From Flavonifractor sp. An92 (GTDB lineage: Bacteria > Bacillota > Clostridia > Oscillospirales > Oscillospiraceae), in assembly GCF_002159175.1 (NCBI RefSeq), contig NZ_NFGZ01000017.1:1-59801 (forward strand): 59,801 nucleotides of DNA. The letters are read 5' to 3'. This document shows, one piece after another, positions 1 to 59,801 of the stretch. The position numbers and the translations under genes are program-made. Within the stretch, counting starts at the first letter, position 1. Every line of letters begins with the position of its first letter. The notes beneath the pieces are model-generated. The model did not search any database and was not told the origin of the DNA. It was given only the letters and a program-made list of their open reading frames with translations.

Positions 1-260
1 GGCCGGAGCAGGCATGTTCCCCCCGCACCGCCCGCTTCGCCGCCGTGGAGACCCTCCCGGTGGGCCGGGCCGAGGGCCGCGTGGCCGCCGCCCAGGTGGC
101 CCCCTATCCCCCCGGCGTGCCCGTCATCGCCCCGGGAGAGCGCGTGACGAAAAAAACTATCGCATATTTGAAACAAATAGGTTATAATATGGAGAAAGGC
201 ATGGAAGTTGTCTGCCTTTCAACGTGTGTTGTGTCATTCTCACATCGTGTATCACTCTGA
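1..260 (+). CDS. Orn/Lys/Arg decarboxylase, C-terminal fragment (5' end outside window)
   Basis: Only the last 85 or so codons are present, reading in frame from base 3 to a TGA at 258-260. Visible is an A-rich linker followed by the PYPPGVPVIAPGE segment, which is the hallmark of the C-terminal domain of PLP-dependent Orn/Lys/Arg decarboxylases of the SpeA/YaaO type. The tail KKTIAYLKQIGYN also fits that family. In other Firmicutes such a gene commonly sits upstream of tmk, darA and holB; here darA follows directly and no tmk is seen between them. The catalytic lysine domain is not in the window, so substrate cannot be judged. Confidence 0.85.
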   Translation, partial: PEQACSPRTARFAAVETLPVGRAEGRVAAAQVAPYPPGVPVIAPGERVTKKTIAYLKQIGYNMEKGMEVVCLSTCVVSFSHRVSL

Positions 261-274
261 GGAGGGATTTTACA

Positions 275-598
275 ATGAAACTGATTCTTGCGATCATCAA
301 CCACGACGACGCCAACGCGGTGACCCAATCCCTCACCAAGAACGGCTTCTCTTCCACCAAGCTGGCCACCACCGGCGGCTTCCTGATGGCCGGTAACGTG
401 ACCATCCTGGTGGGCGTGGACGAGGAGAAGGTCCAGACCGTCATCGACATCATCAAAGAGCAGTCCCACTCCCGCAAGCAGATGATCCCCACCACCACTG
501 AGATGAGCTACGGCTACTATCCCTCCATGCCCGTGGAGGTCATCGTGGGCGGCGCCACCATCTTCGTGGTGGACATCGAGCGCTTCGAGCGCGTGTGA
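275..598 (+). CDS. darA: Cyclic-di-AMP receptor, PII-like (DarA/PstA/YaaQ)
   Basis: This 107-residue protein matches the DarA family of small trimeric PII-like proteins that bind cyclic di-AMP in the cytosol. Visible family features are the N-terminal MKLILAIINHDDA strand, the TTGGFLMAGNVTILVGV segment that includes the GGF turn, and the C-terminal GGATIFVVDIERF. The ATG at 275 was chosen because GGAGG lies just upstream; the frame is open further 5' without a better site. The stop overlaps the start of holB (TGATG), so the two genes are translationally coupled. DarA's downstream output is unknown in the family, and nothing here adds to that. Confidence 0.93.
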   Translation: MKLILAIINHDDANAVTQSLTKNGFSSTKLATTGGFLMAGNVTILVGVDEEKVQTVIDIIKEQSHSRKQMIPTTTEMSYGYYPSMPVEVIVGGATIFVVDIERFERV

Positions 599-1644
599 TG
601 GACCTGCGTGCCCTGGCGGGGAACGCCCCGCTGAAGCGGCAGCTGGACCAGGAGGTCCAGCGCCGCGGCCTGGGCCATGCCTACATCCTGGCCGGGCCTC
701 CCGGCGTGGGCAAGCACACCCTAGCCCGGGTGCTGTCCGCCGCCCTGGTCTGCTCCGCCCGGGCGGGCGACCTGCCCTGCGGCCGCTGCTCCGGCTGCCG
801 GAAGGTCTTTGGCGGCATCCACCCCGACGTGGTGCGGGTGTGGGACGGAGAGCGGGACATCAACGTGGCCCAGATCCGCGCCCTCCGCGCCGACGCGTAC
901 ATCCGGCCCAACGAGGCCGGGCGCAAGGTCTACCTCCTGGAGGAGGCCCAGAACCTGAACGACAGCGCCCAGAACGCGCTGCTCAAGCTGCTGGAGGAGG
1001 GGCCGCCCTACGCCGCCTTCCTCTTCCTGACCGATAACGCCGCGGCGCTCCTGCCCACGGTGCGCTCCCGCTGCGAGGTGCTCACCCTCTCCCCCGTCAC
1101 ACCGGCGGAGGCGGAGGCGTACCTGCTGGAGCGCTACCCCGACCAGGACGGCGCCCGGGTGCGCCAGGCCGCTCGCCGCTGCGAGGGGCTGCTGGGCCGC
1201 GCCGTGGCCGAGCTGGAGGGCACCTCCGGTGGGGAGGACCCCCGCCGCAACACCGCCCTCTCCCTGCTGGACGCGGTGGCCCGGCGGGACGAGCTGGCCC
1301 TCTTTGAGGCCTGCGTGGCCCTGGAAAACGATAAAAAAACCTGGGATCGGGACGCGCTGGCCGCCCTGATGGACGAGTGCGCCCTGCTGTGCCGGGACGC
1401 GCTGGTGTGCGCCTCCGGCGTGGACGACGACTCCGACCCCCAGCGCCGGGAGGAGGCCCACCGTCTGGCCGCCGCCCTCTCCCCCGCCGCCCTTTTGCAG
1501 GCCATGGACCTCTTCCGCCGCCTGCGGGAGGCCTGCGGCTTCTATATCGGCGGCGGGCATCTGGCCGGTTGGCTCTGCGCCGCGCTGGCCGACCTCTCCG
1601 CCCCCGGGCCGGGAGGGAACCCCAAAACCCACAAGACAAGATGA
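598..1644 (+). CDS. holB: DNA polymerase III delta' subunit
   Basis: The 348-residue product is an AAA+ clamp-loader subunit that helps load the beta clamp (DnaN, also encoded in this window). Near the N terminus are a P-loop (AGPPGVGKHT, about residues 33-42) and a cysteine cluster (CGRCSGC) of the zinc module typical of delta'/gamma subunits. The SRC motif (VRSRCE) follows the Walker B/sensor region containing LLEEAQNLNDSAQNALLKLLEE. The ATG overlaps the darA stop, and the darA-holB-ricT order is a conserved Firmicute operon. The C-terminal third is alanine- and arginine-rich and poorly conserved, as usual for HolB. Confidence 0.93.
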   Translation: MDLRALAGNAPLKRQLDQEVQRRGLGHAYILAGPPGVGKHTLARVLSAALVCSARAGDLPCGRCSGCRKVFGGIHPDVVRVWDGERDINVAQIRALRADAYIRPNEAGRKVYLLEEAQNLNDSAQNALLKLLEEGPPYAAFLFLTDNAAALLPTVRSRCEVLTLSPVTPAEAEAYLLERYPDQDGARVRQAARRCEGLLGRAVAELEGTSGGEDPRRNTALSLLDAVARRDELALFEACVALENDKKTWDRDALAALMDECALLCRDALVCASGVDDDSDPQRREEAHRLAAALSPAALLQAMDLFRRLREACGFYIGGGHLAGWLCAALADLSAPGPGGNPKTHKTR

Positions 1645-1655
1645 GGTAATCCCCT

Positions 1656-2981
1656 ATGACCGAGATCATCGGCGTTCGCTTCAAGAGCGGAGGCAAAGAA
1701 TACTACTTCGACCCCCAGGGTACCGCCGTCCAGGTGGGCCAGGGGGTCATCATTGAGACCTCCCGGGGCGTGGAGTACGGCGAATGTGTCCAGGCCAATA
1801 CCATGGTGGAGGACGACGCGGTGGTGCAGCCCCTGCGCCCCCTGGTGCGCATCGCCACCGAGAAGGACCTGGAGACTGTCCGCCGCAACCACGAGAAGGA
1901 GGCCCGGGCTTTCCGCATCTGCCAGGAGAAGATCCTGGAGCACGGCCTGGACATGAAGCTGGTGGAGGTGGAGTACAACTTCGACGGCAACAAGATCCTC
2001 TTCTTCTTCACCTCCGACGGCCGGGTGGACTTCCGCGCCCTGGTGAAGGATCTGGCCGGCGTGTTCCACACCCGTATCGAGCTGCGGCAGATCGGCGTCC
2101 GGGACGAGGCCAAGATGCTGGGCGGCCTGGGCATCTGCGGTATGCCCTTCTGCTGCTCCCGCTTCATGGACGAGTTCCAGCCCGTGTCCATCAAGATGGC
2201 CAAGACCCAGAACCTGTCCCTTAACCCCACCAAGATCTCCGGCACCTGCGGGCGGCTGATGTGCTGCCTCAAGTACGAGCAGGAGGCCTATGAGGACGCG
2301 GTGAAGCGCATGCCCAAGAACGACTCCTTCGTGGAGACCCCCGACGGCGTGGGCAACATCTCCCAGGTGAACCTCCTGCGGGAGATGGTCACCGTGCGCC
2401 TGGACGACCAGCCGGAGACCCCCAAGTGCTACCAGAACTGCGAGATCCGCGTGGTGCGCAACGGCAAGGGCAAGCGCCCCGAGGACTATACGCCCCCTCC
2501 CCCGGAGGAGCTGGCCAAGCTGCGCCGGGAGGTGGCCCCTGTGGAGACCGAGGAGGACCGGCTCTCCGCCGCCCTGGCCAACCTGACCCTGGCCGAGGAG
2601 GGCCACTCCGCCCCGAGCGAGGGTGAGGGGGAGCGCCGCTCCCGCCGCCGCCGCTCCCGGAGCCGGAAGAGCTCCGGTGAGGGAGGCGCACCTGCGGCCC
2701 CCGCCGGCGGCGACAATGCCGCCGAGGCCCAGCCCAAGGCTCCCGCCCCCCGCAAGAGCGAGAGGGCCAAGGACCGGCCGCCCCGGCCGCCCAAGCCCCG
2801 CCCGGAGAAGGCCCCCCAGGCCGCTCCGGCCAAGGAGGGCGCCCCCGCGCCTCAGCCCCAGGGCCAGCAAGCCCAGAGCGGCGAGGGGGAGGGCGAGAAG
2901 CGGCCCCGCCGCCGCTATCGCCGCTACCGCGGCAAGCCCAAGGGGGAGGGCGGAGCCCCCGCCGCCCCCAAATCGGAGTAA
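1656..2981 (+). CDS. ricT: PSP1-domain RicT/YaaT protein with a long low-complexity tail
   Basis: Residues 1-270 are a PSP1/RicT domain. RicT is part of the Ric (YaaT-YmcA-YlbF) complex, which in Bacillus promotes RNase Y-dependent mRNA maturation and phosphorelay activity. The conserved cysteines C161, C166, C167, C198, C203 and C204 are all present (CGMPFCCSRF and CGRLMCCLKYE); in Bacillus such cysteines help hold Fe-S clusters in the Ric complex. Unlike Bacillus RicT, residues 275-441 form a disordered tail rich in Pro, Ala, Lys and Arg, with [12 protein letters not shown] and RPRRRYRRYRG blocks that look RNA-binding. The gene follows holB by 11 bases and ends at a strong terminator. Confidence 0.92.
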   Translation: MTEIIGVRFKSGGKEYYFDPQGTAVQVGQGVIIETSRGVEYGECVQANTMVEDDAVVQPLRPLVRIATEKDLETVRRNHEKEARAFRICQEKILEHGLDMKLVEVEYNFDGNKILFFFTSDGRVDFRALVKDLAGVFHTRIELRQIGVRDEAKMLGGLGICGMPFCCSRFMDEFQPVSIKMAKTQNLSLNPTKISGTCGRLMCCLKYEQEAYEDAVKRMPKNDSFVETPDGVGNISQVNLLREMVTVRLDDQPETPKCYQNCEIRVVRNGKGKRPEDYTPPPPEELAKLRREVAPVETEEDRLSAALANLTLAEEGHSAPSEGEGERRSRRRRSRSRKSSGEGGAPAAPAGGDNAAEAQPKAPAPRKSERAKDRPPRPPKPRPEKAPQAAPAKEGAPAPQPQGQQAQSGEGEGEKRPRRRYRRYRGKPKGEGGAPAAPKSE

Positions 2982-2986
2982 ACGAA

Positions 2987-3019
2987 ACGTCCCGCCGGAA
3001 TTCCGGCGGGACGTTTTTT
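2987..3019 (+). terminator. Rho-independent terminator after ricT
   Basis: A perfect 28-base palindrome (arm ACGTCCCGCCGGAA) is followed by TTTTT. It closes the darA-holB-ricT transcript six bases after the ricT stop. Confidence 0.9.
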
Positions 3020-3037
3020 GAACAAGGAGGTATTTAC

Positions 3038-3595
3038 ATGTCTGAATGGGATAAGATGGTGTCCGGCCAGCTCTACAACGCCGAGCTGGAGGACCTGCCG
3101 GAGCGGCGGGCGCACTGTAAGCGGCTGTGCCACGCCCTCAACCAGCTCCCCCCCGACCAGAAAGAGGCACGCACCGCCCTCCTGCGCCAGATTTTAGGCA
3201 AGACCGGAGAGCGCTTCCATATCGAGCCCACCTTCTGGTGCGACTACGGGACCAACATCACCGTGGGCGAGGATTTCTATGCCAATCACAACCTGGTCAT
3301 CCTGGACTGCGCCCCGGTGACCTTTGGCGACCACGTGTTCATCGCCCCCAACTGCGGCTTCTACGCCGCCGGACACCCTTTGGACGCCCCCACCCGCAAT
3401 GCCGCCCTGGAGTACGCCAAGCCCATCACCGTGGGTAATGATGTGTGGTTCGGCGGCAACGTGGTGGTGCTGCCCGGCGTGACCATCGGCAATAATGTGG
3501 TCATCGGCGCGGGCAGCGTGGTGGTCCACGACATCCCCGACGGTGTGGTGGCGGTGGGCAACCCCTGCCGCCCCATCAAGAAGGTGGACGGCTGA
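3038..3595 (+). CDS. Maltose/galactoside O-acetyltransferase family protein
   Basis: This 185-residue protein is a left-handed beta-helix (hexapeptide repeat) acetyltransferase of the Maa/LacA/NodL type, which transfers acetyl from acetyl-CoA to a sugar hydroxyl. Seen are the N-terminal maltose-acetyltransferase helix region (SEWDKMVSGQLYNAEDxEL-like), the FWCDYGTNITVGEDFYANHN turns, and the catalytic-histidine region (NCGFYAAGHPLD). It ends with repeated VGxxVWxGxxVVxxPGVTIG turns. A strong AAGGAGG lies upstream of the ATG. It starts 18 bases after the ricT terminator with no obvious promoter, so it may depend on readthrough. The acceptor sugar cannot be told from sequence. Confidence 0.88.
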   Translation: MSEWDKMVSGQLYNAELEDLPERRAHCKRLCHALNQLPPDQKEARTALLRQILGKTGERFHIEPTFWCDYGTNITVGEDFYANHNLVILDCAPVTFGDHVFIAPNCGFYAAGHPLDAPTRNAALEYAKPITVGNDVWFGGNVVVLPGVTIGNNVVIGAGSVVVHDIPDGVVAVGNPCRPIKKVDG

Positions 3596-3598
3596 CCG

Positions 3599-4465
3599 CT
3601 ACTCCCGCTCCCACTTCATCCGCTGGAGGTAGCGGCGCTTCTTCCGGGTGTACCACACGCAGTTAAAGACATTGCCCAGGATGATGATGTTGCCGCACAG
3701 GTAGAGCCACACCAGCAGAATGATGACCGAGGCCAGGGACCCGTACACTAGGGAGTACCGGGAGGACATGCCGATGAACCAGGAGAAGAGGGCCGAGGCC
3801 CCCACCAGAGCCGCCGAGGCCAGCAGGGCCCCGCTGAACACCGGCGGGCGGGGCTTGCCCCGGGGGGCGGCCATGCGGTAGACCAGCAGGATGAAGAGGA
3901 GCACCAGGCTGAACAGGGTAAAAAAGCGCATCCACTGCCAGTTCAGCAAAAGCTCCAGCACCGCCATCCAGCGGAACCGGGACGCCACGGTCATCAGCCA
4001 CTCGCCGGTGAGGACCACCACCATGGAGAGGTAGATGGTCAGCAGCAGCAAAACGGAGAAAATGACGCTGGCCAGGATCTGCCGCACGCCCCGGTAGCTC
4101 TTCCGGTCATAGATGTCCTCCATGATGTTCATCAGCGCCCGGAAGGCCGCCGACGCGGAGTACACCGTCATGCCCAGGCCGCCGATGAGCAGGGCTCTGG
4201 ACTGATTGTGGCCGATGTAGTTCAGGTAGTCGGTGAGGATGCCCAGGCTCTCCCGGGGGAACACCGGAGACACCGCGTCCACCAGGGTGTTGGGGTCCAG
4301 GTCCAGCTGACCGATGAAGTAGTTGACGCAGATGAGGAGGGGGAAGAAGCTGAGGATGAGGAAATAGGCCAGCTCGGCGGCGGAGCGGGACACCCGCTTT
4401 TCGAAGTAGATCTCCACCAGGTCGGCCACGAACCGCACCGGCGGCCAGAGTAGGAACCGCTTCAT
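3599..4465 (-). CDS. YihY/BrkB-family inner-membrane protein
   Basis: A 288-residue integral membrane protein of the YihY/virulence factor BrkB family, function unestablished (once misassigned as RNase BN). About six hydrophobic spans are visible, with the family features SAAELAYFLILSFFPLLI near the N terminus, SASAAFRALMNIMEDIYD in the middle and LVYGSLASVIILLVWLYLCG near the C terminus. The start was placed at MKRFLL (4465), preceded by a GGAGAG-type site; an ATG 60 bases upstream lacks one. It is convergent with the acetyltransferase gene and separated from it by only 3 bases. Confidence 0.9.
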   Translation of the reverse strand: MKRFLLWPPVRFVADLVEIYFEKRVSRSAAELAYFLILSFFPLLICVNYFIGQLDLDPNTLVDAVSPVFPRESLGILTDYLNYIGHNQSRALLIGGLGMTVYSASAAFRALMNIMEDIYDRKSYRGVRQILASVIFSVLLLLTIYLSMVVVLTGEWLMTVASRFRWMAVLELLLNWQWMRFFTLFSLVLLFILLVYRMAAPRGKPRPPVFSGALLASAALVGASALFSWFIGMSSRYSLVYGSLASVIILLVWLYLCGNIIILGNVFNCVWYTRKKRRYLQRMKWERE

Positions 4466-4590
4466 CTTCTCTCTCCCTTCTCCCTTTGATTGTTCTATTA
4501 TCCCCCATTTTGGGGACGAAGGCAATCAAAAAAGAGGGACAGCTCCCGCTGTCTCTCCCGAATCATCCCGGCAAAGTTCCGCCGATACGT

Positions 4591-4618
4591 AAAAAACCGC
4601 CTGCAATGCAGGCGGTTC
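4591..4618 (-). terminator. Terminator of rpsT
   Basis: The inverted repeat AACCGCCTGCA/TGCAGGCGGTT is flanked on its left by six A residues, which read as a T-tract on the minus strand. It lies about 25 bases after the rpsT stop. Confidence 0.88.
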
Positions 4619-4642
4619 TTCTCTTTGACCATATCCTAAAAA

Positions 4643-4906
4643 TCAGGCCAGCTTGTTCAGCTTCACGGTCATAGCGCTCTTCTTGCGAGCAGCATTGTTG
4701 CGATGCAGCAGACCATGACCCACAGCCTTATCGACAGCCTTGACGGCCACCTTGTAAGCGCGATCGGCCTCGCTGCGGTTGCCTTCGACCACCGCGGCCT
4801 CAAACTTCTTGATGTCGGTCTTCAGCGCGGACTTCGCAATCTTGTTCTGCATGGCCTTGTTCTTGTTGACCAGGACACGCTTCTTAGCAGACTTAATATT
4901 CGGCAA
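4643..4906 (-). CDS. rpsT: Small ribosomal subunit protein bS20, TTG start
   Basis: The 87-residue basic protein begins (M)PNIKSAKKRVLVNKNKA, typical of S20, which binds 16S rRNA in the small subunit body. The conserved GLLHRNNAARKKSAMTVKLNKL ending is also present. The start codon is inferred to be TTG at 4906: AGGAGG sits eight bases upstream and the protein then begins directly at the canonical PNIKSAKK. A GTG three codons earlier has AGGAGG abutting it, too close for initiation, and would add MFG. The gene is divergent from gpr, an arrangement seen in many spore-forming Firmicutes. Confidence 0.95.
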   Translation of the reverse strand: MPNIKSAKKRVLVNKNKAMQNKIAKSALKTDIKKFEAAVVEGNRSEADRAYKVAVKAVDKAVGHGLLHRNNAARKKSAMTVKLNKLA

Positions 4907-4957
4907 ACCAAACACCTCCTCCGATGACGATTTGCACGGTCACCCATGCATTTTTAT

Positions 4958-4986
4958 ATTTTAGCAGTGAAGTGGGAAAAATGCAA
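4958..4986 (-). promoter_or_regulatory. Sigma-A promoter of rpsT
   Basis: On the minus strand TTGCAT and TAAAAT are separated by 17 bases, about 50 bases upstream of the rpsT start. Confidence 0.75.
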
Positions 4987-5072
4987 CTGTTATTTTTGAT
5001 TTTGTGGAATTTTTTCTCCGCCCCTCCCTGCTGCGGCAGGTTTTCGGGCGCGGAGAGGATGGGAGGCCGTCT

Positions 5073-5981
5073 ATGAAACTGATGCGCAGGACCGATCTGG
5101 CCGACGAGGCCCACGCCCTCTGGAAGGAATCCGCCGGTGCGGAGACCGCTCTGCCGGGGGTAAAAGCCCGGGAGGAGGAGAAAAACGGCTGTCCGGTGAC
5201 CCGGGTGGACATTCTGGACGAGGCGGGGGCCCGTGCCCTCGGCAAGCCGGTGGGGCACTATGTCACGTTAGACCTCACCGACCTCAAAAACCGGGCGGAT
5301 GGTGCCTTTTCCCGCTCGGTAGAGGCGGTGGCCGGGGAGCTCTCCGCCCTCTTGAAGGACCTCCCTCCTGACGCGCCGGTGCTGGTGGTGGGGCTGGGCA
5401 ATCGGGCCATCACCCCCGACGCGGTGGGCCCAACAACCACCGACCACACCCTGGTCACCCGCCATCTGGTGGAGCAGGTGCCGGAGCACTTCGGGCACCT
5501 CCGCCCGGTGGCGGCGCTGGCGGCGGGGGTGCTGGGCACCACCGGCATGGAGAGCGGGGAGCTGGCCCAGGCGGTGGCCGGGCGGCTGAATCCCGCCGCC
5601 ATCATCGCCGTGGATGCCCTGGCCTCCCGCAGTCTGAGCCGGGTGTGTACCACCGTCCAGCTCTCCGACACCGGCATCGTCCCCGGCTCCGGCGTGGGCA
5701 ATCACCGAAAAGCCCTGGACCGGCATACTCTGGGGGTGCCGGTCATCGCCGTGGGGGTGCCCACCGTGGTGGACGGGGCCACCCTGGCCCTGGACCTGCT
5801 GGGCGGGGACGGCGAGACCCCCGACCCCGCCGTCCTCCGCGGCGCGGGAGCCGACGTGGTGGTCACCCCCCGGGACATCGACCAGCGAGTGGCGGACCTC
5901 TCCAAGGTGGTGGGCTACGCCATCGACCTGGCCCTCCAGCCCTCCCTCACCCTGGAGGACGCGGAGATGCTGTTAAGCTGA
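5073..5981 (+). CDS. gpr: GPR germination endopeptidase (spore protease)
   Basis: The 302-residue product belongs to peptidase family A25. GPR degrades small acid-soluble proteins that coat spore DNA when the spore germinates, so its presence says the organism forms endospores. Family segments visible are RTDLADEA at the N terminus, VVGLGNRAITPDAVGP, GTTGMESGEL, IAVDALASRSLSRVCTTVQLSDTGI PGSGVGN (shown in two pieces) and VVVTPRDID. The ATG at 5073 was chosen because GGGAGG lies just upstream; the frame is open for 23 more codons 5'. The protein is shorter than the roughly 370-residue Bacillus enzyme. A forespore sigma-G promoter would be expected but I could not place one. Confidence 0.93.
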   Translation: MKLMRRTDLADEAHALWKESAGAETALPGVKAREEEKNGCPVTRVDILDEAGARALGKPVGHYVTLDLTDLKNRADGAFSRSVEAVAGELSALLKDLPPDAPVLVVGLGNRAITPDAVGPTTTDHTLVTRHLVEQVPEHFGHLRPVAALAAGVLGTTGMESGELAQAVAGRLNPAAIIAVDALASRSLSRVCTTVQLSDTGIVPGSGVGNHRKALDRHTLGVPVIAVGVPTVVDGATLALDLLGGDGETPDPAVLRGAGADVVVTPRDIDQRVADLSKVVGYAIDLALQPSLTLEDAEMLLS

Positions 5982-6038
5982 AACCCTTGTCGCATCCTGC
6001 CGCTTTTGGGAAAAATAGAAAGGGTTCGTCTTTTTGCC

Positions 6039-6067
6039 TTGACGGGCGGGGGAAAAGGTGATAGAAT
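6039..6067 (+). promoter_or_regulatory. Sigma-A promoter of the glyS T-box leader
   Basis: TTGACG and TAGAAT are spaced by exactly 17 bases, placing the start of transcription near 6075, just before the T-box leader. Confidence 0.8.
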
Positions 6068-6074
6068 ACGGTAC

Positions 6075-6310
6075 AAATCAGCCAAAGGTATTGACCGGGA
6101 GGAGTACGCATGGTCCCGGCCTGAGAGAGAAGCCGTCTGGTGCGAGGCTTCCGAAGGGCCGTGCGGAAGGCGCCCGCGAGCCGTGGGGAGGCAATGCCCC
6201 ACCGGTCCCCGCCGTTACCGGGTTTGAGAGCGGAGCGCCCCGGCGCTTCGAATTCAGGTGGAAACACGGACTTTGTTCGCCCTGAGCCATTGCGGCTCAG
6301 GGCGTTTTTT
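6075..6310 (+). promoter_or_regulatory. T-box riboswitch controlling glyS
   Basis: The roughly 235-base leader has the T-box order of elements: AGGAGTACG (stem I AGTA-type loop), AGAGAG and GGTGCGA elements, a CCGTTA...TGAGAG segment, the T-box itself at 6253-6269 (AGGTGGAAACACGG), and an intrinsic terminator at 6278-6310 (arm CGCCCTGAGCC followed by six T). The bulge reads TGGA, which would pair with the UCCA acceptor end of tRNA-Gly, agreeing with glyS downstream. Known mechanism: uncharged tRNA stabilises the antiterminator and lets glyS be transcribed. The T-box differs from the usual TGGTACCGCGG in its 3' half. The specifier codon was not located with certainty. Confidence 0.85.
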
Positions 6311-6368
6311 CATCTGTGGATTCCACCCCCCTGCCCCGTAAAAAATCAAGCGAAGGAGTTTGATCAGA

Positions 6369-7790
6369 ATGAAAAACACCGACAAGACCATGGAACAGAT
6401 CGTTGCCCTGTGCAAAGGCCGCGGCTTCATCTTCGCTGGCAGTGAGATCTACGGCGGCCTGGCCAACACCTGGGATTACGGCCCTCTGGGCGTGGAGCTG
6501 AAGAACAACGTCAAGAAGGCCTGGTGGAAGAAGTTCGTCCAGGAGAACAAGTACAATGTGGGCCTGGACGCCGCCATCCTGATGAATCCCCAGGTGTGGG
6601 TGGCCTCCGGCCACGTGGGCGGCTTCTCCGATCCTCTGATGGACTGTAAGGAGTGTAAGGAGCGCTTCCGCGCCGACAAGGTCATCGAGGACTGGTGCAA
6701 GGAGAACAACTTCGACCTGGGCCACAGCGTGGACGCCATGAGCCAGGCCGAGATGAAGGCCTTCGTGGAAGAGCACCAGATCGCCTGCCCCTCCTGCGGC
6801 GCCCACAACTGGACCGACATCCGTCAGTTCAACCTGATGTTCAAGACCTTCCAGGGCGTCACCGAGGACGCCAAAAACACCGTGTATCTGCGTCCCGAGA
6901 CTGCCCAGGGCATTTTCGTCAACTTCCAGAACGTGCAGCGGACCACCCGTCGGAAGCTGCCCTTCGGCGTGTGCCAGGTGGGTAAGTCCTTCCGCAACGA
7001 GATCACCCCGGGCAACTTCACCTTCCGTACCCGCGAGTTCGAGCAGATGGAGCTGGAGTTCTTCTGCCAGCCCGGCACCGAGCTGGATTGGTTCGCCTAC
7101 TGGAAGGACTTCTGCAAGCAGTGGCTGCTGGGCCTGGGCATGAAGGAGGAGAACCTCCGCCTGCGCGACCACGACCCCGAGGAGCTCTCCCACTACTCCA
7201 ACGCCACCACCGACTTCGAGTTTGTGTTCCCCTTCGGCTGGGGCGAGCTGTGGGGCGTGGCTTCCCGGACCAATTTCGACCTGAATGCCCACCAGACCAC
7301 CTCCGGCAAGGACATGACCTACTTTGACCAGGAGAAGAACGAGCACTATATCCCCTTCGTCATCGAGCCCTCCCTGGGCGCCGACCGCGTGACCCTGGCC
7401 TTCCTGGTGGACGCCTACGACGAGGAGGTCGTGGACGCCGAGAAGAACGATGTCCGCACCGTGCTGCGCCTGCACCCCGCTCTGGCTCCCTTCAAGTGCG
7501 CCGTGCTGCCCCTGTCCAAGAAGCTCTCCGAGCCCGCCCAGAAGCTGGTGGAGGAGCTCTCCAAGGACTTCATGGTGGACTACGACGAGGCCGGCTCCAT
7601 CGGCAAGCGCTACCGCCGCCAGGACGAGATCGGCACCCCCTACTGCATCACCGTGGACTTCCAGACCGTGGGCAGCGACACCGAGGAGGCCGACCACTGC
7701 GTCACCATCCGCGACCGCGACACCATGGAGCAGGTCCGCATCCCCATCGACCAGGTCAAGGCCTATATTGCCGAGCATATCGCTTACTAA
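6369..7790 (+). CDS. glyS: Glycyl-tRNA synthetase, dimeric class II type
   Basis: The 473-residue enzyme charges tRNA-Gly with glycine. It is the alpha2 single-chain type (GRS1/GlyQS as in many Gram-positives), not the alpha2beta2 glyQ-glyS pair. Visible are the N-terminal [20 protein letters not shown] motif-1 region, a [21 protein letters not shown] zinc-like insertion, motif 2 around [12 protein letters not shown] and [19 protein letters not shown], motif 3 PSLGADR, and an anticodon-binding C terminus ([10 protein letters not shown]). ATG 6369 has AAGGAG ten bases upstream; a TTG nine bases earlier is too close to that site. The transcript is controlled by the T-box leader. Confidence 0.96.
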
Positions 7791-7796
7791 GACTTT

Positions 7797-8151
7797 TTGT
7801 GCTCGCCGCACAGGCCGCCTGCTCGGCGGGAGCACCGCTTTCTTTGCAAAGAAAGCGGTAGGAAAGAAAGCCCAGAGGGGGGATACCCCCCTCTGGACTC
7901 CCCCAAAACGCTCCCCGGCTTTCATTCTTCTGCGGCGGTATTTCCAAAGTGCGGCGTGGCCAATTCCGGGCTTTCCGCCTATCCGGAAAGCGTTGTACCC
8001 TGGCATAAGACAGGTGGCCGAAGGCCGCCCACTTGGAGGGGAGTGGAGAGGGGAACGAGAAGTTCCCCTCTCCGCCTTTTCTTTCCCCCATTTCTTTTCG
8101 CGAAAAGAAATGGGGCGCTGTCCGCGCAGGACGCCCGCCCGGCGAGGGCAT
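7797..8151 (+). repeat. MITE-like hairpin-rich repeat, copy 1 (forward)
   Basis: A 355-bp element begins seven bases after the glyS stop. Its ends are imperfect inverted repeats of the form TTGYCCTCGCCGGRCGGGC (left end degenerate here). Inside are five palindromes in fixed order: ACCGCTTTCTTTG plus its complement, CCAGAGGGGGG/CCCCCCTCTGG, GCTTTCCG/CGGAAAGC, GAGAGGGGAAC/GTTCCCCTCTC, and TTTCTTTTCGCGAAAAGAAA. The same order recurs at 40820-41178, 45041-45400 and 59616-59801. Open frames across it differ in each copy and are not believed to be genes. Confidence 0.9.
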
Positions 8152-8159
8152 ACCCCTTC

Positions 8160-8183
8160 GGCAGCCTTCAGGCTGCCTTTTTT
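8160..8183 (+). terminator. Rho-independent terminator beyond repeat copy 1
   Basis: GGCAGCC/GGCTGCC with a TTCA loop is followed by six T. It probably ends the glyS transcript after it crosses the repeat. Confidence 0.75.
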
Positions 8184-8264
8184 ACTTTGTCACCCTTTTG
8201 TGGTGACCTTTTTGCCCCTTTCATGGTATCATCTAAACAGAACCAGAGGAAAGGTGGGATCTCT

Positions 8265-8507
8265 GTGAAGCGAGGCTGGATTACCGTTCTGCTGTTCGTT
8301 GTGCTGGTGGCGCTCATGCTGATTTACCAAGTGGTGACCCACACCTTTGACCCCTTTCAGACCGTGGTAGCCATACTCTGCCTGCTCATTCTGGCGGAGG
8401 AACAATACCGCGCCAGTAAGAAAAAAAAGAACAAAGTGGCCGATATTGTCTCACTGGTCGCGGCCTGCCTGCTCGTCCTGCTCTGGGTGGTCTCCCGGTT
8501 TTCCTGA
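8265..8507 (+). CDS. Small two-span membrane protein, unknown
   Basis: I do not recognise this 80-residue protein. It starts KRGWITVLLFVVLVALMLIY (first hydrophobic span), has a second span around QTVVAILCLLILAEEQ, a basic patch RASKKKKNKVAD, then a third possible span VSLVAACLLVLLWVVSRF at the C terminus. The GTG at 8265 was chosen because a purine-rich GAGGAAAGG tract lies upstream; the frame is open far 5' through the repeat, which is not coding. It precedes a signal-peptide protein by 64 bases and may be the first gene of a three-gene unit. Confidence 0.6.
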   Translation: MKRGWITVLLFVVLVALMLIYQVVTHTFDPFQTVVAILCLLILAEEQYRASKKKKNKVADIVSLVAACLLVLLWVVSRFS

Positions 8508-8571
8508 TTGTCCCGGCCTGCTTCGTCCGAGATTCCTCAACAAACCACCCCCACCGGGAAAGGAGGTACCC

Positions 8572-9858
8572 ATGAAACGCGCTGTCTCTTGCCTGCTCAC
8601 CCTGTCCGCCCTGCTGCCGGCTCTGCTCCAGCCGGCCAGCGCCAACTCCGCCCCCACCCGCTGGGACGGCTCCCCCGGCTCGGAGGTACTGGCGGTGGAG
8701 GAAAACTGCCCCATCTCCGTCACCCACGAGGACCTGTCCTTCCGCATCACCGAGAATATCCACTACTCCCTGCACGCCCGTGTGGAGGCCATTTACCAGA
8801 TGGAGAACCCCACAGCGGAGGCTCAGCCGGTCCAGATGGCCTTCTCCCTGGAGGAATCCATCCACGACTTCGACCCCGACGCCGTGTCTGTCACCGCGGA
8901 CGGCAAACAGATCCCCTTCCAGCTGGTGTGGGACGGCGTCTCCCCCGACTATGTCCCCGAAACCTTTGACCCCAACCAGACCGGTACCCTCTACACCTTC
9001 ACTCTGGCCGAGCCGCCGGAGGATGCCGACAACGACCTGACGCTGCTCTCTCCCACCGGGTTCCTGTGGGTGACCTATGACGGCATCCGTTCCTATTCCG
9101 GCGAGGTGGACGGCACCTCCACCCTGGGCACCAGCACCGGGGCCACCGTGTGGGTGTATGCCCTGGACGGAAACCTGGACTACACCGTCACCGGTGAGTA
9201 CACCGTGGAGACGGAAGAACTGCCCTTTGCCCAGCACTTCCGCGCCTATCTGGATAAGCGCTATGAGGGCCGCTATACCGACCATCTGGACGCTCTCACG
9301 GCCTACAAATACCACCAGCTGGAGAAGGAATGGGCCAATCTCCCGGTGGTCATGGCCGACTGGCCGGAGAACTATGACTACTCCGACATCCCCCTCCAGT
9401 TCCTCTACACGGTGGCCTTCCCCGCCCATGAGACGGTGGAGGTAGCGGTGGCCTACAACACCCGCAGTGACGGCGTCCGGGAGGGCACGGCCGACTGGCA
9501 GCACACCTTCACCTATCTCCTCTCCCCCGCCCAGCACTGGGCCTCCTTCGGCACCCTGGACCTCACCGTAGACGCCGCGGAGAGCGGCTATCCCTATGTG
9601 ATTTCCTCCTCCCTTCCTCTGGAGGAACAACCCGACGGCTCCTACGCCGCCCACAGCGAGGGGCTCCCGGCGGAGGACCTGTCCTTCACCCTCTACTCCG
9701 CGCCGGAGCTCTCCCTCTCTGACCGCATTACCTCCGCTCTGGGCATCACCACCTACACCCTGGCCTTCTTCCAGTTCCTGGCCGTTCCGGTACTGGTGAT
9801 CGCCGCCGTGGTGGTGGTGCTGGTGCTCCGGCACCGTCGAAAGAAGGCGAACCGATGA
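8572..9858 (+). CDS. Secreted, C-terminally anchored protein of unknown function
   Basis: The 428-residue protein has a clear signal peptide (MKRAVSCLLTLSALLPALL...ASA, cleavage near residue 24), an exported mainly beta-type domain beginning NSAPTRWDGS, and one C-terminal membrane span (QFLAVPVLVIAAVVVVLVLR) with a basic cytoplasmic tail RHRRKKANR. It is therefore a type I membrane protein facing outward. Its layout recalls exported DUF4424-like proteins, but I cannot assign a family. An AAAGGAGG site precedes the ATG, and the last codons overlap the next gene (ATGA), so the two are coupled. Confidence 0.8.
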   Translation: MKRAVSCLLTLSALLPALLQPASANSAPTRWDGSPGSEVLAVEENCPISVTHEDLSFRITENIHYSLHARVEAIYQMENPTAEAQPVQMAFSLEESIHDFDPDAVSVTADGKQIPFQLVWDGVSPDYVPETFDPNQTGTLYTFTLAEPPEDADNDLTLLSPTGFLWVTYDGIRSYSGEVDGTSTLGTSTGATVWVYALDGNLDYTVTGEYTVETEELPFAQHFRAYLDKRYEGRYTDHLDALTAYKYHQLEKEWANLPVVMADWPENYDYSDIPLQFLYTVAFPAHETVEVAVAYNTRSDGVREGTADWQHTFTYLLSPAQHWASFGTLDLTVDAAESGYPYVISSSLPLEEQPDGSYAAHSEGLPAEDLSFTLYSAPELSLSDRITSALGITTYTLAFFQFLAVPVLVIAAVVVVLVLRHRRKKANR

Positions 9859-10499
9859 AGTTGGAACCGCCCCACATCCCGGCCCAGACCTGGGAACAGG
9901 AGCCTCAGGCACTGGAGCGGCTTCTGGACCGGGAAGAAGTCCTCAGCGGCTGCTGGGAGGGGTGCGACCTTTCGGGGCTGGACGCCCGGGGGGCCACCCT
10001 CTCCGGGCTGTGGCTCAAGGGCTGCACCCTGCTGGAGTGCGACTTCACCGGCGCGGACCTCACCGATGTGCGTTTCACCGGCTGTGATCTGTCAGGCTCC
10101 CGCTGGGAGGAGTGCGGCTGGTACCGCTGTGCCCTGGAGGATTGCCGGGCCCTGGGGGCCCAGTTCGCCCGTTCCTCCCTCCGCGCGGTGTCCTTCACCG
10201 GCTGCCGTCTGGCCGGGTCCGGCTTCGCCGCCCTGCGGGCCCGGCAAACCCTTTGGAAGGGGTGCGACCTGAGCCGCTGTACCCTCACCGCCGGGCAGCT
10301 CAAGGACGTGGCCTTTTCCGACTGCGATCTCACCGCCGCCCAGCTCTTCCGCACCCCGCTGAACGGGATCGACCTCACCTCCTGCCGTCTGGACGGGCTG
10401 GTCCTCTCGGACGGCGCCCCCGAGCTGCGGGGGGCCATCGTGGACCGCTGGCAGGCCGCGGAGCTCGCCCGCTTTTTAGGGCTGGTGCTCCGGGGTTGA
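9855..10499 (+). CDS. Pentapeptide-repeat protein
   Basis: This 214-residue protein consists largely of pentapeptide repeats (A(D/N)LXX-type), for example CDLSGLDARGATLSGLWLKG and CDFTGADLTDVRFTGCDLSG. Such repeats fold into a right-handed quadrilateral beta-helix. Some members (Qnr, MfpA) protect DNA gyrase by mimicking DNA, but most have no known role. No signal peptide is seen, so it should be cytosolic. Repeats run from about residue 30 to 190 and are rich in cysteine at the first position of each turn. It overlaps the upstream membrane-protein gene by four bases. A gyrase-protecting role is possible but unsupported. Confidence 0.85.
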   Translation: MKLEPPHIPAQTWEQEPQALERLLDREEVLSGCWEGCDLSGLDARGATLSGLWLKGCTLLECDFTGADLTDVRFTGCDLSGSRWEECGWYRCALEDCRALGAQFARSSLRAVSFTGCRLAGSGFAALRARQTLWKGCDLSRCTLTAGQLKDVAFSDCDLTAAQLFRTPLNGIDLTSCRLDGLVLSDGAPELRGAIVDRWQAAELARFLGLVLRG

Positions 10500-10502
10500 T
10501 GG

Positions 10503-10549
10503 AAAAAGAGCCCCCGCCGGGACGAGGTTCGTCCCGGCGGGGGCTTTTT
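10503..10549. terminator. Bidirectional terminator between convergent genes
   Basis: A 15-base-pair stem (arm AGCCCCCGCCGGGAC) is flanked by A5 on the left and T5 on the right. It can therefore stop the pentapeptide gene on the plus strand and the DUF4179 gene on the minus strand. Confidence 0.88.
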
Positions 10550-10552
10550 GTG

Positions 10553-11587
10553 TTACGGGTTCACGGGGAGGGTGAGGTCCCCGATGGTGATGCTCGCCAC
10601 CTCATCCAGCGAGAGGATGGCTTCGAAAATGTCGCTTCTCTGGCACACGATCACCTGGTCCTGGGGGCGTACCGAGCCGCCGGCGTTGGAGAGATCCACC
10701 GTGCTGCCGTCCTTCATGGTGAGGGAAATGGGCACAGTTTGGAAATGGTCGTTGCTCCAGACCTCGTCGCTGGCTCTGGTGTCGGGGACGGTATACTCCA
10801 CCAGGAAGGACAGCGGGGAGAGCTCCACCCGGTCCAGCGTGGCCTCCACACCGTCCAAATTGACGGTCTGGCCCGCCGGGAGCTGGATGCTGGAATCTTC
10901 AAAGGCGAACTGGAACTTGAAGCTCCACTTGCCGGACACCAGGGTCTGCTTGTTGGAGTAGTCGCCGTCCGGGAACACACACAGACCCTGCAGCGTGACC
11001 TTGGCGGTGCCGGGCTGGAGGGGGCCGTCAGCGGTGCGCAGCTCCACATACTGCACGGCGTTGTCGGCGGGGTCGGCGTCGTAGAAGTAGGAGGTGCCGT
11101 GCATTCCGCCCATGTGGCCCACATCCGAGTCGGCCTCCTCAAAGGTCATGGGGAGATAGCCCAGCTCATTGGGGGCGATGCCCTCGGCCAGAGGCTCCCC
11201 GTCCGTGCGGGCGATGGTGTAGACGATGGCGTAGCTGTACGTGTCGCCCAGGATGGCATCAGCGGTGATGGTGATGCCGTCCACGGTGTCGGAGGCCCCC
11301 ACGGGGTAGCCGATGCGGTCGATGATCTCAGTCTGGGCGGGGGCGCCGCCGAACACCCCGGCAAAGGCCTCGCCCGCGCTCTTCAGAACGCCGGTGGCCG
11401 CCGCGCCCACCCCCAGGGCCAGCACCAGCGCCGCCGCGGCCCCCACCGCCACCATACGGCGCAGGGGAAGGACCTTGTGCTTCGGCTTGGGGGATTCCAT
11501 GGCCGCCATCAGGCCGTCCACCATGGAGTTCTTCTCTTCCCGGGTAAAACGCAGGTCATTCATGGACTCACGGTAGGATTTCAACAT
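10553..11587 (-). CDS. DUF4179-like membrane protein, probable anti-sigma partner
   Basis: The 344-residue protein has a short cytosolic N terminus, one membrane span near residues 45-65 (VAVGAAAALVLALGVGAAA) and a large exterior beta-rich domain. This matches DUF4179-type proteins that in Firmicutes are encoded directly after ECF sigma factors and are thought to act as anti-sigma or envelope sensors. Its ATG overlaps the last codons of the sigma-factor gene (ATGTTGA), consistent with 1:1 coupled synthesis. The exterior signal is unknown. The regulator role is inferred from gene order, since the anti-sigma contact region (DLRFTREEKNSMVDGLMAAM) is not a recognised domain. Confidence 0.75.
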   Translation of the reverse strand: MLKSYRESMNDLRFTREEKNSMVDGLMAAMESPKPKHKVLPLRRMVAVGAAAALVLALGVGAAATGVLKSAGEAFAGVFGGAPAQTEIIDRIGYPVGASDTVDGITITADAILGDTYSYAIVYTIARTDGEPLAEGIAPNELGYLPMTFEEADSDVGHMGGMHGTSYFYDADPADNAVQYVELRTADGPLQPGTAKVTLQGLCVFPDGDYSNKQTLVSGKWSFKFQFAFEDSSIQLPAGQTVNLDGVEATLDRVELSPLSFLVEYTVPDTRASDEVWSNDHFQTVPISLTMKDGSTVDLSNAGGSVRPQDQVIVCQRSDIFEAILSLDEVASITIGDLTLPVNP

Positions 11588-12081
11588 ACAAATCCCTCAC
11601 TTTCCAGCAGTGTACGCAGTTGGGCACGGCCCCGGCTCAGCCGGGTGGACACGGTGGCGGGACGCTCGCCCAGTAGTTCGGCGATCTCCCGGGCGTTGTA
11701 GCCCTCGTAGTAGTAGAGATAGAGGACGGTGCGGTACTTGGGCGGCAGCAGCTCCATCGCCGCCAGTAGGCTCCCCTCCTCGGCCTGGGGGGCGGGCACC
11801 TGTCCCGCCGCGTCCAGGTCCACGGTGGTCCTGTGCCAGTGACTTTTCAGCACGTCCTTGCAGGTGTTGATGGCCGAGCGGATGAGAAAGGCCCGCTCGT
11901 GCTCCGGGGAGTCAAACTGCCGGGGCTTCTCCAGCAGCTTCAGAAAGACCGTCTGGCAGATGTCCTTGGCGTCCTCGGTGCTTTTCAGATAGGTATAACT
12001 CAGGCGGAGGATGAGGTCGGAATAGGTGTTGACCAGCCGCTCAGCCTCCGCGCGGCTCCATGTGGCTCCCGTGTTGCTCAC
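11581..12081 (-). CDS. ECF-type sigma-70 factor
   Basis: The 166-residue protein has region 2 (NTYSDLILRLSYTYLKSTEDAKDICQTVFLKLLEK) and region 4 with a helix-turn-helix (LPPKYRTVLYLYYYEGYNAREIAELLGERPATVSTRLSRGRAQL, cut here for display). No region 3 or 1.1 is present, so it is an ECF sigma that directs RNA polymerase to envelope-stress or peptide-response promoters. The GTG at 12081 is the only plausible start in frame with AAAGGA nearby, although the spacing is short, so the start is less certain than the gene. The overlapping DUF4179 gene is its likely antagonist. Confidence 0.88.
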   Translation of the reverse strand: MSNTGATWSRAEAERLVNTYSDLILRLSYTYLKSTEDAKDICQTVFLKLLEKPRQFDSPEHERAFLIRSAINTCKDVLKSHWHRTTVDLDAAGQVPAPQAEEGSLLAAMELLPPKYRTVLYLYYYEGYNAREIAELLGERPATVSTRLSRGRAQLRTLLESEGFVC

Positions 12082-12153
12082 TTCCTTTGCTCTGGTTTCA
12101 AAGCGCTTTCACCTGCAATACGATTGGGGCGGGGGATTTTTCTTCACGTTCAG

Positions 12154-12190
12154 AAAAAAAGAGCAGACCAGGTCGGTCTGCTCTTTTTTT
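12154..12190 (-). terminator. Terminator of the LRR gene
   Basis: AGAGCAGACC/GGTCTGCTCT with a five-base loop has A7 on its left (T7 on the minus strand) and T7 on its right. It ends the LRR gene. The T-run on the plus strand makes it symmetrical. Confidence 0.88.
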
Positions 12191-13682
12191 ACAGGGAGCG
12201 GAAGGCCAGGCCCTCCTGCTCCGCGAAGGTCTGTGCGTAAGACCCCGCCGGGGCGCGGAGGGTGACCTGCTCACACTTCAGGAAGGCCGACGGGGCGATG
12301 CGCTCCACGCTCCCGGGGAGGGTCACCTCCCGCAGGCCGGTACAGCCGGAAAAGGCAAAACTCCGCAGCTCGGTGAGCCCCTCCGGGAGCTCCACCGAGC
12401 GCAGGTCGGTGCAGCCCTCCAAGGCGTACTCCCGGATGACCTTCAGTCCCGCCGGGAAGCGCACCTCCATCAGGCCGGTGCAGCCGTGAAAGACCTCCTC
12501 GCCCAGCTCGGTGAGCCCATCCGGCAGGCGCAGGGCGCTCAACCCGGTACAGCCGAAAAAGGCCCAGTCCCCCAGCTCGGTGAGCCCCGCCGGCAGGGAG
12601 GCCGCCAGCAGGCCGGTACAGCCCCGAAAGGCGTGGGCCCCCACCCGCTCCAGCCCCGCGGGAAAATCCGCCACCGTCAGGGCCGCGCAGTTTTCAAAAG
12701 CCCGCTTGCCGATGTCCCGCAGGAGCGCCGGAAGGTGGAACCGCCGGAGGGACACGCAGCCCGAAAAGGTCTCCTCCCGGATCTCCCGCAGCCCTTCCGG
12801 CAGGGTAACTTCCCGCAGGGCGGCGCAGCCCAGGAAGGCAAAGGCGCCCAGCTGCTCCAGTCCCTCCGGCAGGGCGATGCGGGTAAGGCTGGTGCAGTTG
12901 GCCAAGGCCCCGCTGCCCAGCTCCCGCAGGCTCTCCGGCAGGGTCACGCCGGTCAGCCCGGTACAGGCGGCAAAGGCGGAGTCCCCCACCTGGGTCACGC
13001 CCTGGGGCAGGGATACCTGGGTCAGGCCCATGCAGCCATAGAACGCTCCACGGCCGATCTTCCGCAGGCTGTTGGGAAAGACCACGCCGGTCAGGTCGGT
13101 GCGCTCGGCAAAGGCCATCTCCTCCACCTCCAGCACCCCTTCCGGGATGACCAGCACGTGGTCCTCCTCCGGCTCCGGTGTGGTGAGACAGGGCCGGTTC
13201 TCCTTCTCTTCTTCCGCTTCAAAGGGGATCCCATGTTTTTCCGCCCACCGCTGGGCACAGGAGCCCGCCGGGGCGTGGATGGTCAGAGCCGTGTCGCCCT
13301 CAACCGCCTCTTCTGTGGCCTCTGATTCCTCCGGATGTTGCACCCGAATCAATCTGCCGCAGCTTCCAAAGGCATCCCGTCCGATTTTCTCCACGCTTGC
13401 CGGGATGTGGACCTCGGTCAGGCGAAAGCAGCACTGGAAGGCATCCGGACCGATCTCCCTCAGGCCGTGCGGAAACTCCAAATGAGTCAGCTCTGTACAG
13501 CAGACAAAGGCTTTTTCTCCAATTTTCCGCAGGCTTTGCGGAAAATCGACCTGAGTCAGAAAGCCTTGCAGGGCAAAGGCCATCGGTTCCAGCTCCGTCA
13601 CCCCCTCCGGGATGACCACCCGTCCGTCGGGGTCGGGGCGGAGTTCGCCCAGCTTCAAGTTTTTTTTCTCTTTCCCATCCAT
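12189..13682 (-). CDS. BspA-type leucine-rich-repeat (LRR_5) protein
   Basis: The 497-residue protein is built from about twenty 23-residue LRR_5 repeats with a consensus close to LxxVxxPxGLxxIGxxAFxGCxxL. BspA-type LRRs usually occur in surface proteins, where they mediate attachment or protein binding. Here there is neither a signal peptide nor a membrane or cell-wall anchor, so the protein appears cytosolic. Two NxxAPAGSCAQRWAEKHGIPF-like ends occur, one mid-protein (about residue 155) and one at the C terminus (APAGSYAQTFAEQEGLAF). This suggests two LRR blocks from an internal duplication. The start was placed at MDGKEKKNLKL, which has GGGAG upstream. Confidence 0.85.
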   Translation of the reverse strand: MDGKEKKNLKLGELRPDPDGRVVIPEGVTELEPMAFALQGFLTQVDFPQSLRKIGEKAFVCCTELTHLEFPHGLREIGPDAFQCCFRLTEVHIPASVEKIGRDAFGSCGRLIRVQHPEESEATEEAVEGDTALTIHAPAGSCAQRWAEKHGIPFEAEEEKENRPCLTTPEPEEDHVLVIPEGVLEVEEMAFAERTDLTGVVFPNSLRKIGRGAFYGCMGLTQVSLPQGVTQVGDSAFAACTGLTGVTLPESLRELGSGALANCTSLTRIALPEGLEQLGAFAFLGCAALREVTLPEGLREIREETFSGCVSLRRFHLPALLRDIGKRAFENCAALTVADFPAGLERVGAHAFRGCTGLLAASLPAGLTELGDWAFFGCTGLSALRLPDGLTELGEEVFHGCTGLMEVRFPAGLKVIREYALEGCTDLRSVELPEGLTELRSFAFSGCTGLREVTLPGSVERIAPSAFLKCEQVTLRAPAGSYAQTFAEQEGLAFRSL

Positions 13683-13770
13683 CTTATCACGCTCCCATTC
13701 CCGAGATCTCACCGTAAAGAAACAGGCGGCCCGCTGGGGGCCGCCCTATTTTCTGCCGTGGTACGTTTTT

Positions 13771-13805
13771 GGAGGGTCCAGAGGGGTATCCCCCCTCTGG
13801 ACTTT
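13771..13805 (-). repeat. Isolated fragment of the MITE-like repeat (module 2 hairpin)
   Basis: A single hairpin, GTCCAGAGGGG/CCCCTCTGGAC with extra C residues, flanked by GGAGG and CTTTC, resembles module 2 of the 360-bp repeat. No other module is recognisable nearby, so this looks like a decayed remnant. It lies just beyond the rnhA stop, again at a gene 3' end. Confidence 0.6.
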
Positions 13806-13825
13806 CGCTCCTGATGTTGCCGGAC

Positions 13826-14263
13826 TTACCGGAACTTCTTACTCTCCGCCACGGCCAGCTCGTCGCAGCGGTTGTTATACGGGTTGTCGGCGTGGCCCTT
13901 GACCCAGTGGAGGTGGACCGTGTGATACTCGCACAGGTCCAGCAGCACCTCCCACAGATCCGGGTTGAGGGCGGGCTTTTTGTCGGACTTGATCCAGCCC
14001 CGGGCCCGCCAGCCCTTGGCCCAGCCCTTCTGGAGGGCGTCAATGACATACTTGGAGTCGGAGTACAGCTCCACCACACAGGGCTCCTTGAGCGCCTTCA
14101 GCGCGGTGATGACCCCGGTGAGCTCCATGCGGTTGTTGGTGGTGTGGGCCTCGCCGCCGGAGAGCTCCTTTTTGTGGGGCCCGTACTGGAGGATGGCCCC
14201 CCAGCCGCCGGGGCCGGGGTTGCCCGAGCAGGCCCCGTCGGTGTAGATGGTGACCTCTTTCAT
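13826..14263 (-). CDS. rnhA: Ribonuclease HI
   Basis: The 145-residue enzyme cleaves the RNA strand of RNA-DNA hybrids. The catalytic carboxylates are visible: D9 ([17 protein letters not shown]), E47 (NNRMELTG), D69 (YSDSKYV) and the C-terminal Asp in NNRCDELA, with the flexible-loop histidine in WVKGHADN. It carries the basic-protrusion region ([17 protein letters not shown]) of E. coli-type RNase HI. Its start lies six bases after the gyrA stop and its ribosome-binding site overlaps that stop, so it is the last gene of the gyrBA transcript. Coupling to gyrase makes sense because both enzymes limit R-loops. Confidence 0.95.
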
Positions 14264-14269
14264 CGGCCC

Positions 14270-16834
14270 TTACTCACCCTGCTCCGGGGCGGCCTCGTTG
14301 GCCTCAGCGGCGCTCTCGCCCTCCACAGCGGGAGTCTCGGCGGCGTTCTCCACGGCCTCCTCTTCCTCCTCGTGGTCGGTGCGGGCGATGGAGATGACCT
14401 TCACGCCCTCGCTCAGGTTCATGACCTTCACGCCCTGGGCGGTGCGGGAGTAGATGTTGATGCCGGCGGCGTGGGTGCGGATGATGATACCGTCGTCGGA
14501 GATGATGAGGATGTCGTCGTCGTCGTTGACCACCTTCACGCCGGCCACGGGGCCGGTCTTGTCGGTGACCTGGTAGCCCTTCAGGCCATAGCCGCCCCGG
14601 TTCTGGGGGCCGTCGGCGCGGATATACTCGTCCATGTCGGTGCGCTTGCCGTAGCCGTTCTCGGTGATCATGAGCACCTGGTGCTCCCGCTTGGCCCGGG
14701 CGGCGCCCACCACGTAGTCGCCGTCCCGCAGCTTGATGCCCCGCACGCCGTAGGCGTCGCGGCCCATGCAGCGCACGTCGGTCTCCTTGAAGCAGATGGC
14801 CATGCCCTCGTGGGTGACGATGAGGATGGCCTGCTCGCCGTCGGTCTCCCGGACGGCGATGAGCTCGTCGCCCTCGTCCAGGGTGATGCAGCGGATACCG
14901 GCCTTGCGGGCGGTGTTGATGGAGGAGAGCTGGATACGCTTCACGGTACCGTTGCGGGTGACCATGACCAGGTAGCGGTCCTCAGGGAACTCCCGCAGGT
15001 GGATCATGGCGGTGACCTTCTCGTCGCTCTCCACGGGCAGGACGTTGACGATATTGGTGCCCTTGGCGGTACGCCCGGCCTCGGGGATCTGATAGCCCTT
15101 CTTCCGGTGGACCCGGCCCTTGTTGGTGAAGAAGAGGATGAAGTCATGGGTGGACGCGGTGAACACCGTCTCCACGTAGTCCTCCTCCTTGGTGGCCATG
15201 GCGGTGATGCCCTTGCCGCCCCGGCGCTGGGCCCGGTAGGTGGAGGCGGGCAGGCGCTTGATATAGCCGCCGGCGGTGAGGGTAAAGACGCACTCCTCCT
15301 CCTCGATGAGGTCCTCGATGTCCAGGTCGTCCTCCACAAAGCCGATCTCGGTCTTGCGGTCGTCGCCGTACTTGTCCCGGATCTCGGTGAGCTCGTCCTT
15401 GAGGACGCCCCGGAGCATGGCCTCGTTGGAGAGGAGCTCGTTGTAGTACTCGATCTTCTTCATGAGCTCGGCGTACTCGTTTTCCAGCTTCTCCTTCTCC
15501 AGGCCCTGGAGGCGCTTGAGCTGCATGTCCAGGATGGCCTGGGACTGGACCTCGTCCAGACCGAAGCGCTCCATCAGCTTCTCCTTGGCGTCGTCGTACC
15601 GGGAGCGGATGATGCGGATGACCTCGTCGATGTTATCCTGGGCGATCAGCAGGCCCTTCAGCAGATGGGCGCGCTCCTCGGCCTTCTTGCGGTCGAAGAT
15701 GGTCCGGCGGGTCAGGACCTCCTCCTGGAAGGCGATATACTCGTCCAGGATCTGCCGCAGGGAGAGGATCTTGGGCTGCTTCTGGTTGTTGACCAGCGCC
15801 AGCATGACGATGCCGAAGGTGGTCTGCATCTGGGTCTGGGCAAAGAGCCGGTTCAGCACCACCTGGGGGTTGGCGTCCTTCTTCAGCTCGATGACGATGC
15901 GCATGCCCTTCTTACCGTCGGACTCGTCCCGCAGGCCGGAGATGCCCTCCAGGCGCTTGTCGTGGACCTGCTCGGCGATGTTCTCCACCAGGCGGGACTT
16001 GTTGACCTGGTAGGGCAGCTCCGTCACGATGATGCGGGTGCGGTTGTTGCCGAACTCCTCAAACTCGGTGCGGGCGCGGACCCGGATGTGGCCCTTGCCG
16101 GTGGCGTAGGCGGCCCGGATGCCGGAGCGGCCCATGATGATGCCCTTGGTGGGGAAATCGGGGCCCTTGATGTGCTCCATCAGGTCGTCCAGGTCGGCCT
16201 CGGGGTTGTCCAGCACGCAGATGGTGGCGTCAATGACCTCCCGCAGGTTGTGGGGCGGGATGTTGGTGGTCATGCCCACGGCGATGCCGGAGGAGCCGTT
16301 GACCAGGAGGTTGGGGAACCGGGAGGGGAGCACCCGGGGCTCCTGCATGGACTCGTCGAAGTTGGGGTCCCAGTCCACGGTGTTCTTCTCGATGTCCCGC
16401 AGCATCTCGTTGGCGATCTTGGCCATGCGGGCCTCGGTGTAACGGTAGGCGGCCGGGGGATCGCCGTCCACCGAGCCGAAGTTGCCGTGGCCGTCCACCA
16501 GCGGGTAGCGCATGGAGAAGTCCTGGGCCAGGCGGACCAGGGCGTCGTAGACGGACTGGTCGCCGTGGGGGTGGTACTTACCCAGCACGTCGCCCACGCA
16601 GGTGGCCGACTTCTTGAAGGGCTTGTCGCTGGTGAGGCCGCTCTCGTACATGGAGTAGAGGATGCGGCGGTGGACCGGCTTTAAACCGTCCCGCACGTCG
16701 GGCAGGGCGCGGCCCACGATGACCGACATGGCGTACTCGATGTACGCGTCCTGCATCTCATGCTCCAGATTGATCTCCACGATCTTCTGATCGGGAAAGG
16801 AAATGTCCTGCACTTCCTTCTCATTCTTTGCCAT
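14270..16834 (-). CDS. gyrA: DNA gyrase subunit A
   Basis: The 854-residue breakage-reunion subunit of gyrase introduces negative supercoils with GyrB. Seen are the N-terminal [12 protein letters not shown] segment, the catalytic tyrosine Y132 in [10 protein letters not shown], and C-terminal beta-pinwheel blades including QRRGGKGI (the GyrA box). An acidic tail ([10 protein letters not shown] to EAAPEQGE) follows. Position 93, equivalent to E. coli Ser83 in the quinolone-resistance region, is glutamine ([10 protein letters not shown]). The start was placed at MAKNEK because AAGGAGGG is eight bases upstream; an ATG two codons earlier is too close. It follows gyrB by 13 bases. Confidence 0.97.
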
Positions 16835-16847
16835 TTCCATTCCCTCC

Positions 16848-19156
<2,309 letters not shown>

Positions 19157-19166
19157 GGCATTCCTC

Positions 19167-19490
19167 CTACTTCTCCCGAAAGACCCGGGGCGCCCAGCGC
19201 CGCCGGAAGAGCCAGCCCCCCAGGGCAAGGCCCAGCAGCACGCACGCCCCCGGCACGCCGGGAATGAAGAGCAGCTGCGTCAGGGGGGACACCGTCTCGC
19301 TCTGCCAGAGCCGCAGGCGGTTCCAGACCACGCCCGCGCAGAGGGCGAGGGTCAGCACGGCGGGCAGGGCCCGCAGCAGCCGCAGGAGCTTCCAGTGGGG
19401 CCCGGTCCGGCGCATGGTGAGGCGGCAGACCAGATATTGCAGCGCCGCCCCCAGCCCCACGGGGATGAGCGCCAGAAACAACAGGATCAT
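19167..19490 (-). CDS. Unknown small membrane protein between recF and remB
   Basis: I do not recognise this 107-residue protein. It has three hydrophobic spans ([39 protein letters not shown] and FIPGVPGACVLLGLALGGWLF) and a basic C terminus (RRRWAPRVFREK). Its ATG overlaps the recF stop (ATGA) and its stop is ten bases before remB, so it is a real member of the origin operon and not a spurious frame. The canonical Bacillus order has no gene here. Being translationally coupled to recF suggests constant low co-expression with the replication genes. Confidence 0.75.
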   Translation of the reverse strand: MILLFLALIPVGLGAALQYLVCRLTMRRTGPHWKLLRLLRALPAVLTLALCAGVVWNRLRLWQSETVSPLTQLLFIPGVPGACVLLGLALGGWLFRRRWAPRVFREK

Positions 19491-20599
19491 CGTGATTCCA
19501 CCAGCTTTCCGGCCCGGATATGGAAGGTGCTCCCCTCCCCCAGACCGTCCAGCCCGTCCTCCTGGCAGCAGGTGATGAACACCTGGCCGCCGTTGATGCG
19601 CCGCAGCACAAAGTCCCGCCGGCGCTTGTCCAGCTCGGAGAGCACGTCGTCCAGCAGCAGCACCGGCCACTCCCCCAGATCGTCATAGTGGAGCTCCCGC
19701 TCGGCCAGTTTCAGAGACAGGGCCGCCGTGCGGGTCTGGCCCTGGGAGGCGAACTGCTTGGCCCCCCGACCGTCGATGGTGACGATGAGGTCGTCCTTGT
19801 GGGGCCCCGAGAGGCACTGGCGGCTCTCCAGCTCGGCCCGGCGGTGGGCCTCCTGGTGCTCCAGCAGGAGGGGATAGAGCTCCTGGCTGGGCTTCCGGGG
19901 GTCTGAGATGTTGCTCACGGTCTGGTAAGAAAGCCCCATCTCCTCCCGCCCGCCGGAGAAGTCGGCGTGGATGGCCGCGGCCCGCCGGGCCAGCTTCTCA
20001 ATATAGAAGGCCCGGTAGTGGATGAGGATGGCCCCGCAGCGGGCCATCCGGTCGTTGAAGTCGGGCAGCAGCTCCAGCAGGGAGGGCTTGTCCTCCCAGT
20101 CCCGTAAAATGCGCCGCTTGTGCTCGTAGAGCCGGTGGTACTCCTGGAGGGCGGCTGCGTACCGGGGTTTTAATTGGCACAGGGAGTCGTCCAGAAAGCG
20201 CCGCCGCTCCCCGCTCCCCGCCCGGATGAGCATCAGATCTTCCGGGCAGAAGAGGACGGTGCGCAGGATCTGGTTCAGCTCCCCGGCGGTTTTCAGGCGC
20301 ACCCCGTTGGAGGTGAGCCGCCGCCGCTGGCCCCGGAAAAGCTGGGCCTCCACCTGGAACTCCCGCCCCCGGCTCTCCAGCCCGGCCCGGACGGTGGCCC
20401 GGTCCCGGTCAAAGGCGATGAGCTCCCGGTCCATCCGGGCCCGGTGGCTCCGGGCGCCGGCCAGGTAGCCCACCGCCTCCAGCAGATTGGTCTTGCCCTG
20501 GGCGTTCTCCCCGTACAGCACGTTCACCCCGGGGGCGAAGGCGGCCCGGAGGGTCTCGTAATTGCGAAACCCCTCCAGCTCCAGCCAGTCGACCCTCAT
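19487..20599 (-). CDS. recF: DNA replication/repair protein RecF
   Basis: The 370-residue SMC-like ATPase of the RecFOR pathway loads RecA at single-strand gaps. Seen are the N-terminal [21 protein letters not shown], the Walker [15 protein letters not shown], the ABC-type signature around LSLKLAERE near [12 protein letters not shown], and Walker [15 protein letters not shown]. The ATG overlaps the stop of the upstream S4-domain gene (GTATGA). It is followed, with a four-base overlap, by the unknown membrane protein. Length matches the family. Confidence 0.95.
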
Positions 20600-20808
20600 A
20601 CCACCGTCAGACCCTGGCCGCCCAGCTCCACGGTGTCGCCAGGGCGGAGCTTCTTGCCCCGCATGGTGCAGACCTCGCCGTTGACCTTCACCAGGCTGTC
20701 CTGGATGAGGTTCTTGGCCTCGCCGCCGGTGGACACCGCCCCGGCGAACTTCAGAAATGCCTCCAGCTTGATGAACTCGGTGCTGATCTTGATCTCCTTG
20801 TTTTGCAT
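20596..20808 (-). CDS. rlbA: S4-domain RNA-binding protein YaaA/RlbA
   Basis: This 70-residue single S4-domain protein begins [23 protein letters not shown] and continues [31 protein letters not shown], matching YaaA/RlbA. In Bacillus it is encoded between dnaN and recF, as here, and has been linked to large-subunit ribosome assembly. AAGGAG precedes the ATG at 20808. Its stop overlaps the recF start. Confidence 0.93.
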
Positions 20809-20867
20809 GTGCAAGCTCCTTTTCCGCCGCGGGCGATGCATACTTATGCATGCCCGCGGCCTTCCAC

Positions 20868-21983
20868 TCACTCGCCGGCCTTCAGGCGGACCGGGAGGAC
20901 CATATACAGAAAGTTTTCATCCCCCTCGGCGGGCAGGATGACGCAGGGGGACACGCTGGTGGTCAGCTCCAGCCGCACCCGCTCGGCGGGGGCGGCCTTC
21001 AGCGCCTCCATCAGATAGCGGTTGTTGAAGCCGATCTCCAGGCCGTTGCCGCTGCCCTCCACCGGGCACTGGTCATAAGCGTCGCCAATGGCGGTTTTCG
21101 TGCTGATTTTCAGCAAATTATCCTCAAAAACGCAGTGAAGCGGGCTTTTCAGTTTGTCGCTGATGATGAGGGACACACGCTCGATGGAGGACAGGAGCGC
21201 GTGGGTATCTCCCAGAACCTGTATGGAATTGTTGCGGGGAATGGCCTGGCGGTAGGCGAGGAACTCGCCCTCCAGCCGCCGGGAGATGAGGATGGTGTCG
21301 CCCACCTTGAACATGACATGCCGGGCGCCCTGGGTCACCGAAGCAGTGTCCTCCGTGGGCGCACAGATCTTCTCCACTTCCGAGAGGGCGGCGCCGGGGA
21401 CCACGAAGGAGAAGGTCTCGCTGCCCTCCTGCTGCTCGATGGCCTCCCGCCGCAGGGCCAGGCGGTAGCCGTCCACCGCTACCATAGTGAGGTCCTGACT
21501 GGTGACTTCAAAGAGGGAGCCGGTGTGGATGGGACGGCTCTCATTGTCGCTGACGGCGAAAATGGTCTGAGAAATCATGGATTTCAGCTTATTTTGCTGA
21601 ATCGTGAAGGAATTCTGGTATTCCACGGTGGGAAGTTCTGGAAATTCCTCGGGGTCGGTGCCCAGGATGTTGAACTCGCTCATGCCGCACTTGATGTTGA
21701 CCATGTAGTGTTCGGCGGTGAAGATGACGATGTCGTCGGGCAGCTTGCGGATGATTTCGCCGAACAGCCGCGCGCCCAACACTAAGGTACCGGTGGACTG
21801 GATGTCGGCGGGGATGGTGGTGCGGATGCCGGTTTCCAGATTGTAGCCGGTGAGCCGCAGCTGGTCGCCGGCTTCCAGCAGGATGCCTTCCAGAGCTGGA
21901 ATGGAGCTCTTTACAGACACTGCGCGAGAGGTGGTGGAAATGGCGGCTTGCAGTAGGGCTTTTTCGCAGGAGAATTTGATCAT
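20868..21983 (-). CDS. dnaN: DNA polymerase III beta subunit (sliding clamp)
   Basis: The 371-residue protein forms the ring-shaped sliding clamp that tethers polymerase to DNA. It starts [23 protein letters not shown] and contains the three-domain clamp pattern, with [30 protein letters not shown] and the C-terminal LPVRL. The last is the conserved part of the hydrophobic cleft that binds clamp-interacting peptides. ATG 21983 is preceded by GGAGG. The 315 bases between it and dnaA are rich in DnaA-box-like sequences. Confidence 0.96.
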
Positions 21984-22059
21984 AGTATAGCCTCCGTGAT
22001 GATGCTCCAGGCCTCCGACGGGAGAAGAGGAGAGGATAAAAGTTCGTAGCAGTAGCCGT

Positions 22060-22290
22060 AGGGGAAAAAAATGTGGAAAAGTGGACAAACCCGTTGGTGC
22101 GACTGGATTTGCCCGTCCACAGCCCTTGTGGACTTTTTTCGTGGTTTTCCACGGGGGTTCCGGCGGCTGCGGCAAAAAGGGCAGTTTTCCACCGCCGCTT
22201 TTCCACTTTCCCACAAAATCCCGTGGAAATGTGGAAGTGCGCGCCGCGGGGCCAAAATTTGCTTCCACCGCCGGGGCGGTTTTGGTGGAA
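22060..22290. other. DnaA-box-rich dnaA/dnaN intergenic region (candidate oriC part)
   Basis: The gap holds one perfect R-type box TGTGGAAAA (22072-22080) and several near-matches: GTGGACAA at 22081, GTCCACA/TTGTGGAC facing pair near 22115-22132, TTTTCCACC near 22183, TTTTCCACT near 22198, and GTGGAAATGTGGAAG near 22223. In Bacillus the dnaA/dnaN gap carries half of the bipartite origin. A hairpin with CTTCCACC/GGTGGAAG ends (22262-22291) may also serve as the dnaA terminator. No clear AT-rich unwinding element is seen here. Confidence 0.65.
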
Positions 22291-22298
22291 GGAGGGGC

Positions 22299-23627
22299 TT
22301 AGTTGTCGTAGCGGGCGTTGATGTTGGCGTTCAGGTCCTTGATGATCTCCGAGATTTCGGGGTTGGTCTTCATCAGTTTTTCCACACGGTCGATGGAGTG
22401 CATGACGGTGGTATGGTCCCGGTTGTCGAATTCCTTGCCGATCTCCTTCAGGGACAGATTGGTCATGCGGCGGATCTGGTACATGGCGATCTGCCGGGCC
22501 AGGGCGGTGTCCTTGGTGCGGCCCTGCCCTCGGAGGGCGTCGTTGTCGATGTTATAGAATTTGCACACCTCTTCGATGATGACGTCCGGGGAGGGCAAAA
22601 ATTCCGCCTTGTCCTTGCACATGTCCTGGACGGCGCGGATGACGGTGTCCACATCCACGCTCTCCCCCATCAGCTCCTGGAAGGCCAGGATCTTATTGAC
22701 CGTGCCCTCGATCTGGCGCACGTTGGAGGTGATGTTGTCCGCGATGTACTGGAGCACCGGCTCCGGCAGGTTCATGCCCCGGCGGATGGCCTTGTTTTTG
22801 ATGATGGCCACCCGGGTCTCGTAGTCGGGGGGCTGGATGTCCACGGGGAGGCCCCACTCGAACCGGGTGCGCAGCCGGTCGTCCAGCCGCAGCATCTCCT
22901 TCGGCGGGCGGTCGGCGGTGAACACGATCTGGCGGCCCGCCTCGTAGAGGGTGTTGAAGGTGTGGAACATTTCCTCCTGGGTGGACTCCCGCCCGGCGAT
23001 GAACTGCACGTCGTCCATGAGGAACACGTCGGCGGAGCGATATTTTTCCCGGAATTCCTCGTTCCGGCCCTCCCGGATGGCCTGAATGAGCTCATTGGTA
23101 AAGGTGTCGCCCTTCAGGTAGATGACCCGGTAGTCCGGATGGTTGAAGTGGATGCGGTGGGCGATGGCGTAGAGGAGGTGGGTCTTGCCCAGGCCCGACT
23201 CGCCGTAGATGAACAGGGGGTTATAGGAGTGGGCGGGGTTTTCGGCCACGGCCAGGGCGGCGGCGTGGGCAAATTTATTGGAGGAGCCCACCACGAAGCG
23301 CTCGAAGGTGTACTCCTCGGTGCCCGGCAGGAAGGAGCCGTCCACCACGGGGCGGGCGGGGGCGGAGAACTGCTGCAGCTCCCCTTCTCCCAGCACCAGC
23401 ACGTCGAACTCGGCGGAAAACAGCTCATAAAGTGCCTTCTGGATGGCGGGCACATAGCGGGAGACGATGATGTCCCGCTTGAAATTGGAGGGGGTGTGGA
23501 GGACGAAGCGGTTGGCGTCCAGCGAGACGGCCTCGGCGTCGTCGAACCAGGTATTGATGGTGGTGGCGGTCATGTCCGCCTCCATGAGGGAGAGTACTTT
23601 GGCCCAGACGTCGGCTGGTAGGTTCAT
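22299..23627 (-). CDS. dnaA: Chromosomal replication initiator DnaA
   Basis: The 442-residue AAA+ initiator binds DnaA boxes and melts the origin. Domain I is at the start (NLPADVWAKVLSLMEADMTA), followed by a short linker. The AAA+ domain has Walker A GESGLGKTHLL and Walker B VFLMDDVQFI, plus sensor 2. Domain IV carries the DnaA signature RDHTTVMHSIDRVEKL that reads the box. ATG 23627 was chosen because it begins the conserved domain I and has GGGGTGG eight bases upstream. A matching promoter lies about 75 bases upstream. Confidence 0.97.
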   Translation of the reverse strand: MNLPADVWAKVLSLMEADMTATTINTWFDDAEAVSLDANRFVLHTPSNFKRDIIVSRYVPAIQKALYELFSAEFDVLVLGEGELQQFSAPARPVVDGSFLPGTEEYTFERFVVGSSNKFAHAAALAVAENPAHSYNPLFIYGESGLGKTHLLYAIAHRIHFNHPDYRVIYLKGDTFTNELIQAIREGRNEEFREKYRSADVFLMDDVQFIAGRESTQEEMFHTFNTLYEAGRQIVFTADRPPKEMLRLDDRLRTRFEWGLPVDIQPPDYETRVAIIKNKAIRRGMNLPEPVLQYIADNITSNVRQIEGTVNKILAFQELMGESVDVDTVIRAVQDMCKDKAEFLPSPDVIIEEVCKFYNIDNDALRGQGRTKDTALARQIAMYQIRRMTNLSLKEIGKEFDNRDHTTVMHSIDRVEKLMKTNPEISEIIKDLNANINARYDN

Positions 23628-23702
23628 GTGTGAGACCACCCCTTGAGAACGGGAGCGCGAGGCCCAGCGGGCATACGCTCCCAGAATAGATGTTGACATA
23701 GT

Positions 23703-23731
23703 ATTATACCAAAGAAACGCGGCCGAAGCAA
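23703..23731 (-). promoter_or_regulatory. Sigma-A promoter of dnaA
   Basis: On the minus strand TTGCTT and TATAAT are spaced by 17 bases, reading towards dnaA. A TTTTCCACC sequence lies immediately upstream of the -35, consistent with autoregulation by DnaA, though that is inference. Confidence 0.8.
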
Positions 23732-23733
23732 CG

Positions 23734-23870
23734 AGTTTTCCACCGGACACATTATAAAAAAGAATTGCTTTGTGTGCCGGTGGCGGATATCCACAAGATA
23801 TGGGGCCGGATGTGGAAAACTTCCCGTCGGGATGGCGAAAAAAAGAGCAAAAATGTGGTTGACAGAGCTT
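23734..23870. other. DnaA-box-like cluster between divergent dnaA and rpmH promoters
   Basis: Sequences resembling DnaA boxes are TTTTCCACC (about 23735), ATATCCACA (23787-23795) and TGTGGAAAA (23811-23819, a perfect R-type match). They lie between the dnaA promoter and the rpmH promoter. This corresponds to the incA-like region upstream of dnaA in Bacillus. The AT content is modest, and no long unwinding element is evident. Confidence 0.6.
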
Positions 23871-23888
23871 TTCACCATAGGATATAAT
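23859..23888 (+). promoter_or_regulatory. Sigma-A promoter of the rpmH-rnpA-yidD-yidC-khpB unit
   Basis: A consensus TTGACA and TATAAT are separated by 18 bases, reading towards rpmH with a leader of about 120 bases. The match to consensus suggests strong expression, as expected for a ribosomal protein gene. Confidence 0.85.
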
Positions 23889-24014
23889 ACAGATTGCACC
23901 ATGCTCAGTTGGGTGTAAAGCGATTTTCCTTTTTTGACGACCGCGGCCGGTCCACCGGCCGTTGTGGCGGGCAGGTGAAAACCTGTCAGAATCTGTACAG
24001 GAGGTGTACCGGAA

Positions 24015-24149
24015 ATGGTTCGTACCTATCAGCCCAAGAAGCGCCAGCGCTCCAAAGTGCATGGCTTCCGCAAGCGTATGGCGACCGCCAATGGCCGCAA
24101 GGTGCTGGCTCGCCGCCGTGCCAAGGGCCGCGCCCGTCTCTCTCACTAA
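24015..24149 (+). CDS. rpmH: Large ribosomal subunit protein bL34
   Basis: The 44-residue, very basic protein reads [18 protein letters not shown] and ends [11 protein letters not shown], an unmistakable L34. It sits directly before rnpA, as in nearly all bacteria. GAGGTG lies eight bases before the ATG. This gene is short and easily missed. Confidence 0.97.
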
Positions 24150-24274
24150 GAGCGGACGGCCCCCCATTCCGGGAGACAAGGGCATAGCGTCATAAAGAAG
24201 GGGCGGGGGAGTTCATCCCACCGCCCCTGCGAAGCATACGGCAAACTGGAAGGGCACAGCGAGGAAGTGGCACC

Positions 24275-24619
24275 GTGAAGCATACCGTCTCCATCAAACA
24301 AAACCACGTGTTCCGCCGGCTTTACAGCAAGGGAAAGTCGGCGGTTTCGCCCTGTGTGGCGGTCTATTGCCGGAAAAACGGCCTGGACCACAACCGCCTG
24401 GGCCTGACGGTGGGAACCAAGCTGGGCAAGGCGGTGATCCGCAACCGGACCCGCCGGCGCATCCGGGAGGCCTACCGCCTCCACGAAGGGGCGCTGCGTT
24501 TGGGCTATGACATCGTTGTGGTGGCCCGGGTGCGGGCCTCTTTTGTGCGCTACGGCGAGCTGGAGCGCAATCTTCTGAAATGCCTGTCCAAGCTGGGTCT
24601 GCTGGAGGAACAGGGATGA
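24275..24619 (+). CDS. rnpA: Ribonuclease P protein component
   Basis: The 114-residue basic protein assists the RNase P RNA in maturing tRNA 5' ends. The RNP signature [13 protein letters not shown] (about residues 56-68) and the N-terminal [14 protein letters not shown] are present. The start is GTG at 24275, with GAGGA upstream and the canonical [15 protein letters not shown] following. It overlaps yidD by four bases. Confidence 0.95.
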
Positions 24620-24834
24620 AGGGGCTGCTGCTGTGGCTCATCCGCTTTTACCGGCGGTATATCTCCCCCGCGTTCCCTCCCTGCTGCCGTTTCATCCCCA
24701 CCTGCTCGGCCTATGCGCTGGAGGCGGTGGAGAAGTACGGAGCCCTGAAAGGCGGCTGGCTGGCCCTGCGCCGCATCCTGAAATGTCACCCCTTCCACCG
24801 CCAGAAGAGCATTGAATATGACCCTGTGCCCTGA
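24616..24834 (+). CDS. yidD: Membrane protein insertion efficiency factor YidD
   Basis: The 72-residue protein has the YidD core: [34 protein letters not shown], shown here as overlapping parts of the family's YxxxISPxxxxxCRFxPTCSxY pattern. It ends KCHPFHR. YidD is thought to aid insertion of proteins by YidC. The ATG overlaps the rnpA stop (ATGA), and yidC follows after 55 bases. Confidence 0.95.
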
Positions 24835-24879
24835 AGTGTTTCCCGTGAAACGTGCGTAAGTTCACACGAAACACTTTGG
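24835..24879. promoter_or_regulatory. parS-like palindrome within a hairpin upstream of yidC
   Basis: TGTTTCCCGTGAAACG at 24837-24852 matches the bacterial parS consensus TGTTTCACGTGAAACA at 14 of 16 positions. The same stretch is the left arm of a larger imperfect inverted repeat whose right arm is TTCACACGAAACACT (24865-24879). parS sites bind ParB and typically lie near oriC, as here. An RNA hairpin acting on yidC is an alternative reading. Confidence 0.6.
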
Positions 24880-24889
24880 AGGCAAGTCA

Positions 24890-26287
24890 ATGGATTTTTA
24901 CAAACTCATACTGACCCCTTTTATCTGGATCCTCAACGCCTTTTATAACCTGACGGGCAGCTACGGCCTGGCCCTCATCCTGTTCGCCATCGTGGTCAAG
25001 GCCATCCTCTTCCCCTTCCAGCTCAAGGGCAAGAAGGGCATGATCCAGATGAACATGGTCTCGGGCAAGATGCAGCAGCTCCAGAAGCAGTACGGCAAGG
25101 ACAAGGAGCGCTACAACCAGGAAGTGCAGAAGCTCTACGAGCGGGAGAAGATCAACCCCATGAGCGGCTGCCTCTGGTCCTTCCTGCCCCTGCTCATCCT
25201 GATCCCCCTGTACTCCATCATCCGCGAGCCCCTCTACTATCTGATGAACGTGAGCCGGGACGCCCTCCCCGCCATCGCCGACGCGGTGAACTGGGGACAG
25301 GCCGCCTTTGACGCCGGCTTCATCAAGGAGGCGGGCGCCGCCTTCGTGGATAACGGCTACAATCAGCTGTACCTGGCCTCCTTTATCAACAACGACAACC
25401 TGGCCGCCGTCCAGGCCGTGGCCGGCGAAGGGGCCAAGATGTTCGCCATCAACTTCGATTTCCTGGGCATCTTCGACCTCTCCCGCATCCCCCAGGCGGC
25501 CTTCTGGACCGTCGAGGGCGGCTTCGCCCTGTTCCTGCTGCCGGTGATCTCCGCCGGTTCCAGCGTGATCTTCTCCCTGATCTCTCAGAAGACCAACGCG
25601 GTGAACCAGAAGGCCTCTGAGAACACCAACGCCACCATGCGCAGCATGCTCATCATCACCCCCCTGATCTCCCTGTGGATCGGCTTCACCATGCCTGCCG
25701 CTCTGTGTCTCTACTGGATCATCCAGAACGTCCTTTCCATGGGCACCGAGTTCATCAGCGGCAAGATGCTGAAGAAGGACTATGAGGAGGCCGCCGCCCG
25801 GGCTGCCGAGCGGGAGCTGCAGGAGAAGGAAGAGGAAAAGGAGCGCAAGCGCCAGCTGGCCGAGGAGCGCGCCCGCAAGGCCGAAGAGCTGAAGAACGCC
25901 AAGGGCAAGAAGAAGAAGGAGCTGCTCAGCGCCATGGAGAAGGACTCCAAGGGCGACTCCGCGGTGATCGCGGTCAGCGGTGTGGGCATGCGGTCCTACG
26001 CCCGCGGCCGCGCCTATGACCCCAACCGCTTCAGCCCCGACGGCCCCACCCCCTACCACGATCCCGACCGGGATTGGGACAACGCCAAGAAGGCCGAGGA
26101 GCAGCCCAAGGAGAAGGAGGGCCTCTTCGGCAAGAAGAAAGAATCCACCGCGGACAGTGCCCCGGTGGAAAACCAGGATACTGTGAAGCCGGAGGGCAAG
26201 GTCCAGCCGGTTTCCACCGAGACGGAGCCCACTGTGGAAACTTCCGCGCCTGAGGCTGCCGCTCCGGAAGAGAGCGAGAAGGAGTGA
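24890..26287 (+). CDS. yidC: YidC/Oxa1 membrane protein insertase with long charged tail
   Basis: The 465-residue insertase places proteins in the cytoplasmic membrane with or without SecYEG. Seen are the first span with GSYGLALILFAIVVKAILFPF, a cytosolic coiled region (MQQLQKQYGKDKERYNQEVQKLY), the INPMSGCLW turn and later spans (LFLLPVISAGSSVIF, PAALCLYWIIQNVLS). Beyond residue 285 is a highly charged region (EEAAARAAERELQEKEEEKERKR), and the last 150 residues are probably disordered and acidic. No lipobox is visible, unlike Bacillus SpoIIIJ. It is followed by khpB after six bases, a typical pair. Confidence 0.95.
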   Translation: MDFYKLILTPFIWILNAFYNLTGSYGLALILFAIVVKAILFPFQLKGKKGMIQMNMVSGKMQQLQKQYGKDKERYNQEVQKLYEREKINPMSGCLWSFLPLLILIPLYSIIREPLYYLMNVSRDALPAIADAVNWGQAAFDAGFIKEAGAAFVDNGYNQLYLASFINNDNLAAVQAVAGEGAKMFAINFDFLGIFDLSRIPQAAFWTVEGGFALFLLPVISAGSSVIFSLISQKTNAVNQKASENTNATMRSMLIITPLISLWIGFTMPAALCLYWIIQNVLSMGTEFISGKMLKKDYEEAAARAAERELQEKEEEKERKRQLAEERARKAEELKNAKGKKKKELLSAMEKDSKGDSAVIAVSGVGMRSYARGRAYDPNRFSPDGPTPYHDPDRDWDNAKKAEEQPKEKEGLFGKKKESTADSAPVENQDTVKPEGKVQPVSTETEPTVETSAPEAAAPEESEKE

Positions 26288-26293
26288 TCAGTC

Positions 26294-26983
26294 ATGCTGA
26301 AATGGATCGAGACCACCGGAAAGAATGAGGAGGCCGCCATCGAGGCCGCGCTGATCCAGCTGGGCCTGGACCGGGACGACGTGTCGGTGGAGATCCTGGA
26401 GCGGGCCAAGTCCGGCTTCCTGGGCATCGGCAGCTGCCCCGCCAAGGTGAAGGTGACCTACGAGGTCCCCGACGAGCCCGAGGCGGAGGTTGTTCCCGCC
26501 GCCGCCCCCGCCGCCGATGACGCGGTGGTCGGCCGGATCAACGAATTCCTCACCGGCCTGCTGGAGCACATGGGCGCCGCCGCTACCCCCCGCATCACCG
26601 TGGACGAGCGGGGCAGCTACCAGGTGGAGCTGGTGGGCGAGCACCTGGGCGCCCTCATCGGCCGCCGGGGCGAGACTCTGGACGCCATCCAGCAGCTCAC
26701 CGTGTACGCGGTGAACCGGGGCCTGACCAAGCGGGTGCGCATCCACGTGGACGCCGAGCACTACCGCGCCAAGCGGGAGGAGTCCCTGGTGCGCCTGGCC
26801 AACAAGGTGGCCGGCAAGGTGGTCAAGTACCGCCGCAACGTCACCCTGGAGCCCATGAACGCCTACGAGCGCCATGTGATCCACACCGCGCTGCAGGAGT
26901 ACCCCGATGTGACCACCTACTCCATCGGCACCGAGCCCAACCGCCGCACCGTGGTGGCTTACAGCCGCGGCGAGCACCGCTAA
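26294..26983 (+). CDS. khpB: RNA-binding protein KhpB/Jag (Jag-N, KH, R3H)
   Basis: The 229-residue protein has a Jag-N domain (MLKWIETTGKNEEAAIEAAL...GFLGIG), a linker rich in Pro and Ala, then a KH domain (GALIGRRGETLDAIQQLTVYAVN) and an R3H domain (ERHVIHTALQEYPDVTTYSIGTEPNRRTVV). Jag/KhpB binds RNA, commonly with KhpA, and affects cell division and elongation in Firmicutes. It is the last gene of the rpmH unit, and a strong terminator follows 18 bases after its stop. Confidence 0.95.
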   Translation: MLKWIETTGKNEEAAIEAALIQLGLDRDDVSVEILERAKSGFLGIGSCPAKVKVTYEVPDEPEAEVVPAAAPAADDAVVGRINEFLTGLLEHMGAAATPRITVDERGSYQVELVGEHLGALIGRRGETLDAIQQLTVYAVNRGLTKRVRIHVDAEHYRAKREESLVRLANKVAGKVVKYRRNVTLEPMNAYERHVIHTALQEYPDVTTYSIGTEPNRRTVVAYSRGEHR

Positions 26984-27001
26984 ACACAGGTTTGTGTACC
27001 A

Positions 27002-27036
27002 AGAGCGGGACCCATACGGGTCCCGCTCTTTTTTTC
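27002..27036 (+). terminator. Terminator of the rpmH-khpB unit
   Basis: AGAGCGGGACCC/GGGTCCCGCTCT with a four-base loop is followed by T7. Directly beyond it, TTTTTCCACC and GGTGGAAAAA form a second, loosely spaced inverted repeat (27031-27065). Confidence 0.92.
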
Positions 27037-27069
27037 CACCTTCCGGGCCGGTTTCGGTGGAAAAAGGGC

Positions 27070-27118
27070 TTGCAATACTCGAACATCTGTTGTATACTAA
27101 TACTCGAACAAAAGTTCT
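27070..27118 (+). promoter_or_regulatory. Promoter overlapped by two LexA-type SOS boxes
   Basis: The promoter is TTGCAA, a 17-base spacer and TATACT (27070-27098). Box 1, CGAACATCTGTTGT (27080-27093), lies inside the spacer. Box 2, CGAACAAAAGTTCT (27105-27118), lies at the expected transcription start and is a perfect GAAC-N4-GTTC. The 12-mer AATACTCGAACA occurs twice, 25 bases apart. This is the usual layout of a LexA-repressed promoter in Gram-positive bacteria. Confidence 0.78.
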
Positions 27119-27209
27119 TTTTCAAATCCGGGAACAAAAAGGCCCTCCGGAGCGTCCTTTCTAGTAGAAGCAACTGCACCGCGCGCCGGGAGAGCAGGGA
27201 GGGAGCCGT

Positions 27210-27551
27210 ATGGAGACAAGGTATGTGACGCTGAAAGCACGGTATCGCTGTGTGCCCCGGGCCGAGGAGCAGGCCAGCGGCGGCGGTGTGCTCTATGAGA
27301 CGCGGTTGGAGCACCGGGCCGAAGTCCCCAAGACCCCGGCCGGCGGTGGAAAAGTGCTGGACCTGGAGGAGTACCGCCGCCGGCTGGAAAAGCAGCAGGC
27401 GGTGGAGGAAGAGCCCGAGGAGGAGCTCTCCCCTGCCCCCGCACCGGTCACCCGGCGGGAGCGCCTGATGCTGCTGCTGGACGGGGTGGCCACGGCGGCC
27501 CTCATCGCGGTGGCGGGCGGTCTGCTGCTGGCGGTGTGGAGCTGGATGTAA
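27210..27551 (+). CDS. Putative SOS-controlled tail-anchored small protein, unknown
   Basis: I do not recognise this 113-residue protein. A soluble N-terminal part (METRYVTLKARYRCVPRAEE) leads to a charged helix-forming stretch (KVLDLEEYRRRLEKQQAVEE) and an acidic-proline linker. A single C-terminal span follows (LLLDGVATAALIAVAGGLLL to WSWM), so it would be anchored by its tail with the body in the cytosol. ATG 27210 has AGGGAGGGAG upstream. The gene stands alone between terminators, under a promoter covered by two LexA boxes. By analogy with small SOS-induced membrane proteins such as YneA, SidA and TisB it could inhibit division or growth; that is inference from regulation and topology only. 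Confidence 0.75.
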   Translation: METRYVTLKARYRCVPRAEEQASGGGVLYETRLEHRAEVPKTPAGGGKVLDLEEYRRRLEKQQAVEEEPEEELSPAPAPVTRRERLMLLLDGVATAALIAVAGGLLLAVWSWM

Positions 27552-27565
27552 AAGGAACGAGAGCG

Positions 27566-27600
27566 CGGGCCTCCCGGATGCTGCCGGGAGGCCCGTTTTT
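27566..27600 (+). terminator. Terminator of the LexA-box gene
   Basis: CGGGCCTCCCGG/CCGGGAGGCCCG is followed by five T, 14 bases after the stop. Confidence 0.88.
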
Positions 27601-27614
27601 GACGTCCGGGGCGC

Positions 27615-27863
27615 TTACGCGCCCCGGTATTTTTTGCGGGTGGCCAGACCGCCCCGGATATGCCGCTCCGCCTTGTTTTCATCCAGCACCGCCTTGACCT
27701 GTAAGTAGAGGGGCCGGTTGAACCCGGGCAGCCGCTCGCTGAGGTCCTTGTGTACGGTAGATTTGGAGATCCCGAAGATCTGGGCGGCGGCGCGGACGGT
27801 GGTCCGCTCTTCGATGAGGTACAGGGCCACCTGAGTGGCCCGCTCTTCGATGTTTCCCTTCAC
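27615..27863 (-). CDS. spoIIID: Sporulation transcriptional regulator SpoIIID
   Basis: The 82-residue DNA-binding protein controls mother-cell genes during sporulation. Visible is the family core: IEERATQVALYLIEERTTVRAAA, then the helix-turn-helix IFGISKSTVHKDLSERLP and the basic tail KAERHIRGGLATRKKYRG. The start is taken as GTG at 27863, giving MKGNIEERA; a GGGAG tract lies upstream and no in-frame ATG is available. A sigma-E promoter would be expected in the 120 bases upstream but was not identified. It is convergent with the LexA-box gene. Confidence 0.93.
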   Translation of the reverse strand: MKGNIEERATQVALYLIEERTTVRAAAQIFGISKSTVHKDLSERLPGFNRPLYLQVKAVLDENKAERHIRGGLATRKKYRGA

Positions 27864-27936
27864 ATGGCAACAACTCCCCTGACCTTTGCAGATACACAAG
27901 CATGTATATGAGGAAAGGCGCCGGGGTATGAGAGAC

Positions 27937-27970
27937 GAAAACGCCGCCGCGGCATAGCCGCGGCGGCGTT
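27937..27970 (-). terminator. Terminator of gmk
   Basis: CGCCGCCGCGGC/GCCGCGGCGGCG is flanked by AAAA on the left, reading as TTTT on the minus strand. It starts 13 bases after the gmk stop. Confidence 0.85.
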
Positions 27971-27982
27971 TGGATCGGTATC

Positions 27983-28666
27983 TTACATGGACAGGATCTC
28001 GTTGGCGAAGTCGGACTGGGGCTTCAGCTCGCTCTCGATGTAGCTCTCCAGGAAAGCCTTCATGCTGTTGCGGCTGTACCGGTTGCCGTGGATGATCTGA
28101 TCCAGGCGGCGGACGGTCTTGTTGACCTCGTCGTTGATGAGGATATAGTCGTACTGGCCGGCGCAGAGGATGTCCTCCTGGGCGCACTCCAGATAGTCCT
28201 TGATCTGCTCATCGGTCAGCTTGGTGGAGGCGCGGACGCGCTTCTCCAGCTCCTCCCAGGAGGGGGGCACGATGAAGATGAGGGTGGCGTCGGGGCAGAG
28301 GGCGCGGACCTTCATGGCGCCCATGACGTCCACGTTCAGGATGACGTTGTGGCCCTCCTTGCGGTTGTTCTCCACCGCCTGCTTGGGGGTGCCGTGACCG
28401 ATGTTCTTGGAGTAGACGAACTCCAACAGGGCGTTGGAGCGGACCAGCTGATCGAACTCCTTCAGGGAGATGAAGAAGTAGTCCTTCCCCTCCTCCTCGC
28501 CGGGGCGGGGCTCACGGGTGGTGACGGAGATGGACTCGCGGGCGTTGGGGTGCTCCTGGAGATACTGGCGAATAACGGTATTCTTACCCACACCATTGGG
28601 ACCAGAGATCACGATAAGCTGTCCATATTCGGCGATTCGGTCAAAATAGCTCTTTTCCATACTCAT
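27983..28666 (-). CDS. gmk: Guanylate kinase family protein
   Basis: The 227-residue protein matches guanylate kinase, which phosphorylates GMP to GDP. Seen are the P-loop GPNGVGKNT, SVTTREPRPGEEEGKDYFF (GMP-binding region), the lid RVRASTKLTDEQI and the C-terminal YDYILINDEVNKTVRRLDQII. The P-loop is unusual: most guanylate kinases have GPSG(A/V)GKGT or GKST, here Asn replaces Ser twice. The protein is also slightly long. It may be a second, divergent copy and not the housekeeping enzyme, which in Firmicutes usually lies next to remA and rpoZ. Start chosen for the AAGGAGG eight bases upstream. Confidence 0.82.
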   Translation of the reverse strand: MSMEKSYFDRIAEYGQLIVISGPNGVGKNTVIRQYLQEHPNARESISVTTREPRPGEEEGKDYFFISLKEFDQLVRSNALLEFVYSKNIGHGTPKQAVENNRKEGHNVILNVDVMGAMKVRALCPDATLIFIVPPSWEELEKRVRASTKLTDEQIKDYLECAQEDILCAGQYDYILINDEVNKTVRRLDQIIHGNRYSRNSMKAFLESYIESELKPQSDFANEILSM

Positions 28667-28864
28667 AGATCCGGCCTCCTTGTTTCTTCGCGCCCACATC
28701 GGGGGACTGGTTTTGAAAGTGGTCGGGGCCATCCGCGGGGGATCGCCCCGGGTATCTTGCGCAGGTGCCCGGAGGGGTCCCCCAACGCCGTCAGACAGGG
28801 CTTGGACGGCCTTCGGACGGGGATTCCAGGCGGGGCAGTCCAGAGGTGGACCACCGTTTAAGTT

Positions 28865-28893
28865 ATTGTACCGTGCTCAAAGTCAGATGTCAA
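28865..28893 (-). promoter_or_regulatory. Sigma-A promoter of gmk
   Basis: TTGACA and TACAAT are spaced by 17 bases on the minus strand. The transcript would carry a GC-rich leader of about 190 bases (28667-28858), which I cannot match to a known riboswitch. Confidence 0.8.
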
Positions 28894-28990
28894 GTAGCTA
28901 GAGACAGATTATTAAACTGACAGGTTTTCGGTGAAATAATCCGGTTTTGACAGGTTCGGCGTCATGCCCTTCCAGCTTCTGGATGAGGTG

Positions 28991-29110
28991 TGGTGGAAAA
29001 GAAGCCCTTGCGCCGCAGGCTTTTCCACATTGTCCACCGAGTTATCCACATCGAATGTGGACAAGTCCGGTGGAAAAACCACCTAGCTTAGTTAACATAA
29101 AATTTTTATG
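28991..29110. other. Dense DnaA-box cluster with adjacent AT-rich stretch (candidate oriC)
   Basis: Within 90 bases lie TTTTCCACA (29021-29029), TTGTCCACC (29030-29038), the perfect box TTATCCACA (29042-29050), TGTGGACAA (29056-29064) and GGTGGAAAA twice (28992 and 29069). An AT-rich run (TAGTTAACATAAAATTTTTA, about 29089-29108) follows directly and could be an unwinding element. This is the densest box cluster in the window, although dnaA itself is 5 kb away. Confidence 0.68.
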
Positions 29111-29168
29111 AGCCAAAAGAAACGGCAGAATGTCCAAAAAGCGCCCCCCTTCCCCATTTGGTGCGGCC

Positions 29169-29197
29169 TTGTCCCGGGAAAGCGGGCATGATACAAT
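29169..29197 (+). promoter_or_regulatory. Sigma-A promoter of mnmE
   Basis: TTGTCC and TACAAT are separated by 17 bases, about 50 bases before the mnmE start and 60 bases beyond the DnaA-box cluster. Confidence 0.72.
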
Positions 29198-29249
29198 AGA
29201 CACATTCACAGGGGCCGCCCGGGCGCGGCGGAAAGATGAGGTGTGTGCC

Positions 29250-30611
29250 ATGCGAGATACCATAGCGGCGGTGGCCACCGGCGGCGTGCGCTGCGCGGTG
29301 GGAATCCTGCGTCTGTCGGGGCCGGAGGCCATCCGTGCGGCGGGGGCGGTGTTCCGGCCCATGGGCGGAACGCCCCTGGCCGAGTGTGAGGACCGCCGCC
29401 TGGTGCTGGGCTGGCTGCTGGACCGGGAGGGCCGGCCGGTGGACCAGGTGCTGGCCACCGTGTCCCGCGCCCCCCACAGCTACACCGGCGAGGACACGGC
29501 GGAACTGCAGTGCCACGGCTCCCCGGCGGTGCTGGCCCTGGGGCTGGAGTCCCTCTTTGCCCAGGGCGTGCGGCAGGCCGGACCGGGAGAATTCACCCGC
29601 CGGGCCTTCCTCAAGGGCAAGCTGGACCTGATGCAGGCCGAGGCCGTGGCCGACCTCATCGACGCCGAAACCCAGGCGGCCGCCCGCTGTGCTGGAGGCC
29701 AGCTGGCCGGCGCCCTGAGCCGGAAGGTGGGGGCGGTGTACGACGCGCTGGTGGATGTGAGCGCCCACTTTCATGCGGTGCTGGACTACCCCGATGAGGA
29801 CATCGACCCCTTCAGCGCCCGCACCCTGGACGAGGCCCTCTCCGGCGCGGAGCGGGACCTCTGCTCCCTGCTGGAGAGCTACCAGCGGGGCAAGCTCCTG
29901 GTGGAGGGCATCCCCTGCGCCATCGTGGGGCGGCCCAACGCGGGCAAGTCCTCTCTTCTGAACGCCCTCCTGGGCTATGAGCGGGCCATCGTCACCGACA
30001 TCCCCGGCACCACCCGGGACACCGTGGAGGAGAAATGCACCCTGGGCGGGCGGCTCCTCCGGCTCATCGACACGGCGGGCATCCGGGAGACCGGCGACGC
30101 GGTGGAGCGCCTGGGTGTGGAGCGCAGCCGCCGCGCCCTGGAGGGGGCGGAGCTGGCCCTGGTTCTGCTGGACTCCACCGCGCCGCTGGGCCCGGAGGAC
30201 GCCGATATTCTGGATCTGGCGTCGGCGGTGCCCCACGTCATCCGGGTGTACACCAAGGCTGACCTGCCCGGCAGCGTCCCCCCTCCCCCGGAGGAGGAGC
30301 ACGCCGTCCTCCTCAGCAGCCGCACCGGCGCGGGGCTTTCCGAGCTGGAGGCGGCCATCGCCGCCTGCTTCCCTGCCGGGGCCGACCAGGAGCGGGGCGA
30401 GCTGCTCACCAACGCCCGGCAGGCCGAGGCCGCCGGCAGAGCCCTCTCCGCGGTGCGCTCCGCCCGGGAGAGCCTGGATATGGGCATGACCCCGGACGCC
30501 GTCCTGGTGGACGTGGAGGGGGCCATGGGGGCTCTGGGAGAGCTCACCGGTCGCAATCTGCGGGAGGACGTGACCGGGCGCATTTTTGCACGTTTCTGCG
30601 TGGGCAAGTAG
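29250..30611 (+). CDS. mnmE: tRNA U34 modification GTPase MnmE
   Basis: The 453-residue GTPase works with MnmG to form (carboxymethyl)aminomethyl groups on wobble uridine 34. The N-terminal formyl-THF-binding domain (MRDTIAAVATGG...GPGEFTRRAFLKGKLDL) is followed by a helical part and an inserted G domain with GRPNAGKSSLLN, DIPGTTRD, DTAG and TKAD. The C terminus ends FCVGK, the conserved C(I/L/V)GK motif. The start was set at MRDTIAAVATGG with GAGGTG upstream. mnmG is about 10.7 kb downstream, not adjacent as in most Firmicutes. Confidence 0.96.
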   Translation: MRDTIAAVATGGVRCAVGILRLSGPEAIRAAGAVFRPMGGTPLAECEDRRLVLGWLLDREGRPVDQVLATVSRAPHSYTGEDTAELQCHGSPAVLALGLESLFAQGVRQAGPGEFTRRAFLKGKLDLMQAEAVADLIDAETQAAARCAGGQLAGALSRKVGAVYDALVDVSAHFHAVLDYPDEDIDPFSARTLDEALSGAERDLCSLLESYQRGKLLVEGIPCAIVGRPNAGKSSLLNALLGYERAIVTDIPGTTRDTVEEKCTLGGRLLRLIDTAGIRETGDAVERLGVERSRRALEGAELALVLLDSTAPLGPEDADILDLASAVPHVIRVYTKADLPGSVPPPPEEEHAVLLSSRTGAGLSELEAAIAACFPAGADQERGELLTNARQAEAAGRALSAVRSARESLDMGMTPDAVLVDVEGAMGALGELTGRNLREDVTGRIFARFCVGK

Positions 30612-30643
30612 GGCCCGCGCATGCCATAGAAGGGAGAGAACCT

Positions 30644-32533
30644 ATGCCATTAGAGACCTATCACCAGGCCCTGCGCCTGGGACAGAAGGATGCCAAGCTT
30701 TACCAATCCCAGGGGAAGGACCCCTATCTTCAGGTCATGCCGGAGGAGTGCGAGCGCTGCACCCGGCGGGAGTTTCTGGGGGTGGTGGACATCCCGGCCC
30801 ACGCCATCGTGGGCACCCAGTCGGATAACCGCCGGCTGTCCTTTTCCCCCTCGTTTTACCCCCTGATCGAGACCCGCAGCGAGTTTTCCACCAAGTGGGT
30901 GGATCTGTGCGACGCCCACCTGAGCGAGGGCATCCGGGACCCCATCAAGGCGATCGAGTATCTCCACCGCTACTACGTGGTGGAGGGCCATAAGCGGGTG
31001 AGCGTGCTGAAATTCTTCGGCGCGGTGAGCATCCCCGGCGTGGTGACCCGCCTGATCCCCGACCCCTCCGACGACCCGGAGGTGGTGGCCTATTATGAAT
31101 TCCTCCAGTTCTACCGCCTGACCGGCATCAACTACCTGCCCTTCCGCCGCCCCGGGGAGTACGCGGAGCTGTGCAAGCTTCTGGACTACCCGGACAACGC
31201 CTCCTGGAGCGCCGAGCAGATCTACACCTTCCGCTCCTTCTTCTACACCTTCCAGGACGCCTTCCTGGGCAAGGGGGGCAACCCCGACGCGGTGCCCGAG
31301 GGCCTGCTGGTCTTTCTCCACATCTTCGGCTACCAGGACTCCATCCACAAGCTGCCCGCCGATATCAGCCGGGAGCTGGAGTCCATCCGCGCCGAGATCG
31401 AGAACCGTCTGGACCAGGCGGGGGTGATCCTCCTGCTGGACACCGAGGCCAAGCGCCCCCTCATCCACATGAGCAGCCCCGGCCCGGTGTGCGCGGCCTT
31501 CCTCCACGGGGGAGACGCCCGGGTGTCCGGCTGGGTCCACGCCCACGAGATGGGCCGCCGGGCCATGGAGCTGTCCATGGACGGCCAGGTGCGCACCCTG
31601 GTGTATGAGGACCTGGTGGGCGACGCCGCTGTCACCCAGGCCATGGAGGACGCCATCGCCCAGGGGGCGGACGTGATCTTCACCACCACCCCGGCCATGA
31701 TCGCCGCCAGCGTGAAGGCGGCGGTGGCCCATCCGGAGGTCAAGATCCTCAACTGCTCGCTGAACATCGCCCACCCCTCCATCCGCACCTACTACCCCCG
31801 CATGTACGAGGCGGAGTTTTTGAAGGGCGCCCTGGCGGGCACCCTGGCCCCGGGGGGCAAGGTGGGCTATGTGGCCGACTACCCCACCTACGGCACCATC
31901 GCCTCCATCAACGCCTTCGCCCGGGGGGTACAGATGGTGAACACCCGGGCCACCGTCTATCTGGAGTGGTCCCAGCTGGCCCAGGGCGGCCATATGGAGC
32001 GCCTGACGGCGGCGGGGGTGTCCTATATCGACAACCTGAGCATGCTCACCAATGACGAGTACGGCATCCTGGCCAGCGACCGCCTGGTGGCCCCGGACTA
32101 CGCCCCCCACAACCGGGCCATTACCCTGTGCCGCTGGGGCGAGGTGTATAAAAAGCTCATGTCCCGCATCCTGGACGGCCGCTGGAAGAGCGATGTCCAC
32201 GGCAGCAGAGCCACCAACTACTGGTGGGGCATGAATCAGGGCGTGGTGGACGTGATCTGCTCCCGCACCCTGCCGGACAGCACCCTCCAGCTCATGGAGC
32301 TGCTGCGGGAGGCCCTGGGCTCCTACCGCCTTCTCCCCTTCTCGGGGACGCTGCGGCGGCAGGACGGCCAGGTGGTGCACCGTGGGCGGGACTCCCTGTC
32401 CGCGGAGGAGATCCTCACCATGAACTGGCTGGCCTCCAATGTGGAGGGCCGCCTGCCGGAGATGGACGAACTGACCCCCAAGGCCCAGATGCTGGTGCGC
32501 CTCCAGGGTGTGAACCGGGAGGAGACGCCGTGA
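30644..32533 (+). CDS. ParB-like domain fused to BMP/PnrA-type ligand-binding domain
   Basis: The 629-residue protein joins two domains rarely thought of together. Residues about 45-138 resemble a ParB/sulfiredoxin N-domain (RDPIKAIEYLHRYYVVEGHK, then RVSVLKFFGAVSIPGVV), including the GHKR at 115-118. Residues about 265-480 match the BMP family of nucleoside-binding lipoproteins (PnrA/Med), with DVIFTTTPAMIAASVKAA, FLKGALAGTLAPGGKVGYVA and SINAFARGVQMVN. There is no signal peptide, lipobox or membrane span, so it is cytosolic and not a transporter component. It follows mnmE by 32 bases and overlaps the phosphoesterase gene. A role as an intracellular small-molecule sensor is inference. Confidence 0.8.
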   Translation: MPLETYHQALRLGQKDAKLYQSQGKDPYLQVMPEECERCTRREFLGVVDIPAHAIVGTQSDNRRLSFSPSFYPLIETRSEFSTKWVDLCDAHLSEGIRDPIKAIEYLHRYYVVEGHKRVSVLKFFGAVSIPGVVTRLIPDPSDDPEVVAYYEFLQFYRLTGINYLPFRRPGEYAELCKLLDYPDNASWSAEQIYTFRSFFYTFQDAFLGKGGNPDAVPEGLLVFLHIFGYQDSIHKLPADISRELESIRAEIENRLDQAGVILLLDTEAKRPLIHMSSPGPVCAAFLHGGDARVSGWVHAHEMGRRAMELSMDGQVRTLVYEDLVGDAAVTQAMEDAIAQGADVIFTTTPAMIAASVKAAVAHPEVKILNCSLNIAHPSIRTYYPRMYEAEFLKGALAGTLAPGGKVGYVADYPTYGTIASINAFARGVQMVNTRATVYLEWSQLAQGGHMERLTAAGVSYIDNLSMLTNDEYGILASDRLVAPDYAPHNRAITLCRWGEVYKKLMSRILDGRWKSDVHGSRATNYWWGMNQGVVDVICSRTLPDSTLQLMELLREALGSYRLLPFSGTLRRQDGQVVHRGRDSLSAEEILTMNWLASNVEGRLPEMDELTPKAQMLVRLQGVNREETP

Positions 32534-33120
32534 AGATCCTGGCCATTTCCGACTACGAGTCCCCCTATCTGTGGGACTACTTCACCCCCGACAAGGTGGA
32601 GGGGGTGGACCTGATCCTCTCCTGCGGGGACCTGAATCCGGACTACCTGTCCTTCCTGGTGACCCTGTCCCACGCCCCGGTGCTCTACGTCCACGGCAAC
32701 CACGACGGCCGCTATGAAAAAAGGCCGCCCCAGGGCTGCGTGTGCATCGAGGACCAGGTGTACAACTTCCAGGGGGTGCGCATCCTGGGGCTGGGCGGCT
32801 CCATGCGCTACCACAACGGCCCCCACCAGTACACTCAGGCCCAGATGAACCTGCGGGTGCTCAAGCTGTACACCTCCCTGCGCCTCATGCGGGGCTTTGA
32901 CATTCTGGTGACCCACGCCCCGCCCCACGGGATTTGCGACACCAAGGACCTGGCCCACGAGGGGTTCCTGGTCTTTAACCGCCTGGTGGACCGCTTCCAC
33001 CCGGCGGTGGCCCTCCACGGCCATGTTCACCTGAACTACGGCCACCGCCTCCACCGGGAGAGCATGCTGGGCGAGACCCGGGTCATCAACGCCTATGACC
33101 ACTACCTATTTGAAATCTGA
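32530..33120 (+). CDS. Metallophosphoesterase, variant active site
   Basis: The 196-residue calcineurin-like phosphoesterase has CGDLNPDYLS (metal-binding GD), GNHDGRYEK, THAPPHG and LHGHVHLNYGH. The first motif reads ISDYES, so the usual histidine of DxH is replaced by glutamate. It starts at GTG 32530, which overlaps the stop of the ParB/BMP gene (GTGA); the reading then begins KILAISDYESPYLWDYF. Members of this superfamily hydrolyse nucleotides, cyclic nucleotides or phosphoproteins. The substrate is unknown, but obligate coupling to a putative nucleoside-binding protein points to nucleotides. Confidence 0.88.
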   Translation: MKILAISDYESPYLWDYFTPDKVEGVDLILSCGDLNPDYLSFLVTLSHAPVLYVHGNHDGRYEKRPPQGCVCIEDQVYNFQGVRILGLGGSMRYHNGPHQYTQAQMNLRVLKLYTSLRLMRGFDILVTHAPPHGICDTKDLAHEGFLVFNRLVDRFHPAVALHGHVHLNYGHRLHRESMLGETRVINAYDHYLFEI

Positions 33121-33123
33121 GTT

Positions 33124-33160
33124 AAAAAACCGGCCGGGAGCTCTGCTCCCGGCCGGTTTG
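33124..33160. terminator. Terminator between convergent genes
   Basis: AAACCGGCCGGGAGC/GCTCCCGGCCGGTTT with a TCT loop has A6 on its left (T6 on the minus strand) and TTT on its right. It serves the phosphoesterase gene and, more strongly, the nitroreductase gene. Confidence 0.85.
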
Positions 33161-33167
33161 CCGTCTC

Positions 33168-33680
33168 TTAGAGGTATTTCACCCGGCTGGGGTCGTAAAA
33201 ACCCCGGGGCGCGGGCTGTTCGTCGGGGACGCCCACGGCCACGATGGCCAGGGGAACGCTGGTGACGTCCAGGATCTTCTGGAGGGCCTCCACCCGCTCC
33301 ATGGCGGGGTAGCAGCCGCACCAGCAGGTGCCGTAGCCCAGCTCCACCGCCTGGAGGAGCAGGTTTTCAATGGCTGCGCCGCAGTCCTGGGGCCAGAAGG
33401 GGCCGCACTTCCCCTCCTGCAGGTCGGGGCGGCCGCAGACCACGATGGCCAGGGACGCGGTTTTCAGCATGCCGGTGTAGGGGTGGGCGGCCATGAGCTG
33501 CTCCTTGACGGCGGAGCTCTCCACCACCACGAACTCCCAGGGGCGGCTGTTCACCGCGCTGGGGGCCAGCATGGCGGCCTCCAGCAGCTGCTGCACATGC
33601 TTGGCGGGGATGGGGGCGCCGGGCTGGTACTTGCGGATGGAGCGGCGGGCGCGGATGGCTTCCGAGGTATTCATATCCAC
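33168..33680 (-). CDS. Nitroreductase family protein
   Basis: The 170-residue FMN-dependent oxidoreductase has the nitroreductase start (EAIRARRSIRKYQPGAPI), the FMN-binding SRPWEFVVV region, the DCGAAIENLLLQAVELGYGTCW segment and a C-terminal VGVPDEQPAPRGFYD. Such enzymes reduce nitroaromatics, quinones or flavins with NAD(P)H; the physiological substrate is unknown. A GTG at 33680 is seven bases after AAGGAG and is preferred over an ATG two codons later. The gene follows PFOR on the same strand but is separated by a terminator. Confidence 0.9.
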   Translation of the reverse strand: MDMNTSEAIRARRSIRKYQPGAPIPAKHVQQLLEAAMLAPSAVNSRPWEFVVVESSAVKEQLMAAHPYTGMLKTASLAIVVCGRPDLQEGKCGPFWPQDCGAAIENLLLQAVELGYGTCWCGCYPAMERVEALQKILDVTSVPLAIVAVGVPDEQPAPRGFYDPSRVKYL

Positions 33681-33705
33681 AAAACAACTCCTTTCGGTGG
33701 AAAAA

Positions 33706-33738
33706 ATGCACCCCGTGCCGTGGGGGCACGGGGTGCAT
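33706..33738 (-). terminator. Terminator of the PFOR gene
   Basis: ATGCACCCCGTGCC/GGCACGGGGTGCAT is preceded on the left by A6, a T-tract on the minus strand, and lies 11 bases after the stop. Confidence 0.9.
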
Positions 33739-33749
33739 GGTGGTATGGC

Positions 33750-37295
<3,546 letters not shown>

Positions 37296-37339
37296 GAAAC
37301 GATTCCTCCTTGTGTGGTTTTCCTTTCAGCAGCGTTTTT

Positions 37340-37368
37340 ATTCTAACACCAACCTTTCTTTTTGTAAA
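37340..37368 (-). promoter_or_regulatory. Sigma-A promoter of nifJ
   Basis: On the minus strand TTTACA and TAGAAT are separated by 17 bases, giving a leader of about 40 bases ending with GGAGG before the ATG. Confidence 0.7.
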
Positions 37369-37449
37369 TCGTCTGTGCAAATTTCCGATAAAAAAATCTT
37401 GATTAAAATTTGGGAGAAGCATTTAAAATATCTGAACTGACGGTTCTGA

Positions 37450-37478
37450 TTGCAATAGAGGTGAAGATGCAGTATGAT
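37450..37478 (+). promoter_or_regulatory. Sigma-A promoter of the YifB gene
   Basis: TTGCAA and TATGAT are separated by 17 bases, about 45 bases before the start codon. Confidence 0.7.
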
Positions 37479-37526
37479 AGAGAATCAAGACCGGCCAGTC
37501 TGGCGCTGGGAAAAGGAGGATGGGCG

Positions 37527-39047
37527 ATGTTCTGTCAGGTGCGCAGTCTGGGGCTCCACGGGGTCACCGGATACGAGGTGCGGGCCGAGTGTGACCTCTC
37601 CAACGGCCTGCCGGCCTTCGACGTGGTGGGCCTGCCCGACGCGGCGGTGAAGGAGGCACGGAACCGGGTGCGCTCGGCGGTGAAGAACGGGGGCTTTACC
37701 TTCCCGGTGTCCCGGATCACGGTGAACCTGGCCCCCGCTGACCGGCGGAAGGAGGGGACGGTGTACGACCTGCCCATGCTGGTGGGCATCCTGGCCGCCG
37801 GGGGGCAGCTGCCGCCCCCGGAGCCGGACGCCGCCTTTGTGGGGGAGCTCTCCCTGGCCGGGGGGCTGCGTCCGGTGCGGGGCATGCTGCCCATGGCCCT
37901 GGCGGCCCGCCGGGCGGGCATCACTACCTTATATGTACCGGCCGACTCCGCCGCCGAGGCCACCCTGGCCGGGGGCCTGACGGTATACGGGGTACACGAC
38001 CTGGAGGAGCTGGCCGCCCACCTGCGGGGGGAGAAGCCCCTCGCCCCCGCCACGGCCTGGACGCCGCCGGAGGGAAGTATGTCTCTCCCCGACTTTGCCG
38101 ACGTGAAGGGCCAGGACCAGGCCAAGCGGGCCCTGGAGATCGCCGCGGCGGGAGGCCACAATCTGGCCATGATCGGCCCGCCGGGGTCGGGCAAGTCCAT
38201 GCTGGCCAAGCGTCTCCCCTCCATCCTCCCCGCCCTTAGCGAGCGGGAGGCCCTGGAGAGCACCGAGATCCACTCGGTGATGGGCCTCACCAGCCGGGAG
38301 CACCCCATGGTGGAGGCCCGGCCCTTCCGTGCCCCTCACCACAGCATCTCGTCCACCGGCCTGTCCGGCGGCGGGAGCCCCATCCCGAAGCCCGGGGAGA
38401 TCTCCCTGGCCCACAACGGGGTGCTGTTCCTGGATGAGCTGCCGGAATTCCACAAGGACGTTCTGGAATCTCTCCGCCAGCCCCTGGAGGAGGGCAAGGT
38501 CCAGATCGCCCGGGCGGCGGCCAGCGAGGAGTTCCCCGCCCGCTTCATGCTGGTGTGCGCCATGAACCCCTGCAAATGCGGCTGGTACGGCCACCCGTCG
38601 GGGCGGTGCCGCTGCTCCGAGGGGGAGATCAAGCGCTATCTGGGCAAGCTCTCCGGCCCTCTGCTGGACCGCATTGACCTCTATGTGGAGGTCCCGGCCC
38701 TGGAGTTTGAGGAACTTGCCCGCAAAAGCGCCGGGGAGTCCTCCGCCGACATCCGCAAGCGGGTGGAGGGGGCCCGGGCCATCCAGACCAAGCGCTTCGG
38801 CCCCGACGGCCCGGAGTGCAATGCCCACATGGGGCCCAAAGAGCTCCAGGCCTACTGCGCCCTGGACCAGAATTGCCGCGCCGTGATGGAGGGGGCCTTC
38901 CAGCGCCTGGGCCTCACCGCCCGGAGCTACGACCGCATTTTGCGGGTGGCCCGCACCATCGCTGATTTGGACGGGGCGGAGCACATCGAGGTGCCCCACT
39001 TGGCCGAGGCCATCCAGTACCGGGAGAGTCCCTATTTCCGCCGATGA
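37527..39047 (+). CDS. YifB/ComM family Mg-chelatase-like AAA+ ATPase
   Basis: The 506-residue protein has an N-terminal LonC/ribosomal-S5-like domain (LHGVTGYEVRAECDLSNGLP), a Mg-chelatase-type AAA+ core with Walker A GPPGSGKSMLAK and Walker B GVLFLDELPEF, and a C-terminal Mg_chelatase_C domain (RSYDRILRVARTIADLDG). A four-cysteine element (CAMNPCKCGWYGHPSGRCRC) is visible. ComM, a homologue, is a helicase that promotes branch migration during natural transformation; the role in Clostridia is untested. AAGGAGG lies before the ATG at 37527. The next gene starts 21 bases downstream. Confidence 0.93.
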   Translation: MFCQVRSLGLHGVTGYEVRAECDLSNGLPAFDVVGLPDAAVKEARNRVRSAVKNGGFTFPVSRITVNLAPADRRKEGTVYDLPMLVGILAAGGQLPPPEPDAAFVGELSLAGGLRPVRGMLPMALAARRAGITTLYVPADSAAEATLAGGLTVYGVHDLEELAAHLRGEKPLAPATAWTPPEGSMSLPDFADVKGQDQAKRALEIAAAGGHNLAMIGPPGSGKSMLAKRLPSILPALSEREALESTEIHSVMGLTSREHPMVEARPFRAPHHSISSTGLSGGGSPIPKPGEISLAHNGVLFLDELPEFHKDVLESLRQPLEEGKVQIARAAASEEFPARFMLVCAMNPCKCGWYGHPSGRCRCSEGEIKRYLGKLSGPLLDRIDLYVEVPALEFEELARKSAGESSADIRKRVEGARAIQTKRFGPDGPECNAHMGPKELQAYCALDQNCRAVMEGAFQRLGLTARSYDRILRVARTIADLDGAEHIEVPHLAEAIQYRESPYFRR

Positions 39048-39068
39048 ACCGAGAGAAAGGAAGAAACT

Positions 39069-40808
39069 ATGAATTGGAAACACGATAACCGGGGTTATCT
39101 GCGCATTTTTGCCTCCTACTATAAGCCCCACTGGAAGCTCTTCGCCCTGGATATGGTGTGCGCGCTGCTCATCTGCATTGTGGACCTCCTCTTCCCGGTG
39201 CTGTCCCGCTACTCCATGCAGACCCTGCTGCCCGGGCAGGCCTTTACGGCCTTCTTCGCCCTCATGGCGGCCCTGGGCGCGGCCTATGTGCTGAAAAGCG
39301 TCTTTTACTACATCGTCACCTACTGGGGTCACCTGCTGGGCGTGCGGATGGAGGCCGATATCCGCCGGGACCTTTTCTCCCACATGCAGGACCTGTCCTT
39401 CTCCTTTTATGACAAGAACCGCACCGGCCAGCTCATGAGCCGGGTCACCGGCGACCTCTTCGAGATCACGGAGCTGGCCCACCACGGCCCGGAGGACCTC
39501 TTCATCTCGGCGGTGACCCTGCTGGGCGCCTTCTGCATCCTCCTCACCATCCAGTGGCAGCTGGCCCTGGTGGTGTTCGCCGTGATCCCCCTCTTCATTC
39601 TCTACACCGCCCTCACCCGCAAGAAGATGATGAAGGCCTCCACTGAGGTCAAGGCCAAGCTGGCCGGCATCAACGGCGAGGTGGAGTCCTCCCTCTCCGG
39701 CATGCGCACCGCCAAGGCCTTCGCCAACGAGGCGGCGGAGAGTGCCAAATTTGACGCCGCCAACGACCAGTTCCGGGGCGCCAAGCGGGGCTACTACCGC
39801 ATCATGGCCTTCTACCAGGCGGGGATGGAGTTCTTTATGGGCATCCTCTCGGTGCTGGTCATCGCCTTCGGCGGCTTCCTCATCATGCAGGGGAAGATGG
39901 ACTTCATCGACCTCACCACCTTCGCCCTCTATATCACCACTTTCATTACCCCCATCCGCAAGCTCTCCGCCTTCGTGGAGCAGTTCATGCAGGGTATGGC
40001 GGGCTTCAAACGCTTCGTGGAGCTCATGCGCCTGGAGCCGGAGATCCAGGACGCCCCCGACGCCCGGCCCCTCACCCATGTGGAGGGAGATATTTCCCTG
40101 GAAAACGTGACCTTCCGGTATGAGCGCTCCGCCGAGCCGGTGCTGGAGCACCTGTCCCTCCACATCCGCCCCGGCGAGACGGTGGCGGTGGTGGGCCCCT
40201 CCGGCGGCGGCAAGTCCACCCTCTGCCAGCTCATCCCCCGGTTCTACGACGTCACCGAGGGCCGGGTGCTGGTAGACGGTCAGGACGTGCGGGAGCTCAA
40301 GCAGCACGATCTGCGCGCCCACATCGGCATGGTCCAGCAGGACGTGTTCCTCTTCGCCGGCACCATCTACGATAACATCCGCTATGGCCGGCCCGACGCC
40401 ACCGAGGCCGAGATCATTGACGCCGCCCGCAAGGCGGAGATTTATGACGACATCGCCGCCATGCCCCAGGGCTTCCAGACCCAGGTGGGCGAGCGGGGCG
40501 TCATGCTCTCCGGCGGACAGAAGCAGCGTATCTCCATCGCCCGCATCTTTTTGAAAAATCCCCCCATCCTCATTCTGGATGAGGCCACTTCCGCCCTGGA
40601 CAGCGTCACCGAGGCCCACATCCAGTCGGCCCTGGACGCCCTGGCCGTGGGCCGCACCACTCTCATCATCGCCCACCGGCTCTCCACCATCCGCTCCGCC
40701 AGCCGCATCGTGGTCATCGACGGCAGCGGCATCGCCGAGGAGGGCACCCATGAGGAGCTGCTGGCCAAGAACGGGGCGTATGCCAAGCTGTCCCGGGCCC
40801 AGGCGTAG
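39069..40808 (+). CDS. ABC exporter, fused permease and ATPase (MsbA/BmrA type)
   Basis: The 579-residue half-transporter carries an N-terminal membrane domain of about six spans and a C-terminal ATPase with Walker A GPSGGGKST, signature LSGGQKQR, Walker B LILDEATSALD and the H-loop IIAHRLS. Half-transporters of this kind dimerise to export lipids, drugs or peptides. It is alone, so either it forms a homodimer or its partner is elsewhere. The substrate cannot be told. Repeat copy 2 begins 12 bases after its stop. Confidence 0.93.
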   Translation: MNWKHDNRGYLRIFASYYKPHWKLFALDMVCALLICIVDLLFPVLSRYSMQTLLPGQAFTAFFALMAALGAAYVLKSVFYYIVTYWGHLLGVRMEADIRRDLFSHMQDLSFSFYDKNRTGQLMSRVTGDLFEITELAHHGPEDLFISAVTLLGAFCILLTIQWQLALVVFAVIPLFILYTALTRKKMMKASTEVKAKLAGINGEVESSLSGMRTAKAFANEAAESAKFDAANDQFRGAKRGYYRIMAFYQAGMEFFMGILSVLVIAFGGFLIMQGKMDFIDLTTFALYITTFITPIRKLSAFVEQFMQGMAGFKRFVELMRLEPEIQDAPDARPLTHVEGDISLENVTFRYERSAEPVLEHLSLHIRPGETVAVVGPSGGGKSTLCQLIPRFYDVTEGRVLVDGQDVRELKQHDLRAHIGMVQQDVFLFAGTIYDNIRYGRPDATEAEIIDAARKAEIYDDIAAMPQGFQTQVGERGVMLSGGQKQRISIARIFLKNPPILILDEATSALDSVTEAHIQSALDALAVGRTTLIIAHRLSTIRSASRIVVIDGSGIAEEGTHEELLAKNGAYAKLSRAQA

Positions 40809-40819
40809 CCTGGGGGTGT

Positions 40820-41178
40820 TTGTCCTCGCCGGACGGGCGTCCTGCGCGGACAGCGCCCGATTTCTTTTCGCGGAAAAGAAACCGGGGAAAGAAAAGGCGG
40901 AGAGGGGAACTTCTCGTTCCCCTCTCCACTCCCCTCCAAAAGGGCGGCCTTTTCGGGGTCCGCCCATATTGCCAGGGTACAACGCTTTCCGGATAGGCGG
41001 AAAGCCTGGAATTGGCCGCGCCATGCTAAGGAAATACCACCGCAGCAGAATGAAAGCCGGGATGCGCTTTGGGGGAGCCCAGAGGGGGGTATCCCCCCTC
41101 TGGGCTTTCTTTCCCACCGCTTTCTTTGCAAAGAAAGCGGTGCTCCCGCCGAGCAGGCGGCCCGCCCGGCGAGGGCAA
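40820..41178 (-). repeat. MITE-like hairpin-rich repeat, copy 2 (reverse)
   Basis: A 359-bp copy in opposite orientation to copies 1 and 3. Both terminal inverted repeats are intact: TTGTCCTCGCCGGACGGGC at 40820 and, reversed, TTGCCCTCGCCGGGCGGGC ending at 41178. All five internal palindromes are present in the same order. It fills most of the gap between the ABC exporter gene and mnmG. Confidence 0.92.
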
Positions 41179-41207
41179 CGCCACCGGCCTTTGCCGGAGC
41201 CAGAAGA

Positions 41208-41236
41208 AGAGGAACCCTACCGGGCTCCTCTCTTTT
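41208..41236 (+). terminator. Probable terminator after the ABC exporter and repeat copy 2
   Basis: AGAGGAACCC/GGGCTCCTCT, one mismatch in the stem, is followed by CTTTT. It lies just before the mnmG promoter. Confidence 0.6.
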
Positions 41237-41261
41237 CATTTGTCCTCGGTTTTGCTATAAT
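41233..41261 (+). promoter_or_regulatory. Sigma-A promoter of mnmG
   Basis: A consensus TATAAT at 41256-41261 has TTTTCA 17 bases upstream, giving a leader of about 30 bases. Confidence 0.65.
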
Positions 41262-41299
41262 AGTGCGAAACAGACCCATCCTAAGAGCGAGGAATGACC

Positions 41300-43162
41300 A
41301 TGGACTACAACGCGGGACAATACGACATCGCCGTCATCGGCGCGGGCCACGCGGGAATCGAGGCCGCCTTGGCCGCGGCGCGGCTGGGGCTGCGGACCCT
41401 CTGCTTCACGGTGAACCTGGACGCGGTGGGCAACATGCCCTGTAACCCGGCCATTGGCGGCACCGGCAAGGGCCACCTGGTCCGGGAGCTGGACGCCCTG
41501 GGCGGCGAGATGGCCCGGGCGGCGGACAAGGCCTGCATCCAGTACCGGGTGCTCAACAAGGGCAAGGGCCCGGCGGTCTGGTCCCTGCGGGCCCAGGCGG
41601 ACCGGCGGGAGTACCAGAAGATCATGAAGCACACCCTGGAGAAGCAGGAGAACCTGTGGGTGAAGCAGGGCGAAGTCACCGACGTACTCACCAAGGACGG
41701 CGCGGTGTCCGCCGTGCGCACCGCCACCGGCGCCATCTATGAGGTAAAGGCGGCGGTCATCGCCACCGGCACCCACCTGGGGGGCCGCATCATCGTGGGC
41801 GAGGTCACCCGGGACTCAGGGCCCGACGGGCTCATGGCGGCCCTCCCTCTCACCGAGAGTTTAAAGAAGCTGGGCCTCCCCATCCGCCGCTTCAAGACCG
41901 GCACGCCCCCCCGGGTCAACGCCCGCAGCGTGGACTTTTCCAAAATGGAGCTTCAGGAGGGGGATGAGACCCCGGTGCCCTTCTCCTTTGAGACGGCGGA
42001 GCCCCCGAAAAATCAGGCGGTGTGCCATCTCACTTATACCAACCAGCGCACCCACGACATCATCCGGGCCAATCTGGACCGCTCTCCCCTCTTTTCCGGG
42101 GTCATTGAGGGAGTGGGCCCCCGCTACTGCCCCTCCATCGAGGACAAGGTGGTCCGCTTTGCCGACAAAGAGCGCCATCAGCTCTTCATCGAGCCCATGG
42201 GCCTGGACACCGAGGAGCTCTACATCCAGGGCTTCTCCTCCTCCCTCCCGGAGGACGTGCAGGTGGCTATGCTCCACACCATCCCCGGCCTGGAGCACGC
42301 TGAGATGACCCGTGCGGCCTACGCCATCGAGTACGACTGTATCGACCCCACCGCCCTCCTCCCCACTCTGGAGTGCAAGAGCGTGCCCGGCCTCTACGGC
42401 GCGGGGCAGTTCAACGGCTCCTCCGGGTACGAGGAGGCGGCGGTGCAGGGCTTCGTGGCCGGGGTGAACGCGGCGCTGAAAATTTTGGGCCGCCCGCCCA
42501 TGGTCATCGGCCGGGACCAGGGGTATATCGGCGTCCTCATCGACGACCTTGTCACTAAGGGCACCAACGAGCCCTACCGCATGATGACCTCCCGCACCGA
42601 GTACCGCCTCCTCCACCGGCAGGACAACGCTGACCAGCGCCTGTGCCCGGTGGGGCACATGGTAGGCCTGGTCAGCGACGAGCGGTACCGCAAGGTGCTG
42701 GACAAGTACGCCGCAGTGGAGAAGGAGCGCAAGCGCCTGGAGCACACCGGCGCAGCTCCCTCCCCGGAGCTGAATGCCCTCCTGGAGCAGCGGGGGGAGC
42801 CGCCGGTGCCCAACGGGGCCCGGCTGGCGGACCTTCTCCGGCGGCCCCGGGTGAGTTACGCGGATCTGGCCCCCTTTGACCCCCAGCGCCCGGCGCTTTC
42901 CCAAGCGGAGGCCGAGGCGGTGGAGATCGCCGTGAAATACCAGGGCTATATCGAAAAGCAGCTCCGGCAGGTGGAGGAGATGCGCCGGCTGGAGGGCCGG
43001 CCTCTGCCGCCGGACCTGGACTACGCCAACATGACCGGCCTGCGTCTGGAGGCCCGTCAGAAACTGCAAACCATCCGACCGTTGAATTTGGGCCAGGCCA
43101 GCCGCATCTCCGGCGTCAGCCCCGCCGACGTGGCGGTGCTGATGGTGGCTCTGGGCGACTGA
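41300..43162 (+). CDS. mnmG: tRNA U34 modification enzyme MnmG (GidA)
   Basis: The 620-residue FAD enzyme is the partner of MnmE in wobble-uridine modification. It starts with the FAD-binding [17 protein letters not shown], followed by [16 protein letters not shown] and MARAADKA. Later come the conserved GIRFYRPPQRL-type [15 protein letters not shown] and [21 protein letters not shown]. The C terminus ([20 protein letters not shown]) is the MnmE-binding helical domain, and its end [16 protein letters not shown] is typical. The second of two ATG codons was chosen because AGGA lies seven bases before it. rsmG, which often follows mnmG, is absent. Confidence 0.96.
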
Positions 43163-43179
43163 TTAGAAAGGAAACGCAT

Positions 43180-43899
43180 ATGCGACCCATGAATCTGGGC
43201 ACCCTGATGGTGAACAACTACCTCTTCCCCACCCTGGCCGGGTATCTCCTGGTGGACACCGGATACGAGGGGGGCGGCGAGGCATTCTTCCGGCAGCTGA
43301 GCCGGAAGAAGATCGACCCCAACGAATTGCAGTGGGTGTTCCTCACCCACGCCCACGACGACCATGCGGGCTTTTTGAATGAAGTCCTCCGGGGCACCCG
43401 GGCCCGGGTGCTCCTCCACCCCCTGGCGCTGGAGCGGCTGCGGGGCGGCAAGAACCCGGACATCGGCGGCTGCCCCAACTACCACTCGGTGCTGGCCCGC
43501 CGGGCGCTTTCTCTGGCCGGACGGGGCAAACAGACCTTCCCGCCCCTCCCCCGGGAGCTGGAAAACCGCTGCATCCCCCTGGAGGGGGCCCGCCGCCGGG
43601 ACCTGGAGTCCAGCCTGGGGGTCACCTTCCTGGACACCCCCGGCCACACCGCCGACTCCATGTCCCTCCTCACCGAGGACGGCTCCCTCTTCTGCGGCGA
43701 CGCGGCCATGGCCGGACCGCTGTCCAGCAACTACGCCGCCAACTGGATGGAGGATGCGGAGGAGTACCGCGCCTCCTGGGAGACCATGCTGGACAGCGGC
43801 GCGCGGATGGTCTATCCCGGCCACGGCGGGGCCTTCCCGCTGGGCCTGCTGGGCCGGGCCTACCCGAAACTGAAGCGGGTCCACCTCCGCAAGCCCTGA
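43180..43899 (+). CDS. MBL-fold metallo-hydrolase
   Basis: The 239-residue protein has the metallo-beta-lactamase motif THAHDDHAGF, a later histidine in DTPGHTADS, the bridging aspartate in LFCGDAA, and a last histidine in YPGHGGAF. Together these give a complete two-metal site. Related proteins include glyoxalase II, RNases and lactonases, and nothing more specific is visible. It starts 17 bases after mnmG with AAGGAAA upstream and is likely co-transcribed with mnmG and perhaps mnmA. Confidence 0.88.
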   Translation: MRPMNLGTLMVNNYLFPTLAGYLLVDTGYEGGGEAFFRQLSRKKIDPNELQWVFLTHAHDDHAGFLNEVLRGTRARVLLHPLALERLRGGKNPDIGGCPNYHSVLARRALSLAGRGKQTFPPLPRELENRCIPLEGARRRDLESSLGVTFLDTPGHTADSMSLLTEDGSLFCGDAAMAGPLSSNYAANWMEDAEEYRASWETMLDSGARMVYPGHGGAFPLGLLGRAYPKLKRVHLRKP

Positions 43900-43953
43900 G
43901 ACGGTGGAAAACCGGTGGAAGTTGTGGATAACTTACCTGACAGGAGGGAATGA

Positions 43954-44967
43954 ATGAGAGACAAGCTGGTATTGGGCCTCTCCGGCGGGGTGGACTCCGC
44001 GGTGGCGGCCCGGCGGCTGCGGGAGGAGTACGACGTGACCTGCCTGTGGCTGGACATCGGCCTGGGGGGCGGCGAGGACGCCGCCGCGGTGGCGGCGGAG
44101 CTGGGCCTCCCCTTTGAGACGGCGGACATCCGGGACGCCCTGGAGCAGCAGGTCTGCGGCCCCTTCGCCGCCGACTATCTGGCCGGGCGTACCCCCCTGC
44201 CCTGTGCCCGGTGCAATCCCACCGTGAAATTCCCTGCCCTGCTGGCGCTGGCCGACCGCATCGGCGCGCCCTATGTGGCCACCGGGCACTATGCCCGCCG
44301 GGGCGTGGGCCCCGACGGCCGGGCTCTGCTGCTGAAAGGCCGCCCGGCCAACGACCAGTCCTATATGCTGGCCCGTCTGCCCCAGGAGATTTTGCGCCGC
44401 ACCGTGTTCCCCCTGGGGGACCTGGAGAAATCCGAGGTGCGGGCCCTGGCCAAGAGCTGGGGCATCCCGGTGGCGGAGAAGCCGGACTCCATGGAGATCT
44501 GCTTCATCCCCGACGGGGACTACGCCGCCTGGCTGGACAAGCGGGGCGGCACGCCGCCTCCCGGTGACTTTGTGGACCGGGAGGGGAACGTGATGGGCCG
44601 CCACAAGGGCATCCACCACTATACCCTGGGCCAGCGGCGGGGCCTGGGGGTGTCGGGGCCCCATCGGTACTTCGTCTCGGCCATCCGGCCGGAGACCAAT
44701 CAGGTGGTCCTCTCCGACGGCACCGACCTCCACGCCGACCGGGCTTGCTGCACCGACCTCAACTGGATCGCCCTGCCCGGGCTCACCGCCCCCCGGCGGT
44801 GCACCGTGCGCCTGCGGCACTCCAAGAACGAGACGGAGGCGGTCCTCCACCCCACGGAACAGGGAGTGGAGATCCAGATGCTCACCCCCGCCCGGGCCCC
44901 TACGCCGGGCCAGCTGGCGGTGTTCTACGACGGGGATTCCGTCCTGGGCAGCGGCTGGATCTGCTAA
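43954..44967 (+). CDS. mnmA: tRNA-uridine 2-sulfurtransferase MnmA
   Basis: The 337-residue enzyme thiolates U34 of Lys, Glu and Gln tRNAs. Seen are the PP-loop SGGVDSAVAA, the first catalytic cysteine in PLPCARCNPTVKF, the GHYAR segment, NDQSYMLARLP, and the second cysteine in DSMEICFIPDGDY. A C-terminal beta barrel follows. The segment after the PP-loop is shorter than in E. coli MnmA, lacking the usual WDDxxxC insertion. GGAGGG precedes the ATG. Together with mnmE and mnmG this supplies the complete 5- and 2-position modification of U34. A perfect DnaA box lies just upstream. Confidence 0.92.
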   Translation: MRDKLVLGLSGGVDSAVAARRLREEYDVTCLWLDIGLGGGEDAAAVAAELGLPFETADIRDALEQQVCGPFAADYLAGRTPLPCARCNPTVKFPALLALADRIGAPYVATGHYARRGVGPDGRALLLKGRPANDQSYMLARLPQEILRRTVFPLGDLEKSEVRALAKSWGIPVAEKPDSMEICFIPDGDYAAWLDKRGGTPPPGDFVDREGNVMGRHKGIHHYTLGQRRGLGVSGPHRYFVSAIRPETNQVVLSDGTDLHADRACCTDLNWIALPGLTAPRRCTVRLRHSKNETEAVLHPTEQGVEIQMLTPARAPTPGQLAVFYDGDSVLGSGWIC

Positions 44968-44971
44968 AACA

Positions 44972-45020
44972 AAAAACGTCCTGTATTCTCTTGCACTGAG
45001 AATACGAGACGTTTTGTTTT
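44972..45020 (+). terminator. Terminator of mnmA
   Basis: A long stem (AAACGTC, GTATTCTC paired with GAGAATAC, GACGTTT, with two-base internal loops) is followed by TTGTTTT. Confidence 0.85.
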
Positions 45021-45040
45021 ATCCGGACAATCCGGAGGAT

Positions 45041-45400
45041 TTGCCCTCGCCGGGCGGGCCGCCTACTCGGCGGGAGTACCGCTTTCTTTGCAAAGAAAGC
45101 GGTGGGAAAGAAAGCCCAGAGGGGGGATACCCCCCTCTGGACTCCCCCAAAGCGCATCCCGGCCTCCATCCGGCTGCGGAGGGATTTCCTTACTCTGGCG
45201 TGGCCAATTCCAGGCTTTCCGCCTATCCGGAAAGCGTTGTACCCTGCCAATATGGGGCGGCTCCCTGAAAAGGCCGCCCTTTTGGAGGGGAGTGGAGAGG
45301 GGAACGAGAAGTTCCCCTCTCTGCCTTTTCTTTCCCCGGTTTCTTTTCGCGAAAAGAAATCGGGCGCTGTCCGCGTAGGACGCCCGCGCGGCGAGCGCAC
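45041..45400 (+). repeat. MITE-like hairpin-rich repeat, copy 3 (forward)
   Basis: A 360-bp copy between the convergent mnmA and cinA genes. Modules: 26-bp perfect palindrome at 45078-45103; CCAGAGGGGGG hairpin at 45116-45140; GCTTTCCG hairpin at 45214-45235; GAGAGGGGAAC hairpin at 45295-45321; 20-bp palindrome TTTCTTTTCGCGAAAAGAAA at 45340-45359. Left terminus TTGCCCTCGCCGGGCGGGC; right terminus degenerate. Confidence 0.92.
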
Positions 45401-45424
45401 ATCCCTCCGGTCTGACCGGGGATG

Positions 45425-46672
45425 TTACAGCTCCAGCCCGGCGCAGTACCGCCGTACCAGGTCAAAGGCGTTGTGGGCGGCGGCAGTGCGTACCCGCTCC
45501 CGGCCGTTCCCGGCGTGGAGCTCCCGGACGTGGGTGCCCTCGGGGGTGGCAATGCCTACATACACCAGTCCCACCGGGTTGCCCCGGTCGTCGGGGTCAG
45601 GCCCGGCCACGCCGGTGACCGACACGGCCAGATCGCTGCCCAGCACCCGCCGGGCCCCCTCGGCCATGGCCCGGGCCACCGGCTCGGACACCGCGCCGTA
45701 CTGCTCCAGCAGGTCCTCCGGCACGCCCAGCACGGTGTGCTTCACCTCGGTGGCGTAACTCACCACGCCGCCACGGAACACGGCGGAAGCCCCGGACAGG
45801 TCGGTCATCCGCTTGGCGATCAGTCCGCCGGTGCAGCTCTCGGCGGAGCCCAGGGTGAGGCCTTTTTCCTTCAGCAGCGCCAGCACCGCCGCCTCCAGAG
45901 AGGGGATGTCGGCGCCGTAAATTTTGTCCCCAAACAGCTCCCGCAGCTCCTTCTCCACCGGGGCGATGAGAGCCCGGGCGGCGTCCTCATTCTCCGCCTT
46001 GGCGGTGATGCGCAGCTCGCACTCCCCCTCCTTGGCGTAGGGGGCCAGGGTGGGATTGGTCATGGCATTCATTTTTTCCCGCAGGAGGGATTCCATCCCC
46101 GACTCCCCGATACCAAAGAGTTTCAGCGTCCGGGACACGATGGTCCCCTCGGACAGGGACTGGAGATAGGGCACAGCCCGGTAGGTGAACATGGCCTTGC
46201 ACTCCCGGGGCGGGCCGGGGAGCATGATGATATGGACGCCGTCGGCCTCAAAGCCGCAGCCCGGGGCAGTGCCCCAGTCGTTTTGGAACACAGTGGCCCC
46301 CTCGGGCATATAGAACTGCTGGCGGTTGTTGGTGGTCATTTCCCGCCCGATTTTCTGGAAAAAGGCCCGGCAGCGCTCCTCGGCCTCCTGGTTGTAGACC
46401 AACTCCTTGCCGAAGCAGGCAGCCAGCACGTTTTTGGTCAGGTCGTCGCAGGTGGGCCCCAGCCCGCCGGTGGTGAGGATGAGGTCGGCCCGGGACTTGG
46501 CCAGCTCCACGGCGGCGCGGAGCCGCTCCGGGTTATCCCCCACCACGGTGTGGTAATAGACGTTGATACCCAGGGCGGAGAGCCCCTGGGAGAGCATCTG
46601 CGCATCGGTGTTGGCGATGTTGCCCAGCAGCAGCTCGGTGCCGACGGCGATGAGTTCAGCGGTGTGTGACAT
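45425..46672 (-). CDS. cinA: CinA: competence/damage-inducible protein, nicotinamide-nucleotide amidase
   Basis: The 415-residue protein joins an N-terminal MoaB/MogA-like domain (AELIAVGTELLLGNIANTDA, TTGGLGPTCDD) to a C-terminal PncC amidase domain (GSAESCTGGLIAKRMTDLSG, GVVSYATEVKHTVLGV, VSVTGVAGP). The C-terminal domain deamidates nicotinamide mononucleotide in the pyridine-nucleotide salvage cycle; the N-terminal domain can act as an ADP-ribose pyrophosphatase. In Streptococcus and Bacillus cinA is tied to competence. AGGAGG lies before the ATG at 46672. Its stop is 25 bases from repeat copy 3. Confidence 0.95.
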   Translation of the reverse strand: MSHTAELIAVGTELLLGNIANTDAQMLSQGLSALGINVYYHTVVGDNPERLRAAVELAKSRADLILTTGGLGPTCDDLTKNVLAACFGKELVYNQEAEERCRAFFQKIGREMTTNNRQQFYMPEGATVFQNDWGTAPGCGFEADGVHIIMLPGPPRECKAMFTYRAVPYLQSLSEGTIVSRTLKLFGIGESGMESLLREKMNAMTNPTLAPYAKEGECELRITAKAENEDAARALIAPVEKELRELFGDKIYGADIPSLEAAVLALLKEKGLTLGSAESCTGGLIAKRMTDLSGASAVFRGGVVSYATEVKHTVLGVPEDLLEQYGAVSEPVARAMAEGARRVLGSDLAVSVTGVAGPDPDDRGNPVGLVYVGIATPEGTHVRELHAGNGRERVRTAAAHNAFDLVRRYCAGLEL

Positions 46673-46705
46673 GGCAAAAGACCTCCTCACAGCTTGGATG
46701 GGGGC

Positions 46706-46744
46706 AAAAAGGGCCCCCGGTATGGAGTGTAATACCGGGGGCCC
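46706..46744 (-). terminator. Terminator of the secreted repeat protein
   Basis: GGGCCCCCGGTAT/ATACCGGGGGCCC is flanked on the left by A5, a T-tract on the minus strand, 17 bases past the stop. Confidence 0.9.
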
Positions 46745-46760
46745 TGTGCGTCAAGGCAAA

Positions 46761-48758
46761 TTACTTGGTGATGGTAAAGGAGCGGGTGATGGGCGCGGCC
46801 ATGTAGTTGCCGCCCAGGATGCAGACGGTGACCACATAGCTGCCGGGCTCAGTGGGAGGCGTGGTGGTGGAGGAGTAGACGCGCCACTTGCTGGTGAAGC
46901 CGGAGTACAGGTAGTGGACACTGCTCTGGTCCACGGTCACATCGCCGTTATAGCTGAGGGTGGCCTTGAAGTCGAAGGTCTTGGCCTGCTCGGCAGTAAG
47001 CTTGCCGTTCGGAATCTCTTTGTTCCAGGTGAGCTGGGAGCCGGAGAGATGCATCTTCACCAGCAGGAAGCCGATGCCCACGCCGGTCTCATAGTTCTGG
47101 TTGTCGGTGACGGCGGCCACGGTGTAGAGGCCCGCGCGGTTGGTGGGCTCGCCGAAGGCCACGCGAACGCTGTCGGCGATGCCGGGCAGGTTGTTGATGG
47201 TCTCCAGGATCTTGCCGAAGGTGCCGGTGTCGATGTTCAGCGTGTCCAGCAGGTCCAGCAGAGCCTGGGTGCTGAAGAGCTCCCGCAGCTCGCCCACGGT
47301 GACGCCTTCCTGCATCATCTGGGTCAGAGTCTTCTGGCCCGCCAGCTCCAGCGCACCGTCGATGAGATCCAGGAAGGCACTGTCAGCGTAGCGCTCGGGC
47401 AGGTCCAGATACAGCGCGGTGGTCACGTTGCTGGTGACACCGGCGTAGATGGTGTAGATGTCAAACTCGTCAGCGGGATCGGTGGTGATGAAGTCGGCGG
47501 GCAGGTCCTCATCAGTGTAGACGTTGGTGGAGTTGACCTTCACGGAAACCTTGGCCTTGTTGACGGTGACGGTGCCCTCCACCTCGCCGCAGGGCTTGTA
47601 ATCGGCGCTGCCCTTGAAGGAGATGCGGATCTGCTGGTTCTCGCCCGCGCCCATCTGGGGGTAGGTGGCCCAGTTGATGTTGCCGGTGTCGTAGCTCTTG
47701 CCCTCGATGGGAACCCATTCGTTGATACCGGAATCGATGCCGCCGTCAAAGAGGACGGCTTCGGCGTAGTACTCGATGACGAAGTTGTCGGCGGTCAGGG
47801 TGCCCTTGTCGGGCAGGGTGGAGGCGTCCCAGTCGATGACATTGTCCAGGATGGCCTGCTCCATGACGTCGGCGTCCATGTTGTAGGTGAAGGACGCGCC
47901 CTCTTTGAGGACCACATTACTCTGGATGCGATTGTCAATGACGTTGACAGTGGTCTCCTTAGAGACACCATAGTAACTATTGTTTTCCGCATAAGAAATG
48001 CGGATCTTCTGGTTTTCACCCACGGTCATACCGGGGTAAGTCAGCCCGGCGTTTTTTCCGCCCTCCAGAGGCATCCACGCTTTTCCAAGGCTACCCAGGG
48101 AGCCGGACTTGGCTTCGGCGTAGTACTCAATGTTCACGTCGTCCACGGTCAGCTCGGGGGTGGTGGAGGCCACCGCAGCAGCGAAGATGTTCTCACGCAG
48201 GGCATCATAGTTGACGGAGGTATCCTTGTTGTAGGGCAGAGCCACAGAGCAGCCCTGGTTCAGGGTGATGCTGGAGGACAGCTTGGCGGCCTTGGTCAGG
48301 GTGACGACAGTTTCAGGATCATTGGCCAGGCGGACCTGATAGTCGCCATTAGCTGCCTCTGTCAAAGCCGGATAGGTATAGGTATAATTAAAAACTTCTT
48401 TATAGTCCTCGGTAAAGCTGTGAAGGGGGCCAAACATTTCATTGCCCCAGACCGTAACTCCGACTTTCTTCGTCCAGCCTTCACGCTCATACTCCCATTC
48501 CAGGCTCTGGGGGTCAATGCCCTCAGGGTTGACGACCAGAGCGTCAAACAGGGCCTGCTTCACGGTGGCCTCGTTCGCACCGGCGGGGATCACGACATTT
48601 TCAGCGCTCTGGAGCTGGATGTCAGACGGCGCGACGGCCTGCTCGGTCACCTGGGTGGTTTCCACCTCGGCGGCCAGCGCGGTGAGGGCACAGCCCTGCA
48701 CCAGGGTGAGGGCGGCCAGAAGCCCGGCCAGTCCTCTGCGGAAATTGGTGTGTTTCAT
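46761..48758 (-). CDS. Secreted surface protein with three Ig-like/adhesin repeats
   Basis: The 665-residue protein has a signal peptide (MKHTNFRRGLAGLLAALTLV...ALA, cleavage near residue 30). It contains three related repeats of about 110 residues: one around IDPQSLEWEYE, the second with LTVDDVNIEYYAEA and KAWMPLEGG, the third with LTADNFVIEYYAEA and NEWVPIEGK. Repeats two and three each end in GENQ(K/Q)IRIS plus a VTV strand. A helical segment (about 440-520) and a final beta domain (LTWNKEIPNGKLTAEQA) follow. No LPXTG or SLH anchor is visible. Similar repeat proteins occur in large Oscillospiraceae surface proteins. It has its own promoter. Confidence 0.82.
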   Translation of the reverse strand: MKHTNFRRGLAGLLAALTLVQGCALTALAAEVETTQVTEQAVAPSDIQLQSAENVVIPAGANEATVKQALFDALVVNPEGIDPQSLEWEYEREGWTKKVGVTVWGNEMFGPLHSFTEDYKEVFNYTYTYPALTEAANGDYQVRLANDPETVVTLTKAAKLSSSITLNQGCSVALPYNKDTSVNYDALRENIFAAAVASTTPELTVDDVNIEYYAEAKSGSLGSLGKAWMPLEGGKNAGLTYPGMTVGENQKIRISYAENNSYYGVSKETTVNVIDNRIQSNVVLKEGASFTYNMDADVMEQAILDNVIDWDASTLPDKGTLTADNFVIEYYAEAVLFDGGIDSGINEWVPIEGKSYDTGNINWATYPQMGAGENQQIRISFKGSADYKPCGEVEGTVTVNKAKVSVKVNSTNVYTDEDLPADFITTDPADEFDIYTIYAGVTSNVTTALYLDLPERYADSAFLDLIDGALELAGQKTLTQMMQEGVTVGELRELFSTQALLDLLDTLNIDTGTFGKILETINNLPGIADSVRVAFGEPTNRAGLYTVAAVTDNQNYETGVGIGFLLVKMHLSGSQLTWNKEIPNGKLTAEQAKTFDFKATLSYNGDVTVDQSSVHYLYSGFTSKWRVYSSTTTPPTEPGSYVVTVCILGGNYMAAPITRSFTITK

Positions 48759-48802
48759 GGATATCCCTCTCTCTCATTCAAATCCTCTCAGAAGAGATGA
48801 AA

Positions 48803-48830
48803 ACGCCGCGGAGAGGTCTCCGCGGCGCTC
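48803..48830 (-). other. Hairpin in the 5' leader of the secreted protein gene
   Basis: GCCGCGGAGA/TCTCCGCGGC, with AAAA on the left reading as TTTT on the minus strand, lies just downstream of the promoter at 48839-48867. It could be a leaky terminator (attenuator) inside the leader or, less likely, the distant terminator of thiI. Confidence 0.6.
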
Positions 48831-48838
48831 CAGGGGAC

Positions 48839-48867
48839 ATTATAAAAGGGACATACGGCAAAAGCAA
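48839..48867 (-). promoter_or_regulatory. Sigma-A promoter of the secreted protein gene
   Basis: TTGCTT and TATAAT are spaced by 17 bases on the minus strand. Upstream (48913-48945) AAGTAAC occurs twice and GGTTAC once, possible operator sequences. Confidence 0.75.
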
Positions 48868-48961
48868 TACAAATAGGATAAGTTCTTAAGAAAAATAGGA
48901 AGAAATCCAGCCAAAGTAACACGAAAAGTAACAAAAACGGTTACAAATTCGAGCGGGTGAC

Positions 48962-50134
48962 TTAAGGCTCGATCTTGATGCGCTCGATGCCGTCCACGGC
49001 GGCCTTCACCATGGCGTCGATGTTCAGCACGGCCTCGGCGGCCTCCACCTCGCCGGGCAGGGGGCGCAGGCGGGGGTGGCGGGGGGTAAAGACGGTGCAG
49101 CAGTCCTCATAGGGCAGGATGGAGGTCTCGAAGGTGTTGATCTTCCGGGCGATGGTGACGATCTCCTCCTTGTCCATGCCCACCACCGGGCGCAGCACCG
49201 GCAGCGAGCAGGCCCCGCCGGTGAGCTTCATGGCCTCCATGGTCTGGCTGGCCACCTGGCCCAGGCTCTCGCCGGTGACGATGGCCCCGGCCTTGATGCG
49301 CAGGGCCACCTTCTCGGCAATGCGCATCATGAAGCGGCGCATGAGGATGGTAAAGAGCTCCTCGGGACACTTGCGGCGCAGCTCTTCCTGGATGGCGGTG
49401 AAGGGCACCACATGGACGATGAGCCGCCCGCACCAGGGGGTGAGGAGCTTGGCCAGGTCCAGCACCTTCTGCTTGGCCTCCTCGGAGGTGTAGGGGTAGG
49501 AGAAGAAGTGGACCATGTCCAGGGCCAGGCCCCGCTTGGCCATCATCCAGGAGGCCACCGGGGAGTCGATGCCGCCGGACAGCAGGCTCACGGCCCGGCC
49601 GTTGACCCCCACGGGCAGACCGCCGGCGCCGGGCTCCGGGTCGGCGTGGACGTAGGCGGCGTTCTCCCGCACCTCCAGATAGACGGTGAGCTCCGGGTGG
49701 TGCACGTCCACCTTCAGGTCGGGGTAGCGCTCGTCCAGCTCGCCGCCCACATACTGGGACAGCTGGATGGAGGTCATGGGGAAGGTCTTGTCGGCCCGCT
49801 TGGACTCCACCTTGAAGGTTTTGGCGGCGGAAAGCTTATCGCCCAGGTAGGAGCAGGCGGCCTCCACCATGGCGTCCTTGTCCTTGGGGCAGGCCAGGGC
49901 GCGGGACAGGCCCACCACGCCGAACAGGCGCTTCATGGCCTCCCACGCGCCGTCCAGGTCGCAGCTCTGGTCCATGGGTTCCACATAGAGGATGGACTGC
50001 TTGGAGTACACCCGGAAGCGGCCGCAGGGGCGCAGGAGGCGCTGGGCGTTGGCGATGAGCTTATCCTCAAAGGTATGGCGGTTCAGGCCCTTCAGGACCA
50101 GCTCCCCCAGCTTGAGCAGAATGATCTCTTCCAT
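48962..50134 (-). CDS. thiI: tRNA 4-thiouridine synthetase ThiI
   Basis: The 390-residue protein has the NFLD and THUMP region (YSKQSILYVEPMD and MTSIQLSQYVGGELDERYPDLKVDV in parts) and a PP-loop domain (LLSGGIDSPVASWMMAKRG). The GESLGQVASQTMEAM segment follows. There is no C-terminal rhodanese domain, as in Bacillus ThiI, so a dedicated cysteine desulfurase should supply sulfur. ThiI makes s4U8 in tRNA and in some bacteria the thiazole of thiamine. It starts at ATG 50134 with AGAGAGG upstream, 18 bases after the lipid kinase gene, probably in one transcript. Confidence 0.94.
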   Translation of the reverse strand: MEEIILLKLGELVLKGLNRHTFEDKLIANAQRLLRPCGRFRVYSKQSILYVEPMDQSCDLDGAWEAMKRLFGVVGLSRALACPKDKDAMVEAACSYLGDKLSAAKTFKVESKRADKTFPMTSIQLSQYVGGELDERYPDLKVDVHHPELTVYLEVRENAAYVHADPEPGAGGLPVGVNGRAVSLLSGGIDSPVASWMMAKRGLALDMVHFFSYPYTSEEAKQKVLDLAKLLTPWCGRLIVHVVPFTAIQEELRRKCPEELFTILMRRFMMRIAEKVALRIKAGAIVTGESLGQVASQTMEAMKLTGGACSLPVLRPVVGMDKEEIVTIARKINTFETSILPYEDCCTVFTPRHPRLRPLPGEVEAAEAVLNIDAMVKAAVDGIERIKIEP

Positions 50135-50152
50135 CAATAAAACCTCTCTCTT

Positions 50153-51049
50153 TTATTTTCTATATACGATATCCAGAGCCCGGGGCAGATTCTCGATCTC
50201 CGCCACCTTGTGGGCCCCGCCGAACTCCCCGTCCAGGGTCCAGGGCATCTCCTCCGCGCAGGTGACGGTGAGATGGCTGGTGTGGAAGGAGGTAACCGTC
50301 CCGCCCGCGGAGGCGGCATTGGCGGGCTGGACCAGGGTGGTCAGAAGGCTCTGGAGCTGGGCGGCGTTCTGGGGCTGGCGGATGAGCACCACCTCAAAGA
50401 GCCCGTCGTCCAGCTTGACTTCCCGCTCCGGCATACCCCGGAAGCCGCCCACCGACACGGTGTTGCTCACCATGCCGTAGAGGAACTCCCCCTCTTCCAC
50501 GCCGTTGTCGTGCTCCACCCGCAGCCGGTAGTGGGGCAGGGAGGCCAGCCGGGCCGCCCCCTCCAGCACATAGGCCAGGTGGCCGAACATGTTTTTAAAG
50601 GACTGCGGGGTGTCGTAGGCCACGTCGGTGAAGGCGCCGAAGGCGGCCACATAGACGAAGTAGTCCTGGTTGAATCGGCCGATGTCCACCGCCCGGGGCA
50701 CGCCTCCGGCGGCCGTCTCGGTTTTCCCGGCCACACTGCGGGGCAGGTGGAGGTTGCGGGAAAAGTCGTTGGTGGTGCCGGTGGGGAGATAACCCACAGC
50801 AGGCCGCTCCGGCAGGGCCATCAGGCCGGTGATCACCTCATGGAGGGTGCCGTCTCCGCCGCAGCACACCACCCGGTCAAAGCGCCCGCCCAGCTCCTCC
50901 GCGGCCCGGGTGGCGTCGGCCCGGCCCTGGGTGGGGTAGGCCGTCACCAGCCAGCCCGCCTTGGTGAAGGCGTCCAGGGCCTGGGACAGCCAGTGGAGGG
51001 CTTTGCCCTTTCCGGCGTGGGGGTTGTAGATATACAGCAGGGATCTCAT
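50153..51049 (-). CDS. Diacylglycerol/lipid kinase family protein
   Basis: The 298-residue protein has the DAGK catalytic fold: NPHAGKGKA near the N terminus, the glycine-rich CCGGDGTLHEV, and LPTGTTNDFSRNLHLP. The C-terminal half (VSVGGFRGMPEREVKLDDGLFEVVLIR) is as expected for YegS/DgkB-like enzymes. Such kinases phosphorylate diacylglycerol or related lipids, recycling it from lipoteichoic-acid synthesis in Gram-positives. The start at MRSLLYIYNPHAGKG has AGGAGG upstream. It is probably the first gene of a unit with thiI. Confidence 0.92.
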   Translation of the reverse strand: MRSLLYIYNPHAGKGKALHWLSQALDAFTKAGWLVTAYPTQGRADATRAAEELGGRFDRVVCCGGDGTLHEVITGLMALPERPAVGYLPTGTTNDFSRNLHLPRSVAGKTETAAGGVPRAVDIGRFNQDYFVYVAAFGAFTDVAYDTPQSFKNMFGHLAYVLEGAARLASLPHYRLRVEHDNGVEEGEFLYGMVSNTVSVGGFRGMPEREVKLDDGLFEVVLIRQPQNAAQLQSLLTTLVQPANAASAGGTVTSFHTSHLTVTCAEEMPWTLDGEFGGAHKVAEIENLPRALDIVYRK

Positions 51050-51122
51050 GGTGTTTCCGGCCTCCTGAGTGGGTGGTAGATCCTCGCCGGGGGATGGATG
51101 CCCCTGGCAGACAGTATTATAC

Positions 51123-51150
51123 ATTATACAAGAACGGGAGAAAAAAACAA
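51123..51150 (-). promoter_or_regulatory. Sigma-A promoter of the lipid kinase-thiI unit
   Basis: TTGTTT and TATAAT are separated by 16 bases on the minus strand. A second overlapping TATAAT lies seven bases further on. Confidence 0.7.
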
Positions 51151-51194
51151 CGTCATTTTGTAAACAAAAGGGCGGGATACGCCCCCGGGAGCTC

Positions 51195-51223
51195 TTGCAA
51201 TCCGGACGAAAATTTATTACAAT
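51195..51223 (+). promoter_or_regulatory. Sigma-A promoter of azlCD
   Basis: TTGCAA and TACAAT are separated by 17 bases. The leader to azlC is about 160 bases and holds a CCGCCGGG/CCCGGCGG hairpin (about 51332-51354) without a T-tract. Confidence 0.72.
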
Positions 51224-51387
51224 GGATCCAATGCGCAAGGGGAAGAAATGGGAAAAAACCGCTGCAATCGGGGGAGCATCTCCGCAAGAAACGGCTGTTT
51301 ATTCATTCTCTTGAAAATCCTTGCAAATCATTCCGCCGGGCCGGTACCCGGCGGGCCATCCTATTTCGTGTGAGAAGGGATACGATC

Positions 51388-52116
51388 ATGGACCGAAAAG
51401 CTCTGTCCGCGGCCTTTCCGGTGACCGTCCCGGTGCTGATGGGGTATCTGGCCATCGGCATGGCCTTCGGCTTTATGCTCCAGGCCGTGGGGTACAATTT
51501 CATCTGGGCGTTTTTTATGAGCCTGTCCATCTACGCCGGGTCGGGCCAGTACCTGGGCGTGAGCCTGCTGAGCACCGGCGCCACCCTGGGTACGGTGGCG
51601 CTGATGACCCTCATCATCAATTTCCGCCATCTGGTCTACGGCCTGTCCATGCTGGAGAAGTTCCGGGGTATGGGCATCCGGAAGCTCTACATGATCTTCT
51701 CCCTCACCGACGAGACCTATGCCCTGCTCAGCTCGGCCCAGGCCCCGGTAGGGGTGAATCCCCGGAATTTCTACTTTGCCATCGCCCTGCTGGACCAGTC
51801 CTACTGGATCCTGGGCTCGGTGATCGGCGCGGTGGCGGGGGCGGTGATCCCCATCGACACCACCGGCATTGATTTTGCCATGACGGCCCTCTTCGTGGTC
51901 ATCGCCGTGGAGCAGTGGGAGACCTACCGCTCCCATCTGCCGGCGGTGCTGGGGGCCGTGGCCACGCTGATGAGCCTGCTGCTGGTGGGGGCGGAGAACA
52001 TGCTCCTCCCCGCCCTGGCCATCATCGTGGTGGCGCTGCTCCTGCTGCGGGAGCGGCTGGATGACAAGGGGACCCAGGCGCCCCAGACGGACGGAGAGGA
52101 GGATGCGGTATGTTGA
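51388..52116 (+). CDS. azlC: Branched-chain amino-acid exporter large subunit AzlC
   Basis: The 242-residue integral membrane protein of the AzlC/YgaZ family pairs with AzlD to export branched-chain amino acids or analogues. Seen are FPVTVPVLMGYLAIGMAFGF, the SIYAGSGQYLGVSLL segment, LIINFRHLVYGLSM and DETYALL, followed by several further spans. GAAGGGA precedes the ATG. The stop overlaps the azlD start (ATGTTGA). Its long leader suggests regulation, but no T-box or known riboswitch element was found. Confidence 0.93.
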   Translation: MDRKALSAAFPVTVPVLMGYLAIGMAFGFMLQAVGYNFIWAFFMSLSIYAGSGQYLGVSLLSTGATLGTVALMTLIINFRHLVYGLSMLEKFRGMGIRKLYMIFSLTDETYALLSSAQAPVGVNPRNFYFAIALLDQSYWILGSVIGAVAGAVIPIDTTGIDFAMTALFVVIAVEQWETYRSHLPAVLGAVATLMSLLLVGAENMLLPALAIIVVALLLLRERLDDKGTQAPQTDGEEDAVC

Positions 52117-52478
52117 CCCCCATGCAGGCGGTGGTCTCCATCGCGGTGATGGCGGTGGTGACCTTTCTGACCCGCGCGCTCCCCTTCCTACTCTTCGACC
52201 GGGGAAGCCATCCCCCCAAGCTGGTGCTCTACCTGGGCCGGGTGCTGCCTCCGGCCATCATCGCCATGCTCATCGTCTACTGCCTGCGGGGGGTGTCCTT
52301 CGCCGGGCTGGAGAGCTGGCTGCCGCCCCTGCTGGCGGTGGTGCTGGTGGTGGTCCTCCACCTGTGGAGACACAACAATCTCCTGTCCATTTTCGGCGGG
52401 ACCGTCTTTTATATGGTCCTGATCCAGGCGGTGGACTGGCAGGCGGTGGAGAACACCGTTCTGGTCTTTTTCAACTGA
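52110..52478 (+). CDS. azlD: Branched-chain amino-acid exporter small subunit AzlD
   Basis: The 122-residue protein has about four membrane spans with the AzlD pattern VTFLTRALPFLLFDRG near the N terminus, LGRVLPPAIIAMLIVYCLR in the middle and a C-terminal GGTVFYMVLIQ. It is translated from an ATG overlapping the end of azlC, as expected for a two-subunit transporter. A strong terminator follows. Confidence 0.92.
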   Translation: MLTPMQAVVSIAVMAVVTFLTRALPFLLFDRGSHPPKLVLYLGRVLPPAIIAMLIVYCLRGVSFAGLESWLPPLLAVVLVVVLHLWRHNNLLSIFGGTVFYMVLIQAVDWQAVENTVLVFFN

Positions 52479-52496
52479 AACAGAGCCCCGCTCCAA

Positions 52497-52528
52497 GGGC
52501 GCGCCGCATGCCGCGGCGCGCCCTTTTT
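52497..52528 (+). terminator. Terminator of azlCD
   Basis: GGGCGCGCCGC/GCGGCGCGCCC is followed by five T, 18 bases after the azlD stop. Confidence 0.88.
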
Positions 52529-52691
52529 CCATGCCGCCGCCCCGGCGGGTCCGGGGAGAAAAAGGGGCGTTTTTCGGCGAACCTTTAGGGCTTCAATACA
52601 AGAAATAGGTCGCAACCGAAATTAAGAGTGGTCAAAATAGACAAAACTAAAAAACTATTTTAGTGACAATAAAAAATTTTTAGATTTCGTC

Positions 52692-52719
52692 TTGACTTCT
52701 CATTTCAGTATGGTATGAT
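52692..52719 (+). promoter_or_regulatory. Promoter of the diaminopropionate/YgeW cluster
   Basis: TTGACT and TATGAT are spaced by 16 bases. The preceding 110 bases are unusually AT-rich for this genome and include an inverted repeat ACTAAAA/TTTTAGT (about 52644-52663), a possible regulator site. Confidence 0.7.
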
Positions 52720-52788
52720 GGTCTCAGCGAGCGGGCGGACAGGCCCGCAAAAAGGATCTCTTAAATTTTTACGGAGGCGAGAAGTAAA

Positions 52789-54039
52789 ATGGAGATGGAA
52801 CAGATCAAATGGGTACGCAATGAGCTGCCCAAGAGCGACGACAAGTGGCTCGACGTGATGTCTCTGGAGAACGTGGCCAAGGCCCGCGCTTTCCACCGCA
52901 GCTTCCCCCAGTATTCCATCACTCCCCTGGACAACCTGAAGGGTATGGCCAATTACATGGGCGTGGCCGGCGTGTATGTGAAGAATGAGTCCTACCGCTT
53001 CGGTCTGAACGCGTTCAAGGTGCTGGGCGGCTCCTTCGCCATGGCCCGCTACATCGCCCAGAAGACCGGCAAGGACGTCAGCGAGATGACCTATGACTAC
53101 CTGACCAGCCAGCAGCTGAAGGACGAGTTTGGTCAGGCCACCTTCTTCACCGCCACCGACGGCAACCACGGCCGCGGCGTGGCCTGGGCTGCCAAGAAGC
53201 TGGGCCAGAAGGCCGTTGTCCACATGCCCAAGGGCAGCGTCAAGAGCCGCTTCGACAACATCGCCAAGGAGGGCGCCACCGTCACCATCGAGGAGGTCAA
53301 CTACGACGATTGCGTGCGTATGGCCGCCGCCGAGGCGGACGCCTGCGAGAACGGCGTCATCGTCCAGGACACCGCCTGGGAGGGCTACGAGGACATCCCC
53401 TCCTGGATCATGCAGGGCTACGGCACCATGGCCAGCGAGGCCGCCGAGCAGCTGCGCCAGATCGGCGTGAACCGCCCCACCCACATCTTCGTCCAGGCCG
53501 GCGTGGGCTCCCTGGCCGGCGCGGTGCAGGGCTACTTCGCCAACCTCTTCCCCAACGATCCTCCCAAGGTCGTCATCATGGAGACCGCCGCTGCCGACTG
53601 CCTGTATAAGGGTGCTGTGGCCAAGGACGGCGATCCCCGCATCGTCACCGGCGACCTGACCACCATCATGGCTGGCCTGGCCTGCGGCGAGCCCAACATC
53701 ATCGGCTGGGACATCCTGCGCAACCACTCCGCCGCCTTCACCTCCTGCCCCGACTGGGTCTCCGCCAAGGGTATGCGCATGCTGGCCAACCCCGTGCACG
53801 GCGACCCCGTGGTCATCTCCGGCGAGTCCGGCGCTGTGGGCATGGGCTGCCTGGACGCCATCATGCACGACGAACAGTACAAGGAGCTGCGTGACTACCT
53901 GGGCCTGGACCGCTTCAGCCAGGTGCTCATGATCTCCACCGAGGGCGACACCGACCCCGAGAAGTACCGCCGCATCGTGTGGGACGGCGAGGTGTGCACC
54001 GACACCACCCCCATGGGCCACGTCGAGTCCAAGAGCTAA
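52789..54039 (+). CDS. dpaL: Diaminopropionate ammonia-lyase (YgeX)
   Basis: The 416-residue PLP enzyme converts 2,3-diaminopropionate to pyruvate and two ammonia. It aligns closely with E. coli YgeX as I recall it. The PLP lysine is K77 in RFGLNAFKVLGG, the catalytic aspartate region is TATDGNHGRGVAWAAKKLG (D124), and VQDTAWEGYEDIPSWIMQGY is diagnostic. The phosphate-binding glycine loop is QAGVGSLAGAVQG, and GESGAVGMG lies near the end. GGAGG is 11 bases before the ATG. It heads the cluster that continues with ygeY, ygeW and carbamate kinase. Confidence 0.95.
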   Translation: MEMEQIKWVRNELPKSDDKWLDVMSLENVAKARAFHRSFPQYSITPLDNLKGMANYMGVAGVYVKNESYRFGLNAFKVLGGSFAMARYIAQKTGKDVSEMTYDYLTSQQLKDEFGQATFFTATDGNHGRGVAWAAKKLGQKAVVHMPKGSVKSRFDNIAKEGATVTIEEVNYDDCVRMAAAEADACENGVIVQDTAWEGYEDIPSWIMQGYGTMASEAAEQLRQIGVNRPTHIFVQAGVGSLAGAVQGYFANLFPNDPPKVVIMETAAADCLYKGAVAKDGDPRIVTGDLTTIMAGLACGEPNIIGWDILRNHSAAFTSCPDWVSAKGMRMLANPVHGDPVVISGESGAVGMGCLDAIMHDEQYKELRDYLGLDRFSQVLMISTEGDTDPEKYRRIVWDGEVCTDTTPMGHVESKS

Positions 54040-54093
54040 AACACTGCGGAAGGCATCCGCAAAAAAATAACAGATAAAATGGAGGAATCAGCA

Positions 54094-55485
54094 ATGGATT
54101 TCGAAAAGATCAAAGCTGCTGCCGAAGGTTATAAGGCTGACATGACCCGCTTCCTGCGCGACATGATCTCCCATCCCAGCGAGAGCTGCGAGGAGAAGGA
54201 AGTCGTCGCCTGCATCAAGGCTGAGATGGAGAAGCTGGGCTATGACGAGGTTGAGGTCGACGGCCTGGGCAACATCATCGGCTGGATGGGCAAGGGCGAC
54301 AAGATCATCGCTTTCGACTCCCACATCGACACCGTCGGCATCGGCAACATCAACAACTGGGAGCACGACCCCTACAAGGGCTACGAGGATGACGAGGTCA
54401 TCTACGGCCGCGGCGGTTCCGACCAGGAGGGCGGCATGGCTTCCGCCACCTACGGCGCCAAGATCATGAAGGACCTGGGCCTGATCCCCGAGGGCTACAA
54501 GATCATGGTCGTCGGCTCCGTGCAGGAAGAGGACTGCGACGGCATGTGCTGGCAGTACATCGTCAACAAGTTCTTCCCCGCCAAGGGCATCAAGAAGGAG
54601 CAGGTCGAGTTCGTGGTCTCCACCGAGCCCACCGACGGCGGCATCTATCGCGGCCACCGCGGCCGTATGGAGATCCGCGTGGACGTGAAGGGCGTGTCCT
54701 GCCACGGCTCCGCCCCCGAGCGCGGCGATAACGCCATCTACAAGATGGCCGACATTCTCCAGGATGTCCGCGCCCTGAACGAGAACGACGACGCCGACTC
54801 CACCGAGATCAAGGGCCTCGTGAAGATGCTCAACCCCAAGTACAACCCCGAGCACTACGAGGATGCCCGCTTCCTGGGCCGCGGCACCTGCACCACCTCC
54901 CAGATCTTCTACACCTCCCCCAGCCGCTGCGCTGTGGCTGACTCCTGCTCCATCTCCATCGACCGCCGCATGACCGCCGGCGAGACCTGGGATTCCTGCC
55001 TGGAGGAGATCCGTCAGCTGCCCCACGTCAAGCAGTACGGCGACGACGTGAAGGTCTCCATGTACATGTACGACCGTCCCTCCTGGACCGGCGAGGTCTA
55101 TGAGACCGAGGCCTACTTCCCCACCTGGATCAACAAGGAAAACGCCGCTCACGTTCAGGCTCTGGCCGACGCCCACCACGCCCTGTTCGGCGAGGAGCGC
55201 ATCGGGCCCGACGGCGCCATGCACCTGCGTCACCGTCCTCTGATCGACAAGTGGACCTTCTCCACCAACGGCGTTGCCATCCAGGGCCGTTACGGCATCC
55301 CCTGCGTGGGCTTCGGCCCCGGCGCTGAGTCTCAGGCTCACGCCCCCAACGAGATCACCTGGAAGAAGGACCTGGTGTCCTGCGCCGCCCTGTACGCCGC
55401 CGTGCCCGGCCTGTACAAGGAGGAGAACAAGACCGCTGACGTGACCCAGTTCCGCGCCGGCAAGACCAACAACGACATTAAGTAA
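54094..55485 (+). CDS. ygeY: YgeY family M20-type hydrolase
   Basis: The 463-residue zinc hydrolase of the M20 (ArgE/DapE) superfamily matches YgeY, sometimes labelled a selenium-metabolism hydrolase. Metal ligands visible are H77 and D79 (DSHIDTVG), D110 ([10 protein letters not shown]), the E145/E146 pair (QEEDCDG) and a late histidine (HLRHRP region). E. coli ygeW-ygeX-ygeY are neighbours, as here. Published work on gut anaerobes links these genes to anaerobic purine/urate breakdown, where a YgeY-type step would release diaminopropionate or a ureido precursor. The exact substrate is not provable from sequence. Start at MDFEKIKAA with GGAGGA upstream. Confidence 0.92.
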
Positions 55486-55585
55486 GTAACCCCCTTTCCA
55501 TCGCGCTCTCTCCGCTCTGCGGAGCGGAGAGGGCGCACCCCCAAACCGAATGGAATTCAAATCTGATATAAAGGAGATCATGACT

Positions 55586-56785
55586 ATGGACGCCAAACTG
55601 CAGGCCTATATCGACAAGCTCAACAAGCTGAACTTCAAGGAGATGTACGAGGGCGACTTCTTCCTGACCTGGGAGAAGACCGACGACGAGATCGAGGCCG
55701 TCTTCACCGTGGCCGACGCTCTGCGCTACATGCGTGAGAACAACATCTCCACCAAGATCTTCGAGTCCGGCCTGGGCATCTCCCTGTTCCGCGACAACTC
55801 CACCCGTACCCGCTTCTCCTTCGCCTCCGCCTGTAACCTGCTGGGCCTGGAGGTCCAGGACCTGGACGAGGGCAAGAGCCAGATCGCTCACGGCGAGACC
55901 GTCCGCGAGACCGCGAACATGGTTTCCTTCATGGCCGACGTCATCGGCATCCGCGACGACATGTACATCGGCAAGGGCAACACCTACATGCACGAGTTCA
56001 TGGACGCCGTGACCCAGGGCAACAAGGACGGCGTTCTGGAGCAGAAGCCCACCCTGGTCAACCTGCAGTGCGACATCGACCACCCCACTCAGGCCATGGC
56101 CGACATGCTGCACATCATCCATGAGTTCGGCGGCGTGGAGAACCTGAAGGGCAAGAAGATCGCCATGACCTGGGCTTACAGCCCCTCCTACGGCAAGCCT
56201 CTGTCCGTGCCCCAGGGCATCATCGGCCTGATGAGCCGCTTCGGCATGGACGTCGTCCTGGCTCACCCCGAGGGATACGAGGTCATGCCCGAGGTCGAGG
56301 AGGTCGCCAAGAAGAACGCCGAGAAGTCCGGCGGTACCTTCACCAAGACTCACAACATGGCCGAGGCCTTCAAGGATGCCGACATCGTGTATCCCAAGAG
56401 CTGGGCTCCCTTCGCCGCCATGGAGAAGCGCACCAACCTGTACGCTGAGGGCGACACCGACGGCATCAAGGCTCTGGAGAAGGAGCTGCTGGCTCAGAAC
56501 GCCAACCACAAGGATTGGTGCTGCACCGAGGAGCTGATGAAGACCACCCGCGACGGCAAGGCTCTGTACATGCACTGCCTGCCCGCCGACATCAACGATG
56601 TCTCCTGCGTGGACGGCGAGGTCGAGGCTTCCGTGTTCGACCGCTATCGTGACCCCCTGTACAAGGAGGCCTCCTTCAAGCCCTACATCATCGCCGCCAT
56701 GATCTTCCTGGCCAAGGTGAAGGATCCCCAGGCCACTCTGAAGGCCCTGGAGGAGCGCGGCATCGCCCGTTGGTTCCAGAAGTAA
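55586..56785 (+). CDS. ygeW: Knotted carbamoyltransferase YgeW
   Basis: The 399-residue protein is a transcarbamylase of the knotted YgeW class, related to ornithine carbamoyltransferase. Seen are the carbamoyl-phosphate motif STRTR (residues 72-76, FRDNSTRTRFSFASA), QCDIDHPTQAMADMLH, and HCLPADINDVSC. It is longer than OTC (about 330) and lacks the OTC ornithine-binding SMG loop. In the proposed purine route it would split a ureido compound by phosphorolysis, giving carbamoyl phosphate for the carbamate kinase encoded next. The second of two ATG codons was chosen because AAGGAG is nine bases before it. Confidence 0.93.
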   Translation: MDAKLQAYIDKLNKLNFKEMYEGDFFLTWEKTDDEIEAVFTVADALRYMRENNISTKIFESGLGISLFRDNSTRTRFSFASACNLLGLEVQDLDEGKSQIAHGETVRETANMVSFMADVIGIRDDMYIGKGNTYMHEFMDAVTQGNKDGVLEQKPTLVNLQCDIDHPTQAMADMLHIIHEFGGVENLKGKKIAMTWAYSPSYGKPLSVPQGIIGLMSRFGMDVVLAHPEGYEVMPEVEEVAKKNAEKSGGTFTKTHNMAEAFKDADIVYPKSWAPFAAMEKRTNLYAEGDTDGIKALEKELLAQNANHKDWCCTEELMKTTRDGKALYMHCLPADINDVSCVDGEVEASVFDRYRDPLYKEASFKPYIIAAMIFLAKVKDPQATLKALEERGIARWFQK

Positions 56786-56874
56786 GCTGGAGACCGGCTG
56801 AACACCCGCTAGATTGGCCGGCGTGAACGGTTTCGCCTCCGTCCATCACGCCTGCTGATAGTTCCTTTGGAAGT

Positions 56875-56928
56875 GGAACGGCCCGGGCGGCGGCAGCACC
56901 CCTGCCGCCGCCCGGGTTCCATCTTTTT
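56875..56928 (+). terminator. Terminator after ygeW
   Basis: CCCGGGCGGCGGCAG/CTGCCGCCGCCCGGG, extended by GGAA/TTCC, is followed by a T-rich tract. It separates ygeW from arcC into two transcripts, or lowers arcC expression. Confidence 0.85.
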
Positions 56929-56984
56929 CTGAAGAACTTTTCGATAAACGATATTATATTTTTGAATAGAGAGGTGCGAAACGT

Positions 56985-57926
56985 ATGGGTAAGAAAATCG
57001 TCATCGCCCTGGGCGGCAACGCGCTGGGCAACAACCTGCCGGAGCAGATGGTGGCCGTGAAGCAGACCTCCAAGGCCATCGCCGATCTGATCGAGGAGGG
57101 CCACGAGGTCATCGTTGCCCACGGCAACGGTCCCCAGGTGGGCATGATCCAGGCCGCCATGACCGAGCTGACCCGCTCCAACCCCGAGAAGTACATCCCC
57201 TGCCCCCTGTCCGTGTGCGTGGCCATGAGCCAGGGCTACATCGGTTACGATCTGCAGAACGCCCTGCGTGAGGAACTGCTGGACCGCGGCATCAACAAGG
57301 GTGTGGCCACCGTGCTGACCCAGGTCATCGTGGATCCCGAGGACCCCGCCTTCAAGAACCCCACCAAGCCCATCGGCTCCTTCATGACCAAGGAAGAGGC
57401 TGACAAGATGGTGGCCGAGCGCGGCTACCAGGTGGTGGAGGACGCCGGCCGCGGCTATCGCCGTGTGGTGGCTTCCCCCAAGCCCCAGGAGATCGCTGAG
57501 ATCGAGACCGTGAAGGCTCTGGCGGACGCCGGTCACGTGGTCGTGGCCTGCGGCGGCGGCGGCATCCCCGTGTTCAAGACCGAGGGCCATCACCTGAAGG
57601 GCGCCGCGGCCGTGGTGGACAAGGACTTCGCCTCCTGCGTCATGGCTCAGCAGCTGGACGCCGACTGCCTCATCATCCTGACCGCCGTGGAGAAGGTGGC
57701 CATCCACTTCGGCAAGCCCGACGTGAAGTGGCTGGACGAGCTGACTCCCGCTGAGGCCGAGAAGTACATCGCTGACGGCGAGTTCGCCCCCGGCTCCATG
57801 CTGCCCAAGGTGCAGGCTGCGCTGCAGTTCGCCCAGTCCAAGCCGGGCCGCACCGCTCTCATCACCCTGCTGGAGAAGGCCAAGGACGGCGTGGCCGGCA
57901 AGACCGGTACCAAGATCCATCAGTAA
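56985..57926 (+). CDS. arcC: Carbamate kinase
   Basis: The 313-residue kinase makes ATP from ADP and carbamoyl phosphate, leaving carbamate that decays to ammonia and CO2. The amino-acid-kinase fold is visible as IVIALGGNALGNN, VAHGNGPQVGMIQAA, the VVACGGGGIPV loop and DADCLIILTAVEKVAIHFGKP (split here). E. coli carries the carbamate kinase gene yqeA beside ygeWXY, which supports the same function here. GAGGTG lies before the ATG. A GGCCCGGGCGG/CCGCCCGGGCC hairpin without a T-tract follows at 57967-57992. Confidence 0.95.
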   Translation: MGKKIVIALGGNALGNNLPEQMVAVKQTSKAIADLIEEGHEVIVAHGNGPQVGMIQAAMTELTRSNPEKYIPCPLSVCVAMSQGYIGYDLQNALREELLDRGINKGVATVLTQVIVDPEDPAFKNPTKPIGSFMTKEEADKMVAERGYQVVEDAGRGYRRVVASPKPQEIAEIETVKALADAGHVVVACGGGGIPVFKTEGHHLKGAAAVVDKDFASCVMAQQLDADCLIILTAVEKVAIHFGKPDVKWLDELTPAEAEKYIADGEFAPGSMLPKVQAALQFAQSKPGRTALITLLEKAKDGVAGKTGTKIHQ

Positions 57927-58110
57927 GTAAACATTGCCCGGGCAGGGCAAATCCGTGCACCTTTCAGGCCCGGGCGGGAGACCGCCCGGGCCTCCGCGCT
58001 GCTCCATCCCCCGCACAAAACCAAGGCTATATCCATCCGCTAATGAATATTTTTGGTAATTCTCACAAAATCTTCGCTCGAATTTTGGGACTGAACTGGT
58101 CAGTTTTGTC

Positions 58111-58139
58111 TTGAATCTTGGGGGGCGGAAGGGTATATT
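58111..58139 (+). promoter_or_regulatory. Promoter of the NCS2 permease gene
   Basis: TTGAAT and TATATT are spaced by 17 bases, about 55 bases before the ATG. The preceding 60 bases include an AACTG/CAGTT element. No purine riboswitch core was recognised. Confidence 0.65.
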
Positions 58140-58194
58140 TTTTAATGGCAATAAAAATTATTTTTGTCAGAAAAAAGTTTGTGAGGTGGCATCG

Positions 58195-59517
58195 ATGAAA
58201 AACGCGTCCCAAACCAAGAGCGTGTCCGTCTTCCAGTACGAAGGCGTACCTCCGCTGGGCCAGACCATTCCCCTAGGTCTGCAGCACGTGGTGGCCGCGG
58301 TGGTCGGTATCGTTACGCCGGCCATTATGATCGCGGGCACCTGCGGCATCACCGGCGCAGATCAGACTCTGCTGATCCAGGTCTCCCTGCTGGTGACGGC
58401 TGTGGCGACCCTCCTGCAGCTCTTCCCCATCGGCCCGGTGGGTTCCCGCCTGCCCGTCATCATGGGCATCAGCTTCGCCTATGTGCCGACCCTTCAGGCC
58501 ATCGGCGGTGAGTTCGGCCTCCCGGCAATTCTGGGCGCCGAAATCGTGGGCGGCATCGTCGCCATTCTGTTCGGCATTTTCGTCAAGCAGATCCGTGTCC
58601 TGTTCCCGCCTCTGGTTACCGGCACCGTGATCTTCACCATCGGCCTGTCCCTGTATCCCACCGCCATCAAGTACATGGCCGGCGGCGTGGGCAAGCCGGA
58701 CTACGCCTCCCCCAAGAGCTGGGCGGTGGCCATCATCACCTTCCTGGTGGTGCTCTTCCTCAATAACTTCACCAAGGGCGTGCTCAAGCTGGGCGCTATC
58801 CTGTGGGGCATGATCGTGGGCTACATCATCTCCATCCCCCTGGGCCTGGTGGACTTCAGCGCCGTGGGCCAGGCGGGCGTGTTCCAGGTGCCCATGCCTA
58901 TGCACTTCCCCATTGAGTTCCAGCCCAGCGCCATCGTCTCCCTGGCCATCGTGTACATGGTCAACGCCGTGCAGACCATCGGCGACCTGAGCTCCACCAC
59001 CATCGGCGGCATGGACCGCATGCCCACCGACAAGGAGCTGCGGGGCGGCATCATCGGCCAGGGCGTTATGAGCGTGGTGGGCGCCCTCTTCGGCGGCCTG
59101 CCTACCGCCTCCTACAGCCAGAACGTGGGTATCGTCACCGTCAACCGGGTCATCAACCGCGCGGTGTTCGCCTTTGCCGCCATCGTGCTGGCCGTGGCTG
59201 GCTTCGTGCCCAAGATCTCCTCCGTCCTGACCACCATCCCCCAGAGCGTCATCGGCGGCGCCACCGTGTCCGTGTTCGCCATGATCACCATGACCGGCGT
59301 CAGCATGATCACCTCCGAGAAGTTCGACATGCGCGCCCGTACCGTGGTGGGCCTGTCCGTGGCCATGGGCGTGGGCATCAGCCAGGTCCAGGGCTGTCTG
59401 GCCGGCTTCCCCCAGTGGGTCACCATGGTGTTCGGCTCCTCCCCCGTCGTGGTCACCGCCATCATGGCCATCTTCCTGAACCTCATCCTGCCCAAGACCG
59501 ACAGCGCCAAGAAGTAA
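58195..59517 (+). CDS. NCS2/NAT family purine (xanthine/urate-type) permease
   Basis: The 440-residue transporter has 12 to 14 spans and the nucleobase-cation symporter-2 pattern: GLQHVVAAVVGIVTPAIMIAG near the N terminus, GSRLPVIMGISFAYVP (TM3 motif), and the NAT signature region SYSQNVGIVTVNRV. The QN at the start of that signature is seen in xanthine and urate carriers, whereas uracil carriers have EN, so a purine is the likely substrate. The ninth position is Asn where the NAT consensus has Thr. GAGGTG lies before the ATG at 58195. Its place after ygeX-ygeY-ygeW-arcC suggests it feeds that pathway. Confidence 0.92.
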   Translation: MKNASQTKSVSVFQYEGVPPLGQTIPLGLQHVVAAVVGIVTPAIMIAGTCGITGADQTLLIQVSLLVTAVATLLQLFPIGPVGSRLPVIMGISFAYVPTLQAIGGEFGLPAILGAEIVGGIVAILFGIFVKQIRVLFPPLVTGTVIFTIGLSLYPTAIKYMAGGVGKPDYASPKSWAVAIITFLVVLFLNNFTKGVLKLGAILWGMIVGYIISIPLGLVDFSAVGQAGVFQVPMPMHFPIEFQPSAIVSLAIVYMVNAVQTIGDLSSTTIGGMDRMPTDKELRGGIIGQGVMSVVGALFGGLPTASYSQNVGIVTVNRVINRAVFAFAAIVLAVAGFVPKISSVLTTIPQSVIGGATVSVFAMITMTGVSMITSEKFDMRARTVVGLSVAMGVGISQVQGCLAGFPQWVTMVFGSSPVVVTAIMAIFLNLILPKTDSAKK

Positions 59518-59540
59518 AGACCTTTCCTTGGACAGAACAA

Positions 59541-59573
59541 AGCGCCGCAGTCCACTGGGACTGCGGCGCTTTT
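59541..59573 (+). terminator. Terminator of the permease gene
   Basis: AGCGCCGCAGTCC/GGACTGCGGCGCT with an ACTG loop is followed by TTT, 23 bases after the stop. Confidence 0.85.
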
Positions 59574-59615
59574 GTGTCTGGATTTTTGTAGAGACCACCG
59601 GAACGGTGGGGGTGA

Positions 59616-59801
59616 TTGTCCTCGCCGGACGGGCGTCCTGCGCGGACAACGCCCGATTTCTTTTCTCGAAAAGAAACCGGTGAAAGAAAAGGCGGAGAGG
59701 GGAACTTCTCGTTCCCCTCTCCACTCCCCTCCAAAAGGGCGGCCTTTTATGGGGCCGCCCATATTGCCAGGGTACAACGCTTTCCGGATAGGCGGAAAGC
59801 C
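59616..59801 (-). repeat. MITE-like hairpin-rich repeat, copy 4 (reverse, cut by window edge)
   Basis: The terminus TTGTCCTCGCCGGACGGGC at 59616 is identical to that of copy 2. It is followed by the TTTCTTTTCTCGAAAAGAAA hairpin (one base different), the GAGAGGGGAAC hairpin and the GCTTTCCG hairpin before the window ends. Similarity to copy 2 extends a few bases outward (TGGGGGTGxTTG). Confidence 0.9.

Follow-up and report, generated by a model that had tools for sequence, protein, structure and literature searches.

A RAYT or an insertion-sequence (IS) transposase accounts for most of the palindromic repeats of bacteria, and mosaic repeats such as BOX and BIME place several palindromic modules in a set order in intergenic DNA. 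MITEs, for example RUP, NEMIS and QMITE, are described in PMC10969869 and PMC3733652 as short, non-coding, intergenic, high-copy elements with inverted ends, the transcripts of which fold stably. In PMC3733652, REP and REPIN repeats, with their GTAG and CGTC palindromes, appear as multicopy extragenic hairpins that vary from species to species and are probably recognised in folded, single-stranded form. The repeat family described here resembles each of these systems in the respects named, and neither kind of transposase is evident for it. Four copies lie in the window, the whole 59,801-nucleotide stretch of contig NZ_NFGZ01000017.1 of Flavonifractor sp. An92. No description of the family was found in the literature searched, a collection outside which most subscription journals and preprints lie.

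Architecture of the element

The element is comprised of two inverted arms of ~110 nt around a species-specific, rapidly changing core, with each arm carrying, from the outside inward, the hairpins z, a, b, c and d. Re-examination of the sequence located all four copies with inverted ends listed in the initial annotation, in both orientations. Copy 1 (7798–8150, + strand) and copy 2, the element under study (40821–41177, − strand), are delimited by TG...CA, as is copy 3 (45042–45399, + strand), which lies between convergent genes, 3' of a terminator-like hairpin, with z hairpins at 45022–45036 and 45407–45419; and copy 4 (59617–59801, − strand) shows these limits as far as it goes, being truncated at the contig end. 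The inverted ends had been given as 19-bp terminal repeats. Such ends exist, with a consensus looser than that, the constant part being only TG..CTCGCCG..C, in which the dotted dinucleotides are variable yet complementary to each other (copy 1 starts with TGTGCTCGCCGCAC).

Copy 2 sits between what we take, from their translated starts, to be an ABC-transporter-like gene and an mnmG/gidA-like gene. Its first z hairpin (40798–40814, CCCAGGC-GTA-GCCTGGG) overlaps the stop codon of the upstream gene and flanks the + arm, which consists of end hairpin a (40821–40834, GTCC-TCGCC-GGAC), the interlocked motif b (40839–40856, GTCC-T-GCGC-GGAC-A-GCGC), hairpin c (40856–40886, CCCGATTTCTTTT...AAAAGAAACCGGG) and hairpin d (40900–40926, GAGAGGGGAACTTCTCGTTCCCCTCTC). 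The species-specific core occupies 40940–41066 between the arms. In the other arm, on the − strand, hairpin d (41079–41103, CCAGAGGGGGG...CCCCCCTCTGG) is followed by hairpin c (41116–41141), a perfect 26-bp palindrome, motif b (41142–41159, CGCC-T-GCTC-GGCG-G-GAGC) and end hairpin a (41164–41177, GCCC-TCGCC-GGGC), with the second flanking z at 41184–41197 (CCGGC-CTTT-GCCGG). Hairpin c corresponds to the 26-bp and 20-bp palindromes of the initial annotation, the former exact at 7834–7859, 41116–41141 and 45078–45103, and the latter (TTTCTTTTCGCGAAAAGAAA) exact only at 8091–8110 and 45340–45359, copies 2 and 4 having variants of it. The paired ~110-nt arms, the z, a and b hairpins and the interlocked second pairing described below go beyond that annotation.

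Hairpin a reads G-YS-C TCGCC G-SR-C in most arms, with a constant loop and a stem found in four common states. Motifs a and b follow one interlocked design of ~18 nt, S1(4) - T - S2 - S1' - purine - S2', and the loop of b pairs with the bases just downstream of its stem, forming a second pairing, b2. A loop 3 of one nucleotide is unusually short for an H-type pseudoknot, and the two stems of b may therefore not form together. Two arms carry an extra b motif in tandem (L062:219-330 and L144:1115-1226), which suggests that b is a module. The z hairpins lie outside the TG...CA limits, are highly variable and are absent on one side in some copies. A z stem of at least 5 was present within 32 nt of 58 of the 79 arm ends in the Flavonifractor sp. 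An92 genome, as compared with 9/79 and 11/79 in control stretches further out and a mean of 5.7 in shuffles; in the related genome G007 the figure was 22 of 41 ends, against 2 and 8 further out and 3.5 in shuffles.

Copy number and distribution

The genome assembly (3.49 Mb in 60 contigs, 99% complete) yielded 70 candidates in a DNA search, and all 40 of those scored matched at 86–100%, so the family is not a product of chance. An arm covariance model, R1, built from 81 arms, gave 104 arm matches (E ≤ 1e-4; 150 of 4118 candidates scored), which pair into 48 elements. The span is 348–365 bp in 43 of the 48, including in the count two pairs that were first joined to a neighbouring palindrome match (span 37) and were entered at their true span of 356 bp. 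Eight arms remained unpaired: two come from these re-joined elements, one is a weak overlapping match and five lie at most 190 bp from a contig end, as does every strong unpaired arm. The elements break assemblies, contigs C9, C18, C42 and C59 each ending inside a copy. Every strong arm belongs to a short pair or lies at the end of a contig, so that this assembly, 60 contigs with gaps at copies, shows no long copy that carries genes. The suggestion that a non-coding family with inverted ends had multiplied is borne out, with ~50 copies in this genome and more in its relatives; the repeat extends well past the four loci in the window.

The family is restricted in lineage. A DNA search of 60 genomes matched all ten of the genus and, weakly, two others of the family, and with stricter filters the arm model matched 52 of 300 Oscillospiraceae genomes, which represent 29 of the 106 genera sampled, Flavonifractor included, so that the conserved ends are found in other genomes also. 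The genomes G268 and G088 are rich in arms (56 and 36 matches, respectively), and in other genera the same paired arms bound elements of ~520–690 bp. Across the class 5 of 391 genomes matched, three of them in the family (one being the genome studied here), the other two belonging to a different family of the order. In genome contigs, 24 stretches contained an exact 22-bp hairpin pattern, 21 in Ca. F. merdigallinarum and one each in Pseudoflavonifractor gallinarum, Ca. Gemmiger avistercoris and an uncultured Oscillospiraceae bacterium. Phage and plasmid collections gave no match and two exact hairpin patterns were absent from viral contigs; carriage by phages or plasmids was rejected on these grounds.

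Two variants of the internal organisation were seen. In G004 (L123:1117-1629, L124) nearly the whole ~510-bp element is a single large, imperfect palindrome that contains an inner inverted repeat of 30 bp, and in G305 (L193, L202, L188) the core seems to hold a nested palindromic repeat of the CCTTCCCC...GGGGAAGG type in 3 of the 4 copies inspected.

Covariation in the arm hairpins

Pairing was examined in alignment A2, for which 82 arms were sampled at random within genomes out of a total of 148; one stray match was excluded, so that 81 arms from eight genomes remain. Stem a1 is 99.4% paired, although its letters change: one position is U-A in 40 arms and C-G in 38, and the next is G-C in 43 and C-G in 38. 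Stem b1 is 99.1% paired. The two variable inner positions of b2 are paired in 81/81 arms, as U-A (34), C-G (26) or G-C (21) at one and C-G (72) or U-A (9) at the other, whereas the outer b2 pair (columns 46–58) is paired in 40 arms and unpaired in 41. Two arm types are misaligned in helix c, which lowers its value to 82.7% paired. Stems a and b contain almost no G-U pairs, with 3 cells in the 81 arms.

Overall, 90.7% of cells are paired as compared with 74.8% in column shuffles and 40–56% with slid partners, and both the double-change cells and the covariation score exceeded all 500 shuffles, these counts including related copies that are not independent events. The number of pairs changed on both sides (16, compared with 13.6 in shuffles and reached by 29 of 500) was in no clear excess, nor was that of further pair types (31 against 31.4, reached by 355 of 500). 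Outside the genus, b2, which is absent from the search model, is paired in 48 of 52 cells; b1 is paired in 76 of 78 cells, a figure biased by the inclusion of b1 in that model. The b anchor was located in 26 of the 34 arms in this set (8 had none), and in 2 of the 26 it sat on motif a.

The stem changes are therefore compensatory, and the uncompensated mutation that would have spoken against a structured element did not occur. The statement that loops and linkers differ more than stems holds in part: in the small hairpins a and b the stems themselves differ between arms, with compensating changes, and a has a constant loop. Hairpins that keep their pairing despite changes of letter suggest recognition by shape.

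Location and evolution of copies

Gene context was obtained for 35 of 41 copies with a home-made codon model and seeded genes. These 35 copies are extragenic, with 18 between convergent, 15 between tandem and 2 between divergent genes; the gene gaps of >40 nt in the window number 5, 10 and 5, respectively. Gene 3' ends that face an element lie within 40 nt of it in 24 of 51 cases and gene 5' ends in 0 of 19. In many flanks a terminator-like hairpin with a T-run stands just before z. Target-site duplications were in no excess over mismatched flank pairs in 35 of the 41 copies, and direct repeats at the TG/CA border were seen in 0–1 of 35 for lengths of 2–10; such duplications can become unrecognisable as an insertion ages.

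The states of the two ends were compared in 29 of 41 parsed copies, the rest being too short, cut or off the arm pattern. Cores are 89% alike on average. The state of hairpin a at one end shows no dependence on that at the opposite end (p = 0.76), nor does it track the most similar core (p = 0.44 and 0.37). Between the two ends the b1 states show an association (p = 0.0005), as do those of b1 and b2 within an arm. Upstream positions correlating with the a state number 4 of 40 in Flavonifractor sp. An92 and 2 of 40 in G007, and are different ones.

Junctions between genes were compared across species, and having been fetched for holding elements they over-represent presence. G007 also has an element at the copy 2 junction, on two contigs, and its continuity is assumed because both break inside the element. 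There z is AAGGG-gca-ACCCTT in G007 and CCCAGGC-gta-GCCTGGG in Flavonifractor sp. An92, a is GCGC/GCGC as against GTCC/GGAC, and hairpin d of one arm differs by a compensated C-G to G-C change, with ~105 nt of the other arm identical and the flanking genes ~84–90% identical. G008 and G009 have no copy at this junction, with 33–36 bp instead of ~490, and G007 has none at that of the copy at 45042, with 87 bp instead of ~440. At the L009 junction G009 has a complete copy and G006 has one arm, that of L002 holds half a copy in G009, and at those of L014 and L007 the G007 copies are in the opposite orientation. Because junctions are shared between species, some of them in opposite orientation, copies are retained from one species to another, and they either turn round where they stand or arise more than once at the same sites; the two opposite-orientation junctions may fit either insertion or shared ancestry. 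The relatives compared, which are too diverged for this, gave no base-exact empty site, and a search of four diverged genomes with joined flanks, made for 6 of the 16 copies prepared, found no locus with both flanks adjacent.

Alternative origins

The initial annotation had offered a non-autonomous transposable element or a structured RNA domain. A classical MITE, derived by deletion from a DDE-type insertion sequence whose ends are long and inverted, and moved by the transposase of that sequence, would have the inverted ends, uniform length, high copy number and intergenic location without coding capacity that are seen here, and G004 has a 1.7-kb copy (L122:1512-3224, G004:C106) with two ORFs in its core, both on the reverse strand, of 173 aa (with a lipoprotein-like start) and 113 aa. 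However, these ORFs have no Pfam match above cut-off (sub-threshold matches only) and are not transposase-like, the end sequences of the family vary, and the element is not AT-rich, as MITEs typically are (61.8–62.6% GC in the three full copies, 63.9% in the window). With target duplication absent in 35 copies, neither a base-precise empty site nor a transposase that has matching ends found, and no long autonomous copy visible in the Flavonifractor sp. An92 genome, the evidence does not support a textbook MITE; derivation from an IS is unlikely. Mobilisation as a REP/REPIN-type repeat by a Y1 (RAYT) transposase is very improbable. It would suit palindromic, extragenic repeats with species-specific subfamilies, hairpin recognition and a place near gene 3' ends, and Y1 genes do occur in 5 of the 10 genus genomes and in 6 of 12 arm-bearing genomes of other genera. 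Yet the Flavonifractor sp. An92 genome has ~50 copies and no Y1_Tnp candidate, G268, with its 56 arm matches, has no such candidate either, and the GTAG or CGTC tag is not part of the consensus arm end, which starts TG..CTCGCCG. Six Y1 loci were examined in the genus and none has an intact arm end; on this and on the lack of Y1_Tnp in Flavonifractor sp. An92, RAYT was rejected as the mover.

The other reading, of a structured RNA that spread by duplication and would serve, for instance, in a 3' UTR, in stability or in termination, appears improbable. The predicted RNA fold of one copy is very stable (−218.6 kcal/mol, z = −10.4, equalled by 0/100 shuffles), copies are mostly beside gene 3' ends, and one variable pair of hairpin c has, in + orientation, G-T and not A-C, on few informative pairs; in this strand test 33 "other" cells in one hairpin trace to one misplaced outer pair of the search pattern. 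Against this, many copies lie beyond a terminator-like hairpin, both orientations occur, and the near absence of G-U pairs from the a and b stems is unlike usual RNA covariation. Rfam 15, at its gathering score, matched no element in the window and 17 loci, and a known RNA family was rejected accordingly. Group IIC introns, which insert beside terminators, were also considered, and no Rfam group II match was obtained in the loci searched. Elsewhere in the window, a T-box leader is found at 6082–6287 (+ strand; Rfam RF00230, 97.4 bits). Pairing could also be kept by mutation alone, with template switching and gene conversion repairing the palindromes of neutral repeats, a reading that we hold to be quite improbable. 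A template-switch mutation mechanism has been published (PMC8794818), and would account for double changes that lack G-U intermediates as well as for how extremely z varies. The asymmetric loop of a, however, is forward in 79 and inverted in 0 cases among the loci of Flavonifractor sp. An92, and all or almost all of the 81 arms share the TG and the closing pairs and loop of a, for which selection or recent common descent is needed. Template switching may thus help to keep the pairing, without explaining a constant loop that is never inverted.

Proposed mode of recognition

The explanation that we prefer, and to which we give an even chance, is an old, non-autonomous and non-coding REP/MITE-like repeat of the Oscillospiraceae that is recognised as folded hairpins by a trans-acting factor and resides mostly at gene 3' ends. 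Recognition of the arms in folded form would follow from the constant loop and closing pairs of a, the freedom of the inner stem letters and the recurrence of the module in a and b. The factor would probably read the closing pairs and TCGCC loop of a and the geometry of b, leaving the inner stem letters free, and would have brought the element, by copying or moving it, into intergenic DNA close to the ends of genes, with no target duplication. Copies would then persist, the interior being homogenised by gene conversion and the outer hairpins drifting under a pairing constraint. The near absence of G-U pairs and the many copies beyond terminators weakly favour a fold of single-stranded DNA over one of RNA.

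A more specific proposal, which is tentative and rather doubtful, is that the 18-nt a/b module is a dedicated, genus-spanning recognition structure of pseudoknot-like or switching hairpins, read by a new protein that would mobilise or organise the repeats by shape. If so, Oscillospiraceae would own a hairpin-guided mobile system unrelated to RAYT. Hairpins with constant loops and free stems, in which two interlocked stems covary, form an unusual natural record of shape recognition, and the arms would allow the recognising protein to be fished for and could be used to examine whether selection or template switching maintains the pairing.

Comparison with known repeat systems

The element works like a REP or MITE family and departs from both in the features that define membership. 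In common with MITEs it is short and non-coding with terminal inverted repeats, here the paired inverted arms. It differs from MITEs, as far as these are described in the sources cited above, in that no target duplication and no matching transposase were found, and in its ~110-nt arms with ordered hairpins, its host-like GC-richness and its compensated stem variation. Compared with the 20–40 bp REP/REPIN repeats, as described in PMC3733652, it is a composite of ~360–690 bp with no GTAG/CGTC consensus tag, in a genome that has no Y1 gene.

From BOX and BIME the element is distinguished by its two mirror-image arms and by an interlocked module that covaries in both of its stems.
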